Origin: Lignipirellula cremea
Lineage (GTDB): Bacteria > Planctomycetota > Planctomycetia > Pirellulales > Pirellulaceae
Assembly: GCF_007751035.1 (NCBI RefSeq)
Contig: NZ_CP036433.1
Span: forward strand, 6,739,001-6,803,000
Reading direction: 5' to 3'
Length of the DNA: 64,000 nucleotides
Both the position numbers and the translations under genes were made by a program. A model generated the notes under the pieces. It was not told the origin of the DNA. It ran no database searches and was given only the letters and a program-made list of their open reading frames with translations. This document shows, in pieces, positions 1-64,000 of the stretch (positions are counted from its first letter, which is position 1; every line of letters begins with the position of its first letter).

Positions 1-260
1 AATGTATAGCCCATTTCCAGCTGGACCCGGCCATAGCCGACCGTGGAGCTGGCCTCAGTAAAGTCGGGCCGATCCGTGACGAGCGTATCACGCTCCTCCT
101 GTTGCCCGCGAACAACCTGCGCGCCGACTCCGTCCGCCGGCGGCTGCAGCGAAGCAGGATCCAGAAACTCGCTCAGCGGCGTGGGCCGCCAGTCTTCCGC
201 CTGGGCCAACGAGCCGCAGGTCAGGGCCAGAAAACCTCCCCACAAGAGCATTCGCAGCAT
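1..260 (-). CDS. Putative outer-membrane transporter (MetA-pathway phenol-degradation-like family), N-terminal part only
   Basis: The gene runs off the left window edge; only about the first 86 residues are visible. The ATG at 260 gives an immediate signal peptide (MLRMLLWGGFLALTCGSLAQ, cut after AQA). About 45 residues later comes LVTDRPDFTEASSTVGYGR followed by VQLEMGYT. This D-R-P-D-F-T-E-(A/S)-(S/P)-x-T-V motif leading into the first beta strand is characteristic of planctomycete members of the 'transporter' family related to MetA-pathway phenol-degradation proteins (PF13557-like), which are predicted outer-membrane barrels. The substrate cannot be inferred. A longer overlapping ORF in another frame has no recognisable features and was ignored. 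Confidence 0.6.
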   Translation of the reverse strand, partial: MLRMLLWGGFLALTCGSLAQAEDWRPTPLSEFLDPASLQPPADGVGAQVVRGQQEERDTLVTDRPDFTEASSTVGYGRVQLEMGYT

Positions 261-368
261 CGGTCCGAATCCTTTCGTCACTAGTCACCAGGGGGCGCAC
301 CTCACCAACGAAAGAACTATCGGACATATTTGCCAATCAAAAACAGTATTTTTGATACATCAAAACTG

Positions 369-1646
369 CTAACCGCTAGTCAGCATCAACAAGGCGAGAA
401 AACCAACGACCACGACTGCCGCAATGATCGCTCCGATCAGCCAGAGCTTGTTCATGGTTTGGGAACGTCGCTCCTGCTCCTCGGCCCGCTGGGCATCTTC
501 CAGCTCTTTCACTTCCAGGCTGTCTTCTTTGCGCAGCAGGAATTTGACGTGGCAATGGGGGCAGATCGCTTTCTGGTCCAACAGTTCCGGCGGCGTTTCC
601 AGCGGGTGCCCATTGGGACACGGAATGTGGAACAGGCGAATCTCCGGCAGCGTGTCCGGCGGCGACGCTGCGGCCGTCGGCCCAGGAGACGGCGACGAAC
701 CAGCGGCCGGACGGGTCATTGCTGGCGGAGGAGTGGGATTCGATGACTGCCGATTCGTGGGCGGGCCGATGACAGGCGGCGAGTTAGCCGGCGGCCCCGC
801 ACTTCGCGCGGGCGGACCGACTGGCCGGGAAGTCGGCGGCGAGGAACTCCCTGCAGGGCTTCGTGGGGCGGCTGGCGGCGGTGAACTGGCTGGCCGGGCC
901 GACGGCGGGGGCGAAGACGATGCAGTGACCGGCGCTCGATTCTCCGGCGGTGAGCCGGTCGGACGCGCCCCCATCGGCGGCGACGGCGAACGGGCAGGAA
1001 CGATGGACGCAGCAGGACCCGCCGGCGAACGCGGCGGCGTGATCGCACCGGTACGATTCGCAGCAGGCGTCATCGTTGGCGCGTTCGTTGGCGGATTCGA
1101 TACCGATGGCGAGGGCGTGGCAGCCGGCCGGGGCGCTGGAGGCGTCATTCCCACTCCTCCGCCAGGCGGCGGCGGTGAGGAAATCGGCTGATCACTGCGC
1201 CGACCGCTGGCGCTCGGCGCAGAAGCGGTCGTCGGGGTTGGCGTCGTCGGGTTTGGCGTCCGGGAAGCGGCGGCGGGACTCATCGCAGGACGGGAACTGC
1301 CGGGCGGCGGCGGGCTGCCGATCGCCGGGGGCGGCGGTCCGGGTATCACTGCGTCGCGGCTGCGATTTCCGCCAGGCGGCGCCGCGGGTCGACCGACGTT
1401 CAAGGCGCCGGCGGCGGGGCGGTTCGCCGGGGCTCCGGCGGCGGGTGCTTGCGGGGCGGAGGGCGTTTGCGGTTTCGCCGGGGAAGACGCACCGGGCGGA
1501 GGAGGGCTGCCCAGCGGCGATTCCGACGCTGGCGGCTGGGGGATCAGCAGGGCCGTCTGGCAATGAGGGCAGGCCGTTTGATGTCCTGCCTGCCAAGGTT
1601 CCGCCGATAGTAAATGCCCCTGGGGACAGCGAAATTGAAAAGCCAT
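369..1646 (-). CDS. Pro-rich double zinc-ribbon protein with C-terminal membrane anchor
   Basis: 425 aa from an ATG. The N-terminus (residues 1-35) carries a ribbon of the form C-P-x-G-H ... C-P-H-C. A linker of roughly 270 residues follows, made almost entirely of Pro, Ala, Ser and Gly. A second ribbon near residue 340 has IPCPNGHPLETP then ICPHCHVKF. A short charged helix (about 370-390) leads to one C-terminal hydrophobic segment (LWLIGAIIAAVVVVGFLALL) with only a few residues after it, so it may be tail-anchored with ribbons in the cytoplasm. Function is unknown. The architecture recurs at 51049-52281 and, without an obvious membrane span, at 58381-58875. The low-complexity linker makes all six frames open, so start and frame rest on the ribbons and the membrane span. 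Confidence 0.8.
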   Translation of the reverse strand: MAFQFRCPQGHLLSAEPWQAGHQTACPHCQTALLIPQPPASESPLGSPPPPGASSPAKPQTPSAPQAPAAGAPANRPAAGALNVGRPAAPPGGNRSRDAVIPGPPPPAIGSPPPPGSSRPAMSPAAASRTPNPTTPTPTTASAPSASGRRSDQPISSPPPPGGGVGMTPPAPRPAATPSPSVSNPPTNAPTMTPAANRTGAITPPRSPAGPAASIVPARSPSPPMGARPTGSPPENRAPVTASSSPPPSARPASSPPPAAPRSPAGSSSPPTSRPVGPPARSAGPPANSPPVIGPPTNRQSSNPTPPPAMTRPAAGSSPSPGPTAAASPPDTLPEIRLFHIPCPNGHPLETPPELLDQKAICPHCHVKFLLRKEDSLEVKELEDAQRAEEQERRSQTMNKLWLIGAIIAAVVVVGFLALLMLTSG

Positions 1647-1685
1647 GGGCGCCGCCTGCGGGTCCTCACCTGTCTACATCAACGG

Positions 1686-2261
1686 TTACGATACCGCGCC
1701 TATCGCACTGCCGTAACAATAATCGAATAATAATCGCCACTCGAGTTCCGCGATACGGAGGCAGACGCTTTCCAGCTGCTTCTCGGTCGCGGCCGCCTCG
1801 CACAGATCGACAAAACGTTCGGGCCGCCACACGCCGCCGGCGGTCAGCGCCGTCAGACGCGGGTCGGATCCGTGGTCCTCGGCCATCGCTTGCGCCCCGA
1901 TCGCCAGCGCAAGGTAGGCCGGGTGATCGCCCGTCTGGCGAAACCAGTATTTGGCGTTGGAATAGTCCGGTTCCCGGCGATGCATGATCGCGTGCCAGTA
2001 GCTGCCCGACGGGCTGGCGACGTCCTGGCTCAAGGCGTGCGAATGCTCGAGGAAATTGTGCAGCAGCCACAGGCCGGACAAGCAACACGCGGCCATCGTG
2101 TGGTCAATAATTGGGTGCGGGGCGAACGCCTCTTCCAGCTCGAGCTCTTCCAGCGATTCCTTCACCGCATGGTTCTCGGGGCCCGTCGTCAGGGCGCACG
2201 GCGGCGCCTGCTGCAGAAATTCGGCAAACGTCGCGCCGTAGGATTCATTATTAAATGTCAC
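1686..2261 (-). CDS. Conserved-looking hypothetical protein, 191 aa
   Basis: Starts at a GTG preceded by an AAGGA-type ribosome binding site. The product is soluble, His/Trp/Tyr rich and mainly helical. It includes an acidic stretch (ESLEELELEEAFAPH) and a central HTMAACCLSGLWLLHNFLEH region, then SGSYWHAIMHRREPDYSNAKYW. Clustered His residues in the middle could bind a metal, but I do not recognise the family. It is separated from the zinc-ribbon gene downstream by only about 40 bp on the same strand, so the two may be co-transcribed. Confidence 0.7.
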   Translation of the reverse strand: MTFNNESYGATFAEFLQQAPPCALTTGPENHAVKESLEELELEEAFAPHPIIDHTMAACCLSGLWLLHNFLEHSHALSQDVASPSGSYWHAIMHRREPDYSNAKYWFRQTGDHPAYLALAIGAQAMAEDHGSDPRLTALTAGGVWRPERFVDLCEAAATEKQLESVCLRIAELEWRLLFDYCYGSAIGAVS

Positions 2262-2596
2262 AACCGTTTCCTTCCTTCGAGGCAGTCCCAGAAGTTGACG
2301 ACCGGTTCCTGGATGCGAATCATTTTAGCTTAGACATTCAAGCAGACGCTGGCCAGCAGGGCGCCGGCAAGGCCCAAGGTCCCATTCCGGGCGACGACAG
2401 GACGGACCAGCAACTGTGACCGCCTTGAAAAACATGAGTTTTTTTCGCCGACAAGAACGCACGTCCCAGGTGGGAAAACACGGCGCCTGGGCGGGATCGC
2501 CGGGGAACGGCTTGCCTGGAGCGCCCACTTCAACTTGCCAGGGTGTTGTTACTAAAATAAACTCTCGCGGTGGTTCCTCCGCACTGAGAGCAGGTT
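2262..2596. other. Intergenic region between divergent genes
   Basis: 335 bases between the divergent starts of the 191-aa protein and the kinase-like gene. It should hold promoters for both. I see no strong -35/-10 pair; an AT-rich TAAAAT at about 2553 is the best -10-like candidate toward the kinase gene. No RNA gene or repeat was recognised. Confidence 0.4.
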
Positions 2597-5338
2597 ATGT
2601 CACGTTGGCCGTTAATTACTGATTTCAGCCGTATGCTGCAGAATCCGAAAATCGCGTTTCGCGATGCGGATCTGAAAGAGTGTTCGGTCGAAAAAAATAA
2701 TCTCGGCCAGCCCAAACCCCGGTCCGGAAATTTCGCCACCGTTTATAAGGGTTTCAAAGGCGTCGGGCAGGAGTTCGCCATCCGCGTGTTCAACCGCGCT
2801 GCGAATGAACGGCGGGAACGCTACCAGGCCCTGAACGACTATCTCAAAGACCGCCGCCTGGGCTGCCTGGTCGATTTTACCTACGACGAAAAAGGAATCA
2901 GGGCGCCCGACGGTAAAATGTATCCCCTGGTCACCATGGACTGGGTGCCCGGCGTCACGCTGTTTGAATGGTCGCGGGAGCGGGCCCACGAAGGGTACCA
3001 GGAAGCATTCGCCATCGCCGCCGAGGTCTGGCTGAGCCTGGTGCGGGAACTGGCCAGCCATGGGATCGTCCACGGCGATCTGCAGCACGGCAACGTACTG
3101 ATCTCCAGCGAAGGGCAGTTCAAGCTGGTCGATTACGACTGCATGGCCGTCCCGGAACTGATGGGGCGCAGGAACCTGGAAATGGGCATGGCCCCGTACC
3201 AGCACCCGGCCCGCAACGCCGAGACGCAGCTGTTCGCCGGGCTGGATAACTTCTCCGCGCTGCTGATCTATGTAGCGCTGCGGGCGCTCGCTGCCCAGCC
3301 GTCGCTGTGGCGGACCTATGTCGACCAGCCGGAATACGACAAAATGTTGTTCCGCACGGAAGACTTCGACAACCCGCAGGCGTCGCCTTTGTATCGCGAC
3401 CTGCTCAACTCGCCCGAGAAGCAGGTTCGCGATCTGGGGCATTACCTGTTCCAGCTGGCCAGTTACGACATCAGCCAGGTGCCGCCCGTCGACGAAGTGC
3501 TGCTCTGGTGCAACTCGATCGAGGATCTGCTGCACGCCAAGGAATGGGACAAAGCCGTCCAACTGCACCAGCGGATGGGCCCCGGCGAACAGATCCCCCA
3601 GCATCTGCAGCCGCTGGTCGCCGAAGCATACCGCCGGGTCGCCTGTCGCGAGGCCCTGGAGAAAGCGCTGGCGTCAGGCGTCGATGCCGAGATCCAGCGC
3701 TGCTACGTGCCGGCCCTGCTGAACGATTACCCGGCCGCCACGCCGCTGGTGGAGCGGGCCCGTATGGCGGCCCAATTGCGGCAGGTGTTGACCACGCTGG
3801 AAGCGGCCCGTCGGATGCAGAACTGGCAGGTGTTCGTACAGACGTACCGCGCCCATCAGGAAAACCTGAGCGACCTGCCCGCCGCCCAGCCGTTCAAAAA
3901 TGAAATGACCCGGCTCATGCGGGCGCATCAGGTCCGCAAGCTGCTGGGGGACAAAACGTCCAGCGATCGGGCTGTGATTGAAGCCTGGAAAATGTTGGAA
4001 TCCCTCGGCGGTCACCCGGTCGCCGAGCCGCTGCGGCCGCATGTCGACAAACGGATCGCCCGGCAACGCGTGCAGGAGCTGATCCGCGAAGCGCCGGAAA
4101 CGCCCACGCTGGCGTACGACAAGGAACTGGCGTCGAAGCTCAAGTCAGGCGCCGTCGGCGATTCGCCCCAGCAAAAGGCGGTCCGGCAGAAGTGCCAGGA
4201 GGCCGTCACGCGGCTTAAATCGCTCGAAGAAATCAACCGCCGGGCCAAAGAGTGTACGCTGGAAAGCGAAGGATTCCTGGTCGAAACGGCCCGCAAACTG
4301 CCGCGCAATTACCACGCCAGCATTACCCATCGTGTGAAGCAGGCAGAACAGCGCCTCAAGGTTTATCAGTTACTGGAAGAGGCGTTCCGCGACCCGTCGT
4401 CGGATCTGGAAATCATGGAGCAGTACCGCGCCCTGGAGCGGCTCCACGCCGCCGGCATGGTGACGGAAGAGTGGAGCTGGCGGGTGCACCTGGCGGCCGC
4501 CCGCGTGCCGCTGATCAGGGCGCTCCAGCAGATTGCCCGCAACCTGCCCCTCGACCAGCTGGACCATCGTCTGCTGAGCGTCTGGCGAGAGGATATCCTC
4601 GACAGCTGCACCGATGCGGCCCCGTGGAAAGCAGCGTACAAAACGGCCGTCGAGCGACAGCGACTGCTGCCGCAACTGGCCGAGGCGATCGAAAACGGCG
4701 ACGAATCCTCGCTCCGCACACTCACGGCGGCCCCTTGCCTGGAGCATTACCCGCTGCCGCCCGAGCTGGCCGAAGGAATCGCCGAAGCCCGCCGCCGGGC
4801 CCAGCGCGAGCGGGAACAACGCCGCCATGGTTTGCTGCAGGCAATGATCGACAACGAAAGGGCGCAGTTCGTCGCGCTGTTTGAAGTCAACACGGTCCGC
4901 GAAATCGCCGAGTCGCACAGCTATCATCAGCCGGTCATCAGCCGCTGGACGGAAGCGGAGATGGTCCGCCCCGAAAGGAACGGCCTGGGCGTGATCGAAA
5001 ACGGCGTGGAGCTGCTGGACCCGCTACACGTGCGGCTCCGCTGGCAATGGCCGCGAGAGGCGATCTCCAAACGCTGCATCCTGGCGATCACGCAGGAAAA
5101 AGTCGGCCCGCACGCGATCGCCGACGACCTCCGCCAGCCGCTCTACAAAACCACGCTGGATTATTCGCAGTGGCTCAGCGACGAATCGCGGCACGAAGTC
5201 GAAGTGCATGCCGACTGGAACGAAGCGCAGATTTTTGTCTGGACCGTCATCGACCTGGGCTACGAACTGTTCCATAGCCCGCCGGTCGAGCTGGGCCGCC
5301 TGTCGCTCATCCGAAAGAAACGCTGGGGCATTTTCTAA
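2597..5338 (+). CDS. Atypical serine/threonine-kinase-like protein with long helical C-terminal region
   Basis: 913 aa. An N-terminal kinase-like domain spans about residues 20-270. It has the glycine loop SGNFATVYKG, a VAIK-equivalent reading FAIRVF (Arg where Lys is usual), a catalytic loop HGDLQHGNVLI, a DFG-equivalent VDYDCMAVPEL, and TMDWVPGVTLFEW near the hinge. The HGDLQHGN/VDYD pattern marks a bacterial kinase-like family in which, as I recall, Arg at the VAIK site is common. Roughly 500 residues of charged helices with no recognised domain follow. The last 120 residues (from about ERNGLGVIENG) look beta-rich and end GIF. No membrane segment is present. An alternative start at 2633 (MLQNPKIAF) is plausible because neither start has a clear Shine-Dalgarno. 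Confidence 0.85.
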   Translation: MSRWPLITDFSRMLQNPKIAFRDADLKECSVEKNNLGQPKPRSGNFATVYKGFKGVGQEFAIRVFNRAANERRERYQALNDYLKDRRLGCLVDFTYDEKGIRAPDGKMYPLVTMDWVPGVTLFEWSRERAHEGYQEAFAIAAEVWLSLVRELASHGIVHGDLQHGNVLISSEGQFKLVDYDCMAVPELMGRRNLEMGMAPYQHPARNAETQLFAGLDNFSALLIYVALRALAAQPSLWRTYVDQPEYDKMLFRTEDFDNPQASPLYRDLLNSPEKQVRDLGHYLFQLASYDISQVPPVDEVLLWCNSIEDLLHAKEWDKAVQLHQRMGPGEQIPQHLQPLVAEAYRRVACREALEKALASGVDAEIQRCYVPALLNDYPAATPLVERARMAAQLRQVLTTLEAARRMQNWQVFVQTYRAHQENLSDLPAAQPFKNEMTRLMRAHQVRKLLGDKTSSDRAVIEAWKMLESLGGHPVAEPLRPHVDKRIARQRVQELIREAPETPTLAYDKELASKLKSGAVGDSPQQKAVRQKCQEAVTRLKSLEEINRRAKECTLESEGFLVETARKLPRNYHASITHRVKQAEQRLKVYQLLEEAFRDPSSDLEIMEQYRALERLHAAGMVTEEWSWRVHLAAARVPLIRALQQIARNLPLDQLDHRLLSVWREDILDSCTDAAPWKAAYKTAVERQRLLPQLAEAIENGDESSLRTLTAAPCLEHYPLPPELAEGIAEARRRAQREREQRRHGLLQAMIDNERAQFVALFEVNTVREIAESHSYHQPVISRWTEAEMVRPERNGLGVIENGVELLDPLHVRLRWQWPREAISKRCILAITQEKVGPHAIADDLRQPLYKTTLDYSQWLSDESRHEVEVHADWNEAQIFVWTVIDLGYELFHSPPVELGRLSLIRKKRWGIF

Positions 5339-5403
5339 GACGCCCCCGCGCTGGCGACCTGCGCCAAAACACTAACGCCAATCGCCGGTCAGTCGTCTTT
5401 CAA

Positions 5404-6561
5404 TCAGCGTCCCGGGCGTTCTGTCTGCGAAATGGGCTCGCTGGAAACGTCGACCTTTTGTCCTCGCAGATGCAGATCGAAAAAGTCGCGCATCCGCTGG
5501 GCGGGCTCTTCGCTGCGGAATCGGCCGTGGCCGGCGCCTTCGATCGGAACCAGCAAACTGGCGACGCCCGCTTTTTGCAGCAGCTTGTGCAGCAGTTCCG
5601 ACTGCGAGTAGGGCACCACGTTATCTGCGGTGCCGTGCAGCAGGAGAAAGGGCGGATCGCCGGCGGAAACGTAATGGCTGGGCGAGGCCTGACGGGCTGT
5701 CTCCTGGTGTTCGGTCAGCTGTCCGCCAACCAGCTTGGACTCAGGCGAACCGGCCTGGTCGTGAAAGCCGCCCATCGACAACAGGTCGGAAGGTCCGTAC
5801 TGGTCGACGACACAGGCGACGCGGCCGTTCTGATCCAGGTGCTGGCCCAGCTTCCCTTCCAGCTCCGGAACGTCGCCGCTGGTTCCCAGCATGGCGACCA
5901 GATGGCCGCCCGCCGATGTGCCCGTCACGCCGATTTTTTCCGGGTCCAGCTGGTACTTCTGGGCGTTCGCTTTGATCCAGCGGATGGCCGCTTTGCAGTC
6001 ATGAATCTGGGCCGGCCAGCTCGCTTCGCCGGTGAGCCGATAGCCGATCGACACGCCGATGTAGTGGCCGCTTTCGACCAGCGGGGCAATCATCCGACCG
6101 CCGCCCCCTTTATCGCCGTTCTGCCAGCCGCCGCCGTGGATGAACACGACCACCGGCAAAGGGCCGTCGCTGGCCCGCTCTTTAGGCAGATACAGATCGA
6201 GCGTCTGCCGCGGGTTATCGGTCGCCGCATACGGCAGATCGCGGAGCGTCTCGATCTTGTCCGAGACGACGGCAGCGGGAGGTCGCCCCTGGCCTGGACG
6301 CATCGGGCCTGGTCGCCCCTGGCCCGCACGACGCCTGGCTGTAAAGGCCCGGTCTTCCTCCGCGGTCACTTCGCCGTCGCCGTTGGTATCGATCCGCTGC
6401 AGCAGCGGCCGCAGTTGCGGGGGAATTTCATCACGCGTCAATTTACCATCCTGGTTGCGGTCAAGGCGACGGAACGGGCTGTTCCCCTGCGGCGGTTGCC
6501 CCAGCACGCTGCCTGTCGTCAGAGCCAGCAGTAACAGAGGAAGAACGATACGGCATAACAT
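5404..6561 (-). CDS. Secreted EF-hand/alpha-beta hydrolase (BD-FAE-like esterase)
   Basis: 385 aa from the ATG at 6561; the longer frame would need a TTG. A signal peptide ([21 protein letters not shown]) leads to two EF-hand loops, [12 protein letters not shown] and [12 protein letters not shown], as found in calcium-binding or dockerin-like proteins. After a Gly/Pro/Arg linker comes an alpha/beta hydrolase: oxyanion HGGGW, nucleophile GTSAGGH, an acid in HGTADNVVP and a His in GAGHGRF. This matches the BD-FAE/carboxylesterase group, probably acting on acylated sugars or lipids outside the cytoplasm. EF-hand plus esterase fusions are common in planctomycetes. It ends 65 bp from the end of the convergent kinase gene. 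Confidence 0.9.
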
Positions 6562-6671
6562 GGGCGGCCTTGGGGTGTGCGGCAAATGGGCAGGCGTCTT
6601 TCCGTACTAAACCGCCAGGACGCGGAAGAGTTTCGGTTATCTCCCCAAAGGTTGACGAGAAAAGATCGCCG

Positions 6672-7226
6672 TCAGCCGGCCGCTTCCTGCCGGGCCAGGG
6701 CGATCAGCATCGTCGGCGGCAAGCTTTCTACGCCGCACTGGCGAAACATATTGACCACCTGCGCCGTGGTGTACTGGGCATGGGTGCAAACATGCAGCAG
6801 CACGTCGGACCGGGAGGTCGCTATCGGCTGGCCAGAGTTGACCCTGCTGCTTGCTCGATAAACGGGCTGCTCCAGCTGTTTGTCGGTCAGGCTGTCCAGG
6901 TATTCTTCCCAGCGGACCTGCAGCGCGGCCCAGTCCCGCTGGAGTTCCGCCATGCCGGTCACGCCGCCGGTCCCTTGCTGGTTGCCGGGAAGCTTTCCGG
7001 GCAGGTCGCCCGGCAGCAGTCCACTTTGGTTCCCCTGCAGCGTCTCCAGCCAGACGTACTCCGCCGCGTAAAGGTGAAGCAGGGACGCCCAGATCGACCC
7101 CTGGCCGATGGCGAACGTCCTTCGCAAGGGCTCTTCGTCCAGGTCGGCGGCGGCAGCCAGCAGATGCTGGTTGACCCAGTTCCGATGTTGATGCAGGCGA
7201 CGGATCAGCAGCACAGCAGTCGTCAT
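6672..7226 (-). CDS. DinB/YfiT-fold putative metalloenzyme
   Basis: 184 aa, ATG start. Four-helix-bundle pattern of the DinB family. A His in SLLHLYAAEYVWLE and a pair of His in HVCTHAQYTTAQVV are positioned like the three metal ligands of DinB/YfiT proteins. These proteins often act as thiol-dependent transferases, but the substrate here is unknown. It ends 110 bp before the start of the convergently placed esterase's upstream region on the same strand and may share transcripts with it. The gene directly upstream is divergent, so its promoter lies in 7227-7400. Confidence 0.85.
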   Translation of the reverse strand: MTTAVLLIRRLHQHRNWVNQHLLAAAADLDEEPLRRTFAIGQGSIWASLLHLYAAEYVWLETLQGNQSGLLPGDLPGKLPGNQQGTGGVTGMAELQRDWAALQVRWEEYLDSLTDKQLEQPVYRASSRVNSGQPIATSRSDVLLHVCTHAQYTTAQVVNMFRQCGVESLPPTMLIALARQEAAG

Positions 7227-7569
7227 GGGCGTCTTCTCCCTTGGGCAAGCGGCAACAGCGCAGGGCGAACCCTCGTTTTACCCCGCATCGCCGCGGCGGT
7301 CGACAGGGACGGATGCACCCTCCTTTGCCAGCGGATGCATTGGCAATGGGCCCGGTGTTATGGTTTCTTACGGTTGCCTCACGCTGCTGACAATTCTATA
7401 ACACTCCCCAAACGGGTGATAAACTCGAAAACTCTCCCTGGTCATCCGAGGTTAAACCGCGCAAACGGAAAACCCTTCGCCGGGCGGCGCCTGGGTGTCG
7501 CCCGTGACAGCTCCCAAACGACGGCCCGCCCGACTGGAAGGACGCTGGGCCTGGTCAGATGAGATAAGC
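7227..7569. other. Intergenic region between divergent DinB and STAND genes
   Basis: 343 bases. It holds the candidate promoter at 7374-7402 described separately. It also has a short perfect inverted repeat TTGCCA (7325-7330) / TGGCAA (7341-7346) with a 10-base loop, which could be an operator but is short enough to be chance. Confidence 0.4.
7374..7402 (+). promoter_or_regulatory. Candidate sigma70-type promoter for the STAND operon
   Basis: TTGCCT (7374-7379), a 17-base spacer, then TATAAC (7397-7402). It points toward the STAND gene at 7570 and would leave a leader of about 160 nt. It is the best sigma70-like match in this intergenic region. It was found by eye and not scored. Confidence 0.45.
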
Positions 7570-10500
7570 ATGTCGCAATTATTAGACGTCCCGTGCGTAC
7601 TCATTTCATCGTCATCGGACCTGCAGTCCGAACGCTGGCGGATCAAGAGTTACCTCAACTCTGGGTTCCTAATGCGCGGGGCCAACTACAGGTCCTTGCT
7701 CTGGGAGGAAGAGACTGAGGGCGGCCAGTTGCTCAGTGCAAAGTCCCCGGTCCAGCTGCAGATCGACGAATTAACTTCCGGCCGCGTGCACGCCACCGTG
7801 GTGATGTTCGCCGAGCGGATCGGCTTTCCCCTGCGGGGAGAACCACCCACGCACGCCGCCGCCATCCTGGAGGAATGGCGTTCGGCAGGCCTGCACCACC
7901 CCTGGCCGGAAGACCCGGCGGAAGCGGCGGAACTGTTAGACGCAGGCAAGTTCCCCTTAACGGGCACCGTCTACGAGTTACTCGTCGCTCGATCCAAGGA
8001 ACATCCGGGCGAACTGTTTATCGGCTACGTCGCCGACCGGGATGTCGCACCCCGGACGACCCTTGACGAAATCCAATTCAACCAGGCACGGGTCTTCCAG
8101 GCGTCCGCGGTCAAAGGCCATGCGCCGCATGGAAAGTTCGTCCATGAAGAGTATCGACCCCAGGTCCAGGGTTTACTTAACCTGCTCAAAGCGCTCGGGA
8201 GCCAGCAGCACGCCGGCTGGATACAACGTTTTGAGACGGCCGAAGCCATGTACAAGACCCTGGGTCAGGCGACGCTGGAGACGCTGTTACCGCGTTTGCC
8301 CAACCGCACGGGCCAGCTCCCCTTCAAGGGAAATATGGAACATTTCGCCCACGACGATCCGCTGCCTTTGCCCGATCGCGTTGGCTTGCGCCAGAAGTTA
8401 AAGATCGATCTCGTAGACTACTCACGCAGGGGCGAGATGCTTGTCCTTGAGGGGCCGAGCGGCTGCGGCAAATCATCTTTGATGCAAAAGGGCGTCCTCG
8501 GGGAGTTACCCTACGAGTTCAAAGACGCCAAAGTTATCGTTTTCCGCCCCACCGACTTCTTTAGTCGGACAGAAGGAACGCCGCTGGAGAAGATGCTGGG
8601 GTTGCTCTGCGAGGAGCTGGAAAGTTCGCCCCACGGCATTCATCCCCCGCTGGAACTGCGGCGTCCCGACGCCCGGCGCGCTCTCGATCGCCCAGCCCAG
8701 GCCGCCGACTCGCTAGGGCGATTGCTCGAAACCCAGAAGCGTAATCTCTTCCTCGGCCTTGATCAGTTCGAAGAGCTGATGGATGTCATCGCGTTAGAAG
8801 AAAACCAACGCGACAACGCACGCAGCACCTGGCAGGTGCTCCGCTTCCTTGGCGCCGCTCTCCAGCACGATCGTGTCTACTGCATCGGCACCCTTGAGCA
8901 AATGCGGAGGACTTTGATCGCCGAGCTGAAGATCCGCGAGCGCATCGGTCTGGTCATCCGAGAAGAAGACGCAGACTTCCCCCTGGGCGAGGTCCGTGGC
9001 TTCTTGCGCAGCACAACCCTGGATGCCGGCCTGAGTCTCTCGGAGGATCTTGTCGACGACATTTTCAAGATGGTCGAGGCATTTGAAAGCGACAAAGCGA
9101 AGCAAGCCCAGGGCGGCGAGACGGCATCCTTCTTGCCGCTTCTGGGGATCTGGCTTTACCGGTTTTTTGTAGCTTTCCAGGACCGGATGCTGGACGCAGA
9201 AGCGGGAGCTTCTGAGCGGTTTGGGATGGCATCCAAGGCGATCACGACGCAGGATCTTCGGGAACGCGATATCGCGATGACGCTTGGCCCGCTGATCGGC
9301 GAGATCGTTGAAGCGGCCTGGCTCGAGGCGGGCCAGTTGCCGCAGGAACAGTGCGAAGTCACCGATCGCGAGGCAATGTTCAAGGCGATCAACCAGGGTT
9401 TACAAACCCCCCAACTCCGTCCGCTGATTACACCATTCCTTGGTCCAGGGAACTCTTTTCGTTTAACGCCCTTCCTCAAGTTGATGCACAAGATGGGGAA
9501 GGCGATCCCCGGTGTGAGCTGGGCGCCGCCGAAAGATCAAAGGGATTTAGATAATTTTCTCAACGCCCTTGTCGCCCTGGATCGTCACGGCAACATGCGA
9601 CTTCGCGAAATCCCGCGAGAGTCTCCCCTCTCTACCATGCGAGCACTGATTGACACTTTCGAGCGGCGGCGCCTGCTGGTCCCGACGGGACGCAGCAACG
9701 TCCGACTGGTCCACCAGGCAACGGTCGACAACTGGCGGCCAGCCAGGGTCTGGCTCGAGCGACAGAAGGAGTCGCTGGAGGCTGAGCGACGCATCCGCCA
9801 CCTGTCCGCGGAAATCGCGGAGTTCGATACGCCGCTGGCGGAACTGCTCGCCCAGCATGAAAAAGCGTTTGCATACGCCGTGCGAGTGTTGTTTGCAAAG
9901 AAGGCGGTATGGTCCCTGCACCATGACTCCTCCCTGCAGGAGCAGGATGAAATCCTGCGAAGTTTCTGCATCAGGATCCTGTCCCAGGCCGAGCACGGAG
10001 ACCATTTCGTCGATTGCGCCGGCATCCAGGTCTCCTTCGTGAAAATCGCCGCCATTTACGGTATCAACGAGTGCATCGAGAAGTGGCTAAGCAAAGACAA
10101 AACCCTCGTCAATCATGAGGAGCCAGAAACTCACGACACTCCCTTGATGTGTGCGGCGTGGGGGGCTGTGGAGACCGTCCGCCTGCTCAAAAGGCACGGG
10201 GCAAAATCAAAGCCGAACAAGGAAGGCTGGCGCCCTGTCGCTGCGGCGATCCAGACCGGCCGCATCGACATCCTGCAGGAACTCTATGGCGAGTACCTCA
10301 GCCCGACCGACGTGATCGGCCCCATGGGTGTCACCATGCTGCACGAAGCAGCGCGGGCGACCAGTTCGGCCGCTCTGATCTACTTGCTGCAGTTTTCAAG
10401 CAGCGTCGACCCACGCCTGGAAACGTCCAAGAGCACCCCGCTGCACTTCGCCGCCATGTCGGGCCGAACCGCCCAGATTAATCTCCTGATGGAGGACTGC

Positions 10501-11517
10501 GAACGCACTGCTGCCGATTCCGCAGGCCAGACCGCGCTGGACCACGCGATCCTCTACGGCCAGGCGGACGCCGTGAGCGCTATCCTGGACCACGGAGCCC
10601 TGACCGACGACGAGCGGGACACACTGCTGGCCGGTTTGCCCTGCGGCGATCGTCCGCCGATGCCGGCCGTCGTCCGAGCCGCCCTGCACGCCCAGCCGGC
10701 GGTTCTTCTCCGACTGCTCCCGTATTGCGACGAGGAAAAGCTGTTGCGGAACGCCGACGACGAACATGCCTTGACCGTCCTGATGAAGCATAACCACGCG
10801 TACGAGGGCGGCGCGCCACTGGCCGACCGTGTGGCCTATTGCGTGCGCCACTTGCTCGACGAGGGTCAACCGCAAAGCCGCGATGTAGCCGCTGCGCTCA
10901 AATCCGTGGAAGGCTTCCCGAACGCCGCGAGGATGCTGCAGGCGTGGCTTGTCAGCTGCGGCGAGTTCGACGGCGTGTCCGACTCGGCCCTCCTCGGCTG
11001 GCTCACGGGTTCGCAACTTCTCGCCGCGTTTTCGGTGCTGCGTAACGTCCCCGGCGTGCTCGACAAAACCAATAAAAAGGGCGACCGCGGTGCGACCCTG
11101 CTGATCTGCAAGGGCAAGCCCGAAGTCATCGCCGCCGCGCTCGCCGAAGAGATCTTGCCGACGCTTGAGCCCGAGTTGTTCCGCCTGGAGGCGGCGTTTC
11201 GACTGGTAAGAGAAGGCGTCCCTCTCCCTGCCACGCGAGAACCGCTCCACCCGATCATCAGCCGAATCGCAGCCGATGAAGCGCCCGAGCTGAAAGCGTT
11301 GCTCAAGGAGATGCTTCCCGACAGCAAGAGCTTCCGGCCGCTGCCCCACCGGTTGGCTCTGCGGGACGAGGAGGCAGCCTTTGCGGCGGTCGTCGGACCG
11401 CTGCATGACGGCGTGCCGCTGGACCAGTACGATCGCCCCCCTTCGGCCCTGGCGCCGCCGGACCGCCGCCCGCGTTACCGCGAACTGGAATCGACAAAAC
11501 TCAGGAGCACTCCATGA
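7570..11517 (+). CDS. DUF4062 - STAND NTPase - ankyrin-repeat protein
   Basis: 1315 aa from the ATG at 7570; a GTG at 7495 would add 25 residues, but DUF4062 domains normally begin close to this Met. Residues 5-115 match DUF4062 (PCVLISSSSDLQSERWRIK; later VVMFAERIGFPLRGE). Residues about 270-600 form a STAND-type P-loop NTPase: Walker A GPSGCGKSS (295-303) and Walker B LFLGLDQFEEL with D398. The D-Q-F-E-E signature is typical of nSTAND1-like ATPases. A winged-helix-like part follows (about 640-730, including RLVHQATVDNW). Ankyrin repeats occupy about 855-1020 (TPLMCAAWGA, MLHEAARA, TPLHFAAMSG, TALDHAILYG). The last 300 residues are unassigned helices. No membrane span. The stop overlaps the next start (ATGA). 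Such N-effector/STAND/repeat-sensor proteins are often conflict or signalling ATPases. Confidence 0.9.
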   Translation: MSQLLDVPCVLISSSSDLQSERWRIKSYLNSGFLMRGANYRSLLWEEETEGGQLLSAKSPVQLQIDELTSGRVHATVVMFAERIGFPLRGEPPTHAAAILEEWRSAGLHHPWPEDPAEAAELLDAGKFPLTGTVYELLVARSKEHPGELFIGYVADRDVAPRTTLDEIQFNQARVFQASAVKGHAPHGKFVHEEYRPQVQGLLNLLKALGSQQHAGWIQRFETAEAMYKTLGQATLETLLPRLPNRTGQLPFKGNMEHFAHDDPLPLPDRVGLRQKLKIDLVDYSRRGEMLVLEGPSGCGKSSLMQKGVLGELPYEFKDAKVIVFRPTDFFSRTEGTPLEKMLGLLCEELESSPHGIHPPLELRRPDARRALDRPAQAADSLGRLLETQKRNLFLGLDQFEELMDVIALEENQRDNARSTWQVLRFLGAALQHDRVYCIGTLEQMRRTLIAELKIRERIGLVIREEDADFPLGEVRGFLRSTTLDAGLSLSEDLVDDIFKMVEAFESDKAKQAQGGETASFLPLLGIWLYRFFVAFQDRMLDAEAGASERFGMASKAITTQDLRERDIAMTLGPLIGEIVEAAWLEAGQLPQEQCEVTDREAMFKAINQGLQTPQLRPLITPFLGPGNSFRLTPFLKLMHKMGKAIPGVSWAPPKDQRDLDNFLNALVALDRHGNMRLREIPRESPLSTMRALIDTFERRRLLVPTGRSNVRLVHQATVDNWRPARVWLERQKESLEAERRIRHLSAEIAEFDTPLAELLAQHEKAFAYAVRVLFAKKAVWSLHHDSSLQEQDEILRSFCIRILSQAEHGDHFVDCAGIQVSFVKIAAIYGINECIEKWLSKDKTLVNHEEPETHDTPLMCAAWGAVETVRLLKRHGAKSKPNKEGWRPVAAAIQTGRIDILQELYGEYLSPTDVIGPMGVTMLHEAARATSSAALIYLLQFSSSVDPRLETSKSTPLHFAAMSGRTAQINLLMEDCERTAADSAGQTALDHAILYGQADAVSAILDHGALTDDERDTLLAGLPCGDRPPMPAVVRAALHAQPAVLLRLLPYCDEEKLLRNADDEHALTVLMKHNHAYEGGAPLADRVAYCVRHLLDEGQPQSRDVAAALKSVEGFPNAARMLQAWLVSCGEFDGVSDSALLGWLTGSQLLAAFSVLRNVPGVLDKTNKKGDRGATLLICKGKPEVIAAALAEEILPTLEPELFRLEAAFRLVREGVPLPATREPLHPIISRIAADEAPELKALLKEMLPDSKSFRPLPHRLALRDEEAAFAAVVGPLHDGVPLDQYDRPPSALAPPDRRPRYRELESTKLRSTP

Positions 11518-12176
11518 ACCCGTTACGCTTCCCACTCATGACGAAAACGGCGTATGAGATCGACAGAGAAGGGGTAGGCGAGTTCGCCCGGCGTGTCGGC
11601 TGGATCGACGACCGTGTCCCCATTTCTGAGGAAACCAGCTCCGTTGTAGTCCTGCCGTTGTCATGGTGGGAAGGCGTGGACCTGGTGATGGCCAGCGACG
11701 CCGCCTGGGACGAGAAGCACGGGCCTTGCATGGGCGCGTGGATGCGCGACGACCGCCTGCACCGGCTCGACGGCACTTCGCCGCCGATCCACACGATGAA
11801 TGCCAACAACAAGCCCGACCTCGGTGAGCACAACGTCCTGGAGTACCTGGGGTTCTTCTGCTACTTCGTGCATGGGGAACATGGTCCGTTCTTCATCGTG
11901 GAATCGGAGGACGACGACGGACTGCCTGCCGACCTGCCCGAGGCGATGCGGGCCAAATTGCCGCGGAAGGCCTTGCTGCTCCGGCCCGCCACCAATGGCG
12001 AGGCAACCCGCCAACACCAGCGCGGCTTTCATTGCGAGGCGATGGTCTGGTATTCAGACGCCCTGTTCCTTGCCAACTTCTTTGTGCGCGAGGACGGTAT
12101 GGTCGAAATGCTCGAGGACGAACACCTGGCCAGCGAAACGGGCGTCAAAGCAGCGTGCAAGCTGAAGTTCGACTAG
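11514..12176 (+). CDS. Unknown protein translationally coupled to the STAND gene
   Basis: 220 aa. The ATG overlaps the STAND stop codon (ATGA) and has an AGGAG site 7 bases upstream, so the two are almost certainly one operon. The product is acidic, soluble and Trp/Asp rich, with motifs such as LPLSWWEGVDLVMASDAAWD, LGFFCYFVHGEHGPFFIVE and FHCEAMVWYSDALFLANFFV. The repeated aromatic beta-strand-like segments suggest a compact beta-rich domain. I do not recognise a family and see no catalytic motif. Coupling suggests it works with the STAND ATPase, perhaps as effector, sensor or inhibitor, but this is inference. Confidence 0.85.
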   Translation: MNPLRFPLMTKTAYEIDREGVGEFARRVGWIDDRVPISEETSSVVVLPLSWWEGVDLVMASDAAWDEKHGPCMGAWMRDDRLHRLDGTSPPIHTMNANNKPDLGEHNVLEYLGFFCYFVHGEHGPFFIVESEDDDGLPADLPEAMRAKLPRKALLLRPATNGEATRQHQRGFHCEAMVWYSDALFLANFFVREDGMVEMLEDEHLASETGVKAACKLKFD

Positions 12177-12296
12177 ACGCTGGCGATGCTGGCAAAAACT
12201 GGTCTACCGCTATCGAGCGGGTTTCTCTATCGTTCGCGCGCTCGTTCGCAGGGCCGTGCATTGCGTCCTGTTCGAAACCGCCGGGAGAGATAGAAC

Positions 12297-14078
12297 ATGC
12301 GTCAGTATTCGCTGCTCGTTCTGGGATTGATATCTGCAGCGTCCTGCCTGGGTTGCGGCCAGGCGGGCGAGCGGTCCGATATGGCTTACGGGCCCGACGA
12401 TGGCGCGACGACACGTCCGCAGATCGTTGAACCCGCTGGGGATCCAGGAGGGGAATCGCCTGCAACGCTGCAGCCGCCGGCCGAATCGGTCGTGGCGCCG
12501 CCGGTGCTGTTCCAACTGGATGTGCCGCCGGTGATTGGTCCGCCGCTGGCCCAGCCCACTTTTGATCCTCCGGCCGCCGAACCACCTGCCGCCGAACCGC
12601 CGGCCCAGGCCATGCAGTCCATGGCGATGCAGCCGCGGGTGTTCAGCAGCGAAAGCCCGGTGAAGCCCCGCGCCGCGGTCTCCGCCATCCCGTTTGTTGT
12701 CGGCCCCAAAAGTGTGGCGCCCCCGGCTCCTGCAACCGGCGCCGCCACGGTCGCTCCGTCGGCGGAGATGCAGCCTTTTCTGGGCCTGCCGGCTCCGCCC
12801 GAGTCGCCCGTCCCCGCGGAAACGGACAACGGCGTGTTCACCCGGGACGAAAACTTCACCTCGGTCAAAGTTTTTTATGGGACCGACCGTTCCCGATACG
12901 ACAGCGACCCGCCCCGGTCGGCGGCTTCTTTCCGTTTGCTGATCGCGGCGTTCGCGCTGGCGACCGTGACCATTCTGATCGCCTCCATCGCCATGTTCGT
13001 CCGGGCGTATCGCGGGCTGCTGTACACCGGCGCCGGACTGGGGCTGGCGGTCACCCTGCTGCTGGCCATCCTGGTGCTGCAGTCGCCCAGCGGAAACCAT
13101 CCCGCGGTGCGGCCGACCATGGAATACACCGGCGGACGCGGGGTCATGCAGTACGGCGAATGCGTGGTGACGATTCCACTGGACCATCGCCTGGGCCAGT
13201 TGGAAGCGCCGTCGGTGCTGAAGATGGAATTTGCCGAGAAAGAAGAAGACCACGTGACGCTGGCGAAGGTGTCGCCGGTCGATTACGAAGAGTTCCGGAC
13301 GCGTCTGGCCGACACGGTCTCCCGTTCCAAACGGCGCGAAGTGCTGGTGTTTGTGCATGGATACAACGCCTCCTTCGCCGACGCCGCCCGGCGGACGGGA
13401 CAGATTGCCTACGACCTGCAGTTCGATGGCGCCCCCATCTTTTTCAGCTGGCCCTCGCAGGATACCTATGTGGGCTACACCGTCGACGAGAACAACGTCG
13501 CCTGGGCGACTCCGCATTTGAAAAAGTTCCTGCTGGATGTGGCCCGGGACTCGGGCGCGAAGATGGTGCACCTGGTCGCCCACAGCATGGGGAACCGGGC
13601 GCTCACGCATGCGTTGCGGGAACTGGCCCTGGAGCGTCCTGGCGCCGAGCCGCTGTTCGATCAGGTCGTGCTGGCGGCGCCGGATGTCGACGCCGAAATC
13701 TTCACCCGCGATCTGGCGCCTGAAATTGTGAAAGCGGGGAAACAGGTAACGCTTTACGCCTCTTCCAACGATCGGGCTTTGATGGCGTCGAAGGTCGTCC
13801 ATGGCTTTCCCAGGGCCGGCGACTCGGGCGAACTGCTGGTGCTAGCGCCCGGCATTCAGACGATCGACGTGTCAAGTGTTGACACCAGCCTGCTCGGCCA
13901 TTCCTACTATGGCAGCAGCAATTCCATTCTGGCCGATTTGTACTTCCTGCTCCTGAAAGCGTTTCCCGCCGCCCAGCGGTCCTGGCTGGAACCGATGGAC
14001 CGGGAAGGGCAAGCCTACTGGGTCTTCGACAAAGGCCGGGCCGCCCTTGCCATTCCCCAGATTCCGCGAATGCGATAG
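12297..14078 (+). CDS. Lipoprotein-anchored alpha/beta hydrolase (DUF900-like)
   Basis: 593 aa, GGGAGAGA site before the ATG. The N-terminus MRQYSLLVLGLISAASCLGC looks like a lipoprotein signal with two possible lipidated Cys. A Pro/Ala-rich spacer extends to about residue 180. FYGTDRSRYDS then precedes two membrane segments (about 210-265). The hydrolase domain has FVHGYNASFADAARR, SWPSQ and the nucleophile VAHSMGNRAL. Asp/His partners are likely in APDVDAEIF and the C-terminal LLGHSYYG. This pattern is that of DUF900 'esterase/lipase superfamily' enzymes. The substrate is unknown. Both a lipid anchor and two transmembrane helices in one protein is unusual. Confidence 0.85.
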   Translation: MRQYSLLVLGLISAASCLGCGQAGERSDMAYGPDDGATTRPQIVEPAGDPGGESPATLQPPAESVVAPPVLFQLDVPPVIGPPLAQPTFDPPAAEPPAAEPPAQAMQSMAMQPRVFSSESPVKPRAAVSAIPFVVGPKSVAPPAPATGAATVAPSAEMQPFLGLPAPPESPVPAETDNGVFTRDENFTSVKVFYGTDRSRYDSDPPRSAASFRLLIAAFALATVTILIASIAMFVRAYRGLLYTGAGLGLAVTLLLAILVLQSPSGNHPAVRPTMEYTGGRGVMQYGECVVTIPLDHRLGQLEAPSVLKMEFAEKEEDHVTLAKVSPVDYEEFRTRLADTVSRSKRREVLVFVHGYNASFADAARRTGQIAYDLQFDGAPIFFSWPSQDTYVGYTVDENNVAWATPHLKKFLLDVARDSGAKMVHLVAHSMGNRALTHALRELALERPGAEPLFDQVVLAAPDVDAEIFTRDLAPEIVKAGKQVTLYASSNDRALMASKVVHGFPRAGDSGELLVLAPGIQTIDVSSVDTSLLGHSYYGSSNSILADLYFLLLKAFPAAQRSWLEPMDREGQAYWVFDKGRAALAIPQIPRMR

Positions 14079-14778
14079 CGCCGCGAGGCCAATTGCCCTG
14101 AGAGTTGGGGTACGCCGACCTTCGCTCGGAACGTGGAAAGAATTACGCAGTCAGGCAGAAGACGCGTCCTCTGTTTCCCGCCGAAAGGGCGCCTGCGCCA
14201 CGCGGTTTCCGCTCGCCAGCCCCCAACCCGGGAAGGGCGCGACGTGTGGTATCAAACGGCGATTTCTTCGCTTTCCGGGCGACGCTCCTGTGGGTATCAA
14301 ACGGCGTTTTCTTCGCTTTGCGGGGAACTTCTCTCACCGGCGTCGTCCGGCGCTTCTTCCCGCCACGTCCGATCCTCCTGACGTATCCACTAAAAACAAA
14401 AGCAGTTACCGCGATTTGCGCGACGCCGCGGAGCAGCTACTCTCGCAAAGACGTCGGCGGAAAGCGTTGGGGAACCGCAGGACCGGGTCGCTGCACACGG
14501 GAAAGGACTCGCGTCGGTTCTGCCTGCCGGTTGTCGTGGGGTTAGAGATCCCCCGCATTCAGAAACGAGCGGGACTCCCGTCAAGAAATGCAGGAAGCTG
14601 GCCTGATCGAATCAAGCACCTTCTCCTGGATTGCCTCGACGCCCCGCAGCGATTACCTCGCGTCAAGACGATAATTCAGGGCGCGCCGTAGAGGACTTTG
14701 CCAAAAGTCCCTTCCCCTGGTGTTACCAAACGCACCTGCAGCCGGATTTCAAACCCTGCAATTAACCTGTCGCAAGCC
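14079..14778. other. Gene-poor 700-base region between convergent genes
   Basis: It lies between the end of the hydrolase gene and the end of the minus-strand permease. Overlapping short frames exist but none shows a signal peptide, domain or good ribosome binding site. The only structure I see is a 31-base direct repeat (14249-14279 and 14294-14324). It may be decayed coding DNA. Confidence 0.5.
14249..14324. repeat. Two-copy direct repeat, 45-base period
   Basis: Copies at 14249-14279 and 14294-14324 share GTATCAAACGGCG then TTTCTTCGCTTT and CGGG with two mismatches, with starts exactly 45 bases apart. A period of 15 codons keeps the minus frame open (AKKTPFDTHR / AKKSPFDTTR), but no gene is supported. 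Confidence 0.7.
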
Positions 14779-15963
14779 TTAGTACCGCACGACCTTGCGC
14801 ATGATCCAGAAGCCGGCGAGCAGCAGGATGAGATTGCCCAGCCAGACCGAATAGGGCGGCAGACCGCCGCATTTGGCGCGGTCGACGCCGTACGCCAGCA
14901 GCGGGTAATACACTAGCAGGATGGGCAAAAAGCACATGCCAAAACTGGTGAACAGGTCGGCGTTGCGCAGCCGGATCGCCAAAGGCGCCCCGGCCCAGAC
15001 AAAGAAGAAGCAGCTGAATCCCGTCGCCCAGCGGCGCCAGGGCTCGGTCTTCAGGCGATACAAACGATGGCGGGCCGCCTCCAGTCCGCGAGCCTGGTTT
15101 TGCGGCCGGGCATTGAGGAACTCGGCATGGTCGCCCAGGAGCAGATCCATGGCAGTCTGGGCGGCCAGCGATTCTTCCAGTTTGGCGATTTCGGTCTGCT
15201 GTTTGGCCGATTCGCCGGCAATACTGCGCAGCGGTATCTGCGAGGGACCACCTACGTCGTCCTGGTTCGAGGCGTCCGACAGCGGTACTTCGTGTTCGAT
15301 CGTATCATGGAACACCAGCGACGCCTGGTCGCCCACTTCCATCGCGCCGTCCCGCATGGCGAAGACCAGCACGCCCCGCTGGGGGATCGTGCGGATTTCG
15401 GCCTCGCGGGCGGTGAAGGTAATGGTCGGATCGTCGCCCGACCCTTGCACCACGACCGTCGGCCGCACCAGAATCTTGTCTTCCACCCCCTGCACGACGA
15501 TATCAAACTTGGGCGTGCTGTAGGAACGGCGACTGCGGAGCATGCCGTAAGCGATCTGTTCCACCGACTGCAGCACCACCCGATGTACGCCTTCCCGGCC
15601 CCAGGTGACGGCCAGGTCGTTCAGCCACACGGTGAGCAGGCTCAAAATAAACGCCAGCACAAAAGCCGGTTTCAAAGTGGCCCAGGGAGACACGCCGCCC
15701 GACTTGAGCGCCACGATCTCGTTGCCGGCGGAAATCCGGCCATACACACTGCAGGCGGAAAACAGCACGGCGCCCGGCGCCGCAAACCGCAGGGCATTCG
15801 GCAACAGGAACGGGATCAGTTTCAGAACCGGCCCGATCCCCAGCCCCTGGTTGAGCGCTTCCTGGACAACCCCCACCAGGATCATCAGCAGGGTGAGTCC
15901 GCCCAGCGTAACGGCGAACATTTTGACCAATTCGCTGGTAATCTGGCGGGTGATCAGAGGCAT
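14779..15963 (-). CDS. LptF/LptG-family permease (YjgP/YjgQ)
   Basis: 394 aa from MPLITRQITSELVKMF; an upstream ATG at 15990 would add a basic tail. The N-terminal helix pair (VTLGGLTLLMILVGVV), LKLIPFLLPNALRFAAPGAV and the hallmark YGRISAGNEIVALKSGGVSP are typical of YjgP/YjgQ permeases. A periplasmic jellyroll-like middle and three C-terminal helices (GFSCFFFVWAGAPLAIRLR; MCFLPILLVYYPLLAYGV; LILLLAGFWIMRKV) complete the fold. These proteins, with LptB and the paired permease, extract LPS from the inner membrane. Only one permease is here. It is not possible to say from sequence whether it is F or G, so no symbol is given. Confidence 0.92.
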   Translation of the reverse strand: MPLITRQITSELVKMFAVTLGGLTLLMILVGVVQEALNQGLGIGPVLKLIPFLLPNALRFAAPGAVLFSACSVYGRISAGNEIVALKSGGVSPWATLKPAFVLAFILSLLTVWLNDLAVTWGREGVHRVVLQSVEQIAYGMLRSRRSYSTPKFDIVVQGVEDKILVRPTVVVQGSGDDPTITFTAREAEIRTIPQRGVLVFAMRDGAMEVGDQASLVFHDTIEHEVPLSDASNQDDVGGPSQIPLRSIAGESAKQQTEIAKLEESLAAQTAMDLLLGDHAEFLNARPQNQARGLEAARHRLYRLKTEPWRRWATGFSCFFFVWAGAPLAIRLRNADLFTSFGMCFLPILLVYYPLLAYGVDRAKCGGLPPYSVWLGNLILLLAGFWIMRKVVRY

Positions 15964-16220
15964 GGGCTTGTGGTGGCGTCTTCGCCCCAAGGCTGGCTAA
16001 GCAGAGAATTCCTGGCGCCGTAGTCCGCCAGAGTGCGGTCGTGCAGCGGCGGCAGGGTAGCAGTTTCCGGCGATTCAGGGAACGACACTTTTCCAACTGT
16101 CCAACTGTCCAGCATCGCCGAAAGTACGACGATCCTCTAACATTCGGCGATTGGGAAAAACAGTCGCTCGAGTCTCCCGCCAAGGCCCTCAACAGCGACC
16201 GCGGTAACAGCAGCCAGGCA

Positions 16221-16421
16221 ATGATCAGCGAAAACCGAAAAAAATACCGACTGGCGCAACTGATCTCGGCCGTCACGGGTTACCTGGGCGCCCTGCTGGC
16301 GATGTTCGGGGGCGTGACCGGCTGGAACGTCACGGCGGCGATTGGCGCGGCCATTTTTGCCCTGGGTTTCTGCAGTGTGCTGGGAGTGGGCGTGCTTGTT
16401 TGGTTTCGGGACGTAAAATAA
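16221..16421 (+). CDS. Small two-helix membrane protein
   Basis: 66 aa: MISENRKKYRLAQLISAVTG, then two hydrophobic segments (LGALLAMFGGVTGWNVTAAIGAAIFALGF is nearly continuous) and VLVWFRDVK. The charged N-terminus and terminal basic residues are typical of small inner-membrane proteins. The longer frame upstream (from 16041) has poor composition, so the internal ATG was chosen; its Shine-Dalgarno is weak. It lies 34 bp before the phosphoesterase gene on the same strand. No function can be inferred. Confidence 0.6.
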   Translation: MISENRKKYRLAQLISAVTGYLGALLAMFGGVTGWNVTAAIGAAIFALGFCSVLGVGVLVWFRDVK

Positions 16422-16455
16422 AGAGTACGCATCGCTCCTGGAGGACCCCCACGTT

Positions 16456-17322
16456 TTGACGCTGCCTTTATCCCTGGAACACGCTCAGCAGGTTGCCGAC
16501 GCCTTTGACCGGGCGGATACGGCTAACCAGGAAACGTCTGGCCGACGCGGCTGTGTCGTTCATTTGCCCGCATGCGCCGACGGCGATCTGCTGGTGGCGG
16601 GCGATCTGCACGGCGATCGTGAGAGTTTCGATCGGCTGCTGGTCCTGGCAGACCTGGAGAAGCACCCGCTGCGGCACCTGGTGCTGCAGGAAGTCTGTCA
16701 TGGCGGACCACGGTACGCGTCGGGCGGCTGCCGCTCCCATGAAATGCTGGAGCAGGTCGCCAGGCTCAAGCTGCAGTTCCCCGATCGCCTGCACTTTTTG
16801 CTCAGCAACCACGAACTGTCGGAAGTGACCGAGCACCCCATTTTGAAACGGGGGAAAATGTTGAACGTGCTCTTCCGCTGCGGAATGCACCAGGCATTTG
16901 GCGACCAGTGTGAAACCGTCCGTCAGGCCATGTGCCGCTTTTTGACCAGCTGTCCCGTGGCGATTCGCCTGGAACACCGCGTCTGGCTGAGCCATAGCCT
17001 GCCCACCCAGGTCGACAGCGAAGGCTTCAACACCGGCATGTTTGAACGCCAGCTGCTGCCCGACGACATGGTCTCCGGCGGGTCCGCCTTTAAGCTGGTC
17101 TGGGGACGCGACTACCGGCCCGAGAACGCCGCCGCGTTCAGCCAGCTGGTCGACGCCGACCTGCTGGTCACCGGGCATGAGGCGTGCGCAGCCGGCAGCC
17201 GCACGCCGGGACCGCAGCAGTTGATCCTGGATTCCTGCTGCGCCGAGCCCAGCTACCTGCTCTTACCGCTGGACCAGCCCTGCACGCTCAAACAGGCCGT
17301 CGCCCGCGTCGGCCGCCTGTAG
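16456..17322 (+). CDS. Calcineurin-like metallophosphoesterase, motif II divergent
   Basis: 288 aa from a TTG preceded by GGAGG at 16439-16443; no good ATG exists nearby. Motif I is AGDLHGD (about residue 48), the GNHE motif appears as SNHE (about 121), and downstream metal ligands are in VWLSHSLP and VTGHEAC. The usual motif II (GDxVDRG) is not recognisable: the corresponding place reads LVLQEVCHGGPRYASGGC. The protein is cytosolic. The family hydrolyses phosphoesters, possibly protein phosphate or nucleotides, but specificity is unknown. Motif II changes could alter the dimetal site or place the ligand elsewhere. Confidence 0.8.
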   Translation: MTLPLSLEHAQQVADAFDRADTANQETSGRRGCVVHLPACADGDLLVAGDLHGDRESFDRLLVLADLEKHPLRHLVLQEVCHGGPRYASGGCRSHEMLEQVARLKLQFPDRLHFLLSNHELSEVTEHPILKRGKMLNVLFRCGMHQAFGDQCETVRQAMCRFLTSCPVAIRLEHRVWLSHSLPTQVDSEGFNTGMFERQLLPDDMVSGGSAFKLVWGRDYRPENAAAFSQLVDADLLVTGHEACAAGSRTPGPQQLILDSCCAEPSYLLLPLDQPCTLKQAVARVGRL

Positions 17323-17400
17323 TCGGTCGCCTGTAACGGGCCGGTCGGAGAAGAGCCCAACCGGCCGAAAAGCGTTGGACGATACTGGAATCAGCCGGCG

Positions 17401-19092
17401 TCAGGGCGCCTGCTTCAGTTCCAGCCGCTGGTCGGCCGCCACGTCGCGCTGTTCGATGCGGCCTTTGCCGTGCGGCAGGATGACTTCGACATCGCACCGG
17501 GTGGCCTCGCCCAGGCCAAAGTGGGCCGTCGCTTCCTGGCCGGACGCGTAGCCAAACCCGACGGCGATCTCCCGCTCGCCCAGCAGCGCTTTCGGCTGAC
17601 CCAGCTTGCCGGCCTGGTACAAACGCACCCGGCTGCCGATGGCCTGGCGATTCACCCCTTTGCCGCCGACGACGCTCACATCAAGCCAGTGGCCGCCGGG
17701 CGTTTCGTTCTGCAGCAGCAGCGAGTCCGCGTTGATCCACCAGTTAGCCAGGAACAGGTCCAGCTTGCCGTCCCGGTTGAAGTCGCCGCTGGGGCCGGGC
17801 GCCGTGTAAATCACCTGGTGATCGGCGATCATCTTGTCGAAAAACTCGCCCGTCCCTTTGACGGCCAGGTCTGCTTCAGTGGGCCAGTCGTTGACCTTGA
17901 GGGTCGACTCCACAAACTTCGGGCCGCCCTTCACCGCACCGGCGTTCTTGAAAATCATTGGGTGCGGCGCACCGTCTGCGAACTTCACCAGGCTGGTGTA
18001 AATGTCGGGCCAGCCGTCGTTGTCAAAGTCCTGGATCTCCACATGCGGGCTCTTCATCGGCAGCGGCAACAGCCCGCAGCTCTCGGTGATGTCGGCGAAG
18101 GCCGGCTTGCCGTTTTTCACTCCCTGGTTCAAGTACAACCGCACGGCCACTCCGCCCATCGTCCAGGGACGGGAGAAGTGCGAACCAACGACCAGATCCA
18201 GCAGCCCGTCCCGGTTGACGTCCTGGATACACACGCCGCAGGGCGTATCATCGCCCGACTTGAAATTGTCCCAGGCGAACACCTCGTTCTGGGCGAACTC
18301 CTCAAAGCCGCCCTGCTGGTTATTCAAAAACAGACGATTGCCATGGTGGCGTCCTGCGATGAAAATATCGGGCCAGCCGTCGTTGTTCACATCGCCCGCC
18401 GCCACGCCGAAGCCCGTCACTTGTTCCGGTAACCCGACCGCCAGGTGGACGTCCTCAAACTTCATTCCGCCCAGGTTCCGGTACAGCCGGGTGTGGCTTT
18501 CCCCGCCCTGGAAAAAGCACTCGCCGACCAGCAGGTCCAGCAGTCCGTCGCCGTCGTAATCCAGCGTGGTCGCGCTGCGGGCCGCGTTGCCGGCGGGGCA
18601 GGCGCCGCTGGCTTTGCTGACATCGACGAACTGCCCTTTGCCGTCGTTGCGGAACAGATGGTTCGGTTCGGTGAAGTGGTCCGTTTCCGGTTTCCGGGAT
18701 TTGATCGCATGGTTGGTGGCGTACAGGTCGAGGTCGCCGTCGTTGTCGAAATCGACAAACACCGCGCCGTTGGCCCGGCCCAGCACCCGCACGGCGGTTT
18801 GCGGATCCAGGGTGAACTTCCCTTCGTGGTTGCGGAACAACTGGTTCGTTTTGGATTCATACGGCGCGCCGCCGAACGTGCCGACGTACAGCTCCGGCCA
18901 GCCGTCGCCGTCGATATCGCCCCAGGCGGCCCCATGGCCGGCAATGCCCGCAGCGCCCGGCAACAGGCCCGCCTCGGCGCCCACATCGCGAAACTTGAAA
19001 AACGGCTCCGCCGCCGGCGCCATGTCCAGGCAGACGCTCCCGACAAAACCAGCGCCCAGCAGGGCCAGGGAAAGAGAAAAAGCAGATCGCAT
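17401..19092 (-). CDS. Secreted FG-GAP repeat protein with ASPIC/UnbV C-terminus
   Basis: 563 aa. Signal peptide MRSAFSLSLALLGAGFVGSV. At least seven FG-GAP/VCBS repeats follow, with calcium-binding loops such as DIDGDGWPELYVG, DFDNDGDLDLYAT, DYDGDGLLDLLVG, DVNNDGWPDIFIA, DVNRDGLLDLVVG, DFDNDGWPDIYTS and DFNRDGKLDLFLA, consistent with a seven-bladed propeller. The C-terminal 100 residues (HWLDVSVVGGKGVNRQAIGS ... FGLGEATRCDVEVILPHG) match the ASPIC/UnbV domain. The combination is the CRTAC1-like family, abundant in planctomycetes. It is probably an exported binding protein; the ligand is unknown. Confidence 0.93.
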   Translation of the reverse strand: MRSAFSLSLALLGAGFVGSVCLDMAPAAEPFFKFRDVGAEAGLLPGAAGIAGHGAAWGDIDGDGWPELYVGTFGGAPYESKTNQLFRNHEGKFTLDPQTAVRVLGRANGAVFVDFDNDGDLDLYATNHAIKSRKPETDHFTEPNHLFRNDGKGQFVDVSKASGACPAGNAARSATTLDYDGDGLLDLLVGECFFQGGESHTRLYRNLGGMKFEDVHLAVGLPEQVTGFGVAAGDVNNDGWPDIFIAGRHHGNRLFLNNQQGGFEEFAQNEVFAWDNFKSGDDTPCGVCIQDVNRDGLLDLVVGSHFSRPWTMGGVAVRLYLNQGVKNGKPAFADITESCGLLPLPMKSPHVEIQDFDNDGWPDIYTSLVKFADGAPHPMIFKNAGAVKGGPKFVESTLKVNDWPTEADLAVKGTGEFFDKMIADHQVIYTAPGPSGDFNRDGKLDLFLANWWINADSLLLQNETPGGHWLDVSVVGGKGVNRQAIGSRVRLYQAGKLGQPKALLGEREIAVGFGYASGQEATAHFGLGEATRCDVEVILPHGKGRIEQRDVAADQRLELKQAP

Positions 19093-19202
19093 GGAAGCTC
19101 CAGGGACAAAGAACGCAAGGGGAGGGAGGTGACTTCAATCGGCCGCCTTCCGGCCAGCCAGCCTGCGTCGCCTGGCGGGCCAAAACTGCAGCGGCAGGCT
19201 GT

Positions 19203-19231
19203 TTGTATTCTTATAGCGGAAGAAGTAGGAT
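19203..19231 (+). promoter_or_regulatory. Candidate promoter for the secreted propeller gene
   Basis: TTGTAT (19203-19208), a 17-base spacer, then TAGGAT (19226-19231), in an AT-rich pocket inside otherwise GC-rich DNA and about 80 bases before the start codon at 19311. It was found by eye. Confidence 0.35.
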
Positions 19232-19310
19232 ATATCTAGATTTGAGACGCACAGCAGTCGGCCAAACCTATACCTGTTATACGGCCCCCATTTCACGTGG
19301 AGAACAACGA

Positions 19311-20735
19311 ATGACGCATTTTCGTCAATGGCGCCAACTTCTGACACTGGGGCTGCTGGCCCTGCTGCCGGCGGGAACCTTGCTGGCCCAGAAGCCGCAA
19401 CCGAAAGCCAAAGCCAAACCTGCCGCCAAACCGGCCGTCCGCTACGAAGACCTGGCCTATCCGCCCGTCCTGCCCGGCGGCGCAAAAATGGTGACCGACA
19501 AGTCGCCCAAATTTCTCGAGGCGCCCGAGAGCCTGCGTCCCGGCGTGACCGTCGCCAAAGCCGTGCCGACGGTCGACTTTATGTTCTTCCCCGAACAAAC
19601 CTACCTGGGCGACCCGTGGTCCAACTGGGGCGACGGCAGCTTCGCCAACGGCAAGTACTATTCGGCGATCGGCGACCACATCGCCCTGAACCGGAAAAAG
19701 TCCAGCCACGGCACCGGCACCGCCTACGTGTATGAGTACGACCCGGCGACCAAAAAGCTCCGCACGCTGGTCGATGTCAGCAAGCTGCTGGCCATGCCGG
19801 AAGGACATTACACGCCCGGTAAAGTGCACACGCGCGTCGATCTGGGCAGCGACGGTTGGCTGTATTACGCCACGCATCGCGGTTCGCCCCGGGCCGCTGT
19901 TGACGAGAATCATTACAAAGGCGACTGGATTTTCCGCACCAACCCGGAAACCGGCAAGTCCGAAGTGGTGGCTACGGCCCCCGTCCCCAAGCACAGCATT
20001 CCTAACGGCATGCTCGATCGCAAACGGCTGATCTATTACGGCGGAACGGCCGCCGGTCCCGATGCGGAAGAACAGGAAATCCAGTTCCTGGCCTACGATC
20101 TGGAGAAGCACAAGGTGCTCTACTCCGGCGGCATTGGTCCGGCCCGCGCCATGATCCTGGCCGAATCGACCGGACGCGTCTACTACGTGCCCGGCGCCGG
20201 CGAAGGCGAACTGATGCGCTACGATCCGGCCTCGGGCAAAGGTCCCGAACCGACCGGAAAAACGATGAACACCCGGGCGACCACGACCGAATCGTCCGAC
20301 GGCATGGTCTATGGCGCCGCACTCGGCCAGGGGACCAACGACTGCCAGATCTGGTCGTTCAACACCAAGACAGAAACCCCCAAGAACCTGGGCGAAGGCG
20401 CCGTCGGCGTGAACGCCTACATCGCCGCGGTCGCTCTCGATCCGTCGACCAACCGCTACCTGTACTACGTGCCGGGCGCCCATGGCGGCGGCGAAAGAGA
20501 CAACTCGGCAGTGGTGCAGTTCGACCTGAAGACGGGCAAGAAAAAGGTCATCGCCTTTTTGCACCCGTTCTATGAAGAGAAGTACGGCTTCATCTGCAAA
20601 GGCACCTACAGCACCGACGTCTCCGACGACGGCAGCCAGCTGTTCATCACCTACAACGTCAGCCGCGGCACCCGCGCCTGGGACTGCTGCGGCCTGGTCG
20701 TCGTGCACATCCCCGAATCCGAACGCCAGCCGTAA
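19311..20735 (+). CDS. Secreted beta-propeller-like hypothetical protein
   Basis: 474 aa from the ATG at 19311, which has GGAG upstream and an immediate signal peptide (MTHFRQWRQLLTLGLLALLP, cleavage after LLAQ). A Lys/Pro/Ala spacer follows. Repeated four-strand-like segments end in turns such as HTRVDLGSDGWLYYATH, GGIGPARAMILAESTGRVYY, TTESSDGMVYGAALG and VALDPSTNRYLYYVPGAHGG, resembling a six- to seven-bladed propeller of the SMP-30/YncE type. No catalytic residues are identified. A strong hairpin terminator follows at 20772. It may bind a substrate or act as a lactonase-like enzyme in the periplasm, but this is uncertain. Confidence 0.85.
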   Translation: MTHFRQWRQLLTLGLLALLPAGTLLAQKPQPKAKAKPAAKPAVRYEDLAYPPVLPGGAKMVTDKSPKFLEAPESLRPGVTVAKAVPTVDFMFFPEQTYLGDPWSNWGDGSFANGKYYSAIGDHIALNRKKSSHGTGTAYVYEYDPATKKLRTLVDVSKLLAMPEGHYTPGKVHTRVDLGSDGWLYYATHRGSPRAAVDENHYKGDWIFRTNPETGKSEVVATAPVPKHSIPNGMLDRKRLIYYGGTAAGPDAEEQEIQFLAYDLEKHKVLYSGGIGPARAMILAESTGRVYYVPGAGEGELMRYDPASGKGPEPTGKTMNTRATTTESSDGMVYGAALGQGTNDCQIWSFNTKTETPKNLGEGAVGVNAYIAAVALDPSTNRYLYYVPGAHGGGERDNSAVVQFDLKTGKKKVIAFLHPFYEEKYGFICKGTYSTDVSDDGSQLFITYNVSRGTRAWDCCGLVVVHIPESERQP

Positions 20736-20771
20736 TCGCCCGCGAACGATTCGACAACATTTGTAAACACG

Positions 20772-20806
20772 AACAGCCGGCGCCCCGCAGGGTCCCGGCT
20801 GTTTTT
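20772..20806 (+). terminator. Rho-independent terminator after the propeller gene
   Basis: The stem AACAGCCGG (20772-20780) pairs perfectly with CCGGCTGTT (20795-20803). The loop is 14 bases, and the Ts at the end of the stem continue into a short T run. It lies 36 bases after the stop codon. Confidence 0.85.
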
Positions 20807-20847
20807 ATAGACCACAGTGGATGACGCGGCGCCGGAACGGGGAGTCG

Positions 20848-20967
20848 ATGTGCTTTGTCCGATCCCGCCGATGGTGGCAAAGTCTGGATGACGCTATTCA
20901 CCCCAAAGGATCTGCTCATCCGAGATATCGTGAGCAACTCAAGGGATTGCTGGATCGGTTCGATTAA
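20848..20967 (+). CDS. Possible 39-aa ORF or remnant
   Basis: ATG with GGAG 4 bases upstream. The product begins MCFVRSRRWWQSLDDAIH and ends YREQLKGLLDRFD. It is too short to judge. It sits just ahead of two further small same-strand frames in a low-GC patch and may be the tail of a decayed gene or the first of three tiny coupled genes. Confidence 0.25.
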   Translation: MCFVRSRRWWQSLDDAIHPKGSAHPRYREQLKGLLDRFD

Positions 20968-20979
20968 ACAGGTGGCGCA

Positions 20980-21165
20980 ATGACAATGTCCGCCAAGAAT
21001 GCCGCAAAGCTGATGCAGAATCTGGTGGAGGATTTCAGGAAAGGCTTTGATCGCAATCTTGGTGGAAACCTGAACAACTCTTCTCTGCGTGTTTTCCCGC
21101 CACCTGCGTGGCGATCATTTTCGATTGGATTTATGCGAAACCAGCTGGGCCAGGAGGACAGATGA
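20980..21165 (+). CDS. Small ORF, 61 aa, coupled to the next gene
   Basis: The product starts MTMSAKNAAKLMQNLVEDFR and is basic, helical at first and poorly conserved-looking later. A second in-frame ATG lies at 20986. Its stop overlaps the next start (ATGA at 21162-21165), which is the main reason to believe it is translated. No function is inferred. Confidence 0.4.
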   Translation: MTMSAKNAAKLMQNLVEDFRKGFDRNLGGNLNNSSLRVFPPPAWRSFSIGFMRNQLGQEDR

Positions 21166-21623
21166 ATTGGCTTCAGTGCGACGACGAAATGAAGATGGGG
21201 TCGTTTATTGAACAATTGCAAGATGAAATCGCTTTACGAAGGTTTGCATTATTGAACGCGACTTCAGTTTCCGATTTGTTGGTTGATTCTCGAAGCAGAG
21301 CGGCAGTAGCAGCTGCAGATGCCTGGTTGAGCGGAGCGATTTCGGAAGAAGAGCTGAAAAAAGCATATTTAGAAGCGGAAATTGCGTCTGACGAGATTGA
21401 GCGTGCCCACGACGAATATCTATCGGAACACGAAGAGCGTCTTGAGAACGCTGCTCTCGTTGCATTGTGGGCCGCGTATCCGGTTGGCTACACCGGAGTT
21501 ACGCGGTTAGAGAGCGCGCAGGATTCAGCGTTACCTACTGCGTTCTACTGTTTCAAAATATACGGATCTCAAGCCCTGGTCGACCAACTGGAAAGGCTTA
21601 AGTCGGTGGGGTTGAAGGGGTAG
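21162..21623 (+). CDS. Hypothetical helical protein in a low-GC patch
   Basis: 153 aa from the ATG at 21162, which has AGGAGG at 21152-21157. The first 110 residues are strongly helical and acidic (IEQLQDEIALRRFALLNATS; ISEEELKKAYLEAEIASDEI; EYLSEHEERLENAALVAL), and the C-terminus contains TAFYCFKIYGSQALVDQLER. No family recognised. Codon use is markedly more AT-rich than in neighbouring genes, which suggests recent acquisition. The start overlaps the stop of the 61-aa ORF. Confidence 0.65.
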   Translation: MNWLQCDDEMKMGSFIEQLQDEIALRRFALLNATSVSDLLVDSRSRAAVAAADAWLSGAISEEELKKAYLEAEIASDEIERAHDEYLSEHEERLENAALVALWAAYPVGYTGVTRLESAQDSALPTAFYCFKIYGSQALVDQLERLKSVGLKG

Positions 21624-22493
21624 CCACGCTGTCCGCGCGGAAACGAGCAGCCCCAGACAATTCATTCAGGAGAACGGGGGCATCGCTTCATTGCGCAAGG
21701 GGGCTGAATTCCCCCCATGCCCCCGACTGTCGCAAGAGTTTGAGTGGCGCAGGCAATGGAGTGATTCAATGAGAGGACCACCTGTCGAAACTTTGCTTTT
21801 GGATGGTGTGGCTTTTCCTCGCTGCCCCGATCAGTTACCTGGCGATATTTCTAACGCTCTTTGCCCCGACCAATGCAACCGCCGCCTCCATCGTCGCCTT
21901 TGTCGGAGGCATCCAATGGGCTCCCTGGGGAATGCTCGCGGCGAAAGCTTTCCATGGGATCCGCTCCTGGCAATGACGCCCACACGACAAAAGAGACGGC
22001 CCTGGTGTCAGGCACAGCTCGAAGTCTTCCTTTCGCGCTCACCTGGTCGCTGGACAAGGGAAGGGGAGCTGGCGAATTCTGACGCAGTTCCGCGCCGAAG
22101 ACGTTTGCCTTGAGTACCTCCAAACGGGTAAAACGAGAGGATCGCCGCCCGGCGAAGTTGTCGATCACGATGAGCTTGCCGAAATTGAGTACGAGGAGCT
22201 TAGCCAGCTGTTGCGAAAGGTCCGCTAAAGAGCGGCCCCCGATGAATCGGAAATGATAGGCGGGAACGAAAACCGAGCCGCCCCTGCCTGCCTGGCAGTG
22301 CCGCGTTGAACAAATGGCCATCCCCGGGGCCAGGCGAAGCCTGGATCGCCCACTCGCCGCTGTGCTCTTCCGAGCTCGCGGGAGGCTGCCGCATCGGGGT
22401 GACCTGAGAGCCTGACTTGCTCTTCGCTGGGCGTTTTGAGCGACTCGGCCTGAATTCGTTATCGACCACACTTCCTTTTTTTGGAGTCATGCC
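21624..22493. other. 870-base region with decayed coding sequence
   Basis: No intact gene of normal size is supported. It contains a short plausible membrane-protein frame and its in-frame continuation (21782-22228, listed as a pseudogene). From 22229 to 22480 I see nothing recognisable. A GGAG site just before 22494 belongs to the next gene. Confidence 0.5.
21782..22228 (+). pseudogene. Possible decayed small membrane-protein gene
   Basis: In one frame, an ATG at 21803 (or CTG at 21782 after GAGAGG) encodes MVWLFLAAPISYLAIFLTLF followed by a Gly/Trp-rich second hydrophobic segment, ending in TGA at 21974-21976. The same frame continues without another stop to TAA at 22226. Its end has protein-like composition (TQFRAEDVCLEYLQTGKTRG; then a tail with HDELAEIEYEELSQLLRKVR). 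Either a 57-aa membrane protein is followed by an unrelated remnant, or one gene has an internal stop. No family recognised. Confidence 0.35.
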
Positions 22494-23444
22494 ATGATCG
22501 ACTTTTCCTTTCTCAAGACGGGCATGAACGGACTGGCGAATGCCCATAAGGCCGGGACGATGGCGGGGCATCTGGGTGCGGCGGTGGTCGCCGGTTACTT
22601 TTTTGGGGAGGATCACAGCGGTTTACCCAAAGAGGTTTTCCGCGGCGTCGAAGGCGAGCTTCAGCGGATCATCGCTGGCGAGGAGTCCTTCTGGTGGAAC
22701 GCCAAAAAGGCAGGCGTTACGCCAGCCGACTTGTTCCAGCCGTTGCCGAAGGAAGAACCCCGGCCAGAAACGATCGGGTTGATCGTGGAAGCCCTGCAGA
22801 AGAATGTCGGGGAGACGCGGCAGTCGGGGCACAACATCATCTTCGCTTCCCTGGCGGTCCGCGCTTTGCACGACCACCCTGACTTTGCCACGCCGCTGGC
22901 GATCGCTGGCGTCTGCAGACTGACGCAAGGCTTTAACCGTGCGCATGCGGGGCGAGGCTACTACGGCAAAGAGCAGGGCTGGCAGGAAGGAAACCAGGTC
23001 AAACTGACTCCCGACAACAATTTCCCCAAGTACGAGTCCCTCCAGCAGATGGTGGACGTGACCCTTGGCGAATTAATCGACACCGCCGGAGTGAAGAAAC
23101 AAGGTTTTGGCGGGCTCTGGCACCTCGTCAATCATGCCGCCGCCATTACGGAACTCCACCGGTTCGGCTACCAGGAAGCGGCTCAGCAGGCGTTGCCGGC
23201 CCATCATCAGCATATTCGACTGTGGCGATCACTGCCCGACATTCAGACCGAATTTGGCCCGGTCGTGAAATCCGAACACGATCCGCGTGAAGCCATCTAT
23301 TGGCAGCAGATGCTTAAGCGGGACGAGGCCCGGCTGACCCACCGCATCAAAACCCTGTACGGCTTCTATACGATCCGAGCATTCATCACCAACAAGAACC
23401 GGCGACAAATGGCGGACGACGCCTTCCTCTACCTGATGGCGTGA
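22494..23444 (+). CDS. Hypothetical protein, 316 aa
   Basis: ATG with TTGGAG upstream. The protein is soluble and helical, beginning MIDFSFLKTGMNGLANAHKA and then GHLGAAVVAGYFFGEDH, which could form a shallow hydrophobic helix. Repeated His and Trp residues occur in GLWHLVNHAAAITELHRFGY and ALPAHHQHIRLWRSL. The end (RTHRIK-like region then YGFYTIRAFITNKNRRQMAD) is basic and aromatic. I do not recognise a domain. Its neighbours are a decayed region upstream and a convergent gene 23 bp downstream, so it is probably monocistronic. Confidence 0.75.
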   Translation: MIDFSFLKTGMNGLANAHKAGTMAGHLGAAVVAGYFFGEDHSGLPKEVFRGVEGELQRIIAGEESFWWNAKKAGVTPADLFQPLPKEEPRPETIGLIVEALQKNVGETRQSGHNIIFASLAVRALHDHPDFATPLAIAGVCRLTQGFNRAHAGRGYYGKEQGWQEGNQVKLTPDNNFPKYESLQQMVDVTLGELIDTAGVKKQGFGGLWHLVNHAAAITELHRFGYQEAAQQALPAHHQHIRLWRSLPDIQTEFGPVVKSEHDPREAIYWQQMLKRDEARLTHRIKTLYGFYTIRAFITNKNRRQMADDAFLYLMA

Positions 23445-23467
23445 GCATGACGCCCTGGCCGACCTGC

Positions 23468-24718
23468 TCAAGGACGCAGACTGGTCTGCGCCGCGTGACG
23501 CTGCTTTTCCGCTTCTTGCCAGGTGCGCCAGGCGTGCTGGTCGTAGCCGAAGTTGTAGCCGCCGCTGAGTCGCACCAGGGCGGCCAACACTTCGGGGTTG
23601 GCGACCCGCTGGGGGATGATCTTCGTCTGGTTGCCGGCCGTCATGCCGGCGAAGTTTTTCGTCGGGGTCTGGCACAGGCCGTTGGTCGGCCCGTTGGTGA
23701 ACAGCGTCGTCACGCCGTCGTCGGATCCATCGGACGGCGGCTTGAGCACCAGCACATGCGTCGTCACCAGCGCTTCAATCAGCGGCTCGATCGTCTGGGA
23801 ACCGCCCAGCTGGCCCAGGGCGATGCCGCTGCGGTTGACGCGGACGTTGTTCTTGTTCTGCAGGCCTTGCTGGTAGGCGGCGGCCACTTCGGCATGGTCG
23901 ATTTCGGCCAGCTGGGCCAGCGCCTCGTGAAAGACTTCGATATCCGGATCGTTCAGCGACACCACCACCATCGCCAGGGCCGAGGCCGGCGTGTTGATGT
24001 TGCGGAGCGCCTCGAGGTACAGGTATTTCACCCGGCGGTCGGGCTCTTGCATCAGTAAAGAAGTCAGCCCCATCACGGCGTTGGGGTCGCGGATCTCCAG
24101 CACCTGGTTGCGGAACGCCATCGCCGTCGCCGGCGTCAGGGCCTCGCGGTGGCGAAGAATCAGATCGTACCAGTCCCGGGCAATCTGCTCCTGCGACTCG
24201 CGACGCTGCATCAGCTCCACTTCCTGGGCCAGGCGCCAGCGTCGCTTGTAATAGACGTAACCCTGTTCCTTGCGCCAGTCCACCCGGACCTTCCATTCCC
24301 CGCCGACTTGCGAGTACCCCAGGGCGGCCCGGGCTTCGGGGTGGTCGGGCTCCAGCTCCAGAATACGGGCGAGATGCGTCTTGCGCTGCCGCGTTAATTG
24401 CTGGCGACGGCACCACTGGGCCATGCTCCACTGGCCTTCGACCGTGTCGGGGGCCTGGGGAGCGAGGTTCTCGTACTCCCGCTCGGCCGGTCGCTCGGAC
24501 AGGCGTTCGGCGACACTGTCGGCCGGCAGGGTGATCTTCATGCCGGACCAGGTTCGCACCAGATAACCGGTCGATGCTGTCTGGTTCCGGTTGATCCATT
24601 CGCCCTGCACCTCGCCGCCATTCTTCAGGCGAAAGGTATCAGCGGACGCAGCGCCCGGCAGCGACAGAAAGGCCGCTCCAAGGACCAGGCTCCAGGCGAT
24701 TCGCGGACCGCAACGCAT
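23468..24718 (-). CDS. Secreted HEAT-repeat-like hypothetical protein
   Basis: 416 aa from the ATG at 24718; upstream in-frame codons lack a signal peptide. Signal peptide MRCGPRIAWSLVLGAAFLSL, cut after ASA. A small beta domain follows (FRLKNGGEVQGEWINR, SGMKITLPADSV). A TPR-like step comes next (HLARILELEPDHPEARAALG, then GEWKVRVDW). HEAT-like helices run from about residue 180 to 330 (LEALRNINTPASALAMVVVS; LAQLAEIDHAEVAAAYQQGL; GIALGQLGGSQTIEPLIEAL). The C-terminus has GYNFGYDQHAWRTWQEAEK. It is probably a periplasmic scaffold; such proteins are frequent in planctomycetes and no enzymatic motif is visible. Confidence 0.8.
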   Translation of the reverse strand: MRCGPRIAWSLVLGAAFLSLPGAASADTFRLKNGGEVQGEWINRNQTASTGYLVRTWSGMKITLPADSVAERLSERPAEREYENLAPQAPDTVEGQWSMAQWCRRQQLTRQRKTHLARILELEPDHPEARAALGYSQVGGEWKVRVDWRKEQGYVYYKRRWRLAQEVELMQRRESQEQIARDWYDLILRHREALTPATAMAFRNQVLEIRDPNAVMGLTSLLMQEPDRRVKYLYLEALRNINTPASALAMVVVSLNDPDIEVFHEALAQLAEIDHAEVAAAYQQGLQNKNNVRVNRSGIALGQLGGSQTIEPLIEALVTTHVLVLKPPSDGSDDGVTTLFTNGPTNGLCQTPTKNFAGMTAGNQTKIIPQRVANPEVLAALVRLSGGYNFGYDQHAWRTWQEAEKQRHAAQTSLRP

Positions 24719-25095
24719 GCACTTCTCTCCTGACGCCGGGACGGGCGTCGGTAAAGACGGGATTCCCCTTCGAGGATGGAGTATACCCGAATCGCCTGCG
24801 GTCCAGCAAGGAAAACGAATGCGGCGCGTCACGACCAGTCCGCCGTAGCCGAACTCGCCAGAGTTTGGCCGCTGCCTCCATGGCCCAGCATCCTCCGTCC
24901 AAAATCTGGCGACTTCGGCTACCTGCGGGGTGCGGTTCCCGGCCGGGACGCCCGACTCGCGTGGGACGGCTGGTTGCCGCTAGAATGAACGAGCGTCTGC
25001 TGTCGAGTCGCCGACTGGCGGCCGGACGGCGCATGCAACAGGCCGGAATCTCCCGGTCTGATGTGCAAACGCCTTTGCGGGCCAGGAAGGGTCGG

Positions 25096-27408
25096 ATGAA
25101 AACTTGGAGCCGGTCATTGGTTGATTTCCTGATTCGCTGGCGATACGCGCTGTTTATCACAGCTTTGGCGATCGGCGCGGCGGCGATCGGGCCGGCCAGT
25201 CGGCTGGGATTCGATCGGTCGATTGAGAACATGTTCGCCCCCAGCGATCCGCTGCTGCCGCCTTATTCGCGGCTGAAAGCGAGGTTCGGCGGCAATGAAA
25301 TCGTGATGGCCGTCTATCGCGATGAAATGCTGTTTAATCCCACCGGCGAAGGCGTCGTCCGTGTGGGTGAGGTGGCCGACGAGCTGCGAAAAGTCCCCGG
25401 CGTGCGGGACGTGCTAAGCGTCGCCCAGATTGATAGCCTGCTGCGTACGCCGCTCTTTTTTGGCACAACGGCGGTCGCAAATTCCCGGCTGGCCAAGAAT
25501 TATCGATACGTGTTTGAAGCGTACACGCACAGCGGCGACGGCCGGACCGCGGCCGTGGTGTGCATGCTGATCCCGGAACAGGAGACCGACGCCCCCCGGC
25601 GAGAAACAATCGACCAGCTGCGGACGATTATCAGCCGGCAGCCGCATGGCATGCTGGCCGGCGAACCGGTGATGGTCGTCGATGGCTTCCGCTATGTGGA
25701 GGAGGACGGCGCCCGGATGGGGCTGTTCACTACGATCCTGCTGGGGCTGGTGATTCTGCTCTGCTTCCGCAGTCTGCGCTGGCTGGCGATCCCGCTGCTG
25801 GTCGTGCAGTTTACGCTGCTGCTGACCAAGGCCGTGCTGGTGCTGAGCGGGTTGCGGCTGAGCATGGTCAGCTCCATGCTGACGGCGATTGTGACGGTCG
25901 TCGGCGTGGCGGCCGTGGTGCATGTGGTGGTCCGATTCCGCGAAGCCCGGTCGGAAGGCCTGTCGCAGAAGGAAGCCCTGGCCCAGGCCGGGACGATCCT
26001 GGCCGGCGCGATCTTCTGGTCCTGCATGACCGACGCCGCGGGCTTTCTGGCGCTGACGTTCGCCGATGTCGGGCCGATCCACGACTTCGGCCTGATGATG
26101 GCGATCGGTAGCGTGCTGGTGCTGGTCAGCGCCGCCTGTGTGATCCCGACGCTGGCGTTGCTGGGCAGCTGGGACGCCGATCCTCGCCGGGCCTGGGGCG
26201 AAGGGGTGATTGATTTTGGCCTGGACCGGCTGGTCGACTGGACCGTGAAGCATCCTTTTGTGCTGGGGATCGGCACGCTGCTGCTGCTGGCGTTGTCCGT
26301 CGTGGGGCTGTTGCGGCAACAGATCGAAACCGACTTTACCCGGAACTTTCGCCAGGGCAGTCCGATCGTCCAGGCGTACCAGGATATCGAGAAAGAGTTC
26401 GGCGGAGCCGGCGTGTGGGACATCATGCTCCCGGCCCCGGCGAGCATCGACAGCGTCTATCTCAACCGGGTGCTGGAGTTGGAGAACGACCTGAGGGCGA
26501 TCGAACTGCCGGCCGGCGAACCCGGCGCCGCGCCGGCCCGGCTGACGAAAGTCATCAGCCTGGCCGATGTCGATGAAGCGGCCAAGGCTTCGCGCATGAT
26601 GCGGATCGCCGGACCGGAAGCCAGGGCGACCGGCATGAAGGGCGCCTTGCCGGCGTTCTTCTCGGCCCTTCGCAGCAGCGACGTCGACGACCAGGGAAAC
26701 ACTTGGCTGCGAATCATGCTGAGGGCGAAAGAACGGGAGTCGGCCTCGCAGAAGCTGCGCCTGATCGCCGCGGTGGAAGAGGTCACGGCCAAGCACTTCC
26801 CGCCGCAGGATACGCCGCAAACGTCGGCCGAGGTGACCGGCTTTTATATCCTGCTGACGAACCTGATCCAGAGCATTGTCAGCGACCAGTGGACCACGTT
26901 CGGCTACGCCACGCTCGGCATTTTTCTGATGATGACGCTCGCCTTCCGCAATCCGCTGCAGGCGTTGCTGGCCCTCGTCCCCAACGCCTTGCCGATCCTG
27001 CTGGTGCTGGGCGGCATGGGGCTGCTGCAGTACAAGCTCAACATGGGCGCCGCCATGATCGCGGCCGTTTCGATGGGTTTGTCGGTCGACAGTTCGATCC
27101 ACTACATCCTGTCGTTCCAGCACGCCCGGCGAAACGGTCTAAGCGTAGAAGCGTCTCTCCGCGACGTGCAGCAATCGGTCGGCCGGGCGATGGTGTTCTC
27201 CACGCTCGCCCTGATCGCCGGCTTCAGCGTGCTCTGCGTCAGCAACTTTGTACCCACGATCTACTTCGGCGCCCTGGTCAGCCTGTCCATGCTCGGCGGC
27301 CTGCTAGGCAACCTGCTGGTGCTGCCGTTGCTGTTGCGGTTATGCACGCGGGAAAACAGGGAAGAGGATTTGCCGCAGAGTTCGGAGAGGAACACGAAAG
27401 AAGAATAA
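25096..27408 (+). CDS. RND/MMPL-superfamily exporter
   Basis: 770 aa from the ATG at 25096 (MKTWSRSLVDFLIRWRYALF), with GGAAGG upstream; ATGs further upstream give low-complexity basic extensions. The layout is the RND half-pair: helix 1, a large periplasmic loop (FDRSIENMFAPSDPLLPPYS), a five-helix bundle (LLGLVILLCFRSLRWLAIPL ... GLMMAIGSVLVLVSAACVIP), another single helix (HPFVLGIGTLLLLALSVVGL), a second loop, and a second bundle (LGIFLMMTLAFRNPLQALLA ... AAVSMGLSVDSSIHYILSFQ). The conserved Asp in GLSVDSSIHY is the proton-relay-like position of MMPL proteins. It probably exports lipids, for example hopanoid- or mycolate-like; the substrate is not identifiable. Confidence 0.92.
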   Translation: MKTWSRSLVDFLIRWRYALFITALAIGAAAIGPASRLGFDRSIENMFAPSDPLLPPYSRLKARFGGNEIVMAVYRDEMLFNPTGEGVVRVGEVADELRKVPGVRDVLSVAQIDSLLRTPLFFGTTAVANSRLAKNYRYVFEAYTHSGDGRTAAVVCMLIPEQETDAPRRETIDQLRTIISRQPHGMLAGEPVMVVDGFRYVEEDGARMGLFTTILLGLVILLCFRSLRWLAIPLLVVQFTLLLTKAVLVLSGLRLSMVSSMLTAIVTVVGVAAVVHVVVRFREARSEGLSQKEALAQAGTILAGAIFWSCMTDAAGFLALTFADVGPIHDFGLMMAIGSVLVLVSAACVIPTLALLGSWDADPRRAWGEGVIDFGLDRLVDWTVKHPFVLGIGTLLLLALSVVGLLRQQIETDFTRNFRQGSPIVQAYQDIEKEFGGAGVWDIMLPAPASIDSVYLNRVLELENDLRAIELPAGEPGAAPARLTKVISLADVDEAAKASRMMRIAGPEARATGMKGALPAFFSALRSSDVDDQGNTWLRIMLRAKERESASQKLRLIAAVEEVTAKHFPPQDTPQTSAEVTGFYILLTNLIQSIVSDQWTTFGYATLGIFLMMTLAFRNPLQALLALVPNALPILLVLGGMGLLQYKLNMGAAMIAAVSMGLSVDSSIHYILSFQHARRNGLSVEASLRDVQQSVGRAMVFSTLALIAGFSVLCVSNFVPTIYFGALVSLSMLGGLLGNLLVLPLLLRLCTRENREEDLPQSSERNTKEE

Positions 27409-27468
27409 GGGAAGAGGAGAGAGTGAATTAAAGCCGTGCCGCCACTTTTCTCGCAAATCCTGGAAGGC

Positions 27469-27560
27469 GGGTGTCTGGTTCGGTCATCGCTGAGGAACGT
27501 TAAGATGGGTGCCATGTGGGAAGTGACGGTTCGCGAGGTAGACATCAAAGCCAGACACCC
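27469..27560. repeat. Inverted repeat flanking 72 bases
   Basis: GGGTGTCTGG (27469-27478) and CCAGACACCC (27551-27560) are perfect 10-base arms, extendable with one mismatch. The span lies just after the exporter gene. It could be a REP-like element or a long-loop hairpin. No coding content recognised between the arms. Confidence 0.5.
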
Positions 27561-27681
27561 ACTTTGCTCCCGTGAAAACACGAGTCCTGCTTCCCTTCTG
27601 AACGTGTCGAAAGCGATTTGAGGGAACCTGGGCAAACGTCGTTTGTTCTGCGAAAGACGATACTCTGATTTTGCCTCCCGA

Positions 27682-28155
27682 CTATTTCTCCTGGTTGATT
27701 TTCTGCAGCAATTCAACCTGACCCTGTAGTCGAACGTTCTCTTCCTGCAACGCTTTGAAAACAGGAAGCGATACGAATTCGCTCACGCCCTCGGCCTGCC
27801 ATTTTAGATAACTGCTGTGTTCATCGCTGCTGCTCTTCCATTGAAAACCAAACGTCGTCACCTCGGTCACAGCTGTATCTCGAGACAGTCTATTGGCATA
27901 GTCCAAAAGTATGACGTTGGGGGGACTGGTATAGGGAGAGGGAAAGTTTTCGTGACCTTCGTATGGAAGCTCCCTCGCCTTTGGCGAAAAAATCCCTTCC
28001 TGTTTAGTTAAGCCCTCGTTCTCGGCTGCAAAAAAATAGCACGTCGCCAGAACCAGGACTGCGGTCGCAAACGACGCCAGCACAACCAGCAACAGGACGA
28101 TCCTGGGAGAAACGCCGGGGCTCTGGGGTTTCTCAATGGGGGTGTCTTCGCTCAA
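27682..28155 (-). CDS. Single-pass membrane protein with C-terminal coiled coil
   Basis: 157 aa; the frame opens at a TTG (28155), with no ATG nearby. A short Pro-rich cytoplasmic N-terminus (SEDTPIEKPQSPGVSP) is followed by one strong helix (IVLLLVVLASFATAVLVLAT). A soluble domain follows, ending in a heptad-like helix (LPVFKALQEENVRLQGQVEL) that suggests dimerisation. Base composition is more AT-rich than nearby genes. Function unknown. Confidence 0.6.
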   Translation of the reverse strand: MSEDTPIEKPQSPGVSPRIVLLLVVLASFATAVLVLATCYFFAAENEGLTKQEGIFSPKARELPYEGHENFPSPYTSPPNVILLDYANRLSRDTAVTEVTTFGFQWKSSSDEHSSYLKWQAEGVSEFVSLPVFKALQEENVRLQGQVELLQKINQEK

Positions 28156-28665
28156 GTGATTCGCCTGCTGAAAAGATTACGTGACGTTTTAGTTGCGAAG
28201 ACCTTACTGCAAACTCACTTATCCCGATAAGTTTGAATGTGGTCGTTTGGATGTTAGAGTCGTCAGCCCGTCCGCCGGACGATATCGCAACCCCAAAACG
28301 ACAAACATTGTAAGCCTGCGTCAAGTCGAGATCAACACAGGCGCTCGATCGCTCCCTCCGTTTCTCAAAACTCCAATCTCTCATGCCAGCGTCAAACGGC
28401 CCCGTTCACACTCTGACAAATCCAAGGCGGCCCGGCAGTGCCTGACGGCGGGCCGACCAAAAGCAAGACAATTAATGTCATGGTTTTTCGAGTGGTTATC
28501 ACGATTCGATTCCGGCCTGCCGCGATAAGGACGTTGCAGCCAGACAGCCAATCTGCTTCGGCGAAGGGGCGGTTTCCGGTGCGTTCTTATCGCGGGCGGC
28601 GATGCCGGGAGAGGCAAGAAGTGCGCCCGCATGTTCAGGGTTTTTAGCACGCTCGCCTGGTCGCT
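28156..28665. other. Intergenic region with no recognised gene
   Basis: 510 bases. Short overlapping frames on both strands lack start signals and domain-like composition. I see no RNA gene or clear repeat. Confidence 0.45.
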
Positions 28666-28993
28666 TCAGGCCGCTGCAATGCCGACGCCATAGCAGCACA
28701 AAATTGTGACCTTCGCGAGCAGATACGCGATCGGGTAAGTTGTTAGCGAGAAAGCCAGTAAAACTAAACTACATGGAAAAGCGTCGCGGTCAATGGACCG
28801 CCAGAATTGCCATTCCAGGAGAATGACGGACAGAGCGGCCAGAATGATAATCCAGTTGGCGCCGAAGGGGTTTTTCTCCTTCTAAGGCCCACAAAGAGTC
28901 GCTCGCGGCCAGGCTTCCGCAGAGGGAGATCGAGAAGAGGACGATGCCCCCCAGGACCTCCTGAAGTGTAAAACGGGAAATCAAGGAGCGCAC
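28666..28993 (-). pseudogene. Frameshifted three-helix membrane protein
   Basis: From GTG at 28993 the frame reads MRSLISRFTLQEVLGGIVLF then SISLCGSLAASDSLWALEGE, and then turns into low-quality sequence. Shifting by one base within the AAAAACCCC stretch near 28870 continues as NPFGANWIIILAALSVILLE, then SLVLLAFSLTTYPIAYLLAK, and ends in TGA at 28666-28668. Together this gives about 108 residues with three good hydrophobic segments. The homopolymers at the junction fit a single-base indel, either real or from sequencing. The GTG start has its GAGGA site too close, so the start is unsure. Confidence 0.6.
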
Positions 28994-29023
28994 TCCTCAC
29001 CGCCGTTACGGGACGCGATTGCG

Positions 29024-29338
29024 ATGAACCAACCACCGGCTACCGAACAGGAAGTGGCGGCCCTGCTACGCAGGGCGAAGCTCTATCGCGGGCTTGGCTG
29101 GTTCCAGCTCGTCAACGCGATTATTTTCGCGCTAGCGGCTTACTTTACTACAAATGTCGCCGCCACGATCACGGTATCGTTTGCCGTCTTTGCTTCCATG
29201 ACCGGCTTCATGGCCGACTTGGCACATCGAAAAACGGCTGCGATTCGCCGTCTGGAAATGCGCGTCCAGGCACTGGAAACCGCGTTGGAGAATATTCGTC
29301 CCAATGGAAGTGAAAAAGACAATTCCCGTCCCGTTTGA
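29024..29338 (+). CDS. Small membrane protein with C-terminal coiled coil
   Basis: 104 aa. A helical cytoplasmic N-terminus (TEQEVAALLRRAKLYRGLGW) is followed by two hydrophobic segments (FQLVNAIIFALAAYFTTNVA and TITVSFAVFASMTGFMADLA), and then a charged helix with heptads (IRRLEMRVQALETALENI). Probably a small inner-membrane protein that oligomerises. It starts 30 bp from the divergent frameshifted gene and ends 2 bp from the end of the convergent cytochrome gene. Confidence 0.7.
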   Translation: MNQPPATEQEVAALLRRAKLYRGLGWFQLVNAIIFALAAYFTTNVAATITVSFAVFASMTGFMADLAHRKTAAIRRLEMRVQALETALENIRPNGSEKDNSRPV

Positions 29339-29340
29339 CG

Positions 29341-31944
29341 CTACTCCTTTTCCGCCGGCTTGAGCAGGTCCTGCAGCAGGAGCTGGTAGTCGGGGCGGTT
29401 GGGTTCCAGGCGGATTAGTTCCTGCGTGAGTTTGATCGCTTCGTCGATCCGTTCCTGCTTCTGGTACAGCAGGGCCAGGCCGAGCAGGTACTGAGGGTTG
29501 AGCGGCTCCAGCGACTGGGCTTTCGTCATGGCGGCTTCGGCGTCGTCGATCCGGCCGCGAAGATACAGGGCCAGGGCGTAACGGTACTGGACGGGGCCGT
29601 TCTCCGGCGCCAGACGGGCGTCTCTTTCCAGGTAGGGGAATTCGGCTGCCCGCCATTTCTCGGCCAGGACTTTGTTCTTGCCGACCTGTTCAGCCAGGCT
29701 TTCGATCTCGGCCCGTTTTTCGGCGACCTTGACTTCGGCCTGCTTCACGGCCGCTTCGCCGGCCACCTGCTGCAGCTGGCGGGCTTGCACGGCCAGCTGT
29801 TGGTAGGCGTTCATCGCCTGGCGGGCCTGCTGGTCGGCGATCTCTGCTTTGCGGTCGTAGATTTCCGAAAGGTTGCTGCGGGGGCCGGTCATGGTGGGCT
29901 GCACGCGCATCGCCGTTTCATAGGCGGCGATCGCCTTCTCGGTATCGCCCCGATGATCGTAGAGCAAGCCCAGCGTCAAATGCGCGCCGCCGCGATCGTT
30001 GCTGACGAGCATGCCGTCGATGTATTCGACCAGCGATTTCTCAAACTGCTCCCGCTGCGGACCGGTCGACAACATGCCGAACACGCGGGTCGGCGCCCTG
30101 GCCAGGATGCGGGCCGCTTCAATCCGCACGGAGCGAATCGGATCGGCCAGCAACGGCAGCAGGTCGCGGAAGTAAGGACGGAACTGCTCGGCCAGCTGCT
30201 GGAGTTGCTGTTCCGGCACATCGGTATCACGCAGCGCCGGCAGGAACGGTTCGTAATGGCCAATGGCGGCGATCCGCACCTGGGGATCGGCGTCCTTGAG
30301 CAGCGTACGAGCGGTGGCCAGCGTTTCGTCGTCGGAAAACCGGCCCAGTTCCGTCATGGCCGTGGCGCGGCTGATCGGCGTCAAGGTGCGATTACGGCCC
30401 AGCTTCTCCAGGGTGACGGCCGAGTCGCGGTTGAACTTTTGCGCCTCCAGCAAAGCTGCCGCCAGCTCAGCCCGGGCCGGGTCTTCCTTGGGCGGGCCGT
30501 ACCAGCCGGTGGTCGCCGCGGTCATCCGTTCGTCAAGCGTTTTGAGTTTCGTTTTGACGGCCGCATCGCCATGCAGGGCGGCCAGCACGTAGTCGTTGTA
30601 CTGTTTGAGATCGTCCCGGTTGGGCGTCAGCAGTTTGTCTTCTTTCAGGTGGCAGCGACTGCACGCGTTGGGCGTGCCCAGCTCGACGGAAACATCCGGC
30701 CGCGGCACGCGCAGGCTATGGTCCCGGCGATCATCGACCGCCATGTAGGTCGCTTCCGGCATGTGACATTCCACGCACGAAGCGCCGGTGCTGCCGGGCG
30801 TGTGGTGATGATGGCCGGGCGTATCGTACTTGCCAGCGGGATGCTGATGGCACGAGGTGCACAGCTTGTTCCCTTCGTGTTTGATTCGGGTCGTGTGCGG
30901 ATCATGGCAGTCGGTGCAGCGGATGTTCTTGTGGTACATCTTGCTCTGGATGAACGACCCGTACACATAGACTTCGTCCAGGATCTGGCCGTCCGCGTGA
31001 TAGACGTTCTCCTGCAGCAGCTCACTCTGGAAGTAGTCGCAAAAATTCTTCCCCGGCGTGAATTCGGGATGGACGATCCGCCGCCGGGAATGGCACGGGG
31101 CGCAGCTTTCAATCTCGACTTTGGCGTCGGTGCTTTTCAGCTTGGGCAGACCGTAGCCCAGATTCCGATCCCAGAACAGCGACTTGGATTCGGCCAGTTG
31201 CACGTGGGTGCTGCCGGGACCGTGGCACGCTTCGCAGCTGACGTCGATATCGGTAAAGGTGGTGTGGTAGCGACCGGTCGCGGTGTCGTAATTCTTCTGC
31301 AGGTTGGTCGAGTGGCAGTCGGCGCACATGGTGTTCCAGCACTGGGCGATGCCGGTCCAGTGCAGGTCGTCGTCAACCGCCAGTTTGTCGGAGACGTCGG
31401 GCGGAGGCAGATAGAACCACTTTTTCTTCGCTGTATCCCACGAGATCCGCAGCACCTGCAGCCGGGCGATCTCGTTCGCCGGCATGTCGGGGTCGCGATC
31501 GAATTCGACCATGTACTGCTGCAGGGGCCGCACGCCAAACACGTACTTGATCTCGAAGTCGCCCATCTTTCCGTCGGGGCCTTCGGTATGGATCATGTAG
31601 CGGTCGCCGTCGCGAAACATGCGAGAGACGACATCGTGGTGGGTGACCTCGGCGTTATTGAAATCGCCTAGCACCGATTCCGGGGTGGCGACATCCATCG
31701 CCAGATCGTGGTCCGATCCTTGCCATTCTTTGTGCTGCGTTTGATGACACTGCACGCAACGATTCTGGCCGACGTATGTGGCCGTCACGCCGGGCGGCAA
31801 GCTGGTGTAAAAATCGGCCAGCACCCAGGCGCCCAGCGCGACCATGATCAGGGCGGAGATTGCCACAATGAGGAGCTGGCGAGGGAACTGGCGGCCCGGC
31901 TTGGGGGGCGGGGGGGAAGGGGATTGTTTCCGCGACGAACCCAT
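29341..31944 (-). CDS. Membrane-anchored octaheme cytochrome c with HEAT and TPR regions
   Basis: 867 aa. One N-terminal anchor (LLIVAISALIMVALGAWVLA) precedes eight CxxCH haem sites: CVQCH, CADCH, CEACH, CAPCH, CTDCH, CTSCH, CVECH and CSRCH, within about residues 50-440. Sites 5-8 are closely spaced (CTDCHDPH, CTSCHQHP, CVECHMPEA, CSRCHLKE), as in c554/NapC-NrfB-like carriers. Residues about 500-640 are HEAT-like (GRFSDDETLATARTLLKDAD). The C-terminal 230 residues have TPR-like units (LTLGLLYDHRGDTEKAIAAY; LLGLALLYQKQERIDEAIKL). It faces the periplasm and probably carries electrons or reduces a small oxyanion. It may be transcribed from the AT-rich site near 32080. Confidence 0.92.
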   Translation of the reverse strand: MGSSRKQSPSPPPPKPGRQFPRQLLIVAISALIMVALGAWVLADFYTSLPPGVTATYVGQNRCVQCHQTQHKEWQGSDHDLAMDVATPESVLGDFNNAEVTHHDVVSRMFRDGDRYMIHTEGPDGKMGDFEIKYVFGVRPLQQYMVEFDRDPDMPANEIARLQVLRISWDTAKKKWFYLPPPDVSDKLAVDDDLHWTGIAQCWNTMCADCHSTNLQKNYDTATGRYHTTFTDIDVSCEACHGPGSTHVQLAESKSLFWDRNLGYGLPKLKSTDAKVEIESCAPCHSRRRIVHPEFTPGKNFCDYFQSELLQENVYHADGQILDEVYVYGSFIQSKMYHKNIRCTDCHDPHTTRIKHEGNKLCTSCHQHPAGKYDTPGHHHHTPGSTGASCVECHMPEATYMAVDDRRDHSLRVPRPDVSVELGTPNACSRCHLKEDKLLTPNRDDLKQYNDYVLAALHGDAAVKTKLKTLDERMTAATTGWYGPPKEDPARAELAAALLEAQKFNRDSAVTLEKLGRNRTLTPISRATAMTELGRFSDDETLATARTLLKDADPQVRIAAIGHYEPFLPALRDTDVPEQQLQQLAEQFRPYFRDLLPLLADPIRSVRIEAARILARAPTRVFGMLSTGPQREQFEKSLVEYIDGMLVSNDRGGAHLTLGLLYDHRGDTEKAIAAYETAMRVQPTMTGPRSNLSEIYDRKAEIADQQARQAMNAYQQLAVQARQLQQVAGEAAVKQAEVKVAEKRAEIESLAEQVGKNKVLAEKWRAAEFPYLERDARLAPENGPVQYRYALALYLRGRIDDAEAAMTKAQSLEPLNPQYLLGLALLYQKQERIDEAIKLTQELIRLEPNRPDYQLLLQDLLKPAEKE

Positions 31945-32079
31945 TAATGGCTTTCAACAAAGGGGAACGGCCAGGCTTGCCGCTTGCAAACCGGCGACCG
32001 CAGACCGAAAGCTCCAGCCCGGCAGGCTGTGCGAACGACCACGGCGAAGCAGGACGAGAAACGTCCCACGTTTTTTTCT

Positions 32080-32085
32080 ATTATA
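32080..32085 (-). promoter_or_regulatory. Candidate -10 for the cytochrome gene
   Basis: On the minus strand this reads TATAAT, a perfect -10, about 135 bases upstream of the cytochrome start. No convincing -35 is visible at the expected distance. Confidence 0.3.
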
Positions 32086-32116
32086 ACCCAATTACCGGCG
32101 CGGAGAGACACGCGTT

Positions 32117-34096
32117 CTACATCCGGTCGACGACCTGAATACCCAGCAGCTCCAGCCCCTGGCGGATGGTCCGGGCGGTCAGATCGCAGAGCAGCAGGCG
32201 GCTGGACTTCTGCTCGGGCGTGTCGACTTTCAGTACCGGGCACTTCTCAAAGAAAGCGGAATACGCCTTGGCCAGCTGCTCAAACAGGTAATCGGTCAGC
32301 ACGTTCGGCCGGTAGTCGTTAAGCACGTCGGACAGGGCGTCGTGAAACCGCAGAATCTCCAGCGCCAGGGCCCGCTCGGCCGGCTCGTCCAGCAGGATCG
32401 TCGGCGCCTGGGCTCGGAGGGCGTTGATATCGATTTCCCCTCGGCGAAAAATGCTCTGCACCCGGGCGTAAGCGTACTGCATGTACGTCGCCGTATTGCC
32501 GTTGAGGGCGATCATTTTTTCCAGGCTGAACTTGTAATCGCTGGTCCGGTTGTGGGACAGGTCGGCGTACTTGATGGCGGCATGGCCGACGATATCGGCG
32601 ACCTCGGCCCGTTCCTCGGCGGTCAGATCGCTGAGACTCTCTTCCAGCACGGCTCCGGCGGCGCCGACGGCCTGGTCGAGCAGCCCTTCGAGCCCGGCGG
32701 CGACGCCGTCCCGCGTTTTGAACGGCCGACCCTGGTCATCGGTCACGGTCCCAAAGCTCACATGCCGCAGCTCGAGCGAGTCGCCCCGCCACTTTTTCGC
32801 GGCGGCGAACAGTTTGGAGAAGTGATCGCCTTGCCGGAAATCGACCACGTACAAAATGGCGTCGGGCGCCCATTCCTTGACGCGATAGTCGATCGTCGCC
32901 AGGTCGGTCGTGGCGTACAGAAAGGCGCCGTCCCGCTTGCGGATAATCATCGGGGCGTCAAAGCCGTCCAGGAAGACACACATGGCTCCGTCGCTTTCCC
33001 GGGCCAGTCCGGCCTTCTCAAAATCTTCAACCACTCCGGCCAGCTGATCATGATAGAAGCTCTCGCCCAGCTCGTGATCAAACACGACGCCCAGCCGGTC
33101 ATACACCCGTTGGATATGGGCCCGGCAGTGGGGCAGGAACTGCTCCCATAGGGCTGTGTTTTCCGGGTCGTGCTGGTGCAACTTGGCCGTTTCTTCGAGC
33201 ACTGCCTGGTCGATCTTTTCATGCTTGAGGGCCAGCATGTACAGCGTGGTATCGGACTCGACCTTGGAGATTTTCTCTTTGACATGGCCCAGGTCTTCGG
33301 CCAGTTTCTCGACTTGCTGCTCCAGCTTGTGGCGGGCCTTTTTCTGGGCCGAGTCCCGCTTCTTGTCGCCTGTGGGAAGCAATGCCCGATGGGTCGCCAG
33401 CTCTTCCATTTTGGCGGAGACTCGGTTCTCGGCGTCGAACAGGCCGCGCTTGTTGCTGTGGTATTCCATCAGCGCGTGCACCTGGCGGTACAACCGGCTG
33501 AGCTCGGCGACGGGCTCTGCTTCATAGGCGTTGTCGTCGCGAAAGTGCTTGTAGCCGTAAATGATCATGCCGAACTGCGTGCCCCAGTCGCCCAGGTGAT
33601 TGTCGGTAATCACTTTATGCCCCAGGAACCGCAAGATGCGGGCGAGCGAATCGCCAATCACGGTCGAGCGGATATGGCCCACGTGCATCGGCTTGGCGAC
33701 GTTGGGGGACGAGTAGTCGACCACGTACGTCCGCGGCTGGGCGACCGGCTCGATCCCCAGCCGATCGTCGCTGGCGGCGACCGCCAGTTGCTGCTGCAGC
33801 CAGGCGTTGGTCAGTCGCAGATTAATGAAACCGGGGCCGGCGATCTCCGGCGGATCGCAGAAGTCGGCGACGTCCAGATGCTCCACGATGGCGGCGGCCG
33901 TTTCCCGGGCGGTTTGCCCCAGGCGCTTGCTGAGCGACATCGCACAGTTGACCTGGTAGTCGCCAAACTGGGGATTTTGCGAAGGCCGGACCATATCGAG
34001 CAGGCTGGCGAGCAGCGCCGGATCGTCGTCCAGGTGTTCCGTCACTTTGGCGAGTGCGGCCGCAACCCGGGACCGCAGTAATCCTAAGATGTTCAT
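32117..34096 (-). CDS. argS: Arginyl-tRNA synthetase
   Basis: 659 aa from MNILGLLRSRVAAALA (ATG at 34096). Charges tRNA-Arg with arginine in the cytoplasm. The N-terminal ArgRS-specific domain includes NPQFGDYQVNCAMSLSKRL. The class I HIGH motif appears in PNVAKPMHVGHIRSTVIGD, followed by NHLGDWGTQFGMIIYGYKHF. The catalytic core continues with FLYATTDLATIDYRV and HVSFGTV, with PFKTRDG in place of KMSKS, as usual in ArgRS. The C-terminus is the DALR anticodon-binding domain (YMQYAYARVQSIFRR; RLLLCDLTARTIRQGLELLG). A charged insertion (about residues 210-280: KRDSAQKKARHKLEQQVEKL) looks like a coiled-coil arm. Downstream of rsfS on the same strand. Confidence 0.97.
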   Translation of the reverse strand: MNILGLLRSRVAAALAKVTEHLDDDPALLASLLDMVRPSQNPQFGDYQVNCAMSLSKRLGQTARETAAAIVEHLDVADFCDPPEIAGPGFINLRLTNAWLQQQLAVAASDDRLGIEPVAQPRTYVVDYSSPNVAKPMHVGHIRSTVIGDSLARILRFLGHKVITDNHLGDWGTQFGMIIYGYKHFRDDNAYEAEPVAELSRLYRQVHALMEYHSNKRGLFDAENRVSAKMEELATHRALLPTGDKKRDSAQKKARHKLEQQVEKLAEDLGHVKEKISKVESDTTLYMLALKHEKIDQAVLEETAKLHQHDPENTALWEQFLPHCRAHIQRVYDRLGVVFDHELGESFYHDQLAGVVEDFEKAGLARESDGAMCVFLDGFDAPMIIRKRDGAFLYATTDLATIDYRVKEWAPDAILYVVDFRQGDHFSKLFAAAKKWRGDSLELRHVSFGTVTDDQGRPFKTRDGVAAGLEGLLDQAVGAAGAVLEESLSDLTAEERAEVADIVGHAAIKYADLSHNRTSDYKFSLEKMIALNGNTATYMQYAYARVQSIFRRGEIDINALRAQAPTILLDEPAERALALEILRFHDALSDVLNDYRPNVLTDYLFEQLAKAYSAFFEKCPVLKVDTPEQKSSRLLLCDLTARTIRQGLELLGIQVVDRM

Positions 34097-34166
34097 AACG
34101 ACCGTTCGCACCCACAGGCGGCAGCCCGTGGAATAAAGGAAAGGAAGGCGCCGGACTCAAAACATG

Positions 34167-34197
34167 CGGCGGACCCTTCCTGGAAGGAAATCCGCCG
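34167..34197 (-). promoter_or_regulatory. Nested hairpin between rsfS and argS
   Basis: CGGCGGA (34167-34173) pairs with TCCGCCG (34191-34197), and inside it CCTTCC pairs with GGAAGG around one base. No T run follows on the minus strand, so it may be an argS leader structure rather than a terminator. Confidence 0.4.
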
Positions 34198-34267
34198 TGG
34201 GTTACGCAAGAACCCCCGCCGGTAAAGACGAGGGTTAGTGCGATGGAATCTCTCGCCTGAGGGCGAG

Positions 34268-34672
34268 TTAGGCTTCTTTTAAAATTTCGGTCAGGTCGAC
34301 CGGTTTCGCCTCGGCCCAGAGGTTTTCCAGACTGTAAAAAGCCCGCATGTCGGGTTCAAACAGGTGGACGACCACATCGCCATAATCGAGAACGATCCAG
34401 CGGCTTTCGTCGTAGCCGGCAATGTTGCGACGCTTGTCGCCCATGTCGTCTTCCAGCTTGTGATCGATATCTTCGCTGATGGCGTGCAGCTGGCGGCGGC
34501 TGAAACCGGTGGCAATCACGAAATAATCGAACTGCGGCGTTTGACCGCGCATGTCCAGCACCCGGACATCCTCCGCACGGTTCTCAGCGGCTACCCGCGC
34601 AGCGGCCAGCGCCAATTTCAAGCTACGGTTCGAATTTGCCTCTAGGCGTTCGTGAGGGATCGTACTTGCCAC
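34268..34672 (-). CDS. rsfS: Ribosomal silencing factor RsfS (Iojap/YbeB)
   Basis: 134 aa from a GTG at 34672 preceded by GGAG. RsfS binds ribosomal protein L14 and blocks subunit joining in stationary phase or starvation. The family core is clear: RAEDVRVLDMRGQTPQFDYF, then VIATGFSRRQLHAISEDI and GYDESRWIVLDYGDVVVHLF, ending FYSLENLWAEAKPVD. Length fits the family plus a 15-residue N-terminal tail. It lies 170 bp upstream of argS. Confidence 0.95.
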   Translation of the reverse strand: MASTIPHERLEANSNRSLKLALAAARVAAENRAEDVRVLDMRGQTPQFDYFVIATGFSRRQLHAISEDIDHKLEDDMGDKRRNIAGYDESRWIVLDYGDVVVHLFEPDMRAFYSLENLWAEAKPVDLTEILKEA

Positions 34673-35122
34673 TAGGAGTCTCCGTGATTGAGTAAAGGAA
34701 AGAACCCCTTCACCTTGGTTCGTTCAATTCTAACTGCTTAAGAGCTAAAAGCCACCGTACGGGTTCTGTCAGATCGACGTTAAATCGACAAAAAAAGGCG
34801 ATCGGGGGCCCTTCTCCCTGTAATGCTGTCAATTTGTCGCACCCGAATATCCGGCAGGACGGTCAAGAAAACCTGCCGCTGGTAACGACTGTATCGGACA
34901 GCCGGTCACTTTGCCGCCGGGAACGGCGATCCGAACCGTTCCGCACGAGGAATTGCTCGGTGAGGTGAAAATTTTCACGGACGGAAGTCGACGGCAATTA
35001 CTGTCGATTCTGGTTTGGTTGTTTTGCGAACCAGCCGGCGCAGAAAGGCGACTGTCCGGCGTCTGTCCTGCTGCGAAACGACGAATCAATACCTGGACGT
35101 TTTTCTTTCCGTCCCGCCTTCC
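34673..35122. other. Intergenic region upstream of rsfS
   Basis: 450 bases between the end of the DUF4838 gene and the start of rsfS. It should contain the rsfS promoter; a TAGAAT on the minus strand near 34730 is -10-like but has no good -35. ORFs here lack ribosome binding sites. Confidence 0.4.
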
Positions 35123-38100
35123 TCAGGGGGCGATCTGCAGTTTGTCTGCTTCGGCGATGGCCCGCGGAACCAGCAGTTCGGCCGGCGACTTGGCCCAGCC
35201 GGAGGGGACCGAGTAGAGCAGCGGAAAGGCAAAGCCGTTCCCGCGGATGCTGGCGATGCGGCCCGTTTCGCCTGGCTCCAGCGGAATGCGGTGCGTGCCG
35301 CGACGGCTGATGTCGACCTCGCGCGAACGGACCAGCCCTTTCTCATCCTGGCCCGAGTACAGCTGCACAAACTTCTGGTCGTAGGCGTCCCACACTTCCA
35401 GGTCCAGCGAGCGCGTCCCCTGGGGGATGTAAAAATAAGCCGGCCCCTGGGTCAGCCCCCGTGGTCGCTGGGGGAACATGAACGCCGGCTGGGCCGTGTA
35501 GCTCTCCTCGACAAAGTCATAACCGAGCGACGTGAGCTGCGCCAGAAAGCCGCTGGGGCCAACCTCAAAACGGTACACGCCTGTATGCGGCGCCGGGAAC
35601 GAGGCCGTCACACGGTGACGCTCCTGCCCCTTCGCGCTGGTCACTTCCTCGGAGGCGACAAACGTCGTCGTCGGATCGATCACCGGCGACCACTCCCGTT
35701 GCTCCCGATCCCAGTACTCGACGCCGTAGGAGACATCTTTCGGCCCGTAAAAGCGGAGCACGTCCCCTTTCTTCCAGGCGCATTGAAAGCCGATCGGTTC
35801 GCCCGCTTTGCCCGTCGCCAGGAACGTGGTGGGCGGCGCCTGGGCGCTGTTGTAGAGGAACGGCGCCCCGGGGCGCAGCGTTTGATAATCCTTCACCCCG
35901 ACCAGATCCCATTGGTCGATCTGGCTGACAAGACGTCCGTCGGCCAGCTTCTGCTCGGCGAAGTGATCCACTTCCAGCAGCGGCCAGTGCTCCAGCACCT
36001 GGCGCCACCAGCGGGCCGTTTCCTCCGGCGTGTAGTGGGCGGGCCCCGCCTGCAGTTCGGCCGGCACGACGGGCTCGATGCGGTTCTGCCCGGGGAACGT
36101 GCGGCGAAGCACCATGTGCATCGCCGTGGCGTACGACATTTGCCCCTTCCAGAGGAACTCGATCAGCTCGGGCGATTTGGCTTCCATGGCGCCCTGGTCA
36201 AGCAGGTAATAGAAGTACCAGTACTGCTTGAGGTCATCGAGACGCTTCTGGGCCGCCGGTTCGACGGCCGGGTCCAGCTGGACGTCGGCCGCTTCGATCA
36301 GGCGTATCGCCTTGGCCCAGGCGGCCGGCGCGCTGACGGGGAAATTTTCGATCAACATATAATCATAGTACGCCTTCATCTGCGGCCATGCGGAGCCGTA
36401 GGCCCGCTGCAGCCAGCGATCGCGCAGGGCGTCCAGCTGGGCTGCGGTCAGATCGCGGTTCCACAGCGCTTTCGCCATCAGGTAATAGGCCAGGCCGTAC
36501 TTGCCGCCATTGAAATCCATCTCACAGGTCAGCGCCCTCACGCCGGCCTGGTGGGTCGCATCGAGATCGGCCAGAATCGCGCTCGGCGATGCGGACCAGC
36601 GGGCCGGGATGCCGTCGAGCGAATGGTCGGCGTAATACGCGATGCTGATGATGCGGTACTCGGCCGACGGCTCACGCGGCAGCAGTTCCTTCAGGGCGGC
36701 TGCAACCGACTGCCTGGTGGCGAACGCCTTCCAGCGTCCCAGTCCCCGGTGCTTGGGGTAGCCGGCGATCATCACCCTGATGCGCGGATCCAGATTGAAG
36801 TGCGGCGGAATATCGTGATAGGCATAACTGTACAGGCTGGTGCGGACCAGCGACTTTTTCGCCTGGCCGGTGCGGGTGACTTGCTCCTCTGGCGGCAGCG
36901 AGTCGATCCACTTGTCAAACTCCCGCAGCAGCCAGTTGTTGAACGCAAACACCAGATCGGCCGCCTCGCCATGATCAAACTGTTCCCGCGGCTGGTCGAT
37001 CCCGCGGTAACCGTGCAGCCGGTACGGCTGCGGCCAGTCGACCCCTTCGGCCTGCAGGTATTCCGGGTACCAGCGGCGATTCTCGGGGCGGACCCACTCA
37101 CGGGAATTGGCCAGCCCGGCGCCGTCTTCTGCTTCCACGCCAAAGACGAACGGCTCGGACGGATAGGTCTCAAAGTGCTTCGCCGCCAGATCCTGCATGC
37201 GGGCCAGCACCAGCTCCCGCGCGACGGGCGTGGTCGTGTCGACATTCACATGCATGCCGACCAGCTTCTGCTCTTCCCAGGCCGTCCCGCTGCTGACGAA
37301 CACGCGGCCATGGCCCGGTTCCCCTGCCGCGTCGGTATTGATCCACAGTTCCGACTTGCTGGCGGGCGTCGCCGGCGGACGATCTGCCTCCAGCCCCAGC
37401 CGGGTAGCGGGCGTCAGAAAGCCGTCGGTCGTGCCTGTCTTGCGCAGATACTCCACCAGCGGGCGATGATAGACATACAGCGCATGCCCCGGGAACGGCG
37501 CCATCGACCGGCCCCAGTTCCGCGAGCCGATCGCCCAGCGGACGTAGCTTTCTCCCACGCCTTCATCGTGCGGATCGGACAGCTGCAGTTTCGGCCCCGT
37601 CTGCAGCGTGCCGACGCCGCGGTACTGGCCGGTCGTCGGAGTCAGCTGCCGCAGATAAAAGCGAGGTCGATCCGACAACTCCAGATCGAACGTCAGCCCT
37701 GCCGTATGGTCGGGCGTATGAATCCAGTTCGGCCCCATGCCGAGCACCTCATAATCGACCGATTCCAGCAGCGCGGGCGCGGCAGCGGCGAGGCCGTCGA
37801 TCGTATTGGCGACCACCAGCAACCGCTTCGCCTCGCTCCGCAGATAGAACGCTTCGCGGTCGTTGTAAGCATCCTCGCCTGTGCTGGCGAGCGCGGCGAT
37901 GACGGCCGGGTCGCGCTGGATCGCTGCGGGAGCCGTAGCGAGCAGCAGCAACACGATCCCCTGATCCGTCTGGTCGCTGCTGCGGACGACGGGCGGATGG
38001 CCCGTCATGCGGCCGATCCCTTCCTGCAGGAACTTGACCGCTTCCCGCAGCCGATACTCGGGCGTGTTCTGCGGCAGGCGGGGCTGCGCGATCGTCTCCC

Positions 38101-38275
38101 AGTCCCAGCCGGCGATCGTCGCGCCGTCGGCGTCGGCCTGGTGAAACAGCACCACTTCGGCCGCGCCGGTCGCGGGCGTGAATGCCGTAAAGGGGGCCTG
38201 CTCCGCAGCGCCCCCTTCCGCACTTATGAGCACTGCCAGGAGCCAACCGCAGGCCGTTACCCGTCGCCAGTCCAT
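35123..38275 (-). CDS. Secreted DUF4838/alpha-glucuronidase-like protein
   Basis: 1050 aa from the ATG at 38275, with GGGAGAGA upstream and a signal peptide (MDWRRVTACGWLLAVLISAE, cleavage after GGAA). An N-terminal domain (about 30-200) resembles the alpha-glucuronidase/hexosaminidase-like accessory fold (EAFYLRSEAKRLLVVANTID-like sequence; LLESVDYEVLGMGPNWIH). The central 350-700 region matches DUF4838: FGVEAEDGAGL, RTSLYSYAYHDIPPHFNLDP, AYYADHSLDGIPARWSASPS, and FNGGKYGLAYYLMAKALWNR. The C-terminal 300 residues are beta-rich and could bind carbohydrate. Probably a polysaccharide-active enzyme of the cell surface. The catalytic acids cannot be assigned with confidence. Confidence 0.85.
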   Translation of the reverse strand: MDWRRVTACGWLLAVLISAEGGAAEQAPFTAFTPATGAAEVVLFHQADADGATIAGWDWETIAQPRLPQNTPEYRLREAVKFLQEGIGRMTGHPPVVRSSDQTDQGIVLLLLATAPAAIQRDPAVIAALASTGEDAYNDREAFYLRSEAKRLLVVANTIDGLAAAAPALLESVDYEVLGMGPNWIHTPDHTAGLTFDLELSDRPRFYLRQLTPTTGQYRGVGTLQTGPKLQLSDPHDEGVGESYVRWAIGSRNWGRSMAPFPGHALYVYHRPLVEYLRKTGTTDGFLTPATRLGLEADRPPATPASKSELWINTDAAGEPGHGRVFVSSGTAWEEQKLVGMHVNVDTTTPVARELVLARMQDLAAKHFETYPSEPFVFGVEAEDGAGLANSREWVRPENRRWYPEYLQAEGVDWPQPYRLHGYRGIDQPREQFDHGEAADLVFAFNNWLLREFDKWIDSLPPEEQVTRTGQAKKSLVRTSLYSYAYHDIPPHFNLDPRIRVMIAGYPKHRGLGRWKAFATRQSVAAALKELLPREPSAEYRIISIAYYADHSLDGIPARWSASPSAILADLDATHQAGVRALTCEMDFNGGKYGLAYYLMAKALWNRDLTAAQLDALRDRWLQRAYGSAWPQMKAYYDYMLIENFPVSAPAAWAKAIRLIEAADVQLDPAVEPAAQKRLDDLKQYWYFYYLLDQGAMEAKSPELIEFLWKGQMSYATAMHMVLRRTFPGQNRIEPVVPAELQAGPAHYTPEETARWWRQVLEHWPLLEVDHFAEQKLADGRLVSQIDQWDLVGVKDYQTLRPGAPFLYNSAQAPPTTFLATGKAGEPIGFQCAWKKGDVLRFYGPKDVSYGVEYWDREQREWSPVIDPTTTFVASEEVTSAKGQERHRVTASFPAPHTGVYRFEVGPSGFLAQLTSLGYDFVEESYTAQPAFMFPQRPRGLTQGPAYFYIPQGTRSLDLEVWDAYDQKFVQLYSGQDEKGLVRSREVDISRRGTHRIPLEPGETGRIASIRGNGFAFPLLYSVPSGWAKSPAELLVPRAIAEADKLQIAP

Positions 38276-38405
38276 TCGATCTCTCCCAGAAAAACAGTTG
38301 GCCGTTGGAGCATTTCCCTTCCAGCCTGGGATTCTATCGGCTGGCCGGGCGGCATGCCATCGACGGCGCGCATCGGGGCGCATCCTGTTTCCAGAAAATA
38401 ATTTA

Positions 38406-38433
38406 TTGACATCTACGGTTTAACCAGTAGAAT
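38406..38433 (+). promoter_or_regulatory. Promoter with overlapping dyad before blaI-like gene
   Basis: TTGACA (38406-38411), a 16-base spacer, and TAGAAT (38428-38433) form a strong sigma70-like promoter. The spacer and -10 are covered by a dyad: TCTAC (38412-38416) and GTAGA (38427-38431), with GGTT/AACC inside. A dimeric winged-helix repressor sitting here would block polymerase, so it is a likely BlaI-like operator and autoregulatory site. Confidence 0.7.
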
Positions 38434-38530
38434 CACCCTCGTGATGCAGCTTTCCTTTTTTGAGGCGGAAGAGGGAAGTTCCCCCGACGCTGGAATTTGC
38501 CAGAGTGAACCCGCTCATTTTGAGGAACCC

Positions 38531-38929
38531 ATGGCCCGCCCCAAACAGGAACAGCCTACGCCGGGCGAACTCGAAGTACTCAAGGTGCTTTGGGAGATCG
38601 GCCCGGCCACCGTCCGCCAGGTGATGGACAGACTGAACGAACAGACCCATCCGCGTGCTTATACGTCGGTCATGAGCCTGTTAAATGTGATGACCGACAA
38701 GCGCCTCGTCCGCCGCCGCACCAGAGGCAGGGCCTTCGCCTATGAAGCCACGGCCGAGCAAAAACAGACGCTAGGCTGCCTGCTGGGAGACCTGCTGGGC
38801 AGGGCCTTTTCCGGTTCCACCACGGCGCTGGTCACGCAGTTGCTGGACCAGTCCAATCCGACGGCTGCGGAACTGGAAGAGATTCGCCGACTTCTGGATA
38901 ACTACCCCGCACAGGACGACGCCCCATGA
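38531..38929 (+). CDS. BlaI/MecI/CopY-family transcriptional repressor
   Basis: 132 aa from the ATG at 38531 with GAGGA upstream; the ORF opens 30 codons earlier without family similarity. Winged helix: PTPGELEVLKVLWEIGPATV, VRQVMDRLNEQTHPRAYTSV, then LLNVMTDKRLVRRRTRGRAF as the wing. The C-terminal helix pair (LLGDLLGRAFSGSTTALVTQ) dimerises in the family. These repressors are inactivated by the proteolytic signalling of a BlaR1/MecR1-type membrane protease, here encoded next with an ATGA overlap. The signal is unlikely to be a beta-lactam, as no penicillin-binding sensor is present. Confidence 0.92.
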   Translation: MARPKQEQPTPGELEVLKVLWEIGPATVRQVMDRLNEQTHPRAYTSVMSLLNVMTDKRLVRRRTRGRAFAYEATAEQKQTLGCLLGDLLGRAFSGSTTALVTQLLDQSNPTAAELEEIRRLLDNYPAQDDAP

Positions 38930-40779
38930 ACGGTTGGGTGTTCGATACGCTCTGCCAGCGCTGGTCGCTGGCGCTGCTCCACTTTGTCTGGCAAGGGTTC
39001 GCCGTCGCCGCGGTGCTGGCGATCCTGTTGCGGCTGTTCCAGGTGCGCAGCGCCCCGGTGCGTTATGCGGCCGGACTGGCCGCGCTGACGGCAATGGCCT
39101 GCTTGCCGCCGGCGACGTTCCTGCTGTGCGATGCGCCGGCAACGGCGACATCACACGCCATCGTGACAGCGTCAGACACCGTGACAGGTTCTGGCGCCAG
39201 GTCGCTCGGCGGTGTTTCCTGGTCGCCGGGGGAAGTGCTGGCAGCGGCTGCCGGGGAGATCCCGTCCAGCGGGCTGCTGACGCCGTTCTGGCTGGCAGGC
39301 GTGTTGCTGATGTGCATTCGCCTGGCGCTGGGCGCCGGCTACTCCGGCTGGCTGGCGCGGGAACGAAGCGAACCGCCGGAAGAATGGCTGGCGGTCATCG
39401 CCGGCTTGCGACGTTCGCTGCGTCTTTCCGACCGGGTCCGCGTGTATGCCTCGCAGCGCGTGGGGGAAGCGATGGCGGTGGGACTGTGGCGACCGATGGT
39501 GCTGGCTCCGGCTGCGTACTTTTGCGAAACGCCGCCCGACCTGCTGCAGGCGATCCTGGCGCATGAACTGGCCCACATCCGCCGCGGCGACCTGGTCGTG
39601 CTGCTGCTGCAGCGGGTGCTGGAAACCTTACTGTTTTACCATCCGGCCGTGTGGTGGATCTCCCGCCTGGTCCGGGTGGAACGAGAGAAGTGTTGCGACG
39701 AATTGGCGGTCGCGGTGACAGGTCAGCCAGTGAAGTATGTGCGGGCTTTGGAATGGGCGGCCCAGCAACGATTTACTCGTCGTCAACCGACGCTGGCCGC
39801 GAATCTGCGAGGAGAAGGTTCCATGTCGTTATTGAATCGTGCTCGTTATCTGCTAGGCGCCGATGAACATCGGCAATCGCGCTGGTGGCCGCTGGGAATG
39901 CTCATGCTGCTCGCCTTGCCGGCCATGCTCTGGGCCCTGGGATTCGCCAGCAGCAGCCCCGCCTTTGCCGACGGAGAACGCGAAGGCGAAGTCCGTCGCG
40001 ATGGCGATCGTCCGCGAGAAGGCGAAGTCCGTCGCGATGGCGATCGGCCGCGTGAAGGCGAAGTCCGTCGCGATGGCGATCGGCCGCGTGAAGGCGAAGT
40101 CCGTCGCGATGGCGATCGTCCGCGTGAAGGCGAAGTCCGTCGCGATGGCGATCGTCCGCGAGAAGGCGAAGTCCGTCGCGACGGTGATCGGCCGCGTGAA
40201 GGGGAAGTCCGTCGCGATGGCGATCGTCCGCGTGAAGGGGAAGTTCGTCGCGATGGCGACCGGCCGCGAGAAGGCGGATTCCGCCCCGATGGCGATCGTC
40301 CGCGTGAAGGCGGAGTCCGCCCCGATGGCGATCGTCCGCGAGAAGGCGAAGTCCGTCGCGATGGCGATCGGCCGGCAGAAGCTCGAGAGACCTCGGGCTC
40401 GCGGGAAGAGCTCATGATCCGCATGATCAATGAACTGCGACGGGAAGTGATGAACCTGCGCCAGGAAGTGCACGAGCTGCGACATGGCCATGGCGCCCGG
40501 GTGCAACCGCGAGAGGGCGAACCCCGCCGGGAGCTGACTCGGGAACGAACCGTCGAACAACCGCGAGAAGGCGAACCGCGCCGGGAGCTGACTCGGGAAC
40601 GAACCGCCGAACAGCCGCGAGAAGGCGAACCTCGCCGGGAGCTGACTCGGGAACCGTCCGTCGAAAAACCGCGTGAAGTCGAAAAGCCTCGCGAAGTCGA
40701 AAAGCCGCGGGAAGAGCGACGTGAAGTCGAAAGGCCCAAGACCGAAGGCCCGCAGTCGACGGAAACGAAGTCGCGTTAG
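38926..40779 (+). CDS. M56-family (BlaR1-like) membrane metalloprotease with repetitive charged tail
   Basis: 617 aa, start overlapping the repressor stop. The first 350 residues contain about four membrane segments (LLHFVWQGFAVAAVLAILLR; YAAGLAALTAMACLPPATFL; PFWLAGVLLMCIRLALGAGY; WPLGMLMLLALPAMLWALGF). The zinc site HELAH is at residues 213-217 in ILAHELAHIRRGDL, with EREKCCDELAVAV downstream. After the last helix comes 11 copies of a 12-residue unit (REGEVRRDGDRP), a short heptad helix (LRREVMNLRQEVHELRHGHG), then three copies of an 18-residue unit (PREGEPRRELTRERTxEQ) and a Lys/Glu-rich end. No penicillin-binding domain. It probably senses something else and cleaves or triggers cleavage of the repressor. 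Confidence 0.92.
   Translation: MNGWVFDTLCQRWSLALLHFVWQGFAVAAVLAILLRLFQVRSAPVRYAAGLAALTAMACLPPATFLLCDAPATATSHAIVTASDTVTGSGARSLGGVSWSPGEVLAAAAGEIPSSGLLTPFWLAGVLLMCIRLALGAGYSGWLARERSEPPEEWLAVIAGLRRSLRLSDRVRVYASQRVGEAMAVGLWRPMVLAPAAYFCETPPDLLQAILAHELAHIRRGDLVVLLLQRVLETLLFYHPAVWWISRLVRVEREKCCDELAVAVTGQPVKYVRALEWAAQQRFTRRQPTLAANLRGEGSMSLLNRARYLLGADEHRQSRWWPLGMLMLLALPAMLWALGFASSSPAFADGEREGEVRRDGDRPREGEVRRDGDRPREGEVRRDGDRPREGEVRRDGDRPREGEVRRDGDRPREGEVRRDGDRPREGEVRRDGDRPREGEVRRDGDRPREGGFRPDGDRPREGGVRPDGDRPREGEVRRDGDRPAEARETSGSREELMIRMINELRREVMNLRQEVHELRHGHGARVQPREGEPRRELTRERTVEQPREGEPRRELTRERTAEQPREGEPRRELTREPSVEKPREVEKPREVEKPREERREVERPKTEGPQSTETKSR
39979..40374 (+). repeat. 36-bp tandem repeat, 11 units, inside the M56 gene
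   Basis: Eleven 36-base units encode REGEVRRDGDRP. Eight are almost identical (synonymous changes only, such as CGT/CGG and CGA/CGT), two (units 9-10) are diverged to GGFRP and GGVRP, and the last returns to the consensus. The period keeps the frame. Because 36 is divisible by three, other frames are open too. Confidence 0.9.
40507..40668 (+). repeat. 54-bp tandem repeat, 3 units
   Basis: Three 54-base units encode PREGEPRRELTRER followed by TVEQ, TAEQ or a PSVEK variant. They are followed by short PREVEK repeats. It lies in the C-terminal tail of the M56 protease. Confidence 0.85.
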
Positions 40780-40795
40780 CCGGCGGAAAACGCCG

Positions 40796-41404
40796 CTATT
40801 CGGCGCCCAGGATCGTCTGCAGTTTTTTCAACGAGCGGGTCAGCATGACCCGCACAGCGGCGTCGGACTTGCCCACCTGCTCCGCGATCTGCTTGGAGGG
40901 CAGGTTATCGACGTAGCGCAAACGTAACACCTCGCGCTGGTCGACGGGCAACTCTTCCAGCGCTGCCACCAGCCGGGCTTCCCGAATGTTGCGGGAGAAC
41001 GCCTTGCTGGGGGTCGTCATGCTGGCGATCAGCATGTTGATCAGCCCGCCGGCCTGGCTGTTGTCGCCGCGTCCGCCCTGGCCGAGACCCACTTCGCGGT
41101 CAGCGTCTCTTTTCTGGGCATCAAAGAAATGGCGATGGGCGTCGATGATGCGTCTTTCGGCCAGCTGGCAAAGCCAGGAAAACGGATCGCGCGTCGCCAG
41201 ATCGACGCTTTCCAGCGAGCGCACCGCGTCAACGCTGACCTCCTGGAAGATATCTTCAGGCTCGACTTTTTTGCGGAGCTTGGCGCCCAGCTGCTTTTCG
41301 ATAAAGGCCATCAGCTGGTAGCGGACCAGTTCGATATATTCGGCGGCCGCATCGGATTCGCCGGCTTTGAACCGCTCTGCCAGCTCTTCACGTCGATCGT
41401 TCAT
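40796..41404 (-). CDS. RNA polymerase sigma factor, ECF-like sigma70 family
   Basis: 202 aa. Region 2 is present: LAERFKAGESDAAAEYIELV, VEPEDIFQEVSVDAVRSL and DPFSWLCQLAERRIIDAHRH. Region 4 is LPVDQREVLRLRYVDNLPSK, then IAEQVGKSDAAVRVMLTRSL. A 40-residue Gly/Asn-rich linker (GLGQGGRGDNSQAGG) separates them. The family is typical of planctomycetes. It reads convergently toward the M56 protease gene (16-bp gap), with no anti-sigma gene next to it. Its regulon cannot be seen from here. Confidence 0.93.
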   Translation of the reverse strand: MNDRREELAERFKAGESDAAAEYIELVRYQLMAFIEKQLGAKLRKKVEPEDIFQEVSVDAVRSLESVDLATRDPFSWLCQLAERRIIDAHRHFFDAQKRDADREVGLGQGGRGDNSQAGGLINMLIASMTTPSKAFSRNIREARLVAALEELPVDQREVLRLRYVDNLPSKQIAEQVGKSDAAVRVMLTRSLKKLQTILGAE

Positions 41405-41612
41405 CGCTCCCTCTTTTCCTCTTTCGGTCGCCCTGGGCGCGGCCTTTGGGTTCCCCGTCGTCGCCCGCTAACTGTCAGGCGGCTGGTCAAACCACTGCAG
41501 AATCCTGCGACCCTGTCACCCAGCTTCTATCGTAGCCCCTTGCCGGGCCCGCTCCAATGGGCGGGCGGCCGCGGGGCCGAGTTCCCTCAAAAAGGTCGTT
41601 TTCCGCGGGGTG

Positions 41613-41621
41613 TGCTATACT
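41613..41621 (+). promoter_or_regulatory. Extended -10 element TGCTATACT
   Basis: TGC followed by TATACT, an extended -10 match, 70 bases before the start of the 343-aa secreted protein. No good -35 is needed for extended -10 promoters and none is seen. The rest of 41405-41690 has nothing else recognisable. Confidence 0.45.
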
Positions 41622-41690
41622 ACTCGCGGAAGGCTCCTGATCCCTGGCGTCTCCCCGTTTCTTCAGACAACGCCCGTGAAAGGATCGATC

Positions 41691-42722
41691 ATGAGATTTC
41701 TGGCCCTGTGTGCGCTCCTGGCCTGCTGCGGCGCTGCGACTCCGGGGGAAGCGGCCGGCCCCCATGTCACCCTGGAACTGATGATTGAGAGCGGTTTCCC
41801 CATCACGGGCGCCCAGGAATGGTCCCGCGCCATGGGACGCGTCGGGGCCGATAACGTGCGGATCCGAGAGGCTAAACCGGGCGACCAGGGCGAGGTCGTC
41901 AACCAGGGCGACGAGCGCACCCCCCGCTACCATGTGACGGGCTTTCTCCGGGCGGACGGTCGCCTGCATCTGCCGGGCTCCCGACCGATCGAACTGACCG
42001 ATATCGGCCAGGTCACCACCTATGTGTCCGCGTTGCGGCAGAACGGGCTGAACGCCTCCAGCGGCCCGCCGGCCGCCTTTGGCATGTCGGGCGAAAAACT
42101 GGTCGAGGTGCACAAAGCGCTATCGCGGCCGGTCACCATTTCCACCAAAGGAAAGCGGCCCGGCGATGTGATGCGAGAGCTGACAAGCGGCTTGCCGCTG
42201 AAAGTGTCCGTCGATCCGTCGACGCGCGACGCCTTTGCCCTGCAGACGACGGTCGCCGAGGAGCTGGAAGGGGTGAGCATCGGCACGGCGATGGCGGCCA
42301 TTCTGCGGCCGATTGGCCTGGTCATGCTGCCCTTTGAAGCGGCAGGCCAGGGGACGCAGATCGGCATTACCGACTCCCGCCGGGCGCAGGAAACCTGGCC
42401 GGTGGGCTGGCCGCCGCAAGCGTCTCCCATTAAAACGATGCCGAAACTCTACGAATTTCTCGAGGTGGAAATCACGGACTTCGCCCTCACCGACGCGCTG
42501 GGTGCGATTGAAAAGCGGCTGGAAGCGCCGATGCTGTTCGACCATAATTCCATGGCGCGAGAGGGCATTGACCCGGCGTCCGTGAAAGTTTCCTTGCCCG
42601 CAGGACGGACGTTCTATAAAAAGATTGTCGACCGCCTGTTGTCGCAAGGGAAGTTGAAAAGCGAGCTGCGCGTCGACGAAGCCGGCTCGCCGTTCCTGTG
42701 GATTACCACGATTAAACAGTAA
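41691..42722 (+). CDS. Secreted protein with secretin-STN-like domains
   Basis: 343 aa from the ATG at 41691 (AAAGGA upstream) with a signal peptide MRFLALCALLACCGAATPGE. It has two small alpha/beta modules: RPVTISTKGKRPGDVMRELT ... LKVSVDPSTR and VEITDFALTDALGAIEKRLE ... VSLPAGRTFYKKIVDRLL. This beta-alpha-beta spacing with 'low-weight' repeats resembles secretin/TonB short N-terminal domains, but no secretin barrel follows. No catalytic motif is seen. It is first of three same-strand genes with 20-bp gaps. A role in outer-membrane or cell-envelope function is only a guess. Confidence 0.75.
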   Translation: MRFLALCALLACCGAATPGEAAGPHVTLELMIESGFPITGAQEWSRAMGRVGADNVRIREAKPGDQGEVVNQGDERTPRYHVTGFLRADGRLHLPGSRPIELTDIGQVTTYVSALRQNGLNASSGPPAAFGMSGEKLVEVHKALSRPVTISTKGKRPGDVMRELTSGLPLKVSVDPSTRDAFALQTTVAEELEGVSIGTAMAAILRPIGLVMLPFEAAGQGTQIGITDSRRAQETWPVGWPPQASPIKTMPKLYEFLEVEITDFALTDALGAIEKRLEAPMLFDHNSMAREGIDPASVKVSLPAGRTFYKKIVDRLLSQGKLKSELRVDEAGSPFLWITTIKQ

Positions 42723-42742
42723 CCCTGTAAAGACATTCTGCT

Positions 42743-43120
42743 ATGACCAAACGCGTGCTGGATATCGGCAATTGCGCCTTCGATCACACCGCCATTCGCC
42801 GCATGCTGGAGCAGCGCTTTGGAGCCGAAGTGCGGCAGGCCCACTCCCAGGCGCAAGCACTGGGGATGCTGAAAGATGTCGACCTGGTGCTCGTTAATCG
42901 CCGGATGGATGAAGACGACAGCGATGGCATGCCGATCATTGAAGCCATCAAAAGCAACCCGGAAACGGCCCACATTCCCGTCATGCTGATCAGCAACTTC
43001 GCCGACTACCAGAGCCGGGCCGAAAAGGCCGGCGCCGCGCCCGGCTTTGGCAAAGGGGAAATGAACAGCCCCGCCACCATCGAACGCCTCGCCGCCTGTC
43101 TGGGAGAAGCGGTCCGCTAA
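42743..43120 (+). CDS. Receiver-like (CheY-fold) protein lacking the phospho-Asp
   Basis: 125 aa, standalone. The fold fits a receiver: VLDIGNCAFDHTAIRRMLEQ (helix 1), DLVLVNRRMDEDDSDGMPII, IPVMLISNFADYQSRAEKAG, and a Lys in GFGKGEM. At the phospho-acceptor position, normally Asp in DLVLxD, there is Asn52, and only one residue (D7) of the acidic pair is evident. It is likely not phosphorylated and may signal by protein binding. I recall similar Asn-bearing forms in planctomycetes. Its neighbours are 20 bp away on both sides. Confidence 0.8.
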   Translation: MTKRVLDIGNCAFDHTAIRRMLEQRFGAEVRQAHSQAQALGMLKDVDLVLVNRRMDEDDSDGMPIIEAIKSNPETAHIPVMLISNFADYQSRAEKAGAAPGFGKGEMNSPATIERLAACLGEAVR

Positions 43121-43140
43121 CGGCGGACGCCCATGAACGG

Positions 43141-43587
43141 ATGCCCATGAACGACCAGTATCGCTTCGACGCGGTGATCCATGCGCTGCCGCCGTCAGCC
43201 GCGACGGCCGATTGCTGTCCCATTGAAATCCAGGGGGAGATCGTAACCACGCGGGCAGTTGATCCAACTTCGCTGAGTACGCCCTTTGATTGCACCTTTG
43301 AGGAAGCGGGCGAAAAGCTCGAGGCGACGCCGCGGCTGTACTTTGAGCCAGACGGCTCGTTCGTCTGGACGAATCCTGGCTGCCAGGTTGACGGGATTCT
43401 GTACGACCGGAACGACCGCCTGATCTACGTCGAAGTCCATGGCAACTGCCCCGCCGCGTTCTTCGACCAGTTCCTGACGATTCTCGGCTGGCCGGCGACG
43501 CCTTTATTGTTCCAGCTGCCGCGACACGCCGTGTTTCTGGACGAGACCGCTTTCCGGCAGTTCGCTAGCCGCCGAGTTAGCGGTTAG
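43141..43587 (+). CDS. Hypothetical protein, 148 aa
   Basis: Start at 43141 or 43147 (MNDQYRFDAVIHALPPSAA). Soluble, with beta strands: IEIQGEIVTTRAV, LYFEPDGSFVWTNPG and VDGILYDRNDRLIYVEVHGN. The C-terminal helix contains FFDQFLTILGWPATP. No family recognised. Third gene of a probable operon and ends 41 bp from the convergent porin gene. Confidence 0.7.
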   Translation: MPMNDQYRFDAVIHALPPSAATADCCPIEIQGEIVTTRAVDPTSLSTPFDCTFEEAGEKLEATPRLYFEPDGSFVWTNPGCQVDGILYDRNDRLIYVEVHGNCPAAFFDQFLTILGWPATPLLFQLPRHAVFLDETAFRQFASRRVSG

Positions 43588-43628
43588 CTTTTGGCGGAGG
43601 GTTGTTGGCTGGACGATGCTGGCGGTTG

Positions 43629-45299
43629 TTAGAAATCTATCTGCAGTTGGGTGTAGAAAAAGTCGGCGTCTTCGGGGGCCTGGATTTTGTTGCCTGCCCA
43701 GAAGTGCGAATAGCCGAACAGCATGTTCGCCCGGGCGTTCAGGTTGTATTGCACGATGATATCGAGCTCATCGCCCAGGTCGCTGCTGAAGCGGCTTTGC
43801 GCCGAGGTGCCGCCGTTGGCGGGCACAATATCGGACGCCTGGTTGCTCATGAAATGGTAGTACCAGAAGAGCACATTGACCTTCGGGTGCGGGTTCATGG
43901 TCAGCAGGATGTTAGGCGATTCGATATTGGAACGCTGCACGGCGTCGATGAAACCCAGGTACTTGTGGGCCAGCGGGAAGAGCTGGTTGTACCGGTTCCA
44001 GTCGCCGCCTGGCGTGTCGCCCGAGGCGTAATCGTAGTAGCACCACAGGGTCGGTTTCCAGGGATGATCGCTGATCCTGCGTCCCAGCCCGACCGTCGCA
44101 AACTGGGCCGACTGATCGACCCCAAGGCCGCTTTGCCGTCCCAGCTGGAAGCCGCCTTCGGCTTCGTACAGCCAGTCGCCGCGAGAGCCGTTCAGTCGGG
44201 CGCCAAACGTATGCAGCGAGAAATCGCTGGCCGCCGGCGTGGCGGTCGCCGCATGCTGGTTGTCGTAGCCCAGATAGTAAAAGTCGATCGTGTTGTTTTC
44301 GATGCCGGCCCAGGAGGCGTACATGCCATAGAACGGCTGCTCGTAGTCGGCCTGGTCAAAGTCATTCGGCAGCACCGGCACAAAGTGGGTGAAGAAGCCG
44401 TCGATCGCCCAATCGTCTTCCCGGTACATGAGTTTGGCGCCTTCAAAGGTGCGCCGCGTATTGGCCCAGTCAAGCGGGCTCACCAGGCGCTGGTTGCCAT
44501 ACAGCAGTTCCTGGCGGCCGACGCGACCGGTCAGCGTGTCGGTCAGTTTCACATCAACAAATGCATTGAGCAGGTCGCCATGGTTCTGGTCAATGGGACG
44601 GGGCACGTAGGCGGCGTCTTTGGTGACATCGGCGAAGATCCCTTCGGCGTAGAAACGGAAGTAATCGTTCGCCTCGTAGTTGGCGTACAGTCGCAGTCGT
44701 TCCAGCAGAAAGTCGTTGTCGGTTCCTTGAAACCGCGTAGCTCCCACCTGCTGACCCATGCCGCGTTCATGGTGATACCGCAAGCGGAACTGGCCGCCGA
44801 TATCGAGCTTGCTGCAGTGCGGACCGACGACCAGTCGCTTCCAGTGGTCGCCCAGGCAATCGCCGTTGTAGGCCGGGTTTTCCAGGTAGCTAAAGTCGTT
44901 GTCGTAGAACAAGCCTTTGTGCGAGTTGGCGCACGGGTTGCCCGGAGGTTTGCAGGCGGTGGCGGGCTGGAGAATTCGCGGGGCCGCGACGGCAGGACGC
45001 GCGATCGTCGCCGGCGGATCACTGGTCGCGGGAGGCGTCGCGACCGAGCCGGCAGCATCCCCTGCGGTCGCATCGTCAGAGAGCGAGGGAACCGGGCGGG
45101 GAGCAGGCTCGGGCGGGATCACCGGGAGGTCACTGGGGGAAGGCTCGCTTTGCGCCCTTTGGGAACGGTCGTCCTGCAGGGAATCGACTGAAGACCCTTG
45201 CTGCAGGAAATAGATTGACTGCGCTTGCGCGGCGGCGTGCAGGTCCAGCAGCAAAGCGGCGCTAGCCAGGATTGCCAGCCAGGGCTTTTGAATTGACAT
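43629..45299 (-). CDS. Outer-membrane porin, alginate-export family-like
   Basis: 556 aa with a signal peptide (MSIQKPWLAILASAALLLDL ending AQAQ) and an Asp/Ser/Pro linker to about residue 130. The rest is beta-rich, with aromatic girdles and short turns: FRLRYHHERGMGQQ, GTDNDFLLERLRLYANYEAN, VKLTDTLTGRVGRQELLYGN, LWCYYDYASGDTPGGDWNRY, and the end DADFFYTQLQIDF with terminal Phe typical of barrels. The pattern matches the alginate_exp (AlgE-like) family. It probably passes acidic sugars or small solutes across the outer membrane. The Pro-rich N-terminal spacer is longer than usual. Confidence 0.85.
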   Translation of the reverse strand: MSIQKPWLAILASAALLLDLHAAAQAQSIYFLQQGSSVDSLQDDRSQRAQSEPSPSDLPVIPPEPAPRPVPSLSDDATAGDAAGSVATPPATSDPPATIARPAVAAPRILQPATACKPPGNPCANSHKGLFYDNDFSYLENPAYNGDCLGDHWKRLVVGPHCSKLDIGGQFRLRYHHERGMGQQVGATRFQGTDNDFLLERLRLYANYEANDYFRFYAEGIFADVTKDAAYVPRPIDQNHGDLLNAFVDVKLTDTLTGRVGRQELLYGNQRLVSPLDWANTRRTFEGAKLMYREDDWAIDGFFTHFVPVLPNDFDQADYEQPFYGMYASWAGIENNTIDFYYLGYDNQHAATATPAASDFSLHTFGARLNGSRGDWLYEAEGGFQLGRQSGLGVDQSAQFATVGLGRRISDHPWKPTLWCYYDYASGDTPGGDWNRYNQLFPLAHKYLGFIDAVQRSNIESPNILLTMNPHPKVNVLFWYYHFMSNQASDIVPANGGTSAQSRFSSDLGDELDIIVQYNLNARANMLFGYSHFWAGNKIQAPEDADFFYTQLQIDF

Positions 45300-45611
45300 G
45301 AAAAATTTCCACCATGTGAATAGTCCGTTTCACCGGAGGATCGATCGTTGCGATCCCTTCCCTGGGATCATGCGCTCGGAGCGCCGCCAGTTTGCCGCAC
45401 ACGGCGTCAAACGACTCCAAAACATGAGGTGCCTTGTTTTCCTTCGGATCGGCGTCGTCCCGATATACAGCACCAAAGTCGCATTCCGCGCAGCCAGCAG
45501 TTAACGACCTCTGACAAATGATACAGGCGCCACGCCGCGTCAAACCGGCGAGTGTTGCCTCGCCCGCAAGAGCGTTTTAACCGATCCAAGCGTGACGCAC
45601 GCCTGGCGGAT
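45300..45611. other. Intergenic region upstream of the porin gene
   Basis: 312 bases between the porin start and the downstream end of the peptidase gene. It should hold the porin promoter on the minus strand. No convincing signal, RNA or repeat was found. Confidence 0.35.
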
Positions 45612-46688
45612 CTACTGCAGGCCCGCGATCGCCTGGTCGACCAGCAACTGGCTCTGCTCCAGCACGCGCGCACGCCAGGCAGGGTCGGCAGGGCAGAACA
45701 ACTCCGCCAGACGCCGCTTCACGCGCTCGGTCGACGCGGATCCCGGCTGACCAAAGTGGTGTGCCTGGTTCTCCGCACGCAAACCGGCCAGCACCGCCAG
45801 CGGGCCGTACGTGCCGAATTCCGCACAAAGATACCGGTATTCGGGCGCCAGCCCCTGGGCGACGCACCACGCTCCCAGACCGCCGCGGGCTTCGTAAGCG
45901 ATCCCCGAAGCGGCCGATTCCGAAAACGCGTCCGCCCCAAACACGTCGGTCAGACATCGCCGGTCAGCGTCGTCCAGGGGATAATCGACCAGCAGCTTCC
46001 AGGCGTCCCGACGCCCCAGGCCGGTATGGAAATCAAGATGCATCACCCGAGTCGCATCCCGCAGCCAGCGCGACAGATGCTCCCGCAGCAGACCATGCAA
46101 AGCGGTCGGCTCGCCCCCGCCGTAGAATAGCCCCTGGGGAAAGGCAAACTGTCCGCCGGCTATCGTCTGTCGAAGGGCCGGCATTCCCTGACGGACGATC
46201 GCCCAGAGCGCCTGGCACAAGAACGGCTCCCACCGCGACGGCGGTCGCTGCGGATTCAACAACGGGTCCAGGCGACTATATCCGGGCGGGGCGCCTTCGT
46301 ACGGCTGGCCGGCGAGCAGAAAGTTGCGATTGGGGTCGACGTTGTTCTCATCAAAGCGCCGGCGCCAGGCAAAACCGTACGGATTCAGGGCATGCAAGAG
46401 CAGGCAGCCGACCGGCGGAGGGCCGAAATCCGCCCAGTGTTCCAGCAGGGCGACCTGCACGGCGGACCCGAAGAATCCTTCAATCCCGTGCAATCCGGAC
46501 GACAGGATCAGCACCGGCCCCGACGATGTTCGCGGCGAACAGGCAGCATCGAGTGTGAGCGTTTCCCCGTTTGGTCCCGCGCCGCCCAGGGGAATCGACT
46601 CGATGCTCCAGCCGAGTACTTTTGCGGCTTCGCGAAAGCGGCTGCGGGCTGTCAGGTAGTCGGAAGAGAAGGCGTCGCTAGAAGGCAT
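45612..46688 (-). CDS. DUF2817/M14-like zinc metallopeptidase
   Basis: 358 aa from MPSSDAFSSDYLTARSRFRE (ATG at 46688). The cytosolic-like protein has LILSSGLHGIEGFFGSAVQV, in which H-G-x-E matches the first zinc-ligand motif of M14 carboxypeptidases. It also has HALNPYGFAWRRRFDENNVD, PNRNFLLAGQPYEGAPPGYS, and a late ligand HLDFHTGLGRRDAWKLLVDY. The combination is diagnostic of DUF2817, a predicted M14-family group. The substrate is unknown, possibly a peptidoglycan peptide or small amide. It is divergent from the sensor kinase. Confidence 0.85.
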   Translation of the reverse strand: MPSSDAFSSDYLTARSRFREAAKVLGWSIESIPLGGAGPNGETLTLDAACSPRTSSGPVLILSSGLHGIEGFFGSAVQVALLEHWADFGPPPVGCLLLHALNPYGFAWRRRFDENNVDPNRNFLLAGQPYEGAPPGYSRLDPLLNPQRPPSRWEPFLCQALWAIVRQGMPALRQTIAGGQFAFPQGLFYGGGEPTALHGLLREHLSRWLRDATRVMHLDFHTGLGRRDAWKLLVDYPLDDADRRCLTDVFGADAFSESAASGIAYEARGGLGAWCVAQGLAPEYRYLCAEFGTYGPLAVLAGLRAENQAHHFGQPGSASTERVKRRLAELFCPADPAWRARVLEQSQLLVDQAIAGLQ

Positions 46689-47020
46689 CGGGCAGGTTTT
46701 CCCTGATTTAAGGAACCAATGCGGGAGTCGGGTTGCGCGCATTATCGGACTTTTCAGGGCCTCCGCAAGAGAATCCACAAAATGAGGCCGCTGGGCATGG
46801 CGACCTGACGCGTACTTCGTTTGTCCAATCGCTTTTAGAACCTATGTTTATGGGGGCGATTCCCATACCGGCACGGACGGAGCAGGGAACTTCGCCGGAA
46901 TCCGCGAGCGTGCATCTCCCCAGCATGGATTCCGCCGTTTCGGCCGCCCCGAAGAACGATCAAGCGTTGACTGCCGGCCCTGCCTGCCACCCATCCCGCC
47001 GTTGTTGGAAGACATCCGTC
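46689..47020. other. Promoter region or N-terminal extension of the sensor kinase
   Basis: 332 bases between the divergent peptidase and kinase starts. The kinase frame is open from 46733, so up to 96 more residues could be coded, but they look unstructured and precede a good signal-like helix at 47021. I see no clear promoter. Confidence 0.35.
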
Positions 47021-50000
47021 ATGAGGATCGAACTCGCGTTGCCGTGCGGCTTCTTTATCGGCGTTGCCTGCGTCCTCCTGTTCGGCAACCGTGAGATCGA
47101 AGCCGCCAATGCGAAACCCACCGCCGCTGCGACGAGCCCAGACAGCGTGCCAGGCGCAGCCAGCGTGCCAGACACAGCCAAGTTGACGGAAACCGCTGCA
47201 GCGACCGGGCCACTCGGCGCCCTGAATGCGGACGAACTTACCTGCAGCGGCGGCGTATCAGGCGCGTGCGCGGTGGGCGACCAGGCCTTCGCGGCGGAAG
47301 GGCCCTGGCTGTTTATGACGCGTCTGTTCGATACGCAAGACTATCCGCCGCGGTGGTATTGCGGTAACTGGTCGTCGGACACGGCCTGGATGCATATCGT
47401 TTCCGACGCCGCCATTTTTGGCGCCTACTTCACCATTCCCGTGGTGCTGTTCTGCTTTATGTTTTCCCGACGGGATTTGAGCTTTCCGAGGGTGACCTTC
47501 CTGTTCGGGGCCTTTATTCTGGCTTGCGGATTCGGCCATTTGATCGAAGCCGGAATTTTCTGGTGGCCCGTTTACCGCTTCTCAGGACTCGTGAAAGCAA
47601 TAACGGCAATCATCTCCTGGGCGACCGTGCTGATGCTGATCCGCATCCTGCCGGCCGCATTAAAGATTCCCTCGACGGCGGCCCTGGCGGCGGAACTGCA
47701 GCGGAACAAACAGCAGCTGGACTTTGCCATCAAGGCCGGGAATATCGGGGTCTGGGAATGGAAAGTGAACCAGGACGTGTTGACCTGGGACGCGCGCTGC
47801 CGGGAAATATTCGACGCCGAACCGCACCTCGATCGCTATTGCCTGAAACACTATACCGATCGCCTGCATCCGCTGGAACGCGAAGCGTTAACAAAGCGTG
47901 TTGAAGAATGCATGCGCACCGGCGAGCCTTACGACGTGCGGCATCGGGTCGTCCATCGAGACGGAACGATTCTCTACATTTACTCCCGGGGCGAGGCCGT
48001 TTTCAACGAACAGGGCGAGCTCGACAGCTATATGGGCGTCTCGCTCGACCAGACCGAATTGCAGCGTCAAAGCGAGGCCGTCAAAGAAAGCGAACAGAAC
48101 TTCCGCAGCACCTTTGAACAGGTCGCCATCGGCATCGCCCATGTGGCGCCCGACGGCCGCTGGCTGCGGGTCAACCAGGGTCTGTGCGACATTATCGGTT
48201 ACACCTGCGAGGAACTTCTCCACGCGAACTTCATGGAGATTACCCATCCCGAAGATCTGGCGAACGACCTGGGACAGGCCGCGCGTACGCTGGAGGGCGA
48301 GATCGATTCGTATTCCCTGGCCACGCGTTTCCTGTGCAAAAACGGCGATTCGGTCTGGGTCAACCTGACCGTGTCTCTGGTCCGCAGCAGCACGGGCGAA
48401 CCGAAGCACTTTATCACCGTGGTGGAAAACATCCAGGGCCGCATTGATTCGCAACGGGCCGTGCACGAGTCTTCGGAACGGACCCGCGCCATTTTGAACT
48501 CCACCTCTGACGGCATCATTACGATCGACGAACGGGGAATCATCGGCTCCTTGAACCCCGCCGCCGTGCGGATCTTCGGTTATACCGAACAGGAACTGCT
48601 CGGCCAGAATGTCAGCGTGCTGATGCCGGCCCCCTACCAGGCCGAGCACGACCATTACCTGGCAAATTATGTGGAAACGGGCCGCAAAAATGTGATCGGA
48701 TCGGGCCGCGAAGTCGCCGGCGTACGGAAAGACGGAACCAGCTTTCCGTTGGAACTGAGCGTGACCGAAGTCGACCTGGAAGGCCAGCGTCTGTTTACGG
48801 GATCGGTCCGCGACATTACGGAACGGAAACGCTTTGAAGAGGCCCTGCAGTCGGCCAAAGACACCGCCGAGGCGGCCAACAAGGCCAAAAGCGATTTCCT
48901 TGCTTCCATGAGCCATGAACTGCGGACGCCCCTCAACGGCGTGATCGGCATGGCCGAGCTGCTGGCGGATTCGCCTTTGAATCCGCGCCAGCAACGCTTT
49001 GTTAGCGCTTGCCAGAGCAGCGGCCGCAGCCTGCTGATACTGATTAACGATATCCTCGACTTCTCCAAGATCGAAGCCGGCCAGCTTGAACTCGATGAGC
49101 ATGACTTCGACCTGCTGCAGTTGCTGGACGATGTGATGGATGTCCTTCCGCTGCGGCTGGGGGAAAAGAACATTGAAATGCTGTACAGCCTGGACCATCC
49201 CAACACGCTCCACCTGACCGGCGACAGTCATCGCCTGCGGCAGGTGCTGGTCAACCTGCTCAACAATGCGATCAAATTCACCGAGCAGGGCGAAATCCGG
49301 CTGCGGGCCGTTCCAAAACGCTTGAGCGAAACCGAAGTAACCCTGCACTTCTCGATCGAAGATACAGGCATCGGCATTCCCCAGGATCGCCTGCACCGGT
49401 TGTTCCAACCGTTCAGCCAGGCCGACAGCTCCACCAGCCGCAAATTTGGCGGCACCGGCCTGGGCCTGTCAATCTGCAAGGCCCTGGTCGAAGCCATGGA
49501 CGGAACGATGGGCGTGGAAAGCAGTCCGGGCGTGGGTTCGCAATTCTGGTTCACGGTCACCCTGAAGCGAAACGCCGGTCCGCTGGATGACTCCCGCAAT
49601 CTGCTTCCCCAGTGGACCGACCGTCGCGTCCTGGTGGTCGAAGGGCAGGATTCGTGTCGGGAATTGTTGCTGGGCTTCTTCCAGAAGTGGCAAATCCCAG
49701 CCGAGCAGGTCGCCACGGCCGAGGAAGCCATTCTCCGGATGCAGCAGGAAGCAGCGGCGGGGCGCCCCTTTGAACTGGTCCTGGCCGACGAGGTCTGCTG
49801 GGAGGTCGACGGTTTGTCGCTGCAGGAACAAATGCTGCGACTGACCGGATTGAAAGAAGCCTCGCTGATTCGCATCGCTTCCTCAGAGAGCCCGACGTTG
49901 CTGTCCGCAAGTGACGCCACGCCCTGCCTGCACAAGCCGGTAGGACAGTCCCACCTGCTCGACGCCCTGATGAATCTATGGGGACCGAACGGGCACACGG

Positions 50001-50827
50001 CGCGAGCCTCCGTGGAAACGGCCGCCGCGACGCTGGCGCCCCGCACCGACTTGCTCCGCATCCTGCTGGCTGAAGACAACGCCACCAACCAGCTGTTCGC
50101 ACGGGAGATCATGACCCGCAACGGCTGGAACTGCGATATCGCCGGCAACGGCCGGGAAGCGATCGCCGCCCTGGAAGAACAGGATTATGACCTGGTTCTG
50201 ATGGATTGTCAGATGCCGGAAATGGATGGATTTGAAGCAACACGGGAAATCCGCCGCCGGGAATCCGACGGACGCCGAACGGGCCGCATGCCGATTATCG
50301 CTTTGACGGCCAACGCCATCAAAGGGGATCGCGAACGTTGTATCGCCGCCGGGATGGACGACTACCTGTCAAAACCCTTTGACCCCAAGTCGCTCGTCGC
50401 GGCCGTGCATCGCCTGCTGGACATCCACGCGGAACCACGACGCCCGGTTGTCCCCCAGCCAGCGCCCCCGGTCACAGCCCCGCTCAACAAAGACGAATTC
50501 CTCGAACGCTGCATGAGCGATATCGACTTCGCCCATACCATGCTGGACATGTTCGCTCGTGACGGCAAGGCTCGCCTGGACGCCGTGGTGCAGCATGCGG
50601 CCCAGGGCGACACGGCCGCCGCAAGCGCCTCGGCCCACTCCCTGAAAGGAATGGCCGGCATTATCGCCGCTCCCCGACTCATGGCCGCCGCCGCCGCGAT
50701 CGAAGGCGCCGGTATCGACGGGAACCTCGACGAAGTAAGAGCGCTGATCGCCGACCTGCAGCAGGAAGTCGCCAATTGCCTGGACTACATCCCCCAGTTC
50801 AAACGTCAATCTCCCGCCAGTCCCTAA
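47021..50827 (+). CDS. Hybrid histidine kinase with ETR1-like copper/ethylene-binding membrane domain
   Basis: 1268 aa from the ATG at 47021 (GGAAG upstream; MRIELALPCGFFIGVACVLL is signal-like). A Cys-containing exported stretch leads to a three-helix domain (about 120-220): IVSDAAIFGAYFTIPVVLF, FGAFILACGFGHLIEAG and LVKAITAIISWATVLMLIRI. These align to plant ETR1 with no gaps: D129, Y136, I139, P140, C169 and H173 correspond to ETR1 D25, Y32, I35, P36, C65 and H69. Three PAS domains follow (about 240-600). Then HisKA (MSHELRTPLNG, H632), HATPase (NAIKFTEQGEI, GTGLGLSIC), a divergent receiver, a canonical receiver (LVLMDCQMPEMDG, D1062) and an HPt domain (SAHSLKGMAG, H1206). The output partner is not next door. 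Confidence 0.93.
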   Translation: MRIELALPCGFFIGVACVLLFGNREIEAANAKPTAAATSPDSVPGAASVPDTAKLTETAAATGPLGALNADELTCSGGVSGACAVGDQAFAAEGPWLFMTRLFDTQDYPPRWYCGNWSSDTAWMHIVSDAAIFGAYFTIPVVLFCFMFSRRDLSFPRVTFLFGAFILACGFGHLIEAGIFWWPVYRFSGLVKAITAIISWATVLMLIRILPAALKIPSTAALAAELQRNKQQLDFAIKAGNIGVWEWKVNQDVLTWDARCREIFDAEPHLDRYCLKHYTDRLHPLEREALTKRVEECMRTGEPYDVRHRVVHRDGTILYIYSRGEAVFNEQGELDSYMGVSLDQTELQRQSEAVKESEQNFRSTFEQVAIGIAHVAPDGRWLRVNQGLCDIIGYTCEELLHANFMEITHPEDLANDLGQAARTLEGEIDSYSLATRFLCKNGDSVWVNLTVSLVRSSTGEPKHFITVVENIQGRIDSQRAVHESSERTRAILNSTSDGIITIDERGIIGSLNPAAVRIFGYTEQELLGQNVSVLMPAPYQAEHDHYLANYVETGRKNVIGSGREVAGVRKDGTSFPLELSVTEVDLEGQRLFTGSVRDITERKRFEEALQSAKDTAEAANKAKSDFLASMSHELRTPLNGVIGMAELLADSPLNPRQQRFVSACQSSGRSLLILINDILDFSKIEAGQLELDEHDFDLLQLLDDVMDVLPLRLGEKNIEMLYSLDHPNTLHLTGDSHRLRQVLVNLLNNAIKFTEQGEIRLRAVPKRLSETEVTLHFSIEDTGIGIPQDRLHRLFQPFSQADSSTSRKFGGTGLGLSICKALVEAMDGTMGVESSPGVGSQFWFTVTLKRNAGPLDDSRNLLPQWTDRRVLVVEGQDSCRELLLGFFQKWQIPAEQVATAEEAILRMQQEAAAGRPFELVLADEVCWEVDGLSLQEQMLRLTGLKEASLIRIASSESPTLLSASDATPCLHKPVGQSHLLDALMNLWGPNGHTARASVETAAATLAPRTDLLRILLAEDNATNQLFAREIMTRNGWNCDIAGNGREAIAALEEQDYDLVLMDCQMPEMDGFEATREIRRRESDGRRTGRMPIIALTANAIKGDRERCIAAGMDDYLSKPFDPKSLVAAVHRLLDIHAEPRRPVVPQPAPPVTAPLNKDEFLERCMSDIDFAHTMLDMFARDGKARLDAVVQHAAQGDTAAASASAHSLKGMAGIIAAPRLMAAAAAIEGAGIDGNLDEVRALIADLQQEVANCLDYIPQFKRQSPASP

Positions 50828-51048
50828 CAGAACACCTGGTCCCCGGCGCGAATCGAACGACCCCCTCCGCATCGCCTCGCAAGAACGGAAACGCGGGTTG
50901 CGGGCCGCGTCGCCGCCTCGCAAAAGGATCCCCCAGAGCGGCTGACGCCAGGCGATGACGTGGCGGGTTGCGGGACCGGCTGGTAAAATAAGACAGGTCG
51001 CTGCCGGCGGCCTGCTTCGTTTTTCACTTACGAGTTTTGCGTGTGGCT

Positions 51049-52281
51049 ATGATCGAGGTTGCTTGTCCCCGTTGCCGGATGGTGTACCAGGTTGAGCCGG
51101 GAACGGCAATCGTGCAATGCCAGATCTGTAAATCAGAACTGGTCGTACCCCCGTCGCCCGAACAACCCCTGGCGAGCCCCGCAGCGACGCCGCCCGGCGC
51201 AACGTCTGCCAGCGCAACGCCTCCCGCAGCGACGCCCCCCAGCGCGGGCGAAGCGCGACCGGGCGAGCAGCCGCTGTCGCCTCCGGCCGCCCAGCCTTTG
51301 GGAGCAGCGCCCCGGGTCGCCCGCGCCGTGGTTCCAGGCGGATCAGCTAACCCGGTTCAGGCCGCCGTTCCTGCTGCCATGCCTGCAGGGGCCCCTGTCG
51401 CTCGCGCCGTTTATCCCGCACCCCAGGCGGCGCCGCCGGCTCCTATTCTTCCGCCTCACCTGCAGGCAGGCGGTTCCGGCATGGCGCCGGTGATTGGTCC
51501 CGCGAACAAATCCTCGACGCGCCGGAGCATTCCTTCACGTGCGGAACGTCGCCAGGCTCAGCTGATGATTTACGGCGGCTTCGGTTTACTGGCGGTGCTG
51601 CTGATCCTCGGCATTTGCGGCCTGCTCCTGATCATGAAGCCCGAGCTGGTGCTGCCCGAAACGGCCGAGCGCCCTGGGGGATCCGGCGGGTCGACAGTTC
51701 CCGGCGGTGGCTTCTCGACTGCTGCGCCGGCGGATCGCTGGGCCGACGCTACCGTGGCCGAACTGGAACATAACGGCGTCAAAGTCCGCGTCGACTATGT
51801 CGATGTGGGCGACGTCGCCACCCGGAACAACGCCAACGCGGTTGAGGTGTTCACGGATCGCGACTACCTGCATGTAACGCTCTCGCTGGAGAACACGAAC
51901 GCGGCGCCGGTCGCCTATCGCAGCTGGCAGGGAAACACTTTTCCCGGCGGTTCGCTGGCCCAGGTGAAGCTGACCGACAACTCGGGCGCCGAGTATGCCC
52001 AGGCGACCTTTCCCGGAGCCCGATCGGTCAAGGGGCATCTGGCCGACGCCCAGTTGGACCCGAAAGAAAAAGTCACCGACACCCTGATTTTCCAGCCGCG
52101 TGCGGGGCAAGACCCGCGTGCTGCGACCTTTTATCTGCTGGAATTACCTGCCGGAGCGCACGGAGCCGAAGGCGAGTACCGCTTTCGCATTCCCCGCAAC
52201 ATGCTAGAGGAAGCGCCCTCGCTCGGAGGCCCGGGCAGCGAAGGCTTTACCCTGCCGCCCGATGGCATGTCCAGCGAGTAA
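51049..52281 (+). CDS. Zinc-ribbon, Pro/Ala-rich membrane protein
   Basis: 410 aa from the ATG at 51049 (a TTG upstream would add four residues). The N-terminal ribbon (CPRCRMVY ... CQICKSEL) and a long Pro/Ala/Ser linker to about residue 150 are followed by one membrane segment (GGFGLLAVLLILGICGLLLI). A soluble C-terminal domain contains KVRVDYVDVGDVATRNNANA and HVTLSLENTNAAPVAYRSWQ, resembling DUF4352-like immunoglobulin folds. It ends after GEYRFRIPRNML. The N-terminal ribbon in the cytoplasm and beta domain outside would fit a signalling or assembly role. It shares its ribbon/linker plan with 369-1646. A terminator-like hairpin follows. Confidence 0.85.
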   Translation: MIEVACPRCRMVYQVEPGTAIVQCQICKSELVVPPSPEQPLASPAATPPGATSASATPPAATPPSAGEARPGEQPLSPPAAQPLGAAPRVARAVVPGGSANPVQAAVPAAMPAGAPVARAVYPAPQAAPPAPILPPHLQAGGSGMAPVIGPANKSSTRRSIPSRAERRQAQLMIYGGFGLLAVLLILGICGLLLIMKPELVLPETAERPGGSGGSTVPGGGFSTAAPADRWADATVAELEHNGVKVRVDYVDVGDVATRNNANAVEVFTDRDYLHVTLSLENTNAAPVAYRSWQGNTFPGGSLAQVKLTDNSGAEYAQATFPGARSVKGHLADAQLDPKEKVTDTLIFQPRAGQDPRAATFYLLELPAGAHGAEGEYRFRIPRNMLEEAPSLGGPGSEGFTLPPDGMSSE

Positions 52282-52292
52282 CACACTTGCCT

Positions 52293-52553
52293 CTAGTGGT
52301 GCGTCAAACCATAAAATCAGGTTTCTCTCAATCAGCCGCCGGGCACTAGCCCCCGGTTTTTTTGGCAGCACAGCAGCACGGCCGAAATCGCTCACTCGAA
52401 GATTGAAGATTGACGCAGCAGTAGTGCTGCGTCAAGGCAAAGAGTTCGGGTTCTTCCAATTAGCCGTTTTGGCGATAGCCACGGTTAACGAAAAGGAACA
52501 GCGGCTCGCGCGAAAATGGCCAAACCTGAAATGGAAACTTGACGCACCACTAG
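52293..52553. repeat. Two-unit palindromic repeat element (MITE-like)
   Basis: The ends are a perfect 15-base inverted repeat, CTAGTGGTGCGTCAA (52293-52307) and TTGACGCACCACTAG (52539-52553). In the centre is another perfect palindrome with 11-base arms, TTGACGCAGCA (52410-52420) and TGCTGCGTCAA (52425-52435), around GTAG. The element thus splits into two units of about 130 bases, each flanked by related ends. The units are diverged direct copies: both contain (A/T)TCAGG- or TTCGGG-like motifs, then CAAT(C/T)AGCCG and TAGCC then CCGGTT or ACGGTT. No ORF inside. It lies between a gene end and a convergent gene end. Confidence 0.8.
52339..52363 (+). terminator. Terminator-like hairpin inside the repeat element
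   Basis: CCGGG (52339-52343) can pair with CCCGG (52352-52356), followed directly by seven Ts. It lies 58 bases after the zinc-ribbon gene and probably ends its transcript. Confidence 0.6.
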
Positions 52554-52571
52554 TCCAGCAGCGACAAAGTT

Positions 52572-53975
52572 CTAGACCAGCTGCGGAATGGGGGAGCCTG
52601 TGGTGATGGCGCGGAGGACGTCGGCCGGTACGCCCTGGGCGATGCGGAGTTTGCCGACATCGAACAGCGTGTGCATGACCGTCGCCATCAGATCCTGCGT
52701 GGTGACCGGGTCGGCAACCGGTTTGCTGGCCGTAGCGTCGCTGGCGCCAATGACCTGACCCATTCGCAGACCGCCGCCGGCCAGCAGCAGGGTGCATAGA
52801 TTGCCCCAGTGATCGCGGCCCGCTTTGGCGTTGATGCGCGGCGTGCGGCCGAACTCGCCCGTCACCACCAGCAGCACTTTATCCGACAGGCCGCGGGCTT
52901 CCAGGTCTTCCAGGAACGCACTCGCCGCTTTGTCGACCGCGGAGCCCAGCAACGGCATGCCGTCGTCGATGCCAAAGGCGTTGCCATGCATGTCCCAGCC
53001 GGCGCTGGTGACCGTGACAAACCCGCAACCGGCTTCGACCAGGCGCCGGGCCAGCAGCATCTGCTTGCCGAGGGCAATGGGCGATTGGCCTGGCACGTTC
53101 GTTTTTTTCTTCTGCAAATCCGCCGGGATCGAGAACTCGCCCGTATCGTACCGGGCAACCAGGGCGGGGTCTTCCTCGGCCAGATTGAAGGCTTCCCCGA
53201 CGCCGCCCAGGATCACTTCGAACGCCTGCTCCTGGAACTTGTCGGCTCCGGCCAGCAGACCGCCTGCATCCGCCTGCCGCTTGATGCGGTCCAGTTGGGA
53301 GAGCAGATTCCGGCGATCGTCCAGTCGATCCTCGCCCAGTCGCAGCTCCATATTACGGACGATCTCGCCGCCTGAACTGGGATCGAACGCTTTGTACGCC
53401 GCCGGCAAGGCGCCAATTCCTGTCACTCGACTGGTCTGGGCGCCCAGCCCTTTGAACTGTTCGCCAGCGGCCGGCGGCGGCAACACCGTATTGCTGGGAA
53501 TGCCCGACATCGGATTGCTTACGCCGACCACGCGTGAAAAGACCGAACCCATCGCGGCGTTTGTCAGATTCCCGCCGCTGATCACGTGCTCTGACGCCTG
53601 AGTATGGCTGGACATGCCATGGGCGAACGATCGGACAACCGCCAGGCGATCGGCCAGTTTCGCCAGTCGCGGGAAATGGCTGCCAAATGTGACCCCGGGA
53701 AGCGCCGTCGGCGTTTCGCCAAACATGGCCCGGTATTCCGAAGGCGCCGTCATTTTGGGATCGAACGTTTCAATCTGGGTGGGACCGCCCTGCAGAAACA
53801 GGACGACGACTGCTTTGTCCCGAGCCAGCGCGCCGTAAGGGGCTGTCGGTGACTGGGCCGCCAGCAGGGAGGGGAGCGTCATTCCGCCCAGTCCCAAAGC
53901 GCCGATCCGCAACAGCTCGCGGCGGCTCATCCCCTCACAATTCCCCATTCGGCCGTCAGAATACAAGGACAGCAT
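52572..53975 (-). CDS. DUF1501 protein with Tat-like signal
   Basis: 467 aa from MLSLYSDGRMGNCEGMSRRE (ATG at 53975), a start seen in many planctomycete DUF1501 proteins. The twin-Arg-like sequence MSRRELLRIGALGLGGMTLP leads to Tat export. Family features include VVVLFLQGGPTQIETFDPKM, FAHGMSSHTQASEHVISGGN, GTGEFSI-like sites, TSAGWDMHGNAFGIDDGMPL and LLVVTGEFGRTPRINAKAGR, then DHWGNLCTLLLAGGGLRMGQ. The fold is sulfatase/alkaline-phosphatase-like in distant comparison, and a role in handling sugar sulfates is often suspected. Often paired with a DUF1549/DUF1553 gene, but no such partner is adjacent here. Confidence 0.93.
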   Translation of the reverse strand: MLSLYSDGRMGNCEGMSRRELLRIGALGLGGMTLPSLLAAQSPTAPYGALARDKAVVVLFLQGGPTQIETFDPKMTAPSEYRAMFGETPTALPGVTFGSHFPRLAKLADRLAVVRSFAHGMSSHTQASEHVISGGNLTNAAMGSVFSRVVGVSNPMSGIPSNTVLPPPAAGEQFKGLGAQTSRVTGIGALPAAYKAFDPSSGGEIVRNMELRLGEDRLDDRRNLLSQLDRIKRQADAGGLLAGADKFQEQAFEVILGGVGEAFNLAEEDPALVARYDTGEFSIPADLQKKKTNVPGQSPIALGKQMLLARRLVEAGCGFVTVTSAGWDMHGNAFGIDDGMPLLGSAVDKAASAFLEDLEARGLSDKVLLVVTGEFGRTPRINAKAGRDHWGNLCTLLLAGGGLRMGQVIGASDATASKPVADPVTTQDLMATVMHTLFDVGKLRIAQGVPADVLRAITTGSPIPQLV

Positions 53976-54637
53976 TTCGCAACTCCTGCAACCCAGGACA
54001 AGAATACAGCCGTAGAGTTCGGCTTGCAAAAACTATCACATCGACGGGCATTTATCAATCTTTAACTGCAGATCCCCGTTGTTTTCTCTTCTTCGGCGTT
54101 CCGCCTGGGGCATCCGCGATTGTGCTCCGGCGACCACGACCGGTCGCTCATTCTGGGCGAACGGTCCTTCGGAGAACGACCGCACGAACAACCCAAAACG
54201 GCCCCGTTTACGGGATTTCTCCTAATCCGCCAGTCAAAGCAGGCAATCGGTTGCAAGCAGCCGGCTGCAGTAACGTCATTGCCATCGAACAGAAGCGAGG
54301 GAATTTTCAGCCCGTTCCGGGTTTCTGTGCGGATCATGACGGTTGTATGGACATGGAAAAAAAAGGACGGTCCCGCACTCTCGACATGCCCCACTCTGCC
54401 AGCAACGAGCGCCCTCTTCTCCCGGAGATATCACGGCAATGCTTGCTCCGGGAGCGGGCGAGGGCCGGCAGGTGCGATGCAGGGGGCAAACTGAAATTGC
54501 GGTGGTTGGGGTTTGTTGCTATTTACGGGCGGCTCTGCTTTTTGGCGGGGCGGGGCGGGGGTGCGCCGTGGGGTTTCGCGGGCCGCCGCTTTTCGCGTCG
54601 GGATGTTTGTTGATTTTTGAAACGGGGTTAGCTCGTT
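53976..54637. other. 662-base intergenic region upstream of the export operon
   Basis: Divergent start region between DUF1501 and the Wza-like gene. The ORFs within (for example 54062-54394 minus and 54120-54494 plus) lack signals. The part near the Wza-like gene has a G-rich run with four G tracts at 54547-54573, listed separately. Confidence 0.4.
54547..54573 (+). promoter_or_regulatory. G-quadruplex-like tract upstream of the Wza-like gene
   Basis: Four G runs of 4, 4, 5 and 4 bases with loops of 1, 1 and 8 bases, all on the coding strand and 65 bases before the start codon. It could fold in the leader mRNA. GC-rich genomes produce such runs by chance. Confidence 0.35.
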
Positions 54638-55747
54638 ATGATAGTTTCTGAACCACCGATTCTGTCGCCGCGGTTTTCCAGGCCGGCGGTGTGGATGGGG
54701 CTCCTGCTGCTGGGAGCGATCGGTTGTCATCAGGGGATGCATAGCGCCGCTAAACTGCCGGCGCAGTATGTCGTTGCGCCGCAACCACGCATTAATCGCC
54801 TGGATCTGTCACAGATCGCCCAGAAATCCACCCGTAGCGAAGTCATCCAGCCGGGCGACTTTCTCAAGGTGTTTATCGGCACCGGCTTTGAAGAGAAACG
54901 TCCGGAACCGGTCTCCCTCCGCGTCGGCGACGACGGCCAGGTGAACGTCCCGCTGGTCGGTCCCGTGCTGGTCGCGGGACTCGAGCCGCGGCAGGCCGAT
55001 GAAAGCATCCGCCAGGCCAGCATCCAGCGAAATATTTACCGCAATCCGCAAATCGCCGTCGAAGTGTTCGAGCGGCAGACCAACCGCGTGACCGTCACCG
55101 GCGCCGTCAACAAGCCGGGCGTCTATCAGTTGCCGACGGCCGAAAGCGATCTGCTGGCCGCCCTGGTGGCGGCCGAAGGCCTGGCCGACGACGCCGAGTC
55201 GGTCGTCGAAATCCGGCATCCGCCCAGCTCTGCTTTCGCCAGTCGCAATAGTCCCGGCGAGGTGGCGCAGGTCGGCTATAACGGCCCGCGAGGGAACGCC
55301 CCGGTCGGCGGCTCCCGCATCCAGCAGGTCGACCTGGAAGAGGCCGTCCGCAACGGACGCAGCGGATTCCCGGTCGAAGACAGCACCGTGATCCATGTCG
55401 CCCGGCGACCCGAACAAAAGGTCTACGTGATGGGTCTGGTCAAAAAGGCCGACCATTTTGAGATGCCGCCCGACGGCGAACTGCGCCTGCTGGACGCCCT
55501 GGCCCTGGCCGGCGGCCGCACGCTGGAGATCGCCGACAGCGTCAAGATTGTGCGGAACCTGCCCGGCAGCGAGAAGCCGGTGGTGATTACGGCTTCGGTC
55601 CGCGATGCGAAGAAGACGGGCGCGGCCAACATCCAGCTGGCGGCGGGCGACGTGGTCACGGTGGAAGAAACGCCGCTCACGTTCACGTACGACTTCCTCC
55701 GCAACTTCGCCCGGATTGGACTTTCCGGCGCCGCGGTCGGGCTGTAG
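54638..55747 (+). CDS. Outer-membrane polysaccharide export protein (Wza-like)
   Basis: 369 aa. A lipoprotein signal (MGLLLLGAIGC from Met20) suggests lipid anchoring; the ORF begins earlier at MIVSEPP. The Poly_export domain begins SEVIQPGDFLKVFIGTGFEE and includes LRVGDDGQVNVPLVGPVLVA and GLEPRQADESIRQASIQRNI. SLBB-like modules follow: VTVTGAVNKPGVYQLPTAES and VYVMGLVKKADHFEMPPDGE. The C-terminal helix (FTYDFLRNFARIGLSGAAVG) would cross the outer membrane, as in Wza. It forms an octameric exit channel in the family. The Wzc-like kinase gene follows after 78 bp, consistent with a two-gene export operon. Confidence 0.92.
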   Translation: MIVSEPPILSPRFSRPAVWMGLLLLGAIGCHQGMHSAAKLPAQYVVAPQPRINRLDLSQIAQKSTRSEVIQPGDFLKVFIGTGFEEKRPEPVSLRVGDDGQVNVPLVGPVLVAGLEPRQADESIRQASIQRNIYRNPQIAVEVFERQTNRVTVTGAVNKPGVYQLPTAESDLLAALVAAEGLADDAESVVEIRHPPSSAFASRNSPGEVAQVGYNGPRGNAPVGGSRIQQVDLEEAVRNGRSGFPVEDSTVIHVARRPEQKVYVMGLVKKADHFEMPPDGELRLLDALALAGGRTLEIADSVKIVRNLPGSEKPVVITASVRDAKKTGAANIQLAAGDVVTVEETPLTFTYDFLRNFARIGLSGAAVGL

Positions 55748-55825
55748 TCCGGCCGGCGCGGTCTCCTTTTCTCCGGGAACTTTTTCGCCCGGTCGATTCC
55801 GACCAGCTTAACGAAGCGAACCCTC

Positions 55826-58237
55826 ATGACGACAGAACTCTCCCTGGTGTCGCCGGATGCCGAAGGCTCCAGTCCTCGTGATATCATGCAGGCGGCGTTG
55901 CGTTTCCTGCAGGTGCTCCGCCGTCGCAAAGGTTATGTGCTGGCGATGCTGGCGGGCGCCGCCGTACTGGGTGCGGCCTATTACGTCGCCGCCCCGCGGA
56001 TGTACGAAGCGAAAGCCTCGCTGCTGATCACCCAGACCGGTCCCGATGTGATGAGCTCCGGCACGGCCTCAGCCGCCAGCGGCGATTCGCTGATTCCGAC
56101 CTATGAAAAGTTGTTCACCAGCGCCGTTGTGCTGAACAGCGCCGTGGAGAAACTGCAGGACGCCCCGCCCGAGGTGGTGCTGGCCTTTGACGCCGCGCCT
56201 TCCAAGGAGTGGGCCAAAACCATCGAACAGAATCTCCGCGCCAGCTCCAAACGCGGCACCAATCTGATCGAGCTCAGCTATCGGGCCAAAAGCCCCGAAG
56301 CGGCCACCGCGGTCGTGGCGGCGATTCTGAGTTCCTATCTGGACTTCATGGACAAGAACCATAAAGACGTCTCCCTGGAGATCGTCACCATCCTTGACCA
56401 GGAACGGAAACAGGTCGAAGAGACGCTCGCCGAGAAGCAGGATCAAATGCTCGACCTGCAGCACCGGGTCGGCGACCTGGGGATGCGGGAAGGCTCGACG
56501 GTGGTGCACCCGGCCGTGCAGCGCGTGGTCGAACTGAACCGTACGCTGATCGAAGCCCAGAAGAACCGCGTGCATCTGGAAGCGCTGCAGACCGCTGTCG
56601 GCGACGCCGTGCGCGAGGGTCGCGACCTGCGGCAGCACCTGCTGACGTTCTCGCCGGAGATCGGCCGGGAACTGCTGGTCAGCAGCATGGGTCTGGGTCC
56701 CGAGTTCGCCACCAACCTGCGGCAGATTGAACGGCAGCTGATCGACGAACGCGGCCAGCTGAATAACATGCTGGCCCACTACGGCGAAGCCCATCCCAAA
56801 GTGATCGCCCTGCGGAACTCGATCGTCTCGGGCGAGCAGTACATGGCCGACATCCGCTTCAAAGCCGAAACGCAGCAAAACAGCATCGCCGGCCAGCAGC
56901 TGGCGCCGCTGCTGACCTCGCTGATCGCCCAGCGACTGGCCGAGACGCGGGCGAACGAGAAGCAGCTGCTGGTGGAATACCAGTCATCGGAAGCAGAGGC
57001 CGTCAGCCTGAACGACCGGGTGGCCGCGCTGCAGCTGGTCGATAACGAGGTGCAACGACTGCGGCGGCTGCATGAAACGCTGCTCAACCAGATCTCCAAA
57101 ATCGACATCAACCAGAACCAGTCCGATGTGCGCGTGGCGGTCGTCGGCGAACCGCTGGCTAACGAAAACCCGGTCTCGCCCAACCTGAAAATGACGGTGC
57201 TGATGAGCCTGCTGATCGGCCTGGGCGGCGGGGCCGCTTTGGTCTACGGCATCGACCTGCTCGACGACCGCTTCCGCTCGCCGGAAGAAATGGTCGAACA
57301 GCTGGGCGCCAAACTGCTGGCCGCGATCCGGCCGCTGAGCCTGACCGAAACGCACGGCGCCCAGGCGGTGCAAGTGCATGTGAACCCGACCGCGGTGGAA
57401 AGCGAAGCGTTCCGCACGCTGCGAACCGTACTCAGCTTTGGCGACCTGGAAGGGAACCGGCTGATCGTCACCAGTACAGAGCCCAGCGACGGGAAAACGA
57501 CCGTCATCTCCAACCTGGGCGCCTCGTTCGCGCAGTCCGGCAAACGGACGCTGCTGATCGACTGCGACCTGCGGAAGCCGGGTCTATCGACGCTGTTCCA
57601 GGTCCGCGGCCTGCCCGGCCTGAGCGACCTGCTGCGTTCTTCGGAACCCGTCGGCGCCATGTGCGAACAGCGGATCCTGTCGACCGGCATCCCCGATCTG
57701 GACCTGCTGCCATGCGGTCCCAAAGCGTTCGATGCGGCCGAACTGCTCAGCGGTTCTCGCATTGAAGAGCTGATCGCCTGGGCGGAAATCCATTACGACC
57801 AGCTGCTGATCGACACGCCGCCGATCCTGGCGGCGAGCGACGCGGCCCTGGCCGCCCGGCACACGGACGGCATCCTGATGGTCGTCCAGCCGGTGAAGAA
57901 CAACCGCCGGCTGGTGATGCGAGCAGTGGACGAAATCCGCGCCCTGGACCTGAACCTGATCGGCGTCATCGCCAACCGGATCGACGTCGCCCAGGCCGGC
58001 TACTACGGTTACGGCTACGGATACGGCTACGGCGAAAACGACAGCGACGACGACCACATCAGCCCCACGTCCACCACCGCAACCTCAACGCCCCAGCATT
58101 CCCCCGTGGTGCGACGTCCAGATCGCACCTCTTCGCAACCGACCTCAACCCCAACCACCCCCACCCGTCGTCGCCCCGCCGCCACACAGTCAGACAACCA
58201 CCAGCCCCAAGTCACCCGCCGCCGCCGCGCCGCCTGA
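55826..58237 (+). CDS. Wzc-like exopolysaccharide tyrosine autokinase
   Basis: 803 aa. An N-terminal Wzz-type helix (YVLAMLAGAAVLGAAYYVAA) and periplasmic coiled coil (to about 440, VALQLVDNEVQRLRRLHETL) and a second helix (LKMTVLMSLLIGLGGGAALV) are followed by the BY-kinase domain. Walker A is STEPSDGKTTVISNLG, Walker A' LLIDCDLRKPG and Walker B QLLIDTPPILAA. The C-terminal Tyr cluster is YYGYGYGYGYG, followed by an acidic stretch and a Thr/Pro/Arg-rich tail of about 60 residues. Autophosphorylation of the Tyr cluster regulates chain length and export. No phosphatase or glycosyltransferase genes adjoin it. Confidence 0.95.
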   Translation: MTTELSLVSPDAEGSSPRDIMQAALRFLQVLRRRKGYVLAMLAGAAVLGAAYYVAAPRMYEAKASLLITQTGPDVMSSGTASAASGDSLIPTYEKLFTSAVVLNSAVEKLQDAPPEVVLAFDAAPSKEWAKTIEQNLRASSKRGTNLIELSYRAKSPEAATAVVAAILSSYLDFMDKNHKDVSLEIVTILDQERKQVEETLAEKQDQMLDLQHRVGDLGMREGSTVVHPAVQRVVELNRTLIEAQKNRVHLEALQTAVGDAVREGRDLRQHLLTFSPEIGRELLVSSMGLGPEFATNLRQIERQLIDERGQLNNMLAHYGEAHPKVIALRNSIVSGEQYMADIRFKAETQQNSIAGQQLAPLLTSLIAQRLAETRANEKQLLVEYQSSEAEAVSLNDRVAALQLVDNEVQRLRRLHETLLNQISKIDINQNQSDVRVAVVGEPLANENPVSPNLKMTVLMSLLIGLGGGAALVYGIDLLDDRFRSPEEMVEQLGAKLLAAIRPLSLTETHGAQAVQVHVNPTAVESEAFRTLRTVLSFGDLEGNRLIVTSTEPSDGKTTVISNLGASFAQSGKRTLLIDCDLRKPGLSTLFQVRGLPGLSDLLRSSEPVGAMCEQRILSTGIPDLDLLPCGPKAFDAAELLSGSRIEELIAWAEIHYDQLLIDTPPILAASDAALAARHTDGILMVVQPVKNNRRLVMRAVDEIRALDLNLIGVIANRIDVAQAGYYGYGYGYGYGENDSDDDHISPTSTTATSTPQHSPVVRRPDRTSSQPTSTPTTPTRRRPAATQSDNHQPQVTRRRRAA

Positions 58238-58327
58238 ACCCCGGCAGGGAGAAGATCTCGTCCCGTTTTCACCAGCAACGGGACAAGGTAACCGGACAAG
58301 GGGACGGGGGTCGACATGATCTTCCTG

Positions 58328-58360
58328 CGGCAGACTTCCTTTCGGCTGTCTGCCGTTTTT
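58328..58360 (+). terminator. Rho-independent terminator of the export operon
   Basis: CGGCAGAC (58328-58335) pairs perfectly with GTCTGCCG (58348-58355), followed by TTTTT. The loop has 12 bases. It lies 91 bases after the kinase stop and just before the convergent zinc-ribbon gene's end. Confidence 0.9.
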
Positions 58361-58380
58361 CTTTGCGTCGCACGGCAGGA

Positions 58381-58875
58381 CTACATCTTGGAGACGTCGC
58401 CTTCGAGGTGTCCGCAGTAGGGGCAGACCGACGTCACACGAAGCATTTCTTTCTTGCACATTTCGCAGAGCTTGGCTTTTTCCTCGGGCAGCGACTGCCC
58501 TTCGTTGCTGAACTCGCGAATGCGGCGTTCCTGTTCCGCCAGATCCTCCTGGGCCTGGAGTTCGCCCAGTTCTTCATCGAGAAAACTCGAATACGCGGGC
58601 TTGGGGGCCGGGGCGGACGGAGCGCGGGCGGCCGGCGCTTTCGCCGGAGGGGCCTTGGCGGCGGGGCCTTTGGCAAGCGGAGCCTTGGCGGGCGGAGCTT
58701 TAGCCGGCGGAGCTTTAGCCGGCGGAGCTTTGGCGGCAGGCGGCTGGGCGGCGCCGCCGGCGGCCGGGGCTTGCACCGGGCTGCTGCACTTGGGGCACTT
58801 GAATCGCTTGCCCGCCATTTCGTCTTTTAGCTGAAAACGTTGCTGACATTTCGTACACGAGGCAACCAGCGGCAT
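58381..58875 (-). CDS. Small zinc-ribbon protein with Ala/Lys/Pro repeats
   Basis: 164 aa from the ATG at 58875 (MPLVASCTKCQQRFQLKDEM; GGAGAG upstream). The ribbon has CTKC and CPKC. A linker of repeated PPAKA units follows (AKAPPAKAPPAKAPPAKAPL-type). A charged helix (FLDEELGELQAQEDLAEQER) precedes a C-terminal ribbon, CEMC ... CPYCG. There is no membrane segment, unlike its likely relatives at 369-1646 and 51049-52281. Function unknown. Confidence 0.8.
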   Translation of the reverse strand: MPLVASCTKCQQRFQLKDEMAGKRFKCPKCSSPVQAPAAGGAAQPPAAKAPPAKAPPAKAPPAKAPLAKGPAAKAPPAKAPAARAPSAPAPKPAYSSFLDEELGELQAQEDLAEQERRIREFSNEGQSLPEEKAKLCEMCKKEMLRVTSVCPYCGHLEGDVSKM

Positions 58876-59108
58876 GCCAGACTCTCCTTCCAGACACGGG
58901 TCAATCATCACCAGGCAGTATATCGCAGACGGCCCACTTGGAATACCGTTTTGCCCCCGCATTCCCGTCCGCCGAGGCGTCGTCCGGTTTTGCGTGCGGT
59001 GGAGAGAAGGGAAGGGGACCCGGCCATCCATCCGCATGGCCTCGCACAGGGAGAAGGAGAGGCGGCCAGATCCGTGGCGCCCCCTTTATTCTTCCTGGCG
59101 GCGGTTGA

Positions 59109-59711
59109 TCAGGAAGTACCCGTGTCGCCAAACAGGAACTGGCGGAACGCCGGCTCGTCGAACGCGGCAAAAGAGAAATCGGCCGGCGGATCGGACGGAT
59201 GCTGCTCGCGTCCCTGGCGATAGTACGCGGTTCGCGAACCGGCTCGACGTCCCGTTTCGATATCAAAATGAAAGTCCCCCACCATGACCGCCTGGGCGGG
59301 GGCAATCCTCCATTGCTCGCAAATGTGCAGGATCGACCAGGGATCGGGCTTTGCCGGGCCATCGTCGCGAGAGATGATGGGCGCAAACCCGCCGGCCAGA
59401 TGCACCAGCATGGCTTCCGCCATGGCGCGGCTGTTGCGGGTAATGATGGCCCGGGGCATGCGTCGCCGGTCCAGCTCCGCCAGCAACTCGGCCACGCCTG
59501 CCAGAGGACGGGACCGATTGGCGCCGTCCAGTTCATGCTGCAGGAGAATTTCCCAGCGCCAGTCGGCTTCGGCAGGCGGCATCCCCTCCAGCGTTTCCAG
59601 AATCGGCTGCCCGGGAGCAAGCTGCATCTCCCGGCGCATCGCCTCAAAATCCAGCGCTGAGTCGATCAGGGTGCCGTCCAGGTCAAAGATGACGCCAGCA
59701 ATCATATCCAT
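59109..59711 (-). CDS. HAD-superfamily hydrolase (phosphoglycolate-phosphatase-like)
   Basis: 200 aa from ATG at 59711 (MDMIAGVIFDLDGTLIDSAL) or 59705. The four HAD motifs are visible: DLDGT with both Asp, RAIITRNSR (motif II, Thr), KPDPWSI (motif III, Lys) and MVGDFHFDIETGRRAGS (motif IV, Asp). The cap is small and helical (LAPGQPILETLEGMPPAEAD). The substrate is unknown. Cytosolic. Its closest neighbour is the upstream Pro-rich membrane protein 120 bp away on the same strand. Confidence 0.9.
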   Translation of the reverse strand: MDMIAGVIFDLDGTLIDSALDFEAMRREMQLAPGQPILETLEGMPPAEADWRWEILLQHELDGANRSRPLAGVAELLAELDRRRMPRAIITRNSRAMAEAMLVHLAGGFAPIISRDDGPAKPDPWSILHICEQWRIAPAQAVMVGDFHFDIETGRRAGSRTAYYRQGREQHPSDPPADFSFAAFDEPAFRQFLFGDTGTS

Positions 59712-59832
59712 CGCACCAAAGAGATTGCACCTGGCGCCGGCCGACATTCTGCCGGGACTACCGTCCTTTGGCAGCGGCCATGCCCGGCCCGCAAAATCGG
59801 GCACCGGGTGATCGGAGCGGTTGTTCCCTCGA

Positions 59833-62526
59833 CTACGGTCGGGGGAAAACGCGGGGAGTGAAGCTTTCGGGCGGCGTTCCGGCGCCTGCGGGCAAGGGAG
59901 CCGCCGGCGCTGGGGGTTTGGGCCTATCGACCCCGGGAGCAGCGCCGCCTGCGGGACCGGCCGGTGCGGCCGCTCCGCCGGGAGCACCGGGTACAGCGGC
60001 TCCGCCGGGAACTGGAGGTCCGCCCACTGCGGCGGGCTGGTTGGCCGGATTGTCAACGGCGGGACCCGGCGGTTTAGGACCTGTGTTAGCTGGACCCGCG
60101 CCATCAGGCCCGGCAGCCGTAGGGTCAGCCGCCGGATCATCGCCAATCGGGATCGGCACGCCGTCGGCATGATAGGCGACTTCCCGCTTGGAAAGCTTCT
60201 CATTCCAGCGCTGCAAAGCCAGACGATTGGTGCGGACGTCGGCATCGGGGCGATACCCGAGCGACCAGCCGGTAATGCGTCGCAGATTTTCGCTGGCCAG
60301 CACGCGGACTTCCATCGAGTCGCTTTCCAGCAGCGAGATCAGCTTGGCGGCGCCGCCGCCTTCGAGCGATTCCGGCGCATAACGAACCAGCAGTTCATAA
60401 AGCGGACCGCTGACCTTGGGGGTGACCCGACTGAGCGTGAGCCACAATTCGTCGGAGGCATCCAGGTTACGGGCGAGAGCCCTTTGGACCGCATCGTAAT
60501 GATCGTCCCAGTAAGAACGCATCATTTTATCCGACAGCGATTTCACAAACGGTTCGTAAAAATCGACTTCGCATAATGCCCGGGTGGACAGTGAAGCAAC
60601 TTCCATCGGCGCGCTGGCGGAGTTCTCCACCAGGCTTAGCACCAGGTTTTTTTCTGTCCCGACCAGCGGTTCCAGCGTTTTGGCAGCCCTCCGCTCCGAC
60701 GGGTCGTCGTTCCGCAAATCGGTCCAGGCCGGGGGAGTGGGGGAGTCTTCAATATCAGCCACGGCGTTGAACAGGCTGAGAGAAAAATCTTTCGGCAAGG
60801 GCGTCAGCTTGCCGCCTTCTTCCCATTGCAGGCGACCGGAAATGCACGAAATCCGGGCGGCGATATGAATCGGCCCCACTTGCGGATCCACCCCGGGCAG
60901 GCGGACGCGTTCCACGGAAACGGCCGCCTCGGAGCCCGGCTCCATCAGATGCAGCACGCCGCGATGCTCAAACAGGTCGACGCCGATTTTCGCCGGCCCT
61001 TTCGGCGACGTCAGAGTCAACCGGCCGGAACCGCCGTTAATAAAGTCCAGCACCAGCGTGGAGTCCGGGCGGGAATAGAGCATGGTGCGCGTCGGTCCGA
61101 CCAGCTGCATTTCCAGGCCGGGCAGCTCCAGCACCGGGCGGAAACCGGGCAGCGCGATAATTTCCGAATTGGTCATCACGGGGCCATCCATCGGCACACG
61201 ACTCCACAGGCGGGCTTCGCCTTCTTTGGGCGTTTCGCTGACGGCCAGAATCTGTTCCGCCGAGATGAGCTTGCCGGCGACGATTACGGGCCGCGGTTCC
61301 GGTTTGGGGGCGTCTCCCGGAAGAGCGAATTCGTCAGGCGTCACCGCCGCGACCGTGGTGGGAGGCTTCGCTCCCGCGCCTTCGGTCGGCGCGGCTCCCA
61401 GAGCATTGCCGGGCAGTTCGGCAGCCGGCACGGCGTCGCCAGGAGTCGGCGGGATGGGAGTGCTGGTCGGGGCCGGCGCCGGGGACGGGTCGATCTCCGG
61501 CTGCTTTAAACCGCCGGGAGCCGGTGTAACCGGCGTCGCGCTGCCGCCTGGCGTGACCGGAGCGACCGCGGGAACTGCAGGAGCGGTAATCGGAGCCGCG
61601 GGACCTGCCGGAGCGACGGGACTGGCCGGCGGGACAGCCGGATCCTGGCCCGGGCCGGGCGGAAGGTTCTTGTCGGCATCCTGCGCTGGGCCTGCTGCGG
61701 GATCGGCCTGGGCGACGGCATCGCCGCTGAGCATGCGCCACAGGGGGTGGTTGCTGTTAAGCGGTCCCATTGCCGCGAGACCCGCGAACACAATCAAAAA
61801 CACCATGGCGGTCGTCGCCAGGTAGGGCCACAGATTCCACTTTTTGGAAACGCGCAGGTAGTCTGGCACTTCGGGCTTGGCGCGGGGCGTTTTCGGCTCG
61901 TGGTGGCCGCCGTCGAGTTCGGATTCCAGTTGGCTGGCGGTCAGCTCGCCTTTGCCGGAAGACGGATGGCTGGTCAAGGGAGCCGGCTCCGGCAACGAAG
62001 CGGCCCGTTTGGGCTGCGCGCCAGCTGCATCGTCTGTGACCTCGTCCGCCGGCCCTGGCCCGCCGTTTGTCGCTACGGCATCCGCCGCGGCGCCGACTGC
62101 GGCCGCAGGGCCGCCGCCCAGGGGCGAATCGGAGGCGCCTTTGACTGCGTTTCCCAGCGCGTAGACCCGCTCCCGCAGCGGCGGCGGGGTGTCGGCCGGA
62201 TCGCCCAGCACCAGCGTGAGAATCTGCAGGCAGGAAGCCACCTCGGCCAGCTGCGCGTCGGACTCCAGGCAGAGTTTTTCAAAGCCGGGCGTACGATCCG
62301 GAGCCAGCGAGCCGTCGAGATATTCCGAAACGGTGTTGGCGTCGTGGGCGCCGCGTCCTTCAAATTTGGGCGCTCCCAGCTGGGCTTTGCGGGTCACGAC
62401 CCGAACCCGCTGCACCAGCTTGCTGGCGAATTCGCTCTCTTCGATTTTTTTACCGATTTCATGAGCGTCGGTGGGATCGAGCGCGTCGTCCAGCCAGGCC
62501 AGCATGGTTCGCAATGTTAAACGCAT
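59833..62526 (-). CDS. Large Pro-rich membrane protein with anti-sigma-like N-terminus
   Basis: 897 aa. The first 130 residues (MRLTLRTMLAWLDDALDPTD; DANTVSEYLDGSLAPDRTPG; DAQLAEVASCLQIL) look like the cytoplasmic helical domain of planctomycete anti-sigma-type proteins. A spacer leads to one membrane segment (YLATTAMVFLIVFAGLAAMG). A periplasmic Pro/Ala linker follows. A beta domain (VLDFINGGSGRLTLTSPKGP, IHIAARISCISGRLQWEEGG) and helices with LVRYAPESLEGGGAAKLISL resembling HEAT follow, then a Pro/Gly tail. Whether it binds a sigma factor is inference; none is adjacent. Confidence 0.75.
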   Translation of the reverse strand: MRLTLRTMLAWLDDALDPTDAHEIGKKIEESEFASKLVQRVRVVTRKAQLGAPKFEGRGAHDANTVSEYLDGSLAPDRTPGFEKLCLESDAQLAEVASCLQILTLVLGDPADTPPPLRERVYALGNAVKGASDSPLGGGPAAAVGAAADAVATNGGPGPADEVTDDAAGAQPKRAASLPEPAPLTSHPSSGKGELTASQLESELDGGHHEPKTPRAKPEVPDYLRVSKKWNLWPYLATTAMVFLIVFAGLAAMGPLNSNHPLWRMLSGDAVAQADPAAGPAQDADKNLPPGPGQDPAVPPASPVAPAGPAAPITAPAVPAVAPVTPGGSATPVTPAPGGLKQPEIDPSPAPAPTSTPIPPTPGDAVPAAELPGNALGAAPTEGAGAKPPTTVAAVTPDEFALPGDAPKPEPRPVIVAGKLISAEQILAVSETPKEGEARLWSRVPMDGPVMTNSEIIALPGFRPVLELPGLEMQLVGPTRTMLYSRPDSTLVLDFINGGSGRLTLTSPKGPAKIGVDLFEHRGVLHLMEPGSEAAVSVERVRLPGVDPQVGPIHIAARISCISGRLQWEEGGKLTPLPKDFSLSLFNAVADIEDSPTPPAWTDLRNDDPSERRAAKTLEPLVGTEKNLVLSLVENSASAPMEVASLSTRALCEVDFYEPFVKSLSDKMMRSYWDDHYDAVQRALARNLDASDELWLTLSRVTPKVSGPLYELLVRYAPESLEGGGAAKLISLLESDSMEVRVLASENLRRITGWSLGYRPDADVRTNRLALQRWNEKLSKREVAYHADGVPIPIGDDPAADPTAAGPDGAGPANTGPKPPGPAVDNPANQPAAVGGPPVPGGAAVPGAPGGAAAPAGPAGGAAPGVDRPKPPAPAAPLPAGAGTPPESFTPRVFPRP

Positions 62527-62884
62527 CAGGTAATCCCTTTCACCGAAGATAAAACGCCAGGTGCTGGGCGCGATAGGCGCGGCAGTCAGCCCCTGTTCTG
62601 GTGTGTCTGCTTTGGGGCTTCACAGGTAATAGTGCCGACGGCAGCCGCCTGCCGTACAAAATTTTGGGAATTTTCCGGAAAGAGCCGCCAGCTTTCCCCA
62701 CCTGCGGGAGCTTGTTAGCATGACGCGTCTGACGGTGGTCAGCCTTTTTCCACAAAAACACCGGTCGATGCGGACAGCACCCCATCGTCCCAAGCCAGTG
62801 GATCAAGGTGCGGCCCTGCGGAATCGGGCGGCCTTTCATCAGCGGCGAGCGACTCAGGACGATTATTCAAGGGCGACGTGTTCA
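62527..62884. other. Intergenic region between divergent genes
   Basis: 358 bases. The secretion gene start (62885) and the Pro-rich gene start (62526) diverge here, so promoters should be within. No clear element was found. Confidence 0.35.
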
Positions 62885-64000
62885 ATGCCGGAATTCTTCT
62901 ACCTCGCCCTGACTGCGGAAGGCCAGCGGACCAGCGGCAAGGTGCAGGCCGAGGACCTGCCTGCCGCCCAGCGACTGCTGGCGGAACGCGGCTGGACGAT
63001 CGACGAAATCCAACCGCTACCGCAGGGGGCAAGCCGCTACACAACGGCCGAAACTGAAGAGCTTGCCAGTCGTTTGACCGACGTCGCCCAGGCCGGCTTG
63101 CCGCTCGCTGCAGGCTTGCGGGCTGCTGCCGAAGAGACCGATTCCTCCGCGCTGCGCCGCACCTTTCGTATCCTGGCCGAAAGACTGGAAGAAGGGGTCG
63201 ACCTGCCGACCGCGCTCCGACTGCCGGAAGTCAAGGCGCCGCCATTTCTGCAGATCCTGTTAAACCAGACAACCAGCCGCCAGCCGGTGGCGGTGGCCAG
63301 CGAGCTGATTCGTCATTATCAGCTGGTGGGGGAACTCCGACGTTCGCTGCTGGTGGCGATGGTCTATCCGTGTTTCACGCTGCTGCTGGCGATCCTGGTG
63401 TTTGCGGCGGCCCAGTGGTTTGTCGTGCGGCGGTTTCGTGATTTTTACGCGGAGATGGAACTCGAATTGCCCGCGTCGGCGCAACTGCTGTTTTTCTCCG
63501 CTGAGGTCGGTCCGCCGATGGTGCTGGTGCTATTGCTGATCGGCCTGGTCACCGCCGTAACGCTGCGATTTGGCCTGGGGCGGGCGCGGTGGGGGATGCT
63601 GCTGGAGTACGTGCCGATTGTGGGCGTGCTCCGAAAATGGGCGTCGCTGGCGGAGATTTCCCGCCAGACCGGGGCCCTGGCTCGACTGCAGACGCCGCTG
63701 CCGGGCGCTTTGCTGGCGGTCGGTTCCAGCTGCTGCGACATTAGCTTTCGCGGCTTTTGTCAGCGGCTGGCGGAGCGGGTCGCCGCCGGATCATCGCTGT
63801 CGCAAGCGTTCCGCAGCGAGCGCAGGGCGCCCATCGCCATGCAGCCCTTTTTACGCTGGGGAGAAGCCGAAGACCGCCTGCCGGAAGCTCTGGAAGCGGC
63901 GGGAGAAATGCTGGAGCAACGCCTGCAGGTGCGGGCCGAACTGGTGCAAAGGCTGGGTCCCGTGATGGTCTATTTCACGACCGCTTTGCTCGTCGTCGGC
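62885..64000 (+). CDS. GspF/PilC-type inner-membrane secretion protein, partial
   Basis: 372 codons are visible; the gene runs off the right edge. The N-terminal motif MPEFFYLALTAEGQRTSGKV and QRLLAERGWTIDEIQPL are the standard start of GspF/PilC proteins. The first T2SSF domain has LTDVAQAGLPLAAGLRAAAE and GVDLPTALRL, then a membrane pair (VAMVYPCFTLLLAILVFAAA). The second domain has LAEISRQTGALARLQTPLPG and LAERVAAGSSLSQAFRSERR. These proteins form the inner-membrane platform of type II secretion or type IV pili. No other machinery gene is inside the window. Confidence 0.9.
   Translation, partial: MPEFFYLALTAEGQRTSGKVQAEDLPAAQRLLAERGWTIDEIQPLPQGASRYTTAETEELASRLTDVAQAGLPLAAGLRAAAEETDSSALRRTFRILAERLEEGVDLPTALRLPEVKAPPFLQILLNQTTSRQPVAVASELIRHYQLVGELRRSLLVAMVYPCFTLLLAILVFAAAQWFVVRRFRDFYAEMELELPASAQLLFFSAEVGPPMVLVLLLIGLVTAVTLRFGLGRARWGMLLEYVPIVGVLRKWASLAEISRQTGALARLQTPLPGALLAVGSSCCDISFRGFCQRLAERVAAGSSLSQAFRSERRAPIAMQPFLRWGEAEDRLPEALEAAGEMLEQRLQVRAELVQRLGPVMVYFTTALLVVG

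Follow-up and report, generated by a model that had tools for sequence, protein, structure and literature searches.

The window (the whole stretch of 64,000 nt of the Lignipirellula cremea genome analysed here) contains a gene for a BlaI/MecI-family repressor followed by a gene for a BlaR1-type M56 metallopeptidase, with a promoter and a predicted operator upstream (Table 1). The repressor matches PF03965 (Penicillinase_R) with 88.4 bits, against a curated cut-off of 22.6. Its AlphaFold model (mean pLDDT 75, pTM 0.58) is a winged helix with helices at residues 11-23, 28-38 and 44-56, strands at 60-65 and 68-73, and three C-terminal helices. Foldseek ranks 1-13 obtained with this model are all MecI, BlaI or Rv1846c, with MecI, BlaI and their DNA complexes leading (1okr, 1sd4, 1sax, 2d45, 1xsd), and the best sequence match among solved structures is BlaI of Mycobacterium tuberculosis (Rv1846c, PDB 2g9w; 1.6e-5). 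The most likely start of blaI is ATG 38531, with GAGG upstream, because orthologues have a conserved M[AP]RPK there; for the same reason GTG 38441 was set aside as a start. This in-frame GTG coincides approximately with the expected start of transcription, and 30 codons are open from it to the conserved ATG (38441-38530). Its position is likely due to chance, and a leaderless longer form of BlaI may start from it.

Table 1. Predicted features of the blaI-M56 locus (coordinates refer to the window).
Feature	Position	Strand	Remarks
O1 place (most orthologues: TCTACGG-N6-CCGTTGA)	38390..38409	+	degenerate in the window: TCCAGAA..TTATTGA
-35 element TTGACA	38406..38411	+	read from the letters and by consensus scan
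Operator O2 (predicted) TCTACGG-TTTAAC-CAGTAGA	38412..38431	+	spans from the -35 across the -10; kept in orthologues
-10 element TAGAAT	38428..38433	+	overlaps right arm of O2; letters and consensus scan
BlaI/MecI-family repressor gene, 132 aa	38531..38929	+	Pfam PF03965, 5.3e-25; recognition helix about residues 44-56
M56 (BlaR1-type) metallopeptidase gene	38926..40779	+	PF05569, 3.5e-21, 76.1 bits; 4-nt overlap with blaI
HELAH motif of the M56 protein	39562-39576	+	HExxH type

The M56 protein of the window gave only M56/M48 matches in Pfam, and no penicillin-binding or transpeptidase domain was found in it by this search. In place of the BlaR1 sensor, its C-terminal part is encoded by repeats (39982-40374 and 40504-40683) of 36 bp (10.9 copies, 91% matches, no indels) and 54 bp (3.3 copies), which specify Arg/Glu/Asp-rich units of 12 and 18 residues. 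A reading frame with HExxH follows blaI in 64 of 70 orthologues, counting only those with more than 900 nt of downstream sequence (3/73 left out), and Pfam recognised M56 in all eight orthologue partners scanned. C-terminal modules found in these eight were Poly_export (L041), PPIC rotamase (L124, L131) and Secretin (L142), and the remaining four (L038, L117, L118, L125) had no further Pfam match beyond M56. Arg-rich tails, judged by eye, are present in the window protein, in L120, L132, L135 and in others. It looks as if sensors had been swapped behind a constant repressor and operator, and these differing C-terminal parts speak against a beta-lactam sensor in this branch.

The preliminary description of this DNA had placed TTGACA and TAGAAT, separated by 16 bases, ahead of a BlaI-like gene, and direct reading of the letters bears this out. 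A consensus scan of 4.6 kb returned this promoter (11/12 letters) as one of 2 sites, compared with a mean of 0.6 (sd 0.9) in shuffled sequences. A dyad made up of TCTAC/GTAGA and GGTT/AACC had also been described across the spacer and the -10 element. The outer pair is indeed present (TCTAC 38412-38416, GTAGA 38427-38431), while GGTT (38417-38420) and AACC (38422-38425), on either side of T 38421, are one base out of register: the two pairs have no common centre because one additional base, A 38426, separates AACC from GTAGA. The register adopted for O2, TCTACGG-N6-CAGTAGA, was fixed by comparison with orthologues, and its arms are complementary at 6/7 positions, i.e. imperfectly so. The corresponding dyad TCTACKG-N6-CMGTAGA occurs once in the 64-kb window at 0 mismatches; allowing up to 3 mismatches gave 2 matches, against a shuffle mean of 3.5. 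Near-matches are thus no commoner than chance, and only the perfect match is exceptional.

An alignment of 24 orthologues, used as a profile against 397 genomes of the class, gave 61 matches of at least 157 bits, followed by a gap to 143. With orthologues from other searches added, the set used for counting comprises 73 non-identical proteins above 150 bits, window included, in which close relatives are not independent of each other. A further protein, L201 (G051:C620, 165 bits), lies outside all counts on the 73; its promoter has O1 and TGTACGG-N6-CAGTACA, and if counted would add one more miss for CTAC-N10-GTAG and one more symmetric change. Comparison of the regions upstream of homologous blaI-M56 operons, the check suggested in the preliminary description, found the dyad conserved. 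The pattern CTAC-N10-GTAG, a prediction taken from the arms of the window alone, is present in the 200 nt ahead of 43 of the 72 other orthologues, and other spacings from N4 to N18 were each found in 0 or 1 of the 72 promoters. A score for the 20-bp site, designed with the motif already in mind, reached at least 14 in 57/73 orthologues versus 0.2% of 1460 Markov-sampled sequences, none of 73 reversed, uncomplemented promoters, and 1/18 promoters of other BlaI genes. At 13 or more it was reached by 61/73 orthologues but also by 8/18 other BlaI genes, a weaker separation because some of the latter share the frame.

Column identity across 46 promoters was 0.743 for O1 and 0.700 for O2 versus 0.282 and 0.310 in the flanks, the operator values being inflated because these promoters were selected by site score. 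An arm-blind test was run on the 60/73 promoters with at least 9/12 letters of TTGACA/TATAAT, aligned on the hexamers alone. Column identity was then 0.545 for the 7 nt after the -35, 0.644 for the left arm of O1 and 0.629 for the 3 nt before the -10, with flanks at 0.272 and 0.288, and CTAC followed the -35 in 47/60 promoters. Among the 58 orthologues with a pair score of at least 22, the -35 directly ahead of the site reads TTGACA (32) or TTGACG (8) in 40, and the -10 reads TAGAAT in 21 and TAGACT in 10. The arms also co-vary, as in L036 (TCTATGG..CCATAGA, with CCAT in O1 too), L125 (TCTACCA..TGGTAGA), L146 (TCTACTA..TTAGTAGA) and L201 (TGTACGG..CAGTACA). A score of 14 is missed by 16 of the 73 orthologues: the entire genus g43 (eight orthologues, L093-L100), in which L093 and L097 still have CTACGG-N6-CCGTA, though not in the usual layout; L110, L129, L137, L138 and L144, which have weaker sites; and L103, L139 and L140, whose promoters have no recognisable site.

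The site is usually present twice. Pairs with a summed score of at least 24 were found in 56/73 orthologues versus 0/730 Markov samples, with O1 and O2 spaced by 22 bp in 46 cases, 23 in 7 and 24 in 3. The left arm of O1 equals TCTAC at 4/5 letters or better in 53 of these 56, and 44 of the 53 are at exactly 22 bp. The three orthologues lacking this arm are the window, L130 and L146; the upstream operator of the window has therefore been lost or is very weak. The right arm of O1 provides the TTGA of the -35 element, the copy being located 22-24 bp upstream of O2 in 53/73 orthologues, and as CCGTTGA it deviates from CCGTAGA at the very base needed for TTGA. In L136 and L143, an extra copy of the site lies 24-25 bp downstream of the promoter site.

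The genome of the window (one contig, 9.57 Mb, two PF03965 genes) contains TCTACKG-N6-CMGTAGA once at 0 mismatches, at its own operon, with no match at 1 mismatch and 24 further matches at 2 (68 for the reversed control pattern). The genome search through which a regulon was to be found thus returned no second exact or 1-mismatch site, a result that points to autoregulation, with no regulon seen at this depth of search. Six of the 24 two-mismatch sites were inspected as possible regulon members and rejected, none being preceded by TTGAC; L044, L051, L052 and L057 lie inside reading frames of at least 150 aa, L049 outside, and L197 between frames.

In 119 genomes of the family, the bare dyad CTACKG-N6-CMGTAG occurs at 70 sites in 44 genomes (hand count); orthologue promoters account for 11 of these, and the reversed control is far commoner; the dyad without a -35 is not specific. 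Nine further bare sites were read. Those in G096 and G052 lie in promoters of DUF1549 genes and that in G055 in the promoter of another BlaI gene, and those in G106 (two), G042 (two), G034 and G114 were dismissed as background, without TTGAC at the right distance. A protein-independent scan of the 397 genomes for promoter-embedded sites (TTGAC-N1-4-CTACNG-N6-CNGTAG) gave 46 sites, versus about 106 (hand count) for the reversed control, and the argument therefore rests on their location, not their number. Thirty-eight have K/M arms (TTGAC-N1-4-CTACKG-N6-CMGTAG), and the genes behind them are orthologues (22 sites), other members of the BlaI family (13 sites; 100-120 bits with the A1 orthologue-alignment model, two checked by Pfam) and DUF1549 genes (3 sites). 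The eight sites with other arm bases comprise four CTACCG palindromes, before three TetR genes (L190, L191, L192) and one HTH_3 gene (L156), and four others; such palindromes behind TTGAC, e.g. CTACCGTACGGTCGGTAG, CTACCGATCGATCGGTAG and CTACCGCATATGCGGTAG, look like operators of those unrelated regulators. The DUF1549 sites, in G096, G052 and G408, are BlaI-type sites within sigma-70-like promoters of PSCyt2/PSD1 (DUF1549/DUF1553) genes (L193:295-2313, L194:291-2312, L186:115-831), which are candidate distant targets of planctomycete BlaI repressors. The DUF1549/DUF1553 gene of G096, with a further reading frame (466 codons) behind it, is separated from blaI by megabases.

We consider it highly likely (probability about 0.9) that the dyad serves as operator for the BlaI-family repressor encoded next to it, which would repress its own blaI-M56 operon there. 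Autoregulation at the dyad, as proposed in the preliminary description, is supported by the site being retained, in most orthologues, at the corresponding place in the promoter; because it is kept before the same gene in dozens of relatives, this gene is very probably silenced there by its own product. The scheme that we infer for binding, repression, and the role and cue of the M56 protein is the following. A BlaI dimer would bind TCTACGG-N6-CAGTAGA, covering the spacer and the -10 hexamer, and block RNA polymerase at the blaI-M56 promoter, such that the operon represses itself; the M56 peptidase, activated by an extracytoplasmic cue (not evidently a beta-lactam), would then cleave or otherwise remove BlaI, leading to derepression. 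In most relatives, the -35 and the -10 would each be covered by a dimer, the tandem pair being offset as a rule by 22 bp (two helical turns), and the -10 site alone would be left in the window. The location of the site over spacer and -10, the predicted fold and the M56-like frame behind most orthologues fit autorepression with M56 release.

It might be argued that the dyad is an accident of overlapping sigma-70 elements (TTGACA, GTAGAAT) without a specific binding partner, given that half of its right arm is the -10 element, that the right arm of O1 is bent to the TTGA of the -35, and that the bare dyad without a -35 is common elsewhere. However, the left arm, which follows the -35, is not part of any promoter element and yet is conserved in the arm-blind alignment (0.545 versus 0.27-0.29 in the flanks; CTAC in 47/60), O1 has a left arm of its own outside the -35 (0.644), and the arms co-vary in L036, L125 and L201, so that an accident appears highly improbable. 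The same holds, if a shade less strictly, for a genuine site bound by some other dimeric regulator, for which the three sites ahead of DUF1549 genes and the second BlaI gene in the genome of the window could be invoked: 35/38 promoter-embedded K/M sites precede a BlaI-family gene, the second BlaI gene has a different dyad (GACTA-N6-TAGTC), and a variant helix tends to go with variant arms, though the association extends to residues outside the helix. Least probable of all is a role of BlaI as activator or roadblock instead of simple repressor. The extra downstream copies in L136 and L143, 24-25 bp from the promoter site, would suit such a role, but a position over spacer and -10 is typical of occlusion, and the available text characterises CopY and the BlaI proteins of Clostridium thermocellum, which have two sites per promoter, as repressors (PMC7253601, PMC8457756).

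With staphylococcal BlaI/MecI, the system predicted here shares protein family and fold, a BlaR1-type M56 gene in one operon, an operator inside the promoter and, by prediction, autoregulation. It differs in the operator, which has TAC-N10-GTA and lacks TACA, and in the M56 protein, which unlike BlaR1 has no penicillin-binding domain according to Pfam. The staphylococcal operator, as given in the available text, is TACA-N2-TGTA (PMC5341023, PMC7253601), with the consensus [A/G]NATTACA[A/T]NTGTA[A/G][T/G]NT and TAC four bases from GTA (PMC5341023). A search of the 64-kb window for TACA-N2-TGTA with up to 1 mismatch gave 6 matches, all with 1 mismatch and none near the promoter (nearest 35358), and the staphylococcal-type TACANNTGTA was found in 0/72 orthologue promoters. 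The site had been put forward as a new type; it does differ from the staphylococcal one, but its novelty is reduced by BlaI operators without TACA already published for C. thermocellum (PMC8457756). There, as far as the available text goes, BlaI_0696 and BlaI_1845 control autoregulated operons with blaR1 and have very few genomic sites (DAP-seq, EMSA), with two inverted-repeat pairs per promoter (four protomers) according to the authors' sequence analysis; EMSA used single repeats, and the shift with BlaI_0696 was modest (PMC8457756). Autoregulated blaR1 operons, few sites, tandem layout and arms without TACA are thus common to both systems, by prediction on the planctomycete side and with the tandem layout in most relatives of the window, whereas C. 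thermocellum belongs to another phylum and a beta-lactam response is suggested there (PMC8457756). The arms of BlaI_0696 are given as GTCTAT five nt apart, those described here being TCTAC(G/T)G six apart.

To our knowledge, CopY/CopR has no M56 partner. It is a BlaI-related repressor with two operators, of which the first is suggested to act by blocking the -35 and the other by occluding RNA polymerase, and differs in its RNYKACANNTGTMRNY operator, in copper sensing by CxC motifs and in that the authors saw no cooperativity, according to the available text (PMC7253601). The available parts of PMC4301838, PMC9480834 and PMC4757040 gave no operator letters for Rv1846c, and no planctomycete BlaI operator was found among the literature matches listed. 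A tandem layout of BlaI operators is already known from C. thermocellum; the sequence and spacing described here were not met among the listed matches, in the text available.

Clues on how the arms are read come from variation among the orthologues. Proteins with the variant helix RAYTSI[LQ].M tend to have the variant arms TCTAC[TC]A, and residue 50 (L versus others) is associated with arm base 7 (Fisher p 7.8e-8, 63/73 proteins), in a test that counts the degenerate O1 of the window among the arms. Residue 103 is associated with this base more strongly than residue 50, and residues 11, 12 and 69 are associated too; such associations outside the helix point to clade structure, and a recognition-helix code is therefore only suggested. 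It is tempting to speculate, at what we regard as even odds, that planctomycete BlaI operators follow a common code: a fixed TAC-N10-GTA frame within a sigma-70 promoter, present twice at a distance of about 22 bp, with arms that also serve as -35 and -10 and inner arm bases that depend on the recognition helix of the respective paralogue clade, together with M56 sensors that exchanged the penicillin-binding domain for a variety of extracytoplasmic modules and, in some genera, additional control of PSCyt2/PSD1 (DUF1549/DUF1553) genes.

Relatives of the window BlaI are numerous, with at least one match at E <= 0.001 in 79/119 family genomes and up to 24 per genome, and a defined operator would allow targets to be assigned to each BlaI paralogue by sequence. 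For this branch, the operator points away from beta-lactam resistance. The paired repressors and sites constitute a test set for DNA reading by the BlaI recognition helix, and regulated expression in planctomycetes is a possible use of promoters that already contain an operator.

The promoter region of the second BlaI gene in the genome of the window (L001:1404-1449) contains the dyad GACTA-N6-TAGTC and, 30 bp on, a second one, GACTA-N6-TAGGC; with different dyads, the two repressors may act without cross-talk. In another BlaI group (L021, L027, L028, L031; helix GYTT[TV]LKL[ML]QIM), the same tandem layout is found with arms TACGAA-N4-TTCGTA (one mismatch in L027), in which the TAC-N10-GTA frame is shared and the inner bases differ.
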